Shown here: piece after piece, positions 1 to 40,000 of the stretch | Numbering within the stretch: position 1 is the first letter of the stretch | Layout: the number at the start of each line of letters is the position of its first letter | NCBI GenBank assembly: GCA_963169745.1 | Contig: CAUJCU010000020.1 | Span: 1 to 40,000, forward strand | Reading direction: 5' to 3' | Source of the DNA: Bacteroidota bacterium | Lineage (GTDB): Bacteria; Bacteroidota; Bacteroidia; UBA4408 | Length of the DNA: 40,000 bases | Notes under the pieces: model-generated | What the model was told of the DNA's origin: nothing | Databases searched by the model: none | The model's input: the letters and a program-made list of their open reading frames with translations, nothing else | Position numbers and translations under genes: made by a program

Positions 1-216
1 AAGAAAGCTTTAGAATGGGTAAGTAAAGCTACTGAACAAAACCCTAAAGCATACTGGGTATGGCATTTAAAAGCAAATATACAATTGAAATTAAAAGATG
101 GTAAAGGTGCTATTGAAAGTGCCGAAAAATCGAAAGCTTTAGCAACGGAGTCACAAGATGATGCTTATATTAAAAAGAACGACAGTGTTATAACTGCAGC
201 TAAAGCATTAAAATAA
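1..216 (+). CDS. C-terminal fragment of a probable DUF2911/TPR-type protein
   Basis: The window opens inside this frame, so only the last 71 codons are visible, ending in TAA at 214-216. The residues form two amphipathic helices of TPR type (ALEWVSKATEQNPKAYWVWH, then LKDGKGAIESAEKSKALA) followed by a Lys/Ala-rich tail. Helical tails of this style close many Bacteroidota DUF2911 proteins, which is the basis of the suggestion. The DUF2911 domain itself would lie upstream and cannot be seen, so a generic TPR protein is equally possible. A strong hairpin terminator follows at 241-273. Confidence 0.55.
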   Translation, partial: KKALEWVSKATEQNPKAYWVWHLKANIQLKLKDGKGAIESAEKSKALATESQDDAYIKKNDSVITAAKALK

Positions 217-240
217 AAAAATTACGACTATTTCTCCATA

Positions 241-273
241 AAAAAAGGCTGCTTGAAAAAGCAGCCTTTTTTT
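241..273. terminator. Bidirectional Rho-independent terminator
   Basis: GGCTGCTT (247-254) pairs with AAGCAGCC (259-266) around a GAAA loop. An A-run before the stem and a T-run after it extend the pairing, so it can work in either direction. It lies between the plus-strand TPR-type gene and the minus-strand peroxiredoxin gene, which converge on it. Confidence 0.9.
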
Positions 274-310
274 ATGGAATCACAATGAGTGCCTTTTGAA
301 AGCAACTCTC

Positions 311-784
311 TTAATTTAATGTGGCCAAAACTTTGTTTATCTCTTCAAAATTTGGCAAATCTCCAGCCGATTCAAGCACCTCGGCATACTGAATTGTACC
401 ATCTTTATCAATAACAAATGCCGATCGTTTAGAAACTCCTTTCATTCCCAAAACAAATTCTGTGTATAAAGCACCATAATCTTTCGAAACCACTTTATTA
501 AAGTCACTTAATAATGTAAAGTTTAACTTTTGCTCATCTTTATATTTAGCTAAAGCAAAAACTGAATCAACAGAAATGGCTACCACATCAGCCGTGTCGT
601 TCTGATATTTCCCTATGGCATCACGTACAGTACATAACTGAGTAGTACAAACTCCAGTAAATGCAGCAGGAAAAAAATGAAGAATTAAATTTTTTCCTTT
701 AAAGTCGGATAAGGAAATTTCTTTCTTTTCTGTATTAAACAGTCTGAAATCAGGGGCTTTATCGCCTTTTTTTAGTGTCATCAT
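311..784 (-). CDS. Peroxiredoxin (AhpC/TSA family, BCP/AhpE-like)
   Basis: The 157-residue protein has a thioredoxin fold and should reduce hydrogen peroxide or organic peroxides in the cytoplasm. The active-site block FFPAAFTGVCTTQLC (about residues 37-51) gives the PxxxTxxC pattern with peroxidatic Cys46. Cys51, five residues on, could be a resolving cysteine as in atypical two-Cys BCP enzymes. The later segment RSAFVIDKDGTIQY is typical of the family. The frame is open for 19 more codons upstream, but those encode an unrelated hydrophobic stretch; the protein logically begins at the paired ATGs at 784 and 781 (MMTLKKGDKAPDF). It stands alone, divergent from tonB and convergent with the first gene. 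The exact subfamily is uncertain. Confidence 0.9.
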   Translation of the reverse strand: MMTLKKGDKAPDFRLFNTEKKEISLSDFKGKNLILHFFPAAFTGVCTTQLCTVRDAIGKYQNDTADVVAISVDSVFALAKYKDEQKLNFTLLSDFNKVVSKDYGALYTEFVLGMKGVSKRSAFVIDKDGTIQYAEVLESAGDLPNFEEINKVLATLN

Positions 785-1013
785 AAAATATTTTAGTTTA
801 ACAAAAATGAGAGTACAATATCCGAAAAAAATTACTTTCAAATTGTTAAAAATACTTTATAGAAACCATCTTGCCTATTGTTTCGTAGAACCTTTAAAAT
901 GTGATCATTTCTTATGGTTTAAAATTTTACGTAATCTGTTTATGGAAAAATATCTTTTCTGTCATCAGTATATAAAATTTAGTTTATTTTCTTACAATTT
1001 AAAACCATTAGCC

Positions 1014-1835
1014 ATGTCACAACATCTTTTTAATTGCAAAAGTTGGGAAGATTTAACCAACCAGCAGCGTAATGAATTGGTTTTTGAAAACCGAAACCAC
1101 ACTTATGGAGCCTATAGTTTGAGAAAAAACTATAACCATCATGTTTTTTTAGCTTTGCTTTTCAGTAGCGGAGGAATATTTCTGTTGTTCTTCATTCCTA
1201 AACTCTTTTTAATAACCCCAAATGATGTTCCATTGATTTCTGAATCGCAGGTACAAATTGAAATCCCCATAAATTTACAACCGGAAATAAAAAAAACAAT
1301 AGAGCCAATTTCTAAAGCGCCTGATACAACTGTGCCAAAAACTTTGGCACAAAGTAATAATCTTCCACCAAAAGCAAGCGATACGCCCAATAACGAGAAT
1401 TTAACTCCCCAAAATAAACTTACATCCTTAGGAACAAAAAATGAAATAGGTGAAATTTCTACAAGTGTTCCTATTACTGAGGTTAAAACCGAGGATAACG
1501 AACCTATATCTCAAAGCATACCCGTTAGTGTTGAAGTTATGCCGGTTTTTCCGGGTGGAGAGGCTGCACTGTTTAAATACTTACAACAAAATATTAGGTA
1601 TCCGCAAGAAGCTAAAGAAAATGGAATAAAAGGAACGGTAATAGTTGGTTTTATTATTGACATTTACGGAAAGCCAATACATGTAAGTGTTCTTAGTGGG
1701 GTTAAAGGCGGGCAAGATTTAGAAAATGAAGCTTTACGGGTAATAGCAGCCATGCCGTTATGGTCTATAGGATTGCAAAATAACAGGCCTACACCTGTTC
1801 AATTTAGCCTTCCGGTAAAATTTGATTTAAAGTAA
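1014..1835 (+). CDS. tonB: Energy transducer TonB
   Basis: This 273-residue inner-membrane protein should pass proton-motive force to TonB-dependent outer-membrane receptors. The N-terminal block ELVFENRNHTYGAYSLRKNY (about 21-40) is the WxxxVFExRNxxYGAYxLR signature of Bacteroidota TonB. One membrane helix follows at about 43-66, then a periplasmic linker rich in Pro, Thr and Asn, and a TonB C-terminal domain over the last 95 residues (PVFPGGEAALFKYLQQNIRY, then KGTVIVGFIID). The frame stays open back to 807, but the residues before 1014 do not look like TonB and would overlap the peroxiredoxin promoter region, so ATG 1014 was chosen. No receptor or ExbBD gene is adjacent. Confidence 0.92.
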   Translation: MSQHLFNCKSWEDLTNQQRNELVFENRNHTYGAYSLRKNYNHHVFLALLFSSGGIFLLFFIPKLFLITPNDVPLISESQVQIEIPINLQPEIKKTIEPISKAPDTTVPKTLAQSNNLPPKASDTPNNENLTPQNKLTSLGTKNEIGEISTSVPITEVKTEDNEPISQSIPVSVEVMPVFPGGEAALFKYLQQNIRYPQEAKENGIKGTVIVGFIIDIYGKPIHVSVLSGVKGGQDLENEALRVIAAMPLWSIGLQNNRPTPVQFSLPVKFDLK

Positions 1836-1950
1836 AAATTAAAAAAACTTTTTATAGTATCTAAAGAATTTATTGTTGAAGGACAAACATGTATTTTAAA
1901 GTATAGTTTATTCATTTTGTGTAATTTCGAACTGTTAATTGTATTTTGAT

Positions 1951-2373
1951 ATGAAAAAAGTTTTATTGCTGACTTCCTTCATTTTGGTACTGGTAATTCC
2001 TGTTTGCGGACAAACAATTATTAGTAATTATAACACTTACAAAAAAATATTTAAAATTGAGAGTGGTGTATTAAGTGACTATAATACTTATAAAAAGCTC
2101 TATAAGTGCGAGAATGGCTTTATTAGTGATTACAATACGTACAAAAAACTATATAAGATAGAAAGTGGTATCTTGTCTGACTATAACACTTACAAAAAAC
2201 TATACAAAATAGAAAGCAACGTTATTAGTGATTACAGCAGCTATAAGAAACTGTATAAAATTGAAGATAATATCATTAGCGACTACCAAACTTATAAGAA
2301 ACTATATAAAATTGAAAGTGCCTATAGTCAATGTGAATTGTTTATGATATTACTAAACCTAGGGTTACTTTAA
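1951..2373 (+). CDS. Small secreted protein of six 17-residue tandem repeats, unknown function
   Basis: I do not recognise a named family. The 140-residue product starts with a signal peptide (MKKVLLLTSFILVLVIPVCG, about 1-20). It then has six back-to-back copies of a 17-residue unit, consensus IxSDYNTYKKLYKIESG, filling residues 23-124, and ends with a short hydrophobic tail (FMILLNLGLL). The spaced Tyr, Lys-Lys and Ile/Leu positions suggest short beta strands in a repetitive fold; that is inference. Cys19 precedes a Gly but the context is a poor lipobox, so export by signal peptidase I is more likely. ATG 1951 is preferred to an in-frame start four codons upstream because it places the charged MKK at the N-terminus. 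A near-consensus -7 box, TAATTTCG, lies at 1922-1929. The gene converges on recG. Confidence 0.8.
   Translation: MKKVLLLTSFILVLVIPVCGQTIISNYNTYKKIFKIESGVLSDYNTYKKLYKCENGFISDYNTYKKLYKIESGILSDYNTYKKLYKIESNVISDYSSYKKLYKIEDNIISDYQTYKKLYKIESAYSQCELFMILLNLGLL
2017..2322 (+). repeat. Six in-frame 51-bp tandem repeats
   Basis: Six units of exactly 51 bases run without spacers and encode the 17-residue repeats of the gene at 1951-2373. The copies differ mainly at third codon positions (for example GACTATAATACTTAT against GATTACAATACGTAC), while the SDYxxYKKLYKIE core is nearly constant. That points to selection on the protein rather than a recent slippage expansion. Confidence 0.93.
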
Positions 2374-2388
2374 AGTTTATAATAACGG

Positions 2389-4500
2389 CTAACTGATACG
2401 CCCCCAATTGGTTTTTGATTTATTGTTTTCTCTTAAAAACTGGAGTAATGAGGCATTTTCAGGCTGCTCAAGGCTGGGATCGTTATCTATAAAAAATTGA
2501 GCTGTTTGTCGTGCCGATTCAATTATATTCTGATCTTGAGCAATATTGGTAAGTTTCAAGTCTATAAGACCACTTTGTTGAGTTCCTTCAATATTTCCGG
2601 GACCACGTAGTTTTAAATCAACCTCAGCAATTTCAAAACCATCATTCGTTTTAATCATGGTATCAATGCGTAATCGGGCTTCTCGGCTTAACTTATAAGA
2701 GCTCATTAAAATACAATACGATTGCTCAGCACCTCGTCCCACCCTGCCTCGTAATTGGTGCAATTGAGATAATCCAAAGCGCTCTACACTTTCGATAAGC
2801 ATTATGCTGGCATTAGGAACATTTACACCTACCTCTATAACTGTAGTAGCAACCATAATTTGTGTTGTACCATTAACAAAACGCTGCATTTCCCAGTCTT
2901 TCGTTTTCGCATTCATTTGACCGTGCACAACACTAATTTGATACTCGGGTATAGGAAAACGTTGTAAAACCATATCATAGCCTTCCATCAAATTTTTATA
3001 GTTGAGTTTTTCCGACTCTTCAATTAGTGGAAAAACAATGTAAACCTGGCGACCTGAAGCAATTTGTTTGCGAATAAACTCATAAACATCTAGTCTTTTG
3101 TCGTCAAAACGATGAATGGTCTGTATAGGCTTTCTACCTGGTGGTAATTCATTTATTAAACTAATATCCAAATCGCCATAAATAGTCATTGCCAAAGTGC
3201 GAGGTATAGGTGTAGCTGTCATAACCAAAACATGTGGAAAAAATTGTTCACTTTTATTCCATAATTTGCTGCGTTGCTCTACACCAAAACGATGTTGTTC
3301 ATCAATAATAACAAGGCCTAAATTATTAAACTTTACCTTGTCTTCAATTAAAGCATGAGTGCCTATTAAAATATGGGTTTCTCCTTTTAGTATTGAATCA
3401 AAAAGAAGTTCTCGTTGCTTTTTTGATGTGGAGCCCGTTAACAAGCCTACTTTTACAGGCATATCTTTAAGCAATTCGGAAATAGTTTGGAAATGCTGAT
3501 TTGCCAATATTTCGGTAGGAGCCATGAGGCTGCTTTGGTAGCCATTATCTAATGCTATTAACATACAAATTAAGGCTACCACAGTTTTTCCACTTCCTAC
3601 ATCACCTTGCAATAAGCGGTTCATTTGTTTGCCACTTTTCATATCGGTTCGAATTTCTTTAATAACTCTTTTTTGGGCTTCCGTTAATTCAAAAGGTAAA
3701 AAGTTATTATAGAAATGATAAAAGTTTTGTCCAACTGTTTCAAATTTCATGCCTTTGAGATACACATTTCTGTTACTTTTTATTTTCAAAAGGCGCATTT
3801 GAATAATAAAAAGCTCTTCAAATTTTAGTCGAAATTCAGCCTCTTTCAATGCTTCGGATGATAGTGGAAAATGTATGTTTTTCCATGCTTCTTCGCGTAA
3901 AACAAAATGATATTTTTGCAATATCTTTTCTGGCAAGAACTCTGGTAACTTTCCTTTTAGTTGCGCTATTAACTGCTTAATAAGCTTAAAAAAGCCCTTG
4001 CTGTCCAGTCCAAAGTTTTTTAGCCTTTCGGTACTTGAATAAATTCCATGTAACCCTTCGTTTCCCAACTGTATATAGTGTTCGTAAAGTTCTATTTCAG
4101 GATGTGAAAAATTAAACTTCCCTTTAAATTCATTTGGTTTTCCAAAAACAACATATTGTTGCCCGGGTTTTACAAATTCAACAACCCACTTTAGTCCCTG
4201 AAACCAAACTAAATCCATAGTTCCGCTGGAGTCTTTGAGTGTTGCCACAATACGTTTGGAGCGCTTCTCTCCTACAACTTCTACATGTGTAATGGTTCCT
4301 CGTACTTGTATAAAAGTTCCAGTATCAGTAACCGTACTTATAGGATAAAACTTGCTACGATCCACATAACGAAAGGGAAAATGGTGCAATAAATCATTAT
4401 AATTACTAATACCCAGCTCTGTGCGTAGCAACTGTGCTCTCTGCGGGCCAACACCTTTTAAAAATTCTATTGGAGTATCCAGCAAATTGGTATTACTCAT
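2389..4500 (-). CDS. recG: ATP-dependent DNA helicase RecG
   Basis: The 703-residue superfamily 2 helicase remodels stalled replication forks and branch-migrates Holliday junctions. The N-terminus (TPIEFLKGVGPQRAQLL) and the OB-fold wedge region (about 60-140) precede the helicase core. Walker A is GDVGSGKT (299-306), motif II is DEQH (400-403), and a further motif reads VMTATPIPRTLAM. The C-terminal domain has QLRGRVGRG and ends with the usual RecG tail. Length is normal for the family. It follows pabB by 38 bases on the same strand and is probably cotranscribed with hemH and pabB. ATG start at 4500. Confidence 0.97.
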   Translation of the reverse strand: MSNTNLLDTPIEFLKGVGPQRAQLLRTELGISNYNDLLHHFPFRYVDRSKFYPISTVTDTGTFIQVRGTITHVEVVGEKRSKRIVATLKDSSGTMDLVWFQGLKWVVEFVKPGQQYVVFGKPNEFKGKFNFSHPEIELYEHYIQLGNEGLHGIYSSTERLKNFGLDSKGFFKLIKQLIAQLKGKLPEFLPEKILQKYHFVLREEAWKNIHFPLSSEALKEAEFRLKFEELFIIQMRLLKIKSNRNVYLKGMKFETVGQNFYHFYNNFLPFELTEAQKRVIKEIRTDMKSGKQMNRLLQGDVGSGKTVVALICMLIALDNGYQSSLMAPTEILANQHFQTISELLKDMPVKVGLLTGSTSKKQRELLFDSILKGETHILIGTHALIEDKVKFNNLGLVIIDEQHRFGVEQRSKLWNKSEQFFPHVLVMTATPIPRTLAMTIYGDLDISLINELPPGRKPIQTIHRFDDKRLDVYEFIRKQIASGRQVYIVFPLIEESEKLNYKNLMEGYDMVLQRFPIPEYQISVVHGQMNAKTKDWEMQRFVNGTTQIMVATTVIEVGVNVPNASIMLIESVERFGLSQLHQLRGRVGRGAEQSYCILMSSYKLSREARLRIDTMIKTNDGFEIAEVDLKLRGPGNIEGTQQSGLIDLKLTNIAQDQNIIESARQTAQFFIDNDPSLEQPENASLLQFLRENNKSKTNWGRIS

Positions 4501-4538
4501 CTGTTTTTAGCATATTTTCTTCAGGCTAAATATAGGTA

Positions 4539-5843
4539 TTATGAAAATAAGTCTAGCATTGCACGTGCCTTTGTTAAACACTCATCATACTCTTCGTTGC
4601 AATGGGCTGCTGCTGTAATGGCACTGCCTACACAAAACTGAGCCTTTCTGCTTTGGGCATTAATTATTACACTTCGAATAAGCACATTAAAATCATAATT
4701 ACATTCCGGATTTATATAACCCATGGCTCCTGAATAAAGCCCTCTTTTCATTTGTTCAAACTCTTCTATAAGCTGCATGGCCTTTACTTTAGGTGCTCCG
4801 GTCATCGAACCCATTGGAAAAGCATCTTTTAGCGCTTTAAAATAATTTTCTGTTGATGCTAATTGGGCTGTTACGGTAGAAATCATTTGATGCACTTGCT
4901 TAAAACTATATACGCCAAATAGCTCTTCTACCTGAACGGTATTACGCTCTGCGTGTTTACTTAAATCATTTCGAACCAAATCGGTAATCATAACATTCTC
5001 ACTTTGCTCTTTAGGATTATTTCGCAATTCTTCTTTAAGCCTTTTGTCTTCTTCAGTCTTATGTGCTCTTTTACGAGTTCCTTTTATGGGTTGTGATACT
5101 AATTTTTTTCCTTCCTTCTTTAAAAAGCGTTCGGGGCTAGCGCAAACGATAACCGCTTGCTGAACTTTTACGAATCCAGAAAATGGAGCCTGACTTACTT
5201 TATTCAGCTCTATGTAAAGATGCTCCCAGCTATTATGCAATAGTTCTGTTTGAAAAGCCATACAGTAATTTATTTCATAAATATTACCGTATCTTATTTC
5301 CTTTTGTATTTGATTAAAAACTTGCTCATATTGTAATTTTGAGGTAAGCTGTTTTATGGGTGCATTTCTTGGAGCTATGGGTTTCTCCTTAATTCGGCTG
5401 TTTAAGAGTTCTTCATAAATTTTTGTTGCATTATAAGTGTCACTCAATGTATAAATTTTCATCTGATGAAGCTTCACAGTAATCACTACTTCAGGCTCTA
5501 TAAAACAAAAGTCCGGCAGTTCTAAAAAATCTGTATTTTCTGAAGTAAGTACCTCCGTTTCATTTTTCAAATCATAAGCCAAGAAACCAAAAAGCCAAGT
5601 GCGGTGTTTATTTTGATACGTTGTTACGTCTTCAAAAACGCTTCCTTTATTACATTTAACGTGGGTTTTACATCCCAAAGCCATAATAAAATCATAGCTA
5701 TGATACTGTATCGGTAAAAAATGCTGTACTTCTGCATTGCTGTCATAAAAAAAACAGGTTTCAAAATTTTGCGCCAGTCCAAGCATTCGGAGTCTCAAAT
5801 CGGAATAATCAAGCGAAAGCGAGAATAAAGTCATAATTGCCAT
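4539..5843 (-). CDS. pabB: Aminodeoxychorismate synthase component I (anthranilate synthase-like)
   Basis: The 434-residue chorismate-binding enzyme should convert chorismate and ammonia to 4-amino-4-deoxychorismate for folate synthesis. Family motifs are SQPIKGTRKR, SENVMITDLVRNDL and the near-terminal GSMTGAPKVKAMQLIEEFE with FCVGSAI. The length and a weak N-terminal half fit PabB better than TrpE, and no trp genes are nearby. The glutaminase partner PabA and the lyase PabC are not in the window. The frame is open to 5870, but ATG 5843 (or 5834) gives the more plausible N-terminus. It lies 78 bases downstream of hemH and 38 upstream of recG. Anthranilate synthase component I is the alternative. 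Confidence 0.88.
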   Translation of the reverse strand: MAIMTLFSLSLDYSDLRLRMLGLAQNFETCFFYDSNAEVQHFLPIQYHSYDFIMALGCKTHVKCNKGSVFEDVTTYQNKHRTWLFGFLAYDLKNETEVLTSENTDFLELPDFCFIEPEVVITVKLHQMKIYTLSDTYNATKIYEELLNSRIKEKPIAPRNAPIKQLTSKLQYEQVFNQIQKEIRYGNIYEINYCMAFQTELLHNSWEHLYIELNKVSQAPFSGFVKVQQAVIVCASPERFLKKEGKKLVSQPIKGTRKRAHKTEEDKRLKEELRNNPKEQSENVMITDLVRNDLSKHAERNTVQVEELFGVYSFKQVHQMISTVTAQLASTENYFKALKDAFPMGSMTGAPKVKAMQLIEEFEQMKRGLYSGAMGYINPECNYDFNVLIRSVIINAQSRKAQFCVGSAITAAAHCNEEYDECLTKARAMLDLFS

Positions 5844-5921
5844 TAGTTTTGCAAAGTAAATGAAAAGCAAACAAATTAGTTGTCGTAACTTTTTTCTATA
5901 GGGGTTAAGTTGTCTTAATGG

Positions 5922-6941
5922 CTAAAGTCGTTCCTGAATCATTTCTTCTAATGCTTTTAACCAAAGCGGATGGGTGTTTAAGCTTTCAACCAATTGCAGG
6001 TGTTCTCCACCATACTTTTCAAAAATCTCTTTATACTCAATTCCAATTTCTACAATTGTTTCAAGACAATCTGATGTAAATGCAGGACTAAAAACGAGTA
6101 ATCTCTTTATCCCATTTTTTGCCAAATCAGCAACCACTTTATCGCTAAAAGGCTCTAACCAATTCTTATCCAAACGTGATTGAAAAGCTATGGAATATTG
6201 ATTTGTTGAAATTTTTAATCGAGCCGCTATTTGCCTAGTAGTTTCATAGCAAGCTGCCTGATAACAAAAAATATTTTCTTCAGTAATTCTATCTTTACAG
6301 TAGTTATTTGTGCAGTTTCCGTTTTGGTGAACGGCTGTAACCTGCCGTGTGGGTAACCCGTGGTAACTAAACAGAATGTGATCATATTCTTGTTTAAGAT
6401 GTTCCCTCCCAATTTCGGCAAATGCATTTAGATACCCCGTATTTAAGTAATATTGGCTGATAATTGTTATTTCCGGAATGACATACCACAAAGCGGTGTG
6501 TTCCATAATTTTTTGTATAGTTGATCCGGACGTTGATGAAGCATATTGTGGGTACAAAGGCAGCACAATAATCTTATTGTAATTTTTTTTCTTGATTTGA
6601 TTTAAAACAAAAGGAATTGATGGCTTTTGATAACGCATAGCCAAGTAAACATCTGCATTATTGTTTAATTGTTGTTGGAGTTTTTGCACTAAATCTTGGC
6701 CATGAAGCATCAAGGGAGAGCCTTTGTCTGTCCATAGTTGCTTATAAATGAGGGCTGATTTTCGTGCTCGAAAAGGCACGATAATTACATTTACCAGAAA
6801 CCATCGTAGCAATTTTGGAATATCCATTACTCGTGGATCATTTAAAAATTCAAACAAATATTTTCGTACATCTGATACTTTATGAGAATCAGGAGTTCCA
6901 ATATTTACACATAAAACAGCAGTTCTGTTTTTCACAATCAA
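5922..6941 (-). CDS. hemH: Ferrochelatase
   Basis: The enzyme inserts ferrous iron into protoporphyrin IX, the last step of heme synthesis. The 339 residues carry CVNIGTPDS near the N-terminus, the catalytic FSYHGLP (His194) and the conserved acidic motif SDCLETIVEIG (Glu294). Cys210, Cys215, Cys226 and Cys231 form an internal C-x4-C-x10-C-x4-C cluster just after the catalytic His, a possible [2Fe-2S] site. There is no ATG at the N-terminus: the choices are TTG at 6941 or GTG at 6935, since an in-frame stop lies at 6950-6948. It is the first gene of a likely hemH-pabB-recG unit and is divergent from the ATP synthase genes. A one-mismatch -7 box (TATTTTCG) lies at 7000-6993 on the minus strand. 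Confidence 0.95.
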   Translation of the reverse strand: MIVKNRTAVLCVNIGTPDSHKVSDVRKYLFEFLNDPRVMDIPKLLRWFLVNVIIVPFRARKSALIYKQLWTDKGSPLMLHGQDLVQKLQQQLNNNADVYLAMRYQKPSIPFVLNQIKKKNYNKIIVLPLYPQYASSTSGSTIQKIMEHTALWYVIPEITIISQYYLNTGYLNAFAEIGREHLKQEYDHILFSYHGLPTRQVTAVHQNGNCTNNYCKDRITEENIFCYQAACYETTRQIAARLKISTNQYSIAFQSRLDKNWLEPFSDKVVADLAKNGIKRLLVFSPAFTSDCLETIVEIGIEYKEIFEKYGGEHLQLVESLNTHPLWLKALEEMIQERL

Positions 6942-7142
6942 TAAAAATTAACAAAAAATTGCACTTAAAATGTATGTAACCTAAGCTGGGGGCGAAAATA
7001 AGTATTTAAGTCGAACAGAATTAAGATTCTGATAACTATTTATTTGCTCTTGGGGTTTATTAAGCAACTGTTTAAAACGCCACCTATCTAATTATTTTTC
7101 AGCATATTAAAATTATAACGAGAATTGTTTATAATAAATTTC

Positions 7143-7169
7143 TTGATTTTTAAAATTAGTGTAACTTTG
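7143..7169 (+). promoter_or_regulatory. Bacteroidota-type promoter of the atp operon
   Basis: TAACTTTG at 7162-7169 matches the TAnnTTTG -7 box exactly, with TTG at 7143-7145 as a -33 element 16 bases upstream. Transcription would start near 7176, leaving a leader of about 30 bases before the atpB ATG at 7207. The 265-base gap between hemH and atpB holds this site and nothing else I can identify. Confidence 0.65.
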
Positions 7170-7206
7170 CGCCCGAATTAAAAAAAAAGTATCGAAATTT
7201 ATCGAA

Positions 7207-8319
7207 ATGCATAGTAAAATCAGCCATTTGACCCTATTTTTGAATTTATTCCTAATTGTTTTTTTAGGAATGAGTCAAAAGGTGGTTTTCGCCCACGAAG
7301 AGGAAAGCCATCAAGCTCAGATTGAAGAAAAATTTAATGCCGGAAAATTAATTTTAGAGCACGTTGGCGATGCTCATGACTGGCATATTGCTGGGCATTT
7401 CTCAATTCCTTTGCCCATAATTATTTATTCCCAAGCCGGGCTTGATGTTTTTTTAAGTTCTAAGTTTGAGCATGGCCATGCAGCCTATCATTCTGAAAAA
7501 ACGAACCTTACCTATAAGCTAATAGACAATAAAGTTATAGCTGTAAATGACGATGGTAGTGCAAATGAAGAACTAACTGCCAGCCTATACGATATTTCCA
7601 TTACTAAAAATGTAGCTGCAATATTTGTTACTGTTATACTTTTATGTTGGGCTTTTATTTCTATTGCTAAAAAGTACACCAACAACCCCGGTAAAGCCCC
7701 CAAAGGTCTGCAATCTTTTGTTGAGCCTATCATTCTTTTTATTCGTGATGATGTTGCCAAAGCCAGTATTGGTGAAAAACACTACAAAAGGTTTATGCCT
7801 TATTTACTGACCATTTTTTTCTTTATTTTAATAAATAACTTGTTTGGTTTAATTCCCATCATTCCGGGAGGAGCTAACCTAACAGGAAGTATTTCAGTTA
7901 CGCTTACTTTAGCTTGTTTCACACTTATATTAACCACCATTAGTGCCAACCGACACTATTGGCATCATATTTTTGCCATGCCGGGAGTGCCATCATGGGT
8001 TTTAATTATTCTTACACCTATTGAAATACTTGGCTTTTTCTTAAGACCCTTTGTTTTAATGGTGCGTTTGTTTGCTAATATTACAGCAGGTCATATCATT
8101 GCTTTGTCTTTCTTTTGTTTAATATTCATTTTTGGAGAAATGCACCCTGGAGCTGGTTTTGGTTTTTCCTTGTTTTCAACTGCATTTACTGTATTTATGA
8201 TGTTTTTGGAGTTATTGGTAGCTTTTATACAAGCTTATGTATTCACCTTACTAAGTGCAGTATATTTAGGTGCTGCTGTTGAAGAACCTCATCATCACGA
8301 AGAAGCACATGCACATTAA
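7207..8319 (+). CDS. atpB: F0F1 ATP synthase subunit a
   Basis: Subunit a forms the proton half-channels against the c-ring. The 370-residue protein has an extra N-terminal hydrophobic segment resembling a signal sequence (about 8-28). A soluble acidic and His-rich region (HEEESHQAQIEEK) follows, as is usual in Bacteroidota AtpB. About five membrane helices come next. The essential arginine is Arg287 in VRLFANITAGHI. The tail ends EEPHHHEEAHAH, a His/Glu-rich stretch of unknown role. It is the first gene of atpB-E-F-H-A-G, with a promoter at 7143-7169. Confidence 0.97.
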   Translation: MHSKISHLTLFLNLFLIVFLGMSQKVVFAHEEESHQAQIEEKFNAGKLILEHVGDAHDWHIAGHFSIPLPIIIYSQAGLDVFLSSKFEHGHAAYHSEKTNLTYKLIDNKVIAVNDDGSANEELTASLYDISITKNVAAIFVTVILLCWAFISIAKKYTNNPGKAPKGLQSFVEPIILFIRDDVAKASIGEKHYKRFMPYLLTIFFFILINNLFGLIPIIPGGANLTGSISVTLTLACFTLILTTISANRHYWHHIFAMPGVPSWVLIILTPIEILGFFLRPFVLMVRLFANITAGHIIALSFFCLIFIFGEMHPGAGFGFSLFSTAFTVFMMFLELLVAFIQAYVFTLLSAVYLGAAVEEPHHHEEAHAH

Positions 8320-8350
8320 TTATTAATAAATAATATAAATCAACAATATT

Positions 8351-8371
8351 CCCGTGTATCGGGCATTTTTT
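8351..8371 (+). promoter_or_regulatory. Short hairpin plus T-run between atpB and atpE
   Basis: CCCG (8351-8354) and CGGG (8360-8363) form a four-pair GC stem with a TGTAT loop, followed by CATTTTTT. It resembles a weak intrinsic terminator or attenuator inside the operon, just before atpE. The stem is short, so function is uncertain. Confidence 0.4.
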
Positions 8372-8385
8372 AACCCTCAAATTAA

Positions 8386-8652
<267 letters not shown>

Positions 8653-8667
8653 TCTATTACAAAAATT

Positions 8668-8706
8668 AACCTGACATGGTAGGGATTGCCTGCTATGTCA
8701 GGTTTT
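8668..8706 (+). promoter_or_regulatory. Long perfect hairpin between atpE and atpF
   Basis: AACCTGACAT (8668-8677) pairs perfectly with ATGTCAGGTT (8695-8704). Inside it, GGTAGG (8678-8683) pairs with CCTGCT (8689-8694) with two G-T wobbles, leaving a GATTG loop. The total is about 16 stacked pairs. Only four Ts follow (8703-8706), so full termination is unlikely. A partial terminator, processing site or 3' stabiliser of atpE mRNA is more likely. Confidence 0.7.
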
Positions 8707-8739
8707 AAAAGAAATTTATAACATTTAACACCAAATAAA

Positions 8740-9234
8740 ATGAATTTAGTTAAACCGGAATTTGGTCTGATCTTTTGGATGTCAGTAACCTTTTTGATTG
8801 TATTTTTCTTGATGAAAAAATTTGCATGGGGACCTATTCTAAAAATGATTCATGAAAGAGAAGACTCAATTGAAAGCGCCCTTAATGCAGCCGAAAAAGC
8901 TAAAGAAGAAATACTGCAATTACAAAATAACAATGAAAAGTTATTAGCAGAAGCCCGATTAGAAAAAGACAAAATGCTGAAAGAGGCTCGCGAGATTAAA
9001 GAAACCATAATTAATGATGCCAAGGCAGCCGCTCAAAAAGAATCTCAAAGAATTATTGCTGAAGCGCAGAACAGTATTGCCAATGAGAAAATGGCGGCTA
9101 TTAACGAATTAAAAAGTCAGGTAGCCTTAATGTCGGTAGAGATTGCCGAAAAAATACTACGTAAAGATTTATCTAAAGATGAAAGTCAGAAAGCGTTGGT
9201 AGATACGCTTATAAAAGATATCAAATTGAATTAG
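8740..9234 (+). CDS. atpF: F0F1 ATP synthase subunit b
   Basis: This is the peripheral stalk subunit linking F0 to F1. The 164-residue protein has one N-terminal membrane helix (FGLIFWMSVTFLIVFFLMK, about 7-25). A long charged coiled coil rich in Ala, Glu and Lys follows (for example LNAAEKAKEEILQL), with a C-terminal segment for delta binding. Length is normal. It lies 87 bases after atpE, with the hairpin in between, and 23 bases before atpH. Confidence 0.95.
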   Translation: MNLVKPEFGLIFWMSVTFLIVFFLMKKFAWGPILKMIHEREDSIESALNAAEKAKEEILQLQNNNEKLLAEARLEKDKMLKEAREIKETIINDAKAAAQKESQRIIAEAQNSIANEKMAAINELKSQVALMSVEIAEKILRKDLSKDESQKALVDTLIKDIKLN

Positions 9235-9257
9235 TTCACTGCCCAATTAGGCTCCAC

Positions 9258-9800
9258 ATGAAAGGAAATAAAATTTCTAAAAGATACGCTCAGGCACTTT
9301 TTGGCATAGCTGCTAATGATACTGCTTTGGAGAAAATAAAAACCGATACTGACTTTATTGAAGAAGTTTGTCAGAGCCGTGATTTCAGGGTTATGTTGGG
9401 GAGTCCGGTAATTAAACCTTCAATAAAAAAAGAAATATTTAAAAGTATTTTTGAAAAGTCTATTGATCAAAACACGCTCCTGTATCTTTATTTACTTATT
9501 GACAACCGTAGAGAGGGTATGCTCGAGGATATATGCTTTAGTTTCAAGGAACTGTATGACAAGCATAAGCAAATTATAAGAGTATTTGTAAGTTCGGCCG
9601 TTAAATTAAGTGATAGTGAGCGTAAAGAGATTACAGAACTGGTTAAAAAAGCCACTCGAAATGAAGTTATTTTAAACGAAAGTATTAACGAAAATATCCT
9701 TGGAGGATTTATTTTAAGATATGGTGATACACAAATTGACAATAGTGTATCATCACAACTGACAAAAGTTAAACAACAACTAACACAAAGAATTCAATAA
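9258..9800 (+). CDS. atpH: F0F1 ATP synthase subunit delta
   Basis: Delta joins the b stalk to the top of the alpha/beta hexamer. The 180-residue protein begins KISKRYAQALFGIA, the family signature. It ends with the conserved C-terminal block NENILGGFILRYGDTQIDNSVSSQL (split here as ILGGFILRYGD and IDNSV). It is nine bases from atpA, which suggests translational coupling. Confidence 0.95.
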   Translation: MKGNKISKRYAQALFGIAANDTALEKIKTDTDFIEEVCQSRDFRVMLGSPVIKPSIKKEIFKSIFEKSIDQNTLLYLYLLIDNRREGMLEDICFSFKELYDKHKQIIRVFVSSAVKLSDSERKEITELVKKATRNEVILNESINENILGGFILRYGDTQIDNSVSSQLTKVKQQLTQRIQ

Positions 9801-9809
9801 TAAAACACC

Positions 9810-11390
9810 ATGGCAGAAGTAAAATCAGCAGAAATATCTGTAATTTTAAGACAACAATTAGCAGGTTATCGTACCGAAACAGAACTACAAGAAGTAGGAA
9901 CTGTATTGCAGGTAGGTGATGGTATTGCACGTATTTATGGCTTATCAAATGTGCAGTCAGGAGAGTTAATTGAGTTTGAAACCGGACTTAAGGGCATTGC
10001 TCTAAACCTTGAAGAAGATAATGTTGGAGCAGTATTACTGGGCTCTTCCGAAGGCATTAAAGAAGGGGCTGTAGTAAAACGCACACGCAGAATTGCTTCT
10101 ATTAATGTTGGGGAAGGTATGTTAGGTCGTGTGGTTGATACTTTAGGAAATCCAATTGATGGTAAAGGTGCCATTACGGGTCAAACATATGAAATGCCAA
10201 TAGAAAGAAAAGCACCGGGGGTAATTTACCGTCAGCCTGTAAATGAGCCTTTGCAAACCGGAATTAAAGCTATAGATGCTATGATTCCTATTGGTCGTGG
10301 ACAACGTGAGTTAATAATTGGCGACCGTCAAACCGGAAAAACAGCGGTGGCTATTGATACGATCATTAACCAAAAAGAATTTTACGAAGCCGGCCAACCG
10401 GTGTATTGTATTTATGTGGCCGTAGGACAAAAAGGTTCTACAGTTGCTAACGTACTTCGTGTGCTCGAAGAAAGAGGGGCTATGCCATATACCGTAATTG
10501 TTTCGGCTACTGCTTCTGATCCGGCTCCAATGCAGTTTTATGCTCCTTTTGCTGGTGCTGCTATTGGTGAATATTTTAGAGACTCCGGTCGTCCGGCTTT
10601 AATTATCTATGATGACTTATCGAAACAGGCTGTTGCCTATCGTGAGGTGTCCTTATTATTACGCAGACCTCCAGGCCGTGAAGCTTATCCAGGTGACGTG
10701 TTTTACTTACACAGCCGCCTTCTTGAGAGAGCAGCAAAAATTAATGCCTCTGATGATATTGCTAAAAATATGAACGATTTACCGGAATCAATAAAAGGCA
10801 TTGTAAAAGGCGGTGGCTCATTAACAGCACTACCCATTATTGAAACTCAGGCCGGTGACGTTTCTGCCTATATTCCTACTAACGTAATTTCTATTACCGA
10901 TGGGCAAATATTTTTAGAATCCAATTTATTTAACTCCGGGGTTCGTCCTGCAATTAACGTAGGTATCTCGGTTTCTCGAGTTGGTGGTAATGCCCAAATT
11001 AAATCAATGAAAAAAGTTGCTGGTACCTTAAAGCTCGACCAAGCCCAGTTCCGTGAATTAGAAGCATTTGCCAAATTTGGTTCAGACCTTGATGCTGCTA
11101 CTAAAGCGGTGTTAGATAAAGGAACACGAAATGTAGAAATACTAAAACAAGGCCAATACTCTCCTTTTCGTGTTGAACAACAAATTGCTATTATTTATGC
11201 CGGAGTAAAAGGCTTGTTGAGAGATGTTCCCGTAAATAAAGTAAAAGAATTTGAAGCCGATTTCTTAAGTATTCTAGAAGCCAAACATAAAAATGTACTG
11301 AACGATTTAAAAGCAGGTAAATTCACAGACGAACTTACCAATGTACTAGATACAGAAGCTAAAGAATTGTCAAAAAGATTTAAAGCCTGA
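9810..11390 (+). CDS. atpA: F0F1 ATP synthase subunit alpha
   Basis: Alpha supplies the non-catalytic nucleotide sites of the F1 head. The 526 residues hold the beta-barrel domain (about 25-95), Walker A GDRQTGKT (171-178), the [17 protein letters not shown] segment and the alpha signature [20 protein letters not shown]. The C-terminal helical domain includes [10 protein letters not shown]. Length and motifs are complete. The partner beta and epsilon genes are not adjacent. Confidence 0.98.
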
Positions 11391-11443
11391 TTGAAAATTA
11401 AGCGGTAGAAGTCCAAAATCTTTAACCTGAAAGTATAAACAAA

Positions 11444-12331
11444 ATGGCCAATTTAAAAGAAGTACGAAACCGAATAACCTCAGTAAGCTCTACCCAGCAA
11501 ATTACCAAAGCCATGAAAATGGTTTCGGCTGCCAAACTACGAAGGGCACAAGATGCAATATTGCAAATGAGACCCTATGCCAACAAGTTACAAGAAATAC
11601 TGCAAAATGTAAGTAATAGTGTTGGTGCTGATGAAGGTGGAAAATACGCCCAATCTTTAGAAGTTAAAAATGTATTATTAGTAGTTGTTTCTTCAAATAG
11701 AGGATTATGTGGTGCATTTAATATGAATGTGATAAAACGTGTAAACTACTTGGCTAAAAACGATTACAAAAATTGCAAAATTAGTGTTTTGTGCATTGGT
11801 AAAAAGGCCAATGATTTCTTCCGAAAATCAGAATATCGAATAGTTGGAACCGACTTGCCAAAGCGCTTAAACGAACTGTACGATCAACTTACTTTTGACA
11901 ATGTGTCGCCTGTTGCCGAAATGGTTATGAAATCTTTTGTTGATAAGCAGTTTGATAGAGTTGAAATAATTTACAATAAGTTTAAAAATGCTGCAGTACA
12001 AGAAGTAGTTACGGAGCAATTTTTACCTGTAATTCCACCTGCTACAACTGCAAATAAACAAAAACAAGGTATTGACTATATTTTTGAGCCTAATAAAGAA
12101 TCTATTGTACTGGATTTAATTCCTAAATCATTAAAAATACAGTTTTATAAAACTTTGCTTGACTCTCATGCCTCTGAACATGGTGCCCGAATGACCGCTA
12201 TGCATAAGGCTACCGATAATGCCGGGGCTCTTATTCGCGACTTGCGCTTAAGTTATAATAAAGCTCGACAGGCCGCTATTACCAATGAAATATTAGAAAT
12301 TGTTGGGGGCGCAGAAGCCCTGAAAGGATAA
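11444..12331 (+). CDS. atpG: F0F1 ATP synthase subunit gamma
   Basis: Gamma is the central rotor shaft. The 295-residue protein starts with the long coiled-coil helix NRITSVSSTQQITKAMKMVS and ends with the complementary helix TDNAGALIRDLRLSYNKARQ then AAITNEILEIVGGAEAL, both hallmarks. A Rossmann-like middle (VVSSNRGLCGAFN) lies between them. It closes the atp operon 53 bases after atpA and is followed at once by a terminator. Confidence 0.97.
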   Translation: MANLKEVRNRITSVSSTQQITKAMKMVSAAKLRRAQDAILQMRPYANKLQEILQNVSNSVGADEGGKYAQSLEVKNVLLVVVSSNRGLCGAFNMNVIKRVNYLAKNDYKNCKISVLCIGKKANDFFRKSEYRIVGTDLPKRLNELYDQLTFDNVSPVAEMVMKSFVDKQFDRVEIIYNKFKNAAVQEVVTEQFLPVIPPATTANKQKQGIDYIFEPNKESIVLDLIPKSLKIQFYKTLLDSHASEHGARMTAMHKATDNAGALIRDLRLSYNKARQAAITNEILEIVGGAEALKG

Positions 12332-12337
12332 ATGAAG

Positions 12338-12362
12338 AAAGCAGCTTAATCGCTGCTTTTTT
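12338..12362 (+). terminator. Rho-independent terminator of the atp operon
   Basis: AAAGCAGC (12338-12345) pairs with GCTGCTTT (12352-12359) around TTAATC, followed by more Ts. It starts seven bases after the atpG stop and marks the operon end. Confidence 0.9.
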
Positions 12363-12446
12363 CATTTTAACAGAGACTAAATTCAGATAGGTCTATTTTA
12401 TATAATGAACCCAAATGGGTACTGTTTTTTTAATTGTTTATTTTTT

Positions 12447-12454
12447 TATATTTG
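12447..12454 (+). promoter_or_regulatory. -7 promoter box of the first T9SS cargo gene
   Basis: TATATTTG matches TAnnTTTG exactly and lies 58 bases before the ATG at 12513. No TTG sits at the usual -33 distance; the nearest is only ten bases upstream of the box. It follows the atp terminator. Confidence 0.55.
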
Positions 12455-12512
12455 CCCTACTCTTCAAAAAAGAAAGAGAAATTAATTATCCATAATTCAA
12501 TTTAAAAATAAA

Positions 12513-13691
12513 ATGAAAAAAATCTACTTATTAGCATTAACAACGGTTGTTGCCTTGGGTGCACAGGCACAAAGCCTTACTACCAAGCCGGGTGACCGTT
12601 ACAAAATGGACGCCAACGAAGTGCTGAATCAGAGAAAACACAATGCACAAAATGTTTCACGTCAAGACTGGCCATTCTATATGGATCATAGTACAGCTAA
12701 TTACGATGATGGTTTTTATGTTTGGAGGTATAATTCTTTGTACACTGCTGCTGATACCGGTATTAATTTTGTAGGACTTTCATTGAATAAAGTTGCCGGA
12801 TTTACTGATCCTAGTGACCCTAGCAGTTCATTAGTTGACTCTACTACCTTTGGTTACGCAACGGCATATCCATCAAATATCGGAATTAGAGTTGATACTA
12901 TTTTCGTTCAAATTACACATGAAAACAACAGTGGGAATTATGATTACTTTAACATGCAAATAGTTAAGTTAACTGGAAAAGCTCCTGCTTCTGCTAACGG
13001 AACTCCTGCTATGGTATATTGGGAAGGAAAGGACAGTTCAAATGTATCCTTAAGCTCTGGAGGTAATTGGTTAGGGAATGGCGCAGCTGTCATTTTATCT
13101 TATACACCTCAACCCGATTTTATGGGTGCTGCCCCGGGTACACAAATTGGAGTTATATTTAATTATGTTGATGCATCTAAAACTGACACTCTTGGCGTTT
13201 TGGCAGGTTACATGAAAGACCCTAGTGACCCAAACAAAGCAGCAAAAAGTGAATACAGAACTTCATACATGAGATACCCTCCAATGATACCGAATGTAAC
13301 TCCAAACTCTAACATTGGCTATGGTTCTCCTGTTGGCTCCAGTGGATGGTTTGAAGCACAAAATTGGGGTATTTGGGCTTATGTAACTGTTGGAACAGGT
13401 GTAAACGGATTTAATGAAAACTCTAAAAATGGATTTAGAATTTTAGATTCTTATCCAAATCCATCAAGCGAAGTAACTCAAATTCGTTATCAGCTTGGAA
13501 CAACTAGTAATGTATCTGTTGTAGTTACAGATATTATTGGTAAAGTTGTTTATGAAAATCAAATTTCAAATCAACAAGCCGGTGAACACATGTTAAATTT
13601 GGGAACTGATCAGTTAAAAAATGGAGTATATACCTATACTTTCTATGCTAACGATGCTTCAATTAGCAAAAGATTTGTTGTACAACACTAA
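12513..13691 (+). CDS. Secreted protein with T9SS type A sorting domain, unknown function
   Basis: The 392-residue protein has a signal peptide (MKKIYLLALTTVVALGAQAQ, cleavage about 20). It ends in a T9SS type A tail of about 75 residues (ILDSYPNPSSEVTQIRY, then IIGKVVYEN and NGVYTYTFYAND) that should send it through the type IX system to the surface. The region between shows no enzyme motif I recognise; it is rich in aromatic residues, Gly, Ser and Asp and is probably beta-stranded. It is a paralogue of the next gene. Shared blocks include HENNSG, DTLGVLAGY against DTFGLAAGY, and YRTSYMRYPP against YKNSFLRYPP. The pair also shares the same order of elements. Its own promoter and terminator suggest separate transcription from the atp genes. 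Confidence 0.9.
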   Translation: MKKIYLLALTTVVALGAQAQSLTTKPGDRYKMDANEVLNQRKHNAQNVSRQDWPFYMDHSTANYDDGFYVWRYNSLYTAADTGINFVGLSLNKVAGFTDPSDPSSSLVDSTTFGYATAYPSNIGIRVDTIFVQITHENNSGNYDYFNMQIVKLTGKAPASANGTPAMVYWEGKDSSNVSLSSGGNWLGNGAAVILSYTPQPDFMGAAPGTQIGVIFNYVDASKTDTLGVLAGYMKDPSDPNKAAKSEYRTSYMRYPPMIPNVTPNSNIGYGSPVGSSGWFEAQNWGIWAYVTVGTGVNGFNENSKNGFRILDSYPNPSSEVTQIRYQLGTTSNVSVVVTDIIGKVVYENQISNQQAGEHMLNLGTDQLKNGVYTYTFYANDASISKRFVVQH

Positions 13692-13711
13692 TTGATTTAC
13701 TATTTTTTTCT

Positions 13712-13747
13712 AAAAAGAGGGGCTTATAAGAAGCCCCTCTTTCTTTT
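13712..13747 (+). terminator. Rho-independent terminator between the two cargo genes
   Basis: AGAGGGGCTT (13716-13725) pairs perfectly with AAGCCCCTCT (13731-13740) around ATAAG, with A residues before and a T-rich tail after. It ends the first cargo transcript just before the -7 box of the second. Confidence 0.92.
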
Positions 13748-13754
13748 ATATTTG
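13747..13754 (+). promoter_or_regulatory. -7 promoter box of the second T9SS cargo gene
   Basis: TATATTTG matches TAnnTTTG exactly and ends only 17 bases before the ATG at 13772. The predicted leader is therefore about 10 bases. The box begins within the T-tail of the preceding terminator. No -33 TTG is visible. Confidence 0.55.
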
Positions 13755-13771
13755 CTGAAACTTAAATTCTT

Positions 13772-14890
13772 ATGAAAAAAATATTTACAATATTGTTTCT
13801 AACATTAGGATTAACCTCCACCAAGGCACAAATAAATATAGGTCCTATAAGAACTCAAGCACCGCAACCATCAAATTTAAACACGAGCAGCCGTGCCAGT
13901 ACAAACCTATATATTGATTACTCTTACTTAAACGGAGACCCAACAAGCACACGTTGGAGCCTGAATAGTTATTATACAGGTATTGATTCCTCTGTAAATT
14001 ATATAGGTGTTGCCTTTGATAATATTTGCGGGTATTATGATTATGCAAATTATGCCTCAACTATTGTTGATGCTGAAGATTTGGGCTTTAGCAGTGAGTA
14101 CCCCAATGATGTTTTGTTACGTTACGATTCCTTACTGGTATTTATAGCTCACGAAAACAACTCGGGTGTAGCCGATACTATAATTGCACAGCTTAACACA
14201 CTTAATACAGACAATACTATATCTTCAAATATGGTATGGGCAGATAGTGTCATTACCAGCACCGGGCTTTCTCCAGGAAACACATGGAGTAACGGCATTA
14301 ATTCCTTTTATTTTATGCGCTTTTATGTAGGCTACAATACTACAGCTGGTGAAAAATTAGGAGCTGTTTTTCGTTATTTAAATCATAATAAAACCGATAC
14401 TTTTGGCTTAGCTGCGGGCTATGTTCCTTCAGCAATGGGAGGCTATAGTGCACAACAAAGCAATTATAAAAACTCGTTCCTTCGCTATCCACCTTTCATT
14501 TCATCAATTGCCAGAAACTCTGATATTCAACTTGTAGGTGGGGGATATTTAGCCGGACAGAATTGGGTGGTAATTCCGCGCGCAGAAGTTTATAATACAT
14601 CTATGGGTATTCTTTCGGCAAAAGGAAATTTAGAAGTGCTCAAGGTGTTTCCCAACCCTGCCGATAAGTTATTGCATGTTGAAGTAAATGATGATGGCTT
14701 GAACGAGAAGATTCAAATTACGCTATGTGATATACAAGGGAAGCAAGTCTATACTTTTGCAGATTTACCTCAAACCTTAGGTATTTATCGTTCTGAACTT
14801 GATTGTGGTGCTTTAGCACAAGGATTGTATCAAGTAATTATTAGCTGTGGTTCAAAAATTTATACCCAGCGCATACATATTGTGCACTAA
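13772..14890 (+). CDS. Secreted protein with T9SS type A sorting domain, paralogue of the preceding gene
   Basis: The 372-residue protein has a signal peptide (MKKIFTILFLTLGLTSTKAQ). It carries the same uncharacterised core as its neighbour, with HENNSG, KTDTFGLAAGY and FLRYPPFISSIARNSDI. It ends in a T9SS type A tail (LKVFPNPADKLLHVEV, then DIQGKQVYTF and LAQGLYQVII). It should be secreted and anchored or released at the surface by PorU/PorV. The pair looks like an old tandem duplication, because only short blocks remain alike. Its stop codon overlaps that of the convergent mlaF gene by four bases (14887-14890), and no terminator separates them. Confidence 0.9.
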   Translation: MKKIFTILFLTLGLTSTKAQINIGPIRTQAPQPSNLNTSSRASTNLYIDYSYLNGDPTSTRWSLNSYYTGIDSSVNYIGVAFDNICGYYDYANYASTIVDAEDLGFSSEYPNDVLLRYDSLLVFIAHENNSGVADTIIAQLNTLNTDNTISSNMVWADSVITSTGLSPGNTWSNGINSFYFMRFYVGYNTTAGEKLGAVFRYLNHNKTDTFGLAAGYVPSAMGGYSAQQSNYKNSFLRYPPFISSIARNSDIQLVGGGYLAGQNWVVIPRAEVYNTSMGILSAKGNLEVLKVFPNPADKLLHVEVNDDGLNEKIQITLCDIQGKQVYTFADLPQTLGIYRSELDCGALAQGLYQVIISCGSKIYTQRIHIVH

Positions 14891-15654
14891 TAGCCATGAT
14901 GGCTTAAACTTTGTTTGAGTTTTTTCATAAACTCTGAGGCATATACAAAATTATTGAGTTCCACACTGTCGGTGCGCATTATTTCTTCGCGATGGCCCTG
15001 CCAGTTTATCTCACCTTTGTATAAAAAAGAAATATTATCACCTATTTCCATTACCGAGTTCATATCATGGGTAATAACAACTGTAGTTATATTTAGCTCT
15101 TCGGTTAGTTCGTAAATTAAGTTATCTATTAAAATAGATGTTTTGGGATCTAACCCCGAATTGGGTTCATCGCAAAACAAGTACTTGGGACTAGCTGCAA
15201 TAGCACGGGCTATGGCTACTCGTTTTTTCATTCCTCCACTAATCTCGGCCGGAAATAATTTATGTGCTGTTTGTAAGTTTACCCTCTCTAAGCAAAAATC
15301 AGCTCTATCTTTTTGTTCGGCTAATGTCATATTGGTAAACATGCCTAATGGGAACATCACATTTTCTTCTACCGTCAAAGAATCAAAAAGTGCTCCGCCC
15401 TGAAACAACATACCAATTTCCTTACGTATTTCCTTACGCTCTTCAAACTTCATATTGCTAAAGTTACGTCCTTCATATATAACAGAACCGCTGTCGGGAT
15501 GAAATAAACCAACCATTGTTTTTAAAAGTACTGTTTTCCCAGAACCGCTTTCACCAATTATTAAATTGGTTTTCCCTTTTTCAAAAGTTACATTAATGTC
15601 CTTTAAAACAGATTTACCATTGAAAGATTTATATATATTCTTAACCTCAATCAC
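14887..15654 (-). CDS. mlaF: ABC transporter ATP-binding protein, MlaF type
   Basis: This is the ATPase of a lipid transport system that moves phospholipid between the membranes. The 255 residues include Walker A GESGSGKT (34-41), the Q-loop LFQGGALFDSLTV (84-96), signature ISGGMKKRVAIARAI (138-152), Walker B YLFCDEP (158-164) and the switch His in VVITHD. The Q-loop wording and the GMKKR signature are typical of MlaF rather than other ATPases. It starts at GTG 15654, which overlaps the mlaE stop (GTGA), so the two are translationally coupled. The periplasmic MCE protein is not next to it. Confidence 0.92.
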   Translation of the reverse strand: MIEVKNIYKSFNGKSVLKDINVTFEKGKTNLIIGESGSGKTVLLKTMVGLFHPDSGSVIYEGRNFSNMKFEERKEIRKEIGMLFQGGALFDSLTVEENVMFPLGMFTNMTLAEQKDRADFCLERVNLQTAHKLFPAEISGGMKKRVAIARAIAASPKYLFCDEPNSGLDPKTSILIDNLIYELTEELNITTVVITHDMNSVMEIGDNISFLYKGEINWQGHREEIMRTDSVELNNFVYASEFMKKLKQSLSHHGY

Positions 15655-16391
15655 GACAATAAAATTTGCGTTAAAATGAAGTTAAACAATAAAATTACAA
15701 TACTGCTGTAAACAACGGCATTAGTACTACTTTTACCTACCTCTAGTGCACCTCCTTGTGTATAGTAGCCATGATAAGCACTTACTGAGGTAATAATAAA
15801 AGCAAAAAACAAGGTTTTAATAAGAGCATAGGTTACATTATAGGGCCTAAAATCGTATTGAATACCATAAATAAATTGATAGGAAGTAACAGCTCCTGTC
15901 ATTGTTCCTCCTATTAGTCCACCCAATAATGACAAAAACATACTAATTACAATTAAGAAGGGATTTATAAACACGGCTGCTACTATTTTGGGTAAAATCA
16001 AGTACGCTTTTGAATTTATTCCCATAATTTCTAAAGCATCTATTTGTTCAGTTACTTTCATTGTCCCAATTTCAGAAGCAATGTTTGAGCCAACTTTCCC
16101 GGCTAATATAAGACTTACAATTGTTGGCGAAAATTCAAGAATAATAGAATCGCGCGAGGCAACTCCAACAGCATACAAAGGAATCCATGGGCTTTCAAAA
16201 CCAAAAGCCGACTGAATGGTTATTACAGCACCCATAAAAACAGAAATAATAAGTACTATGCCTAATGAGCCAATACCCAAATTATCAATCTCTTTTACAA
16301 ACTGATTACGATAAATACTCCATTTCTCAGGTTTACTAAAAACCCGTACCATCATTATATAATAACGCCCAATGTGAAAAAACCAATTCAT
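15651..16391 (-). CDS. mlaE: MlaE-family ABC transporter permease
   Basis: This is the membrane subunit of the MlaFE lipid transporter. It has about 246 residues with an amphipathic N-terminal interface helix, then five or six membrane helices. Family motifs are VFMGAVITIQSAFGF, LILAGKVGSNIASEIGTM, VTEQIDALEIMGIN and an ending in ILLFNFILTQILL. ATG 16391 gives an N-terminus (MNWFFHIGRYYIMMVRVFSK) like other MlaE proteins; a GTG at 16400 is also in frame. A perfect minus-strand -7 box, TACTTTTG, sits at 16407-16400, so near the ATG that the mRNA would be almost leaderless; this may be chance. The gene overlaps mlaF by four bases. Confidence 0.92.
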   Translation of the reverse strand: MNWFFHIGRYYIMMVRVFSKPEKWSIYRNQFVKEIDNLGIGSLGIVLIISVFMGAVITIQSAFGFESPWIPLYAVGVASRDSIILEFSPTIVSLILAGKVGSNIASEIGTMKVTEQIDALEIMGINSKAYLILPKIVAAVFINPFLIVISMFLSLLGGLIGGTMTGAVTSYQFIYGIQYDFRPYNVTYALIKTLFFAFIITSVSAYHGYYTQGGALEVGKSSTNAVVYSSIVILLFNFILTQILLS

Positions 16392-16555
16392 ATAAGGCAC
16401 AAAAGTAATGAAATGTTCAGAGCTGTAAAATACCTTTGTTGAAAGTCTCTTGTTTTTTTACTTTCTGAATGAATGTCTTGGCTCAAAATTATTAAATTGC
16501 TCTTAAAATTATAAACTATTCAGTTAATTTGCAGTTTCAAGAAAAGAAAACTATT

Positions 16556-17713
16556 ATGAGTAAGACAATTGGTATCGTTGGCGCTGGAGCTATGGGTTCA
16601 GGAATTGCACAAGTGGCTGCAAGTTGTGGTAATCGGGTATTTTTATATGACGCACAACCGGCTATGCTTCCTAAAGCAATGGCCGAAATGGAACATTCCT
16701 TACAAAAGTTGGTTGAAAAAAATAAAATCAGTTTAACCCAAAAAGAAATTACGCTACAAGCAGTTTCTCTTTGTCAGGATTTACATGAGTTTAGAGCTTG
16801 CGACTTGATTATTGAAGCCATTGTTGAAGATTTGAATATTAAAAAAGATTTATTTACTCGAATGGAGCAAATCGTTAATCCTGAATGTATTTTAGCCAGC
16901 AATACCTCATCCTTGTCTATTGCCTCCATAGCAGCTGCTTGTAGCAAAAAAGAGCGTGTTATTGGAATTCACTTTTTTAATCCGCCTATTCTTATGCCTT
17001 TGGTTGAAATTATTCCGGCATTAACCACTTCTGAGGATACGTTTTTAGAAAGCCGTGAAATTATTACATCATGGCAAAAAACCACAGTAAAAGCTAAAGA
17101 TACACCGGGGTTTATTGTAAATCGTTTGGCCCGCCCTTTTTATGGCGAAGCAATAAAAATTTATGAAGAAGGCCTAGCCGACTTTGCAACTATAGATTAC
17201 GCTATGAAAACTCATGGTAGCTTTAAAATGGGTCCTTTTGAGCTTATGGATTTTATTGGGAATGATGTTAATTATAGAGTTACTGAAACAGTATGGCATC
17301 AATTTTTTTATGATGCCCGCTACCGCCCTTCTCTAACTCAAAAAAGATTATTCGAATCGGGTTTGTATGGTCGAAAAACAGGAAAAGGTTATTATAATTA
17401 TCAATACCCTGAAAACTACACACCCAATACTGATGAATCATTAACGCAGCAAATATTTATGCGAATAATGGCAATGTTGATTAATGAAGCTGCTGAAGCC
17501 TTATTTTTACAAATTGGAAGTCGTGACGATTTAGATATGGCCATGGTTAAAGGTGTAAACTACAAGCTAGGTTTACTGAAATGGGCTGATGAAATAGGGT
17601 TAAATAACATACTAGAGAAATTAACCGAAATGTATGAATGGTATGGCGATGACCGATATCGCCCCAGCACCCTGTTAAAGAAAAAAGTAAGAGAAGGAAG
17701 TAATTTTTATTAG
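16556..17713 (+). CDS. 3-hydroxyacyl-CoA dehydrogenase (PaaH/3-hydroxybutyryl-CoA type) with two C-terminal domains
   Basis: The 385-residue enzyme oxidises an L-3-hydroxyacyl-CoA with NAD. The Rossmann motif GAGAMGSG starts at Gly9, the acidic end of beta 2 is YDAQ, and the catalytic histidine is in GIHFFNPP. A first 3HCDH C-terminal domain (FIVNRLARPFYGEAIK to GRKTGKGYYNY) is followed by a second one (MLINEAAEALFLQ to MYEWYGDDRYRPS). Two such domains mark PaaH-like enzymes used for hydroxybutyryl- or hydroxyadipyl-CoA; which substrate applies here is unknown, and no thiolase or enoyl hydratase is nearby. A TTG 27 bases upstream is in frame, but ATG 16556 begins at the conserved IGIVGAG. Its stop lies one base from the stop of the convergent next gene. 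Confidence 0.9.
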   Translation: MSKTIGIVGAGAMGSGIAQVAASCGNRVFLYDAQPAMLPKAMAEMEHSLQKLVEKNKISLTQKEITLQAVSLCQDLHEFRACDLIIEAIVEDLNIKKDLFTRMEQIVNPECILASNTSSLSIASIAAACSKKERVIGIHFFNPPILMPLVEIIPALTTSEDTFLESREIITSWQKTTVKAKDTPGFIVNRLARPFYGEAIKIYEEGLADFATIDYAMKTHGSFKMGPFELMDFIGNDVNYRVTETVWHQFFYDARYRPSLTQKRLFESGLYGRKTGKGYYNYQYPENYTPNTDESLTQQIFMRIMAMLINEAAEALFLQIGSRDDLDMAMVKGVNYKLGLLKWADEIGLNNILEKLTEMYEWYGDDRYRPSTLLKKKVREGSNFY

Positions 17714-17714
17714 G

Positions 17715-19793
17715 CTATCGAAGCAATGTTACTGTCCCTCGAAATTCTTTGGTCTCAAAATTTTCATCTTGGAACGTAATATTGTAAATGTAAACGTCCA
17801 TTCTAGCTTCATTTCCATTAACTGTTCCGTCCCAACCGGTAGTGGGTTCAATAGTTTCGAATATACGCTCACCCCACTTATTGTAAATTTGGAATCGGTA
17901 GTTGTTAACGTTTAAGAATGTGTTTGCTGGTTTAAATACCTTATTAACGCCATCGGGTTGAAAAGCATTAGGCATATAAAAAGTTTTCATTTGCTTTATA
18001 CAAACCTTATTTGAACGGCTGCTGTCAGCAAAAAAGCTAAGTGTGTCTAATCCCTGATAGGCTTGTACATAGTAGCAATATTCTCCATCCTTGGATATTC
18101 TGCTTGCAATATCATCAATATATGTATTTTCACCGTAAGGAATAGTGGCTGCAGGAATATCACTAAACACCCCTTGAAACCCTCTAAAAACCTTATAAGA
18201 CCTAACAGCACCATTCCAACTCTCGTAATCAGACCATGTTATGGCATTTGACATGTTCAACTCGGTAGCTGCACGTAAGAAAATAGTTTTAGCAACATTG
18301 TTAGAGTTATACACCGGCTGCCCACATAAATCGTAGGCCACCGCCCGGTAAACATAACTCCGAGCATAAGTAAGACATTTGGTTGTGTCTGAATAAGTAA
18401 TGTATGGAGATACCGGATCAAAAGGAAGTGTTGCTAAAGTGTCAAAAGTGTCGCCTAAGTTGTCAGAACGTAATAACTTATATTCGGTAACATCAGCAGC
18501 AGTATCGTGGTAAAGCATCAAATCAGCCTTACGGTTATTCACAACAGTAGCATATTTAAAATAAAGAAAAGCAGGCCGTACCGGAACATTAGCCACCATT
18601 TCAGTATAGTTTGACTCTGAAAACATAAATCCAGTGGCATCAATAGCTTTAATCTTATATGTATAAAGTGTAGACTGTATGAGAGGAAAATGTTGGTAGG
18701 TACTATCTCCCGACCCTACCGTTGCCAACAAAGCAAAAGGACTTCCGTTTTGGCTTACATAAACCTCATAGGACCCAACGCCCTGTGGCCAATTGGTGTA
18801 TTTGTTCCAAGTTAATTCCATAATCCCATTACATTCATCTAACTCACTTTGAACAAAAATAGTATGGTGAAACAAGCTTGGCGAACTTGTATTTCCACAG
18901 CTGTCGTAAGCAGCCACTCGGTAGGTTTCAGAGGTGGAGTTAGGGAATGAGCCTTCTACTGATGTCAATGTTGCTGTAATTGACAAACGTCCGGGAATAT
19001 CAGCTACTTGAACAGGACTACCTAAGTTGTTTAATTGATAGATATAGTACCCTTTCACATCTAATGAAGGGCTTATGTTCCAAGTCAATGATACATCTTG
19101 TAATGGAGGTATATTTGTAACAGTAACTGTTTTGAGAGTTGGTGGTAAAGGTATAGCATTGTTAAAGGCTACAGTTTGTTCGTTACTAACCGATATACAA
19201 TTACCTGTTAAATCACCTTGTTCAATACGATAATCAATATTTTCGTGACAAACGGGATGCCAAATGGTACTATCAATATACGATGTTGTTGTAACACTAT
19301 TGCTAATTTGGGTAAATCCGGCTGCCGGAGGAACTCTTCGATATACCCTATAAGTCCCTTCCGTAGTAGGAAAAGGAGGTGTATGGATTGCATTCCAATT
19401 TAGTTCAATATGCCCGCTTGTACCTTGAATAACACTTAAATTTATTGATCTGATCGTATCGGAATTAGCAGAAAACTGGTTGCTGTTAAACTTGGTAATT
19501 ACATAAAAATAACGTGATGTATTAGCGGGAGGCAAGGCTGTTATGGTTGTTGTGTTAGTTAATGTATTAACCGTTTGTACCAAAGCAAATGTTCCTGCCG
19601 GATTGTTAGAGTAATACACCTGAAATTCATTAAACGTATTTCCGTTCAATGAGGGCGTTACCCAGCAAAGCTCAACAGTAGTGCCATCAATTACACGAAT
19701 AGTATTCAATCCGGGAGCCGACATGGGTTGTGCAATTCCCCTAAGAGAAAAAATAGCAACCAAGGCTAAAGTAAATAGAAATATTTTTTTCAT
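17715..19793 (-). CDS. Secreted fibronectin-like protein with T9SS type B (CHU_C) sorting domain
   Basis: The 692-residue protein has a signal peptide (MKKIFLFTLALVAIFSLRGIAQ). Several fibronectin type III-like beta domains follow, with recurring ELxWN/YxVY patterns such as HIELNWNA, YRVYRR and YEVYVS. It ends in a type B sorting domain (FYMPNAFQPDGVNKVFKP, then YNKWGERIFE and GWDGTVNG). Type B substrates are exported by the type IX system and are often large surface or gliding-related proteins. No catalytic motif is visible. The frame is open for 25 codons before ATG 19793, but those would overlap the M16 gene; a -7 box at 19818-19811 supports the later start. Confidence 0.9.
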   Translation of the reverse strand: MKKIFLFTLALVAIFSLRGIAQPMSAPGLNTIRVIDGTTVELCWVTPSLNGNTFNEFQVYYSNNPAGTFALVQTVNTLTNTTTITALPPANTSRYFYVITKFNSNQFSANSDTIRSINLSVIQGTSGHIELNWNAIHTPPFPTTEGTYRVYRRVPPAAGFTQISNSVTTTSYIDSTIWHPVCHENIDYRIEQGDLTGNCISVSNEQTVAFNNAIPLPPTLKTVTVTNIPPLQDVSLTWNISPSLDVKGYYIYQLNNLGSPVQVADIPGRLSITATLTSVEGSFPNSTSETYRVAAYDSCGNTSSPSLFHHTIFVQSELDECNGIMELTWNKYTNWPQGVGSYEVYVSQNGSPFALLATVGSGDSTYQHFPLIQSTLYTYKIKAIDATGFMFSESNYTEMVANVPVRPAFLYFKYATVVNNRKADLMLYHDTAADVTEYKLLRSDNLGDTFDTLATLPFDPVSPYITYSDTTKCLTYARSYVYRAVAYDLCGQPVYNSNNVAKTIFLRAATELNMSNAITWSDYESWNGAVRSYKVFRGFQGVFSDIPAATIPYGENTYIDDIASRISKDGEYCYYVQAYQGLDTLSFFADSSRSNKVCIKQMKTFYMPNAFQPDGVNKVFKPANTFLNVNNYRFQIYNKWGERIFETIEPTTGWDGTVNGNEARMDVYIYNITFQDENFETKEFRGTVTLLR

Positions 19794-19810
19794 TTTCGGA
19801 TATAGACCAA

Positions 19811-19818
19811 CAAAAGTA
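19811..19818 (-). promoter_or_regulatory. -7 promoter box of the type B cargo gene
   Basis: On the minus strand this reads TACTTTTG, a perfect TAnnTTTG, 17 bases before the ATG at 19793. No -33 element is clear. It lies in the 61-base gap after the upstream M16 gene, so the cargo gene may be transcribed on its own. Confidence 0.5.
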
Positions 19819-19854
19819 AAAATAAAATTCAAAAAAACTGCTATATAAACCTGC

Positions 19855-21129
19855 TTAAATTTTCCCAACCACCAATTGGCTTAAATCATTTTTGTTCCAA
19901 TATTTTTGTGCCAATTGCCGTAATTCTTCAGATTTAACTTGTTTCAAATAGTTTACGTAATCCTTATAATATTTGTTAGCTAACCCATATTCATAAATAG
20001 CTGTAAATTTTTCTGATATGGCAAAAGGACCGTCAACACTCCTTAAAAAAGCTCCCAACAAATAATTTTTTACTAAAGTAAGCTCTTGTTGAGAAATGAG
20101 TTCTTGTTGTAAAAGTTCTAACTCCTTATAAATTTCTATTAATGTTGGTTGGGTAACATCCACCCCCACTTCTGTGCTAATATAAAAGGCCCCGTCATAA
20201 AGCATAGAAGATACTCCGGAACCAATACCATAGGTATATCCTTTATCTTCTCGGATATTGCTCATTAAGCGACTTCCAAAATATCCTCCTAAAACAGTAT
20301 TCAGCACTTTCATGCCAAAATAATCGGGATGGGTTTTATTAAAAAGTCTTCGTCCTATTCGTATGGCACTCTGTAAGGCGTCCGGTTTTTCATAAAATTG
20401 TTCCTGTCGCCCCATCATGTTGCAATTATAGGAATGGCTTACTCTTTCTGGGCTTTGGGGCATTTGTGCTGCACATTCTTGTAGTAAATTTAATACTTGG
20501 GGAGTTATCTTTCCTGAAAGTACCATATAAGTTGCATGTCCTGCATATCGTTCAGCAAAAAATGCTTGTAATTTCTCTCTTGTAAGACCATCAAAGTCTG
20601 AAATTTCTATCAATTTCCCATAGCGACTTCCCTGAAATAACAAATGATTAAATTGATTTCGAGCAATAAAGTCAACTTTTTGCTGGTTTATCAAAAATTT
20701 TTGTCTCTGATTCGTTTTATAAAGTGTTACTTCTTTTTCTGGAAATATAGCCTGCTGAACCACCTCCATCATAACAGGAATGGTTTGGTGCAAATGCTTA
20801 TTAAGGCTGTACAATATAACAGAAGCCTTATCCTTTCTAATTGATGTTTCTAAAAAAGCTCCGTAAAAATCTAATTGCTCTGCAATTTGCTGTGCTGAAC
20901 GGGTAGTCGTCCCTTCTCGCAGCAAACTATTTACGGCAGTTGCTATTAATGGTTCTTGTTCAAAATAATTTCCAGCATCAAAAATTAACTCTACTTTACA
21001 AAGATCTTGCGAACCTGAATCAATAACAAAAAGAGGTAAATTGTTTTCAAGCAAGTATTTTTGGGGTTCTATTTCAGGAAAGCTAAAGTTATCGGCTATG
21101 GTAGGTGGAGTAATTCTGTTTAGTGTCAT
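19855..21129 (-). CDS. M16 family peptidase-like protein, inactive partner subunit
   Basis: The 424-residue protein has the M16 (pitrilysin/MPP) fold but lacks the zinc motif. Where active members have HxxEH it reads TAVNSLLREGT. It keeps the substrate-binding block GGYFGSRLMSNIREDKGYTYGI, with the Arg/Tyr pair found in non-catalytic alpha-type subunits. It probably pairs with the active subunit encoded 11 bases upstream to form a heterodimer. Neither protein has a convincing signal peptide at its N-terminus, so location is uncertain. Confidence 0.9.
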   Translation of the reverse strand: MTLNRITPPTIADNFSFPEIEPQKYLLENNLPLFVIDSGSQDLCKVELIFDAGNYFEQEPLIATAVNSLLREGTTTRSAQQIAEQLDFYGAFLETSIRKDKASVILYSLNKHLHQTIPVMMEVVQQAIFPEKEVTLYKTNQRQKFLINQQKVDFIARNQFNHLLFQGSRYGKLIEISDFDGLTREKLQAFFAERYAGHATYMVLSGKITPQVLNLLQECAAQMPQSPERVSHSYNCNMMGRQEQFYEKPDALQSAIRIGRRLFNKTHPDYFGMKVLNTVLGGYFGSRLMSNIREDKGYTYGIGSGVSSMLYDGAFYISTEVGVDVTQPTLIEIYKELELLQQELISQQELTLVKNYLLGAFLRSVDGPFAISEKFTAIYEYGLANKYYKDYVNYLKQVKSEELRQLAQKYWNKNDLSQLVVGKI

Positions 21130-21140
21130 GGCTATAATAA

Positions 21141-22394
21141 TTAAGCTGTTTGGGGGGTTTCCTTACCCAAGTAATAAAGGGTCACAGAATTGCTTTCTAG
21201 AAAATACTTTTGGGCTGATGTCAAAACCTCCTGAGCTGTAATTGCAGCATAGTTTTCTTCTTCTTTATTCAACCCTTCGGCATCACCCAGCAACTCGTAA
21301 TAAGCCAAGTGCATGGCTTTATTTAAAATATTTACATTTGAAAAACTAAGAATACTTTCTACCTTATTTTTCACCTTTTGAAGCTCATTCTCTTCTAACA
21401 GCTCTTTGGTAAACCTATAAACAGCCTCGTTTATTTCCTGCTCTGCATCTTCAATTTTTGTTCCCTTACTTAATTTTCCTGATACTATAAACAAACCTTC
21501 ATCAATATCACCACTTACATAAGCATTAATTTCGGTAAACATCTTCTTTTCTTTTACTAAGGACAAATATAACCTTGACGATTTCCCATTACTCAGCACA
21601 TCCGAAATCAAATCAAAATGTAAATAATTTTTATCGGTACGTTTTCCAATATGCCATGCTTTATAAATACTGTCGGCCGGAACGGGGCGTTCTACGGTCT
21701 GTCTTCTTGTCTCTGTTTGTTTGGGCTCAACGGGTAAATTTCGTGGTATTTTTTCCTGATCAGGAATGTTGCCAAACCACTTTTCTGACCACCGTTTTAC
21801 CTGTTCAAATTCTATATTTCCGGCTACCACCATAATAGCATTTGAAGGATGATAGAATTTTTTAAAAAAATCTTTTACTTGCTCCATGGTAGCTTGTTCT
21901 ATATGTGCAATCTCTTTTCCGATAGTATTCCAGCGGTAAGGATGCACTTTATAAGCTAATGGTTTCAGCAGTAACCACACATCGCCATAAGGCTGATTCA
22001 GATAACGCTGTTTAAATTCTTCAATAACAACCTGACGCTGCACTTCAAGGCTTTTAGGCGTAAATGCTAAGCTAAGCATACGATCACTTTCAAGCCAAAA
22101 TGCTGTTTCGGCATTTTCTGCAGGTAGTGTCAGATAGTAATTGGTAATATCATTATTGGTAAAGGCATTATTCTCGCCTCCGGCAATCTGTAAAGGCTCA
22201 TCATAGTTCGGTATGTTTACCGACCCGCCAAACATAAGATGCTCAAAAAGATGTGCAAATCCAGTATGTTCAGGGTGTTCATCTCGTGCCCCAACGTCAT
22301 ATAATATATTCATACACACCAACGGTGTAGAAGCATCGTAATGGTGAATAACTTTTAATCCGTTAGCTAATGTAAACCTTTCAAACTTTATCAT
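21141..22394 (-). CDS. M16 family zinc metallopeptidase, catalytic subunit
   Basis: The 417-residue protein is the active member of the pair. The inverted zinc motif is HLFEH (48-52), within GFAHLFEHLMFGGS. NNAFTNNDITNYYLTLP follows and the third zinc ligand should be one of Glu125/Glu126 in QVVIEEFKQR. M16 enzymes cut short or unfolded peptides. It lies 23 bases downstream of proline dehydrogenase on the same strand and just before its inactive partner, which suggests one transcript. Confidence 0.93.
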   Translation of the reverse strand: MIKFERFTLANGLKVIHHYDASTPLVCMNILYDVGARDEHPEHTGFAHLFEHLMFGGSVNIPNYDEPLQIAGGENNAFTNNDITNYYLTLPAENAETAFWLESDRMLSLAFTPKSLEVQRQVVIEEFKQRYLNQPYGDVWLLLKPLAYKVHPYRWNTIGKEIAHIEQATMEQVKDFFKKFYHPSNAIMVVAGNIEFEQVKRWSEKWFGNIPDQEKIPRNLPVEPKQTETRRQTVERPVPADSIYKAWHIGKRTDKNYLHFDLISDVLSNGKSSRLYLSLVKEKKMFTEINAYVSGDIDEGLFIVSGKLSKGTKIEDAEQEINEAVYRFTKELLEENELQKVKNKVESILSFSNVNILNKAMHLAYYELLGDAEGLNKEEENYAAITAQEVLTSAQKYFLESNSVTLYYLGKETPQTA

Positions 22395-22417
22395 ATGAAA
22401 TAATTAAACGAAACTTT

Positions 22418-23593
22418 TTAATAGCTTTTCTTTCTTCTTTGCTTCTCTTTAATAATCAAGCTTAATTCGCGCCCTGTTTGTCCTTTTACCGAAGTGTTTT
22501 CCTCGGCCCTTCGAATTAGATAAGGTAAAACATTTTTTACCGGCCCATATGGAACATATTTTACCACATTATATCCGGCAGCAGATAAGTTATAAGATAT
22601 ATGATCACTCATACCTAAAAGCTGTGAAAAATAAATCCTTGAGTCGTTAAGAGCTACTTTATGCTCTTTTATAAGTGTTACCAAGTGCATAGAACTTTTT
22701 TCATTATGAGTGCCAGCACAAATTGCTATATTTTGAATATGCTGTACACAGTAATCAAGAGCCTTGTCATAATGGGCATCACAATCTTCTTTTGAGAGAT
22801 GAATGGGGTCCGGGTAGTTCATCGCAGCAGCTCGTTCACGTTCTTTTTCCATATAAGCTCCTCGAACCAACTTGAGCCCTAAATGATATTTATTCTCTGT
22901 TGCGTGCTGGTGTGCTTTTTTCAGAAAATCAACCCGATCTTTTCGATACAACTGTAAAGTATTATATACGATAGCCTTGGATGTATTAAATTCCATCATT
23001 AACTCAGTAGTCATATCATCAATGGCCTGTTGTATCCAGGTTTCTTCAGCATCAATAAATATAGGAACACCGGCATCTGCAGCTTGTTTGCAGACTCTAT
23101 GCACTCTCTTTTTAACGCGCTCCCATTCTTGGCCTTCAACTTCAGATAATTGAACCTTTGCTGTTACCTTTTCAAGTAGTGCAAAGCGAGCCATACCCGT
23201 AGGCTTAAACACGCAAAAAGGAATATTCTTATCGCCTTTAGCACGCTTAATCGTTTCAATAATTTCTTTAGCTGTATAGTCAAAATCTGACTCTGCATCT
23301 TTACCCTCCACACTATAGTCTAAAATAGTACCAATACGGTATGTTGCCAAGGAGTTAATTGTTTTTTCACAATCTGCAATATCCTCACCACCACAAAACT
23401 GTTTAAAAATTGTTGCTTTAATCAGCTTTTTAATAGGCAAGTGCAAGCCTAGTGCAGTATGCGTCATGATGCGCCCAATTTTAACCCACGAAGGTCGGCT
23501 TACCAGTGTAAACAACATATAAGAACGGTTTAAGTCTGCTTCTGTCTTAGAAGCAAAAGCTACCTCCGTGTTATCAAAAGAAATAGATGGCAT
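22418..23593 (-). CDS. Proline dehydrogenase
   Basis: The FAD enzyme oxidises proline to pyrroline-5-carboxylate. The 391-residue protein is a stand-alone version, not the bifunctional PutA. Signatures are VRGAYMEKERERA, with the residues around the flavin, and the C-terminal NVVKYVPYGPV then YLIRRAEENTSV. The barrel segment PIFIDAEETWIQ is also typical. The next enzyme, pyrroline-5-carboxylate dehydrogenase, is not in the window. The adjacency to M16 peptidases could link peptide breakdown to proline use, but that is inference. A -7 box lies 28 bases before the ATG. Confidence 0.95.
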   Translation of the reverse strand: MPSISFDNTEVAFASKTEADLNRSYMLFTLVSRPSWVKIGRIMTHTALGLHLPIKKLIKATIFKQFCGGEDIADCEKTINSLATYRIGTILDYSVEGKDAESDFDYTAKEIIETIKRAKGDKNIPFCVFKPTGMARFALLEKVTAKVQLSEVEGQEWERVKKRVHRVCKQAADAGVPIFIDAEETWIQQAIDDMTTELMMEFNTSKAIVYNTLQLYRKDRVDFLKKAHQHATENKYHLGLKLVRGAYMEKERERAAAMNYPDPIHLSKEDCDAHYDKALDYCVQHIQNIAICAGTHNEKSSMHLVTLIKEHKVALNDSRIYFSQLLGMSDHISYNLSAAGYNVVKYVPYGPVKNVLPYLIRRAEENTSVKGQTGRELSLIIKEKQRRKKSY

Positions 23594-23620
23594 AGTTTTT
23601 TAAAATAAAAAATAATGTTG

Positions 23621-23628
23621 CAAATATA
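23621..23628 (-). promoter_or_regulatory. -7 promoter box upstream of proline dehydrogenase
   Basis: On the minus strand this reads TATATTTG, a perfect TAnnTTTG, 28 bases before the ATG at 23593. No -33 TTG lies at the usual distance. It would let proline dehydrogenase and the two M16 genes be expressed apart from the UPF0104 gene upstream. Confidence 0.5.
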
Positions 23629-23654
23629 ACATCTAACTGTTGATTTTTACTAAA

Positions 23655-24722
23655 CTACGAATAGACTCTTTTTAGCCAACGAGGTAAAATAATAACACCT
23701 GCTAAAATATAAGGGTAATAACTCAAAAGACGCCAAAGTAGTGCAAGTGCAGCAGCCAAAGCCAAATTGTTTTGTAGTTCGCTCTTAAAAAATTGTGAAA
23801 ACATAATCTCGGCCAAACCACTGCCTCCTGGTGTAGGGCTAATAATATTGATTATTCCAATAATAATTTGTTTGCTATATAATAATATATGGTTGAAATA
23901 ATTAGGGCTAAAGGCTGCAATAATAAAATTGATAATCAGGAAACGCGCACTCCAACTTACAAAAGTAGCAAGCAGCGAGTTAAACCAATACCGAAAAGAT
24001 TTCCCTTTAAGCTCTTTGCTGGCTGTTATCATTTCATTTCCGGTAGTTTGTGCTTTTAGGGCAAAACGCTTCAATACAGGAAGTCGAAATACAAATACCA
24101 ACAGTTTTTTAACAGCATGGGCGTCAACAAAGAGAGCATAGGCCACAATAAGTTTATAAAATAAAACCACAAAATAAACACCCCAAAAAGCAGCAGCTAT
24201 ACTTTTTTCATTGATAATTAAAGCTAAATACGATGGCAACTTAATATTCAAGTTCTCAAACAAAGAGGCTCCTCCCGAAAGAAAATATGCAAATGGCGCC
24301 ATCACACCTAAAAAAATGCCATCCAAAAGCGATGAAAATAAGATTACCGAAATGCTTTTACCAAGATCTATTTTCTCTCTGTTCAATAAGAAAATTGCTA
24401 CGGCAAACCCTCCTCCAAGGCTTGGCGGAATAACGGCTGAAGCAAATTCCCAAAGTAAAATTACTTGAAAGCTTTGATGCCAATTCAGTTGATTATCGGA
24501 CAGTACTCGAATTCGAATCATGTAGGCAAAATCACGTAATACAATCATAAGTATGGCCAAAAGCAACCACACCCAACTTTGAGTTGTAAAATGAATCCCA
24601 TTAAAAGCCCCCGGAGTGATGCTGTTAAATAGCATAAACCCAACAACTCCAAGCCCTATAATTATAGGCAGCAATAAGCGTGACAGTTTTATGTTTTGTA
24701 TGGGATTAGTTACCTCGGTCAA
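23655..24722 (-). CDS. Lysylphosphatidylglycerol synthase-type (UPF0104) membrane protein
   Basis: The 355-residue integral membrane protein has about eight hydrophobic helices. The family motif near the last third reads ISPTPGGSGLAEIMF. Members share the membrane domain of MprF-type enzymes and are proposed flippases or lipid transporters; no substrate can be read from this sequence. There is no ATG at the N-terminus: the only start before the first helix is TTG at 24722 (MTEVTNPIQNIKLSRLLLP), with an in-frame stop upstream. It is divergent from the ArsC/Spx gene with overlapping promoter boxes. Confidence 0.85.
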   Translation of the reverse strand: MTEVTNPIQNIKLSRLLLPIIIGLGVVGFMLFNSITPGAFNGIHFTTQSWVWLLLAILMIVLRDFAYMIRIRVLSDNQLNWHQSFQVILLWEFASAVIPPSLGGGFAVAIFLLNREKIDLGKSISVILFSSLLDGIFLGVMAPFAYFLSGGASLFENLNIKLPSYLALIINEKSIAAAFWGVYFVVLFYKLIVAYALFVDAHAVKKLLVFVFRLPVLKRFALKAQTTGNEMITASKELKGKSFRYWFNSLLATFVSWSARFLIINFIIAAFSPNYFNHILLYSKQIIIGIINIISPTPGGSGLAEIMFSQFFKSELQNNLALAAALALLWRLLSYYPYILAGVIILPRWLKRVYS

Positions 24723-24734
24723 AGTGTTTTTCTT

Positions 24735-24764
24735 TTGTTTGCAAGGTAAACAAATTTACTTTTG
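24735..24764 (+). promoter_or_regulatory. Consensus promoter of the ArsC/Spx-like gene
   Basis: TTG at 24735-24737 and TACTTTTG at 24757-24764 are separated by 19 bases, an excellent match to the TTG-N17-23-TAnnTTTG promoter. The predicted start is near 24771, about 33 bases before the ATG at 24804. Confidence 0.75.
24751..24758 (-). promoter_or_regulatory. -7 promoter box for the UPF0104 gene, overlapping the divergent promoter
   Basis: On the minus strand this reads TAAATTTG, a perfect TAnnTTTG, 28 bases before the TTG start at 24722. It shares two bases with the plus-strand -7 box at 24757-24764. No -33 element is clear on this strand. Confidence 0.5.
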
Positions 24765-24803
24765 CACCTTTTATCATTCTCCCTATTTGACACTATTTAA
24801 GCA

Positions 24804-25157
24804 ATGAAAAAAATATATTATCTTAAAAGTTGCAGCACATGCCAAAAAATTATAGCTCAGCTCCATATTACCAATGATGTTGTGCTGCAAAATATAAAAG
24901 AAGAAAAAATTACTGAAGAACAGCTAAACGAAATGGCTCTTTTAGCTGGCTCTTATAACCAATTATTCAGTAAGGTTGCATTAAAATACAGGGCAATGGG
25001 CTTAAATAAGCTTTCACTAACCGAAGAAAATTACAAAAAGTACATACTCGAAGAATATACCTTTTTAAAAAGGCCAGTTGTAATCATAAATAATAAAATA
25101 TTTATTGGCAGTTCTAAAAGCAATGTAAGTGCTTTAATTAGCGAATTTAACCCATAA
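24804..25157 (+). CDS. ArsC/Spx/MgsR-family thioredoxin-fold protein
   Basis: The 117-residue protein begins MKKIYYLKSCSTCQKII, giving a CxxC (Cys10, Cys13) in the thioredoxin-fold position used by ArsC and Spx. The later LKRPVVIINNKIFIGS contains the conserved Arg-Pro of the family. Spx-type proteins bind RNA polymerase under thiol stress, while ArsC-type proteins reduce arsenate. The CxxC favours a Spx/MgsR-like or redox role, but the two cannot be separated here. No arsenite pump or ArsR gene is nearby. It precedes a DMT transporter by 18 bases, probably in one transcript. Confidence 0.82.
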   Translation: MKKIYYLKSCSTCQKIIAQLHITNDVVLQNIKEEKITEEQLNEMALLAGSYNQLFSKVALKYRAMGLNKLSLTEENYKKYILEEYTFLKRPVVIINNKIFIGSSKSNVSALISEFNP

Positions 25158-25175
25158 AAGCATACTCTTATCTCT

Positions 25176-26081
25176 ATGAAAAAAGCAAGCTGGGCACATT
25201 TGTCTTTGCTTTCCGCCAATGTTATTTACAGCATTAATTATTCTGTAGCTAAGGATGTCTTAAATGGTTATATTCAATCATCAGGCTTTATTTTAATTCG
25301 GGCTGCATTTGCCATGTTCTTATATTGGTTAAGTTCCTTATTTCTTCGCTACGAAAAAATTGACAAGCAAGATTGGCTTCGTTTGTTTTTATGTGGCCTC
25401 TTTGGGGTTGCATTAAACCAACTTCTTTTTTTTAAAGGGTTAAGTATTACATCGCCTATCAATGCTTCTATAATGATGGTTTGCACCCCGGTTTTAATTG
25501 TGATCATGAGCCTCATTTCAAGGTCAGAAAGTTTTTCTAATATACGTTTACTGGGTATCTTTTCCGGACTGGCAGGTGCTGTTTTTCTCATTCTAAATCC
25601 TTTACAAGGAAAACAAATGGGAACAGCCAACTGGGGCGATTTGCTGGTTTTACTCAATGCTATTTCATGGGGCTTATATTTAATTTTAGTAAAACCATTG
25701 ATGCAAAAATATCATACCATAACCGTTATTAAATGGGTGTTTTTAATAGGTTTTTTTATCGTACTGCCATTGGGATTTAACCAGCTCAATGCAGTGCATT
25801 GGAACAACATGCCTACGATTATCTATTGGGAAGTGTTTTTTGTTGTTTTTGTAACTACTTATTTGGGCTATATTTTTAATACGTACGCCTTAAAAAATCT
25901 CAGCGCCTCTACAGCCGGATCCTATGTTTACATTCAGCCCGTACTAACGGCTCTTTTTGCAATAATGATGGCAAAAGATCAACTGGATTATGTAAAAGTA
26001 ATTGCAGCTTCCTTAATTTTTGGAGGGGTATATTTGGCCAGCCAAAACAAACCAATTAGCAACATTAACAAAGCTGAATAA
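25176..26081 (+). CDS. DMT superfamily (EamA) transporter
   Basis: The 301-residue protein has about ten membrane helices in two EamA repeats. The first opens LSANVIYSINYSVAKDVL and the second LLVLLNAISWGLYLILVKPL. The end of the second repeat, AGSYVYIQPVLTALFA, is a common EamA block. Such proteins usually export metabolites or amino acids; the substrate is unknown. It follows the ArsC/Spx-like gene and converges on the carboxyltransferase gene with a 30-base gap. Confidence 0.9.
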   Translation: MKKASWAHLSLLSANVIYSINYSVAKDVLNGYIQSSGFILIRAAFAMFLYWLSSLFLRYEKIDKQDWLRLFLCGLFGVALNQLLFFKGLSITSPINASIMMVCTPVLIVIMSLISRSESFSNIRLLGIFSGLAGAVFLILNPLQGKQMGTANWGDLLVLLNAISWGLYLILVKPLMQKYHTITVIKWVFLIGFFIVLPLGFNQLNAVHWNNMPTIIYWEVFFVVFVTTYLGYIFNTYALKNLSASTAGSYVYIQPVLTALFAIMMAKDQLDYVKVIAASLIFGGVYLASQNKPISNINKAE

Positions 26082-26111
26082 AGGTAATTTACCCGTAATA
26101 AAATCAAAATT

Positions 26112-27740
26112 TTAGGTTTGAATAACGCCAACATTATAGCGTTTTTCAATTGGGGCATGGTTGGCTGCTTCTATTCCCATACTAATTACTTTTCGTGTAT
26201 CAACCGGATTTATTATGGCATCTATCCATAAACGCGAAGCTGCATAGTATGGAGAAGTTTGCTTATCATATCGATCTTTTATTTTATTAAACAATTCAGC
26301 CTCCTTTTCGGGAGTTATCTCTTCACCTTTCGATTTTAAATTTGCCACCTCTATTTGTACCAGTACTTTTGCCGCTTGAGCACCACCCATAACAGCAATC
26401 TGCGCGGTTGGCCAACCTACAATAAGGCGGGGGTCATAGGCCTTTCCGCACATAGCATAATTTCCTGCTCCATAACTATTGCCAATAACTACCGTAAATT
26501 TTGGAACTACCGAGTTACTCATAGCATTAACCAACTTGGCACCATCTTTAATTATACCACCGTGCTCACTACGCGAGCCTACCATAAAGCCGGTAACATC
26601 CTGCAAAAACACTAATGGTATTTTCTTTTGATTGCAGTTCATAATAAATCGGGCAGCTTTATCAGCGCTATCAGAATAAATAACACCGCCAAACTGCATT
26701 TCTCCCTTTTTACTCTTAACTACTTTGCGTTGGTTGGCAACAATTCCTACAGCCCAGCCATCTATTCGTGCCAGTCCGCAAATAATTGATTGACCGTAAG
26801 CAGGTTTATATTCTTCAAAGTCCGAGCAATCTACCAACCTGTAAATAATCTCATGCATGTCGTATTGCTTGTCCCGTGTGTCGGGTAAAATCCCAAAAAT
26901 TTCTTTCGAATCCATTGTAGGAAGGGCAGGTTTTTCGCGATTAAATCCGGCTTCATTAAACTTGCCTATCTTATCCATAATGTTTCGAATACGTGTTAAA
27001 CAGGCAGCATCATTTTCGCACTTATAATCGGTAACACCACTTATTTCACAATGTGTAGTAGCCCCTCCTAGGGTTTCATTGTCAATACTTTCACCAATTG
27101 CCGCTTTTACTAAATAGGAGCCGGCCAAGAAAATACTTCCCGTTTTATCCACTATCAGGGCTTCATCACTCATAATTGGCAAATAAGCCCCTCCGGCCAC
27201 ACAGCTCCCCATAATTGCTGCAATCTGAATGATACCCATACTGCTCATAATCGCATTATTGCGAAAAATTCGACCAAAATGCTCTTTATCAGGAAAAATC
27301 TCATCTTGCATGGGTAAATATACCCCTGCACTATCCACCAAATAAATAATTGGAATTTTATTTTCCATAGCTATTTCCTGAGCACGTAGGTTTTTCTTTC
27401 CGGTAATAGGAAACCAAGCTCCGGCCTTTACAGTAGCATCATTGGCTACAATTAAGCACAATCTTTTACTCACATAACCCATAACAATTACAACACCACC
27501 ACCCGGGCAACCTCCATGCTCGGCATACATGTCATCTCCGGCAAAAGCGCCAATTTCTATTGTTTCCGTATCCTTATCAATTAAAAAAGCAATGCGTTCG
27601 CGAGCAGTCATTTTTCCCTCTTTATGCATTTTGTCAATCCGCTTTTGACCTCCGCCCAAATATATTTTTGCCAGCTTGCGTTCCATTGCCGAAACTAACA
27701 TACGGTTAGTATCTTCATTTCTGTTAAATTCAATATTCAT
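26112..27740 (-). CDS. Acyl-CoA carboxylase, carboxyltransferase (beta) subunit
   Basis: The 542-residue biotin-dependent carboxyltransferase moves CO2 from carboxybiotin to an acyl-CoA. N- and C-terminal carboxyltransferase domains are both complete. Motifs include DSAGVYLPMQDEIFPDKEHF, GSCVAGGAYLPIMSDE, FLAGSYLVKAAIGE and ETLGGATTHCEISGV, then VTGFMVGSRSEHGGIIKDGA and GNSYGAGNYAMCG. These resemble methylcrotonyl-CoA carboxylase beta most closely, with propionyl- or geranyl-CoA forms as alternatives. No biotin carboxylase or carrier protein gene is adjacent, so its partner must lie elsewhere. Confidence 0.92.
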   Translation of the reverse strand: MNIEFNRNEDTNRMLVSAMERKLAKIYLGGGQKRIDKMHKEGKMTARERIAFLIDKDTETIEIGAFAGDDMYAEHGGCPGGGVVIVMGYVSKRLCLIVANDATVKAGAWFPITGKKNLRAQEIAMENKIPIIYLVDSAGVYLPMQDEIFPDKEHFGRIFRNNAIMSSMGIIQIAAIMGSCVAGGAYLPIMSDEALIVDKTGSIFLAGSYLVKAAIGESIDNETLGGATTHCEISGVTDYKCENDAACLTRIRNIMDKIGKFNEAGFNREKPALPTMDSKEIFGILPDTRDKQYDMHEIIYRLVDCSDFEEYKPAYGQSIICGLARIDGWAVGIVANQRKVVKSKKGEMQFGGVIYSDSADKAARFIMNCNQKKIPLVFLQDVTGFMVGSRSEHGGIIKDGAKLVNAMSNSVVPKFTVVIGNSYGAGNYAMCGKAYDPRLIVGWPTAQIAVMGGAQAAKVLVQIEVANLKSKGEEITPEKEAELFNKIKDRYDKQTSPYYAASRLWIDAIINPVDTRKVISMGIEAANHAPIEKRYNVGVIQT

Positions 27741-27935
27741 AATTGCTTTAGGTATGTTGTGTGCAATTTTAAGGAAATAAAACTGATTATTGAAGATAGT
27801 TAATAATTATTCGCTGGATTAGAATATAAGGAAATAAATATACGAATCAAATCACTAATTCTTTGAAAAAAAACAGGATAAAAACTTTTGAACACTTTAA
27901 ATAATAACTTTTAAAGTATATTGCTTTTCAAATCT

Positions 27936-27943
27936 TAATTTTG
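27936..27943 (+). promoter_or_regulatory. -7 promoter box upstream of the PcrA/UvrD helicase gene
   Basis: TAATTTTG matches TAnnTTTG exactly, 30 bases before the GTG start at 27974. The nearest TTG, at 27921-27923, is only 12 bases away, so the -33 element is poor. The rest of the 233-base gap before it is AT-rich with no other feature I can name. Confidence 0.5.
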
Positions 27944-27973
27944 TTCTTTTATTATAAGTAAAGCAACCCTATC

Positions 27974-30337
27974 GTGCAGCATTTCTTAGATACATTAAAC
28001 CCCCCTCAACTACAAGCTACTGTGCATATTAACGGCCCTATGATGATTATTGCAGGAGCGGGCTCAGGAAAAACAAAAGTAATTACCTACCGTATTGCCT
28101 ATTTGATGGACCAAAAAATAGATCCTTTCCAGATTTTGGCCCTTACATTTACCAATAAAGCTGCCAAAGAAATGAAAGAACGGATTGAACATATTGTAGG
28201 GAGCAATTCGGCACGAAATTTATGGATGGGAACCTTTCATTCGGTATTTGCCAAAATATTACGTATAGAGTCTGAAAAATTAGGCTTCCCCTCTAATTTT
28301 ACCATTTATGATACCGATGATTCAAAAAGCCTGATTAAGTCAATTATAAAAGAATTAGGTCTTGATGATAAACAGTATAAACCAGCATTAGTTTACAGTA
28401 GAATTTCAACTGCAAAAAACAATCTTATTTCTTGGAAAGCATATCAAAATAATGCAGAAATACAGCGCGAAGACAAACATTCTGTAAAACCGGAACTGGG
28501 AACTATTTATAAGATTTACCAACAGCGTTTGTTTCAATCATCGGCCATGGACTTTGATGATTTGCTTTTTAATACCAATGTACTTTTTCGCGATTTTCCA
28601 GATGTATTATTAAAATACCAGCATAAATTTAAATACATCATGGTTGATGAGTATCAGGATACTAATTTTTCGCAATATGTAATCGTTAAAAAACTGGCTG
28701 CGGTGCATGAAAATATTTGTGTTGTTGGCGATGATGCACAAAGCATTTATGCCTTTAGAGGTGCTAACATCCAAAATATCTTAAATTTTAAAAACGATTA
28801 CCCCGATTTGAAAGTGTTTAAGTTGGAACAAAATTACCGCAGCACAAAAAACATAGTAAAAGCAGCAAATAGTGTTATTGCTATGAATAAAGGGCAATTA
28901 AAAAAAGAAGTCTGGACAGCAAATGAAGAAGGTGAAAAAATTGATGTACTAAGAGCTTTTAGTGATAACGAAGAAGGTCAAATTATAGCCCAGGGTATTT
29001 TTGAAACTAAAATGAATAACCAAGCACACAATAACCAATTTGCCATATTGTATCGTACTAATGCTCAAAGTCGTGCTATGGAAGAAGCGCTGCGTAAACA
29101 AAACATTCCTTACCGGATATACGGTGGGCTAAGCTTCTACAAACGAAAAGAAATTAAAGACCTCCTCGCTTATTATCGTTTATGCATTAACCATAATGAT
29201 GAAGAAGCATTAAAACGTATTATCAATTATCCAACCCGTGGTATTGGCGACACTACATTAGATAAAATCATTATAACAGCAGCCAATAATAATATTTCAT
29301 TATGGGAAGTTATGCAACATCCGCACAAGTACCAAACAGGCCTAAATCAAGGTACAACACAAAAACTTTTTGACTTTGTAGAACTGATTAAAAGTTTTGC
29401 TGCCATTGCCCATACTCAAAATGCTTATGATGCCGGCAATCATATTGCCATGCAAAGTGGGGTGTTAAAAGAATTATATAATGATAAGTCGCCCGAGGGT
29501 ATTATACGCTATGATAACATTCAAGAATTGCTGAACGGGATGAAAGAATTTGCCGAAAATGATGTAGAAGATCTTGTTGTTCAAAGCGAAGAAGGCAACA
29601 GTCGCTATTTGCATGACTTTATGCAAAATATTGCCTTACTCACCGATGATGAAGATGATAAAAACTCCGACAATGATAAGGTTTCTTTAATGACCATTCA
29701 TGCTGCCAAAGGCCTGGAGTTCCCGTATGTTTATATTGTTGGTGTAGAAGAAAACTTATTCCCTGCTCAATTAAGCATAAACAGTTGCGAAGATTTAGAA
29801 GAAGAACGAAGACTTTTTTATGTGGCCTTAACCCGTGCTAAAAACAGAGTTAGTATCAGTTTTTCTACAACACGTTATAAATGGGGAAACCTAACCTCAA
29901 GCGAGCAAAGCCGATTTGTAGAAGAAATAGATACCGATTGCCTTAACTTTAAATTTAACCAAAGTAAAACAGAAAATTCTGACTTTTTGAACGAGTTTAA
30001 TTTTGCCTCTAAAGAAACTTGGGGAACCAAGTTCTATAAAAAGAAAACATTAGGAACAAACCTCAAATCGCATGAAGTAAAAACTGAAAAGCCGGTATTT
30101 TCACCCCCAAAAAAACTAACTAAATTAAGTGCTGCCAGCCAAAATTACAGCAACGACAGTCAAGAAAACGATTACCACAACTTAATAGTCGGATCCTTAG
30201 TTCAGCACCAACGCTTTGGCCAAGGGGTAGTAATAGCGATAGAGGGTGTTTCGCAAAATCAGAAGGCTACCATTAAGTTTGAACAAGCCGGTGAAAAGCA
30301 ATTAATTTTAAAATTTGCCAAGCTAAAAATCCTTTAA
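27974..30337 (+). CDS. UvrD/PcrA-type ATP-dependent DNA helicase
   Basis: This superfamily 1 3'-5' helicase acts in repair and in removing proteins from DNA. The 787 residues hold the Q motif LNPPQLQA, Walker A AGAGSGKT (27-34), motif Ia LALTFTNKAAKEMKERI, motif II VDEYQD (224-229), GDDAQSIYAFRGA, NYRSTKNIV, LMTIHAAKGLEFPYV and the motif VI block RRLFYVALTRAKNRV. The C-terminus (VGSLVQHQRFGQGVVIAIEG) is the Tudor-like domain by which PcrA/UvrD contacts RNA polymerase. The start is GTG at 27974. The stop overlaps that of convergent murF in a shared TTAA. Confidence 0.96.
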   Translation: MQHFLDTLNPPQLQATVHINGPMMIIAGAGSGKTKVITYRIAYLMDQKIDPFQILALTFTNKAAKEMKERIEHIVGSNSARNLWMGTFHSVFAKILRIESEKLGFPSNFTIYDTDDSKSLIKSIIKELGLDDKQYKPALVYSRISTAKNNLISWKAYQNNAEIQREDKHSVKPELGTIYKIYQQRLFQSSAMDFDDLLFNTNVLFRDFPDVLLKYQHKFKYIMVDEYQDTNFSQYVIVKKLAAVHENICVVGDDAQSIYAFRGANIQNILNFKNDYPDLKVFKLEQNYRSTKNIVKAANSVIAMNKGQLKKEVWTANEEGEKIDVLRAFSDNEEGQIIAQGIFETKMNNQAHNNQFAILYRTNAQSRAMEEALRKQNIPYRIYGGLSFYKRKEIKDLLAYYRLCINHNDEEALKRIINYPTRGIGDTTLDKIIITAANNNISLWEVMQHPHKYQTGLNQGTTQKLFDFVELIKSFAAIAHTQNAYDAGNHIAMQSGVLKELYNDKSPEGIIRYDNIQELLNGMKEFAENDVEDLVVQSEEGNSRYLHDFMQNIALLTDDEDDKNSDNDKVSLMTIHAAKGLEFPYVYIVGVEENLFPAQLSINSCEDLEEERRLFYVALTRAKNRVSISFSTTRYKWGNLTSSEQSRFVEEIDTDCLNFKFNQSKTENSDFLNEFNFASKETWGTKFYKKKTLGTNLKSHEVKTEKPVFSPPKKLTKLSAASQNYSNDSQENDYHNLIVGSLVQHQRFGQGVVIAIEGVSQNQKATIKFEQAGEKQLILKFAKLKIL

Positions 30338-31638
30338 AACAACGCAGTTAGTTGCTCCATTTTCATTCCTCTTGACCCTTTTATGAGTACCGTAATGTTC
30401 TTCTTCTGCAGTGTTTTTAGGTACCCCTCACAAGGCAAAATAGCATCAAAAAACAAGCCCTTATACTTGTCTTTAAACGCTCCAAATCTGACCCCTACAA
30501 AAATACAAGGAACCTCTAATTTCAATGCTTCTTGAATAATCTGTTCATGTTCCGAGGCACTGCTTTCACCCAACTCAAACATGTCACCTAAAATAATCAT
30601 TTTTTGAGGAGCCTGCATTTCCTTAAAATTTTCAATTGCTGCCTTCATGCTGCTGGGGTTTGCGTTATAAGCATCTAAAATAATGGTAGCTTCCTCTTTT
30701 TTCAAAATTTGTGAACGGCTGTTATCTGGTATATAATCAAATACGGCTCGGGCAATTTGCGAATCGTCAACTCCAAAGTGTTTGCCAATACATACTGCGC
30801 TTAAAATGTTTTCGGCATTATACCGCCCAATCAAATGAGAGTCTACTACGCTTGTTGCCTGCTTCTTGAAACTAAATGAAATTTTTAAATAGGGCTGTTC
30901 GCTTAAAATACTTCCCTGGCAATCTGCCATTTGTGAATAAGCATAGCTTATGTTATTGAGTATTCCTGCTGCTTTTTCTTTTAAAATAACATTATCAGCC
31001 TGGTAAATAACGGTTCCGTTAGTCATTTTTAAATAACTATATAACTCTGTCTTGCCCTTTATAACTCCTTCAATTCCTCCAAAACCTTCTAAATGAGCCT
31101 TACCTATATTTGAAATTAGCCCGTAGTTGGGTGCTGCAATATCACACAACAAAGCAATTTCTCCTTGATGGTTAGCTCCCATTTCAATTACAGCCATTTG
31201 ATGCGAATCTTGTATTTTAAGAAGTGTTAAAGGAACTCCAATATGATTATTCAAATTTCCTTGTGTAGCAAGTACCGCATACTTTCGAGAAAGTACAGCA
31301 TAAACAAGCTCTTTGGTTGTCGTTTTTCCATTTGACCCGGTAATGGCTATTACCGGAATTTGAAATTGCTTTCTATGGTATGCTGCTAATTCCTGAAGAG
31401 TTTGCAAGGTATTTTCACAATATAAGATGTTCTCGTTATGGGCGTGCTCCTTGTTTGATGTTAATGCATATTTGGCTCCTAAAGCTAAAGCTTGTAAAAC
31501 AAATGTGTTGCCATCAAAATTTTCTCCTTTTAGTGCTACAAAAAAGCTTCCAGACTTAATGTTCCGGGTGTCGGTGCACACTCCGGTGCTTTGTTTGAAA
31601 CAAGAATGTAAATGTGAAATAGAAGTAGGTTCTATCAT
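30334..31638 (-). CDS. murF: UDP-N-acetylmuramoyl-tripeptide--D-alanyl-D-alanine ligase
   Basis: MurF adds D-Ala-D-Ala to the peptidoglycan precursor in the cytoplasm. The 434-residue protein has the substrate-binding N-terminal domain (VCTDTRNIKSGSFFVALKGENFDG), the ATP site GSNGKTTTKE (101-110), VIEMGANHQGEI and the C-terminal DAYNANPSSMKAAIENF. The frame runs 14 codons further upstream, but ATG 31638 gives the normal N-terminus and avoids reading through the terminator. It follows gldJ on the same strand, but a strong terminator lies between them. A one-mismatch -7 box at 31667-31660 may serve it. Confidence 0.96.
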   Translation of the reverse strand: MIEPTSISHLHSCFKQSTGVCTDTRNIKSGSFFVALKGENFDGNTFVLQALALGAKYALTSNKEHAHNENILYCENTLQTLQELAAYHRKQFQIPVIAITGSNGKTTTKELVYAVLSRKYAVLATQGNLNNHIGVPLTLLKIQDSHQMAVIEMGANHQGEIALLCDIAAPNYGLISNIGKAHLEGFGGIEGVIKGKTELYSYLKMTNGTVIYQADNVILKEKAAGILNNISYAYSQMADCQGSILSEQPYLKISFSFKKQATSVVDSHLIGRYNAENILSAVCIGKHFGVDDSQIARAVFDYIPDNSRSQILKKEEATIILDAYNANPSSMKAAIENFKEMQAPQKMIILGDMFELGESSASEHEQIIQEALKLEVPCIFVGVRFGAFKDKYKGLFFDAILPCEGYLKTLQKKNITVLIKGSRGMKMEQLTALF

Positions 31639-31666
31639 GCTTTGTTTTTTTACAGGGTACAATAAT

Positions 31667-31699
31667 AAAAAAACCCGCATAATGATATGCGGGTTTTTT
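31667..31699. terminator. Rho-independent terminator between gldJ and murF
   Basis: CCCGCATA (31674-31681) pairs perfectly with TATGCGGG (31686-31693) around ATGA, flanked by an A-run and a T-run that extend the stem. Read on the minus strand it follows the gldJ stop by 17 bases. It separates gldJ transcription from murF. Confidence 0.9.
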
Positions 31700-31716
31700 A
31701 AAATGGATAATAACTT

Positions 31717-33291
31717 TTATTGTTTGCTATTCATTCCTACCGGACTTCCTACCCGAGTCATGGCACAACGGAAACCGATCCACGAAGTAGATTGTCTTTC
31801 ATCCAAATACCTACGGGTTCCGGGATTCATCCAATAGGCTCTGTCATGCCAGCTTCCTCCTTTGTAAACACGAGCCTTGTCATTAATCATCGAGTTTATG
31901 TCCATTGTAGCTTCTCCCAATTTTTTATTAAAATACATCCCATTACTTTCCGGAGCGGTTTCTTCTGTCTCTTCTGTTTTTTCAGTACTCTCCTCGCCTT
32001 CGGCAGCAGCAGCAGTAGCTAATAAGTTTTTCCAGTTTTCTTCATCTACCTGCGATGAATAATCTCCATCTAAGTAATTAATATTATCTGATCGCTTGTA
32101 GTTTCTTCTTTCTGCTAAATTATCGGTAACAGCCTCCACATTTCTGTATCTTAAGTGTCCTAAGCTGTCTTTATCTGCAACAGCGCCATCTTCATTTAAA
32201 ATCTTTGTTTGAAAAACATTTCCTCTAAAAGATCGGAAATCCGAAACATCATCATGGCTTACCGGACGATATACATCCATAACCCATTCACTCACATTGC
32301 CTGCCATATTATACAAGCCATAATCATTAGGCCAATAGCTCAGTACAGGTGCAGTAACATCTGCATTATCATTTAAGTTACCTGATGTACCCATATTATC
32401 ACCACGACCTCTTTTAAAGTTCGCCATCATCTTTCCAATATCACGCTCTGAGTCATTTCGTACATAGTGCCCGTTCCATGGGTATAACTTACGTTTTACC
32501 ACATCTTCATCAATAGTGTTACCGATCAGTGAGTATGCTGCAAATTCCCATTCCGCTTCTGTTGGAAGGCGGTAGCGTGGCAATAAAATACCATCTTCCA
32601 TCCGTACTTTTCTTTCTCCACTTCCTTTACTGTTTAAGTCGGCCTTGTTTTTCTTTACAGTACCCTCATATTGCCCTACCAAATACGCATCGGTATTAAA
32701 GTTATTCTCATTTACCCAATTATTCGGATCAAATTCTAAAATTCCCTCTCTTACTAAAATAAACTCATTTACACGGTCGGTTCTCCACGAGCAAAAGTCA
32801 TTTGCTTGCAACCAATTAACCCCTACTACCGGATACTCATAGTAGGCCGGATGACGTAAATACAATTCTACATAGGGCTCATTAAAGGCCAAACGATCGC
32901 GCCAAACCAAAGTGTCTGGCAAAGCCTTTTTAAGCACTTCTGGATAATCGGTACCATAAACATTTCGGGTCCAAAATAAATACTCAAGCCAGTCAATATT
33001 TCGAACCTCGGTTTCATCCATATAAAATGAAGAAACGGTGGCCCTGCGAGGATGGTTGTTCCAGTCATACATAAAATCTTGCTCAACACGACCCATAGTA
33101 AAGGTACCGCCTTCAATAAGAATTAAGCCCGGACCGGTTTCCTGCTCATGGTAGGCAACTCTTTCAAAGCCGCCATTATCGGTGTTATTATACTCCCAGC
33201 CGGTTACGTTTGACGTTGGTTTGGTACAAGAACCTGTAATAAAAAGGGCTCCTGCAGAAATTGCCATCAAAAAATTTTTACTCTTTTTCAT
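31717..33291 (-). CDS. gldJ: GldJ, T9SS and gliding motility lipoprotein
   Basis: GldJ is an outer-membrane-associated lipoprotein needed for gliding and for stability of type IX secretion components. The 524 residues begin with a lipoprotein signal (MKKSKNFLMAISAGALFITGSC, lipid-bearing Cys22). They continue as a formylglycine-generating-enzyme-like (FGE-sulfatase) domain: GGTFTMG, VGVNWLQANDFCSWR, YRLPTEAEWEFAA, GNVSEWVMDVY and YKGGSWHDRAYW. This domain is structural in GldJ/GldK. An acidic Glu/Thr insert (TAAAAEGEESTEKTEETEET) sits before the last block. The frame extends 12 codons upstream, but ATG 33291 begins the signal. GldK is the alternative; location beside porU and murF favours GldJ. 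It follows the porP-like gene by 44 bases. Confidence 0.9.
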   Translation of the reverse strand: MKKSKNFLMAISAGALFITGSCTKPTSNVTGWEYNNTDNGGFERVAYHEQETGPGLILIEGGTFTMGRVEQDFMYDWNNHPRRATVSSFYMDETEVRNIDWLEYLFWTRNVYGTDYPEVLKKALPDTLVWRDRLAFNEPYVELYLRHPAYYEYPVVGVNWLQANDFCSWRTDRVNEFILVREGILEFDPNNWVNENNFNTDAYLVGQYEGTVKKNKADLNSKGSGERKVRMEDGILLPRYRLPTEAEWEFAAYSLIGNTIDEDVVKRKLYPWNGHYVRNDSERDIGKMMANFKRGRGDNMGTSGNLNDNADVTAPVLSYWPNDYGLYNMAGNVSEWVMDVYRPVSHDDVSDFRSFRGNVFQTKILNEDGAVADKDSLGHLRYRNVEAVTDNLAERRNYKRSDNINYLDGDYSSQVDEENWKNLLATAAAAEGEESTEKTEETEETAPESNGMYFNKKLGEATMDINSMINDKARVYKGGSWHDRAYWMNPGTRRYLDERQSTSWIGFRCAMTRVGSPVGMNSKQ

Positions 33292-33335
33292 AGTATTAAA
33301 AAATGGTGAGTGTAGTGTGTTATCCATTTATTATT

Positions 33336-34304
33336 TTAGAATGTTGGACAATTAATCGTATTAAACTTTTTTCTCTTTACCTTGCATTTAAAGCTCAGGA
33401 TTAATGATAACTCATGCGAACCTGCTGATGCATTACTCAACTTAGAGATAGTAACATCGTAGGTATAGCCTACCTTAATTTTATCTGTCTTAAATCCTAT
33501 AAGGGCAATTATGGCATCTTGATTGCGATACCACAAACCACCTACCAAAGGTCCTTTTGTTACGTATAATCCTAAATTAAGTTGCTGAAAATTTGCTTGC
33601 TGTTGATAAATAACATTGGGTGATATGCTCCACTCGTCACCAAAACGATTGAGTGGGATTACAGCCCCCGCATGTCCGGTATATTTACGTGGTAAGCGGC
33701 TTTTGGCTGCATTTGTAAAACCTTCATAAGGCTGTGTTAGATGGTGAGCAGCAAAACCGGCAAAAAATTTGTCGCTAAAGGCTAATACTCCGGCCGAAAA
33801 GTCAGCAACGGCACGGGTGTTTAATACGGGTGTCTCTGCCGTTTTCCAAATAAAACCATTACGGTCGCTGATTTGATCTCCAAAAGTTAAATTATTCCAA
33901 TCTATTTTCTTTTGATAATAAGTTGCCTGAACTCCGGCTCGAATACTAAAAAACCGGCTCACAGGTAATTGATAGGAATACATACCACTAGCACCTGTTG
34001 TAGTTAAAGCTCCTGATCCGGCACGGTCATTCATAACCAATACGCCTAAGCCCCCCATCATATTGTCAACATGTTGGTCGTATGATGCACTGTAAGTTAC
34101 AAAATTACCCGGAATACCCGGCCATTGATTACGATAATTCATTGTTACGCGTGGGCATCGGGCTGTTCCGGCAAATGCCGGATTCAAATATAAAGGATTG
34201 GCGTAAAACTGGCTAAATAGCGGATCTTGAGCCATAGCATTACCTGCCATAGCAAACACTATTACAAACATAAATAACCATTTATACCGCAAAGTTTTAC
34301 TCAT
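33336..34304 (-). CDS. PorP/SprF-family type IX secretion system membrane protein
   Basis: The 322-residue protein has a signal peptide (MSKTLRYKWLFMFVIVFAMA, cleavage after AQ at about 26) and the hallmark start QDPLFSQFYANPLYLNPAFAG. NYRNQWPGIPGNFVTY and a run of amphipathic beta strands follow. PorP/SprF proteins sit in or at the outer membrane; some link T9SS to surface adhesins or to the peptidoglycan-linked ring. Bacteroidota genomes hold many paralogues, so this one need not be the core PorP. It is the first gene of porP-gldJ, divergent from porU with 190 bases between. ATG 34304 was chosen over a frame start ten codons upstream because it begins the signal. Confidence 0.9.
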   Translation of the reverse strand: MSKTLRYKWLFMFVIVFAMAGNAMAQDPLFSQFYANPLYLNPAFAGTARCPRVTMNYRNQWPGIPGNFVTYSASYDQHVDNMMGGLGVLVMNDRAGSGALTTTGASGMYSYQLPVSRFFSIRAGVQATYYQKKIDWNNLTFGDQISDRNGFIWKTAETPVLNTRAVADFSAGVLAFSDKFFAGFAAHHLTQPYEGFTNAAKSRLPRKYTGHAGAVIPLNRFGDEWSISPNVIYQQQANFQQLNLGLYVTKGPLVGGLWYRNQDAIIALIGFKTDKIKVGYTYDVTISKLSNASAGSHELSLILSFKCKVKRKKFNTINCPTF

Positions 34305-34494
34305 TGATAAAGGATTAAAGCGACAATTATACATAATTTTTCAATATAAAGTTACAAATTAATTTGTTTTTCTTGTTTTGGTGTGCTCGTTTTCATAAAA
34401 ATTATAAAATTATAATACCACAATATTTAAAAGCATTTTTCGTTACATAGGCAATTATTTTTAACCTTTGCTTAATTAATCAGTCCGTATATTC

Positions 34495-37400
34495 ATGCTA
34501 TTTATGACTTTTAATAGGATTCTTACACCTATCTTCTTTTTTTACTTACTTACGATGAGCTGCTCTTATTCGTTTGCACAGGTTCGTAAAGAAAGTAGTC
34601 ATTCTACTAAAAATCAACCTATTAATACATCTTCTAAAGAAAAAACGAATACCCTTAAGCAGGCCTATCATATCCGCTGGACCAACCCTCGTGTTTCAGG
34701 TCAGGAAGACGCTCTGGTAAGCTGGCTCAATTTTGAAGGAGCAACTATACACCCGCTCAGCCACTTACCCTACTATACCGGCAGTGCAAAAATCCCATCC
34801 GGATATTACAATGCCGAAATACAACTTACAAATCTTGCTTTTGAACCACTAAATAATCAGGAAAAACAAATAGCCGCTTTATTAACCGATTTGAAAAGTG
34901 AAATTACGCTAACTTCTACCGTGGTTTACTTTAAAAAAGTACCCTCTTTACGATATGATTTTGTTCCCTTACGTATAAATCCACAAAACGGAGTTATTGA
35001 GAAATTAGTTGCTTTTGACCTTGTATTAAGACCAACTTCTTCAGCAAAATCACAAATTAGAAGCCATACCTATGCACATAAGTCGGTACTAAGTGAAGGA
35101 ACCTGGTATCAAATAGGGGTAACAAAAGATGGCATATTTAAACTTGATTATAATTTCTTTAAAAAATTAGGTGCAAGCCCTGCAAATATAGATCCCCGAC
35201 AAGTAAAAATTTACAGTACCGGGGGCGAGCAGCTTCCTTTTATAAACAGTTTAACCCGAACAGATGATTTGCCGGAATGTGCCATCTCATTTGTAGGAGA
35301 AGAAGATGGTGTGTTTAATGAAAGTGATTATGCGCTATTTTTCGGCAAAGCTCCCGTAAGGTGGACAAAAGACAACTCCTGCCTGGGGCTTTCACATAAA
35401 TTACACGATTATACTGATACCACGTATTATTTTATTAATATTGATGGGGCTTCAGGAAAACGTATAAATATGCAAAGTTCTCTAACTCAAGACGCGCAAC
35501 AAAGCGTAAATTCTTTTGATGACTTTGCTTGGTACGAGAATGAAGCTGTAAATGTTGTAAAGAGTGGCCGCCAATGGTTTGGTGAAAAATTTGATGTAAC
35601 AACCAGCTATTCATTTCCTTTTAATTTCCCGAATATTGATGTAACAGCCCCGGCCTTTATTAAAATTCAAACTGCAGCTCGCTCTAACCCTTCAGCTCAA
35701 TTTACCGTAAATTGTGGTGCTTCAAGTTTTAATTTCTCCCCGCCTCCTGTTGCTCTTCAGCCATATTATGCCGATCCGGTAACCATAAGCTCAAGCTGCC
35801 AACCATTTACACCCGATGGAGCTCAGTTAAATGTTGAAGTAAAGTTTACAAAAGCGCCCATGTTTAACAGTGGATATGGATATTTGGATTATATTGAACT
35901 GCGTGTACGCAGGCTCCTAAAATTAGCCGGAAACGAAGTTGCTTTTCGTGATTTTTCATCAAGTGGCCCGGGAAAAATTATAGAGTTTAATATTGCAAAT
36001 GCTACAACCAATACACTAATTTGGGATATTTCCGATCTCCAAAACGTAAAACAAATTCAGGGAAATTTAAACGGGAACCTCTACTCCTTTAAAGATAATG
36101 CCGATACAACGCACGAATACATTGCTTTTAATAATGGAAGCAACGCTATTAAAGAACCTTTTTCTTTGGGTAAAATTGAAAATCAAAATTTGCATGGACT
36201 TGCTACTTATGATATGATTATTGTTAGTCATTCCCTCTTTTTACCGCAAGCAAAACGTTTGTCCGATTTGCATTATGAGCATGATGGGTTAAAATCATTG
36301 GTAGTTACACCACAAGAAATTTACAACGAGTTTTCAGGCGGTCATCAAGATGTTACAGCTATTAAACAATTCTTAAAAATGTTTTACGACAGAGCCGAAA
36401 CTCCCGAAAATATGCCTAAATATTTACTGCTCATGGGCGATGCATCATACAAAAATCGAGGGCGCAGCACCGTAGGAAATACCAATTTTGTTGTCTGTTA
36501 CGAATCAGCAAATGGAGTTTCATATATAAACTCGTATGTTTCTGACGATTATTTTGGTTTGTTAGATGACTCCGAAGGAGAAGGCCTTACCGAACAAATG
36601 GATATTGCTGTAGGACGTATTCCTGTTAAAACTATAGATGAAGCTAAAGCAGTAGTTGATAAAATAAGTGCCTACATGCAACCGCAATCTATTGAAAGCG
36701 CAAACCCCTCATTTTGTGGCACTGCCGGCTCATTTGCAAGTGGCGATTGGCGTAACATATTGTGTTTTGTAGCTGACGATGAAGATCAAAATTTGCATTT
36801 TAATCAGTCTGAAAGACTGGCCAATTATGTAGATACAACCTATAGACAATATAATATTGACAAAATTTATATTGATGCCTTTAAACAACAATCGGCTGCC
36901 GGTGGAGCGCGTTATCCCGATGTAAATACAGCCATCGGCCAACGCGTAAACCGAGGTGCATTAATTATTAACTATACCGGCCATGGAGGCGAAACCGGTT
37001 GGGCACAAGAAAGAATACTGGAAGTAAAAGACATAGAATCATGGAGTAATTCAAACCGCTTACCCTTATTTGTAACGGCAACTTGTGAGTTTAGCCGCTT
37101 TGACGACCCGGGAAGAACCTCAGCCGGAGAAGAAGTGATATTGCGCGCTAATGGTGGGGGTATTGGATTGTTAACAACTACACGATTGGCTTATGCAAAC
37201 TATAACGAAACATTAAACCGTAATTTTTACCAAAATGCTTTCTTAAAAGACTCTATAACGGGACTCTATCCGCGCATAGGTGATATTTGTACAGTTACCA
37301 AAAACAAAACTGCTGCCGTAAGCGGAGGAACCAGCAACCACCGCAATTTTTCCCTTCTTTGCGACCCTGCCCTAAGGCTTCACTACCCTACTTATAAAGT

Positions 37401-38475
37401 CATTACCCAAAGTATCAACAACCAGCCTGTTAGCTTACAAGGCGACACGGTAAAAGCCCTGTCAAAAATAACCGTTAAAGGATATTTGGCTGATAATAAC
37501 GGCACCAAACTAACCAATTTTAACGGTATAGTTTATCCTTCTTTCTTTGACAAATCAAGCACCTTAAAAACATTAGCCAACGACCCGCAATACTCAACAA
37601 TAGCACCTTTTAAATTAAGAAAAAATATTATTTACAGAGGAAAAGCAAGTGTAAACAATGGTGACTTTTCGTTTACCTTTATTGTGCCTAAAGATATTGA
37701 TTACTCCTTTGGTACCGGACGTATAAGCTATTATGCTGCCGATGGTAATAATGATGCCAACGGCTATAACGAAAATTTTATTGTAGGCGGAACCAATAAT
37801 AATGCGCCTGCCGATAATCAAGGGCCTAAAATAGATTTGTATATGAATGAAAAAAACTTTGTAGCGGGCAGCGTTACCAATGAGAGCCCTAATTTATTAG
37901 GAATATTATTTGATGAAAATGGAATCAACACCGTTGGCAACGGTATTGGACACGATTTAATAGCTGTGCTGGATGAAAATACTGAAAAATCAATTGTTTT
38001 GAACGATTATTACCAGTCCGATTTAAACTCTTATCAGCAGGGCACTGTACGCTATCCATTTAACAAAATGAGTGAAGGCCGTCACACACTCACCTTAAAA
38101 GCCTGGGATGTATATAATAACTCCAATTCGGCTGCTACCGATTTTGTTGTTGCAAGCTCAGCAAATATTGCACTGCAGCATGTTTTAAATTACCCTAACC
38201 CATTTACTACCTATACACGCTTTATGTTTGAGCACAACAAGCCCTGCGAAACTCTTGATGTTAGTATTCAAATATTTACCATATCGGGTCATCTAATAAA
38301 AACATTAGAAACTCTTGTAAAATGTGAAGGGTTCAGATCCGAATCCATTACATGGAATGGGCTAGATGAATTTGGAGATAAAATTGGCCGTGGCGTATAT
38401 ATTTATCGCCTAAAAGTAACTGCTCCTGATGGCAATTGGGCAGATAAGTATGAGAAACTTGTAGTTTTGAAATAA
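34495..38475 (+). CDS. porU: PorU, type IX secretion system sortase
   Basis: PorU is the outer-membrane C25 cysteine protease that removes the sorting tail from T9SS cargo and attaches anionic LPS where that is made. The 1326-residue protein has a signal peptide (about 1-29, ending SYSFAQ). A long beta-rich N-terminal part precedes the gingipain-like domain at about 560-960. The catalytic pair should be His830 (NYTGHGGETGW) and Cys864 (ATCEFSRFDDPG). A C-terminal domain resembling a sorting tail (LNYPNPFTTYTRFMF to GRGVYIYRLKV) ends it; PorU keeps this domain. A weak -7-like AACCTTTG lies at 34473-34480. porV follows 60 bases later. Confidence 0.95.
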   Translation: MLFMTFNRILTPIFFFYLLTMSCSYSFAQVRKESSHSTKNQPINTSSKEKTNTLKQAYHIRWTNPRVSGQEDALVSWLNFEGATIHPLSHLPYYTGSAKIPSGYYNAEIQLTNLAFEPLNNQEKQIAALLTDLKSEITLTSTVVYFKKVPSLRYDFVPLRINPQNGVIEKLVAFDLVLRPTSSAKSQIRSHTYAHKSVLSEGTWYQIGVTKDGIFKLDYNFFKKLGASPANIDPRQVKIYSTGGEQLPFINSLTRTDDLPECAISFVGEEDGVFNESDYALFFGKAPVRWTKDNSCLGLSHKLHDYTDTTYYFINIDGASGKRINMQSSLTQDAQQSVNSFDDFAWYENEAVNVVKSGRQWFGEKFDVTTSYSFPFNFPNIDVTAPAFIKIQTAARSNPSAQFTVNCGASSFNFSPPPVALQPYYADPVTISSSCQPFTPDGAQLNVEVKFTKAPMFNSGYGYLDYIELRVRRLLKLAGNEVAFRDFSSSGPGKIIEFNIANATTNTLIWDISDLQNVKQIQGNLNGNLYSFKDNADTTHEYIAFNNGSNAIKEPFSLGKIENQNLHGLATYDMIIVSHSLFLPQAKRLSDLHYEHDGLKSLVVTPQEIYNEFSGGHQDVTAIKQFLKMFYDRAETPENMPKYLLLMGDASYKNRGRSTVGNTNFVVCYESANGVSYINSYVSDDYFGLLDDSEGEGLTEQMDIAVGRIPVKTIDEAKAVVDKISAYMQPQSIESANPSFCGTAGSFASGDWRNILCFVADDEDQNLHFNQSERLANYVDTTYRQYNIDKIYIDAFKQQSAAGGARYPDVNTAIGQRVNRGALIINYTGHGGETGWAQERILEVKDIESWSNSNRLPLFVTATCEFSRFDDPGRTSAGEEVILRANGGGIGLLTTTRLAYANYNETLNRNFYQNAFLKDSITGLYPRIGDICTVTKNKTAAVSGGTSNHRNFSLLCDPALRLHYPTYKVITQSINNQPVSLQGDTVKALSKITVKGYLADNNGTKLTNFNGIVYPSFFDKSSTLKTLANDPQYSTIAPFKLRKNIIYRGKASVNNGDFSFTFIVPKDIDYSFGTGRISYYAADGNNDANGYNENFIVGGTNNNAPADNQGPKIDLYMNEKNFVAGSVTNESPNLLGILFDENGINTVGNGIGHDLIAVLDENTEKSIVLNDYYQSDLNSYQQGTVRYPFNKMSEGRHTLTLKAWDVYNNSNSAATDFVVASSANIALQHVLNYPNPFTTYTRFMFEHNKPCETLDVSIQIFTISGHLIKTLETLVKCEGFRSESITWNGLDEFGDKIGRGVYIYRLKVTAPDGNWADKYEKLVVLK

Positions 38476-38503
38476 TTAAGTACTCTTTTTATTGTATATT
38501 TTA

Positions 38504-38511
38504 TAAATTTG
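38504..38511 (+). promoter_or_regulatory. -7 promoter box upstream of porV
   Basis: TAAATTTG matches TAnnTTTG exactly, 24 bases before the ATG at 38536. No -33 TTG sits at the usual distance. It could give porV (and ispF) expression independent of porU. Confidence 0.5.
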
Positions 38512-38535
38512 CACCCCCTTAACATACATTTTTGC

Positions 38536-39762
38536 ATGAAAAAATATTTTTTGTTATCGTTACTTGTTTCTGTAGTCTTTCTCCCTGCTGCAAAAGCACA
38601 AAAACAAGCAACATCACTTACCGGACAACAAATAAAACTAAATACCATAACCACTTCTGTACCATTTCTGTCTATTGGCCCCGACTCTAGAGCTGGTGGA
38701 ATGGGCGATTGCGGTGCAGCCTCTTCGCCCGATATCAATTCAATGCATTGGAATGCCTCCAAATATGCCTTTATGGATAGAAAAATGGGGTTTGCATTAA
38801 ACTACACCCCCTGGCTCAGAAGATTGGTTCCAGATATTAATTACTCTTATTTAAGTGGTTATTACAAACTAAACAAAAATCAAGCTATTGCAAGTACACT
38901 CCGCTATTTCTCTTTGGGAGATATAGCTTTCACAGATGTAAATGGAAATCCTATTGGACAATTCCGGCCTAATGAATTTGCATTGGATGTGGCCTATAGC
39001 CGTAAATTAAGCGAGCGCTTTAGCACTGCAATAGCCTTACGCTATATTTATTCTAATTTAACCGGCAGCATTAATATTGCCGGGGCTAATACCAAAGCAG
39101 GGCAAGCAGTAGCTTCTGATATTAGTGCTTATTACCGTAATGATGAAATAACCATGGGGGGCAAAAAAACAACGTACTCATTTGGCATTAATATTTCAAA
39201 TGTCGGTTCTAAAATTTCCTATAGCGAAACTGCTGTAAGAGACTTTATTCCACAAAATTTAAAAATAGGAAACAACCTAACTTGGAATTTAGACGAATAC
39301 AACACAATTTCAGTAATGGTTGATATTAACAAACTACTTGTTCCATCGCCCCCTGAAGTTGCACGCGACTCCACCGGAAGTCCTTTATACGGAGCCGATG
39401 GAAATTTAATGCTCAGCTCTGGAAAACCATCTAATGTAGGTACTATAACAGGCATCGTACAATCTTTTTATGATGCACCGGGAGGCTTTAAAGAAGAATT
39501 TAGAGAAATAATGTGGGGTACAGCCTTTGAATATTGGTATGATAATTTATTTGCTTTTCGTACAGGATATTTTCATGAGGCAGCCTCTAAAGGAAACCGC
39601 CAGTATTTTAATATTGGAGCCGGTTTACGTTACAATACATTTGGTATTGACTTTGCTTATTTAATTCCAACCGTAACACAAAACCCTTTGCAAAACACCT
39701 TGCGCTTTACCTTGTTGTTTAACTTCGAATCATCGAAACCAACTAATAAAGAAACCAACTAA
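38536..39762 (+). CDS. porV: PorV (LptO), type IX secretion outer-membrane shuttle protein
   Basis: PorV is a 14-stranded outer-membrane barrel that takes cargo from the SprA translocon to PorU. The 408-residue protein has a signal peptide (MKKYFLLSLLVSVVFLPAAKAQ). The family signature follows: VPFLSIGPDSRAGGMGDCGA then ASSPDINSMHWNASKYAF. Beta strands run to a C-terminal RFTLLFNFE. A frame start nine codons upstream (TTG) was rejected in favour of ATG 38536, where the signal begins and which lies downstream of the predicted promoter. Its TAA is directly followed by the ispF ATG. Confidence 0.95.
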   Translation: MKKYFLLSLLVSVVFLPAAKAQKQATSLTGQQIKLNTITTSVPFLSIGPDSRAGGMGDCGAASSPDINSMHWNASKYAFMDRKMGFALNYTPWLRRLVPDINYSYLSGYYKLNKNQAIASTLRYFSLGDIAFTDVNGNPIGQFRPNEFALDVAYSRKLSERFSTAIALRYIYSNLTGSINIAGANTKAGQAVASDISAYYRNDEITMGGKKTTYSFGINISNVGSKISYSETAVRDFIPQNLKIGNNLTWNLDEYNTISVMVDINKLLVPSPPEVARDSTGSPLYGADGNLMLSSGKPSNVGTITGIVQSFYDAPGGFKEEFREIMWGTAFEYWYDNLFAFRTGYFHEAASKGNRQYFNIGAGLRYNTFGIDFAYLIPTVTQNPLQNTLRFTLLFNFESSKPTNKETN

Positions 39763-40000
39763 ATGAACCCATTTCGTATTGGTTTTGGCTTTGATGTACA
39801 CCGCTTAAAAAAAGATCACCCATTTTGGATTGCCGGTATTCAAGTACCTCATTCGCATGGTGCCTATGGCCATTCCGATGCCGATGTAGTTATACATGCC
39901 GTTTGTGATGCCCTTTTGGGTGCCGCTGCCTTAGGCGACATTGGAAAACATTTTCCGGACACCGATATGCAATTTAAAAATATTGACAGTAAAATTTTAC
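39763..40000 (+). CDS. ispF: 2-C-methyl-D-erythritol 2,4-cyclodiphosphate synthase, 5' part
   Basis: IspF makes the cyclic diphosphate in the MEP route to isoprenoids. The first 79 codons are in the window and the rest runs off the end. Visible are GFGFDVHRL, with the zinc ligands Asp and His, and the strongly conserved [20 protein letters not shown] with [12 protein letters not shown]. The ATG abuts the porV stop with no gap, so translation is probably coupled. Confidence 0.95.

Follow-up and report, generated by a model that had tools for sequence, protein, structure and literature searches.

A gene within the 40,000-nucleotide stretch analysed here (contig CAUJCU010000020.1 of a Bacteroidota bacterium, lineage UBA4408 of the Bacteroidia; hereafter the window) very probably encodes a periplasmic six-fold beta-flower, a reading that leans on the predicted structure. 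The fold belongs to the Tubby-like Pfam clan and was named only recently; it lacks a functional characterisation, and we regard the protein as one of its compact and divergent variants.

The gene and its repeat units

The first-pass annotation had described six uninterrupted 17-residue units between a signal peptide and a hydrophobic tail, and the open reading frame confirms this arrangement, with six in-frame units without gaps at residues 22–123 and the tail at residues 124–140 (Table 1). The same 51-base array was found independently by Tandem Repeats Finder at 2019–2320, and residues of the window protein spaced 17 apart match at 61 of 86 positions, compared with a mean of 8.7 and a maximum of 20 in 20,000 shuffles. 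The count of six units of 17 thus stood, but the motif of which they had been called copies, IxSDYNTYKKLYKIESG, is a consensus, since identity between units ranges from 9/17 to 15/17.

Table 1. The beta-flower-like gene and its parts (window positions)
Feature	Positions	Strand	Basis
Whole gene, ATG to stop; compact six-fold beta-flower-like protein, exported, 140 aa	1951..2373	+	ORF
Signal peptide MKKVLLLTSFILVLVIPVCGQ, residues 1–21	1951..2013	+	Sequence; pLDDT < 50 at residues 1–19; cleavage site putative
Unit 1 TIISNYNTYKKIFKIES; strand b, 5-residue loop, strand a	2014..2064	+	AF2 and repeat alignment
Unit 2 GVLSDYNTYKKLYKCEN	2065..2115	+	AF2 and repeat alignment
Unit 3 GFISDYNTYKKLYKIES	2116..2166	+	AF2 and repeat alignment
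Unit 4 GILSDYNTYKKLYKIES	2167..2217	+	AF2 and repeat alignment
Unit 5 NVISDYSSYKKLYKIED	2218..2268	+	AF2 and repeat alignment
Unit 6 NIISDYQTYKKLYKIES; last strand would pair with first strand of unit 1, putatively closing the ring	2269..2319	+	AF2 and repeat alignment
C-terminal hydrophobic tail AYSQCELFMILLNLGLL; helix predicted at 127–136, likely plug of the barrel channel	2320..2370	+	AF2; likeness to L040 tail

The signal-peptide-like start supports the earlier description of the protein as exported, and from its sequence we infer that the protein is exported and its signal peptide cleaved off. The window protein has a probable signal peptidase I site, VCG↓Q, and the signal peptides of relatives end in ...AQ. 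No canonical lipobox was found in the segment V-I-P-V-C-G-Q, in which A, G or S is missing ahead of the cysteine, and lipoprotein models score below their cut-offs (LPAM_1 10 bits, cut-off 20; the NCBIfam lipoprotein signal 14.2, cut-off 35). Since a signal peptide is present without a lipobox, a soluble periplasmic protein is most likely.

Predicted structure and possible ligands

The AF2 model, built from a 5-row alignment, has a mean pLDDT of 88.7 (87.8–88.7 across all five models), with residues 21–140 at 93–98, or about 96. It contains twelve short strands arranged as six hairpins (22–26, 32–37, 40–43 and so on to 117–121) and a helix at residues 127–136, and so supports, as a prediction, the suggestion of a closed beta repeat made from the sequence. 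This predicted twelve-strand, six-hairpin arrangement is that of the six-fold beta-flowers, in which 12 strands surround a C-terminal hydrophobic helix in many members (PMC10584680). This alignment is shallow, and repetitive sequences can yield closed rings at too high a confidence. As a control, we modelled a bona fide PF21786 member from the same genus (L024) together with 12 other members, and the same hairpins of 6-residue strand, 2-residue turn and 4-residue strand were predicted along with the C-terminal helix, the sole difference in pattern being outer loops of 8 residues in L024 and 5 in the window protein.

VIA-align gave 1zxu, a Tubby-like structure that has been compared with beta-flowers (PMC10584680), as the best match of both models, with Z 8.4 for the window protein (rmsd 4.2, 106 aligned, residues 17–138; next Z 4.3) and Z 8.6 over 108 residues for L024 (next Z 2.1), although by the tool's own caveat a Z of 7–8 may be a chance best match. 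By this match the predicted model has the barrel-plus-helix form of Tubby-like proteins, and ring closure in the model is supported by the alignment. The Tubby-like C-terminal domain/scramblase superfamily (1zxu, Arabidopsis At5g01750) shares with the window model a 12-stranded barrel and a hydrophobic helix that the barrel would surround, whereas the window protein has far shorter strands and loops and near-identical tandem repeats and is exported and bacterial; the entry of the helix in beta-flowers also differs from that in Tubby-like domains (PMC10584680). Foldseek with the window model gave no match to PDB or viral entries at E below 0.001, and the DCAF1 WD40 propellers that it returned were dropped as partial only (TM about 0.25, rmsd over 10). 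The hairpin tips of the window protein read E-S-G, E-N-G, E-S-G, E-S-N, E-D-N and E-S-A; compared with the semi-conserved [DNEQ]xxG found at the hairpin tip of beta-flowers (Durairaj et al. 2023, PMC10584680), the acidic residue is retained, but the G lies one position closer and is missing in three of the six.

If the predicted fold is correct, then each 17-residue unit would form two strands, of 4 and then 6 residues, separated by a Tyr/Lys loop of 5, with 2-residue tight turns joining the units, and each repeat would supply one strand of a hairpin and one of the next. Since the frame opens with a strand of type b and closes with one of type a in the AF2 model, the ends could pair and the ring could close. 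The twelve short antiparallel strands would then close into a shallow barrel, with its channel filled by the hydrophobic C-terminal helix, as the fold of Tubby-like domains and other beta-flowers suggests.

The outer loops (YNTYK) carry tyrosines and a lysine on one rim, and the net charge of the window protein is +5. A rim of six Tyr-x-x-Tyr-Lys loops might dock the protein onto a ligand that is repetitive or anionic, for example the head groups of lipids on a periplasmic membrane face, which is our best functional guess and a tentative one. Relatives do not conserve the charge (L008 −3, L010 −2), so a net positive charge is not family-wide and the idea of an anionic ligand is weakened. It is possible, at a similarly low probability, that the protein acts by analogy as a Tubby-like lipid binder or scramblase, with the basic aromatic rim binding anionic phospholipid or lipid A head groups and the helix either lending stability to the barrel or entering the membrane; such a claim about function is compatible with the beta-flower reading. 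The fold match to 1zxu, the Tyr-Lys ending of every loop and the charge of +5 speak for it, and Tubby-like proteins bind phosphoinositides or act in scrambling, while some flower loops have basic residues (Durairaj 2023, PMC10584680). However, a fold in common does not establish function, the variable charge of L008 and L010 counts against it, and no lipid-metabolism neighbour was found.

The tail is strongly hydrophobic, and membrane association is possible for some beta-flowers (PMC10584680), so that it might be a sorting signal or a second anchor in the membrane and not a barrel plug. We consider this quite unlikely, since the AF2 helix of about 10 residues is too short for a membrane span and is predicted at high confidence together with the barrel, and relatives also carry hydrophobic tails of similar length.

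Family placement

The beta-flower reading has to be reconciled with the earlier view that the protein matches no named family. That view holds for direct sequence search: in Pfam no beta-flower match was found even at E 10, PF21786 (cut-off 34 bits) and PF21785 (38 bits) being both without a match, and searches of NCBIfam and PDB sequences gave nothing relevant. The best Pfam match, ZW10_C2 at 17.7 bits (cut-off 27), is attributable to chance, and the septoil-knot family (DUF6150), RHS and MORN repeats, all considered as candidates, are unsupported by the searches with the window protein. The PF21786 model likewise finds no match in the protein's own genome. The view does not hold once the predicted fold and bridging relatives are considered, which place the protein with the six-fold beta-flowers.

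We discarded hhalign runs that included signal peptides, as these contribute to the score. A profile of the mature window protein and L008 scored 33.7 against PF21786 members, which none of 60 period-preserving shuffles reached, and a profile of the window protein and the five-unit relative P0002 scored 12.0, with 13 of 60 shuffles as high. L008, with six 17-residue units, scores 21.6 bits with PF21786 and P0002 scores 16.5 bits with PF21785, neither reaching its cut-off. L010, which is weakly matched by the window protein and P0002 profile, has six 17-residue units of different sequence and scores 113 bits with PF21785, above the cut-off of 38. The tail SAYSQCELFMILLNLGLL resembles those of two proteins above the PF21786 cut-off, L040 (score reached by 0 of 2,000 shuffles) and L036 (4 of 2,000, a figure weaker than it appears since nineteen tails were tried).

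Bflower_3 (PF21786, CL0395) shares with the window protein six hairpins, the 6/2/4 strand-turn-strand pattern, the C-terminal hydrophobic helix, 1zxu as best PDB match and, in most sampled members, a signal peptide; the window protein differs in its units of 17 rather than usually 19–21 residues, its outer loops of 5 rather than 8 residues, its unlike unit sequence and its position below Pfam detection. Bflower_2 (PF21785, five-fold, represented by L010 and by L013 below threshold) also has a signal peptide, 16–17-residue units and a hydrophobic tail, but its unit GKIxSDGxIRNxSYSMI is unlike that of the window protein, and BLASTP between the window protein and L013 was not significant.

If the protein were instead an unrelated repeat, such as an open beta-solenoid or a fibre- or adhesin-like stack, then its flower likeness would come from AF2 closing regular hairpins into rings, which the shallow alignment and the lack of a direct Pfam match or a significant Foldseek match would allow. 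This is very unlikely, as the unit number is six (five in P0002 relatives) and not open-ended, the helical tail resembles PF21786 tails, all five models have mean pLDDT values of 87.8–88.7, and the strand lengths and best PDB match are common to the control flower L024.

Distribution, selection and implications

The gene is single-copy in its own genome and is missing from three genomes of the same genus and four others of the same family. Among 395 genomes of the class, profile A1 recovered, besides the window protein, L008, L010 and three near-identical 119-aa five-unit proteins of one genus, one of them from a genome that corresponds to the public Bacteroidetes MAG ZE-Jul18-35; it also matched two proteins that by eye are of the TPR type. 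The clearest sequence relatives are rare in Bacteroidia, occurring in one other genus and one genome with 5 or 6 units. The repeat count in relatives, a check that the first-pass annotation had proposed, is 6 units, or 5 in P0002 relatives, with the frame kept, and relatives in other families retain frame, repeat, signal peptide and tail. No relatives of the window protein were found in the viral collection, phage records or plasmids. Weak matches of the genome search (L003, L009, L011 and also L004, an unrelated protein by sequence) are due to chance or are unrelated proteins (TPR and others). PF21786 is above cut-off in 34 of the 395 class genomes, and 20-residue PF21786 flowers are present in two same-genus genomes and missing from the window genome.

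The window gene lies between a TonB-type gene and a convergent recG. What lies beyond recG is different in every same-genus genome, the position next to it is not conserved in the genus, and no neighbour common to six-fold flowers was found, so the neighbourhood assigns no function by association.

Several other flower-like genes were seen in these genomes. The second of the window genome (L013:1429-1821; G000:C21, about 121174-121482) scores 33 bits with PF21785, cut-off 38, and lies 11 bases downstream of a gene that by eye resembles the outer-membrane FadL/OmpP1 type; a PorP/SprF-like gene precedes the L010 flower by the same 11 bases, and the five-unit flower of L006 is beside a PorV-like gene on the opposite strand. 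At L037:1479-2778 a flower of 20-residue units with no evident signal peptide is fused in frame to a long C-terminal part that by eye ends in an apparent type IX secretion sorting domain. L015:1426-1716, which starts 3 bases after a KAP-like NTPase frame, encodes a flower-like protein of 96 aa that has about four units and no signal peptide; it scores 29.6 bits with PF21785 and 20.7 bits with PF21784, in neither case reaching the cut-off. Two PF21786 matches overlap in different frames at G112:C1:826063-826444, an arrangement that points to a frameshift or a misassembly in this flower gene. At 34495-39762 the window also contains a PorU-like gene of peptidase family C25 and, after it, a PorV gene, and with these two genes a type IX secretion system is likely in the organism.

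Differences between the six units had been described as mainly silent and as implying selection for the repeat sequence, and codon comparison agrees on both points: pooled over all pairs, pS is 0.99 and pN 0.18 (ratio 0.19), and identity at codon positions 1, 2 and 3 is 0.77, 0.83 and 0.44. The petal residues are held by selection, and the silent sites have drifted to saturation. Saturated silent sites combined with conserved residues mean that the copies are old at the DNA level and not products of recent DNA duplication. In every other flower gene examined, pS also exceeds pN between adjacent units, more weakly in irregular ones. Neighbouring units of L016, L017, L032 and other PF21786 loci are up to 87% alike, yet pS is 0.66–0.83; the unit sequence of these loci varies between species, and the petals within a gene appear to change jointly, with no recent duplication of the DNA. 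A functionless ORF, either of low complexity or produced by a recent tandem duplication, would suit the gene's absence from three same-genus genomes and the unconserved gene beside recG in the family, but this reading has a negligible probability given the saturated silent sites, the pN/pS of 0.19 and the retention of frame, repeat, signal peptide and tail in relatives from other families.

As a probable six-fold beta-flower, the window protein indicates that compact members escape the Pfam beta-flower models. It is among the more regular of these proteins, with about 119 mature residues, six near-identical petals and high AF2 confidence, and offers a natural model of six-fold repeat design. 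The PDB sequence search found no solved beta-flower and the literature searched held no functional study of one; the regularity, small size and high AF2 confidence of the window protein recommend it for a first structure and binding test. It might represent a distinct compact subfamily whose petals have 17 residues and whose six-fold Tyr/Lys rim binds a repetitive ligand, anionic lipid or another, in the Bacteroidota periplasm, a full combination that we regard as unlikely. If that were true, then it would be the first of the beta-flowers to have an assigned role and would be the functional counterpart, in bacteria, of the Tubby-like lipid binders.
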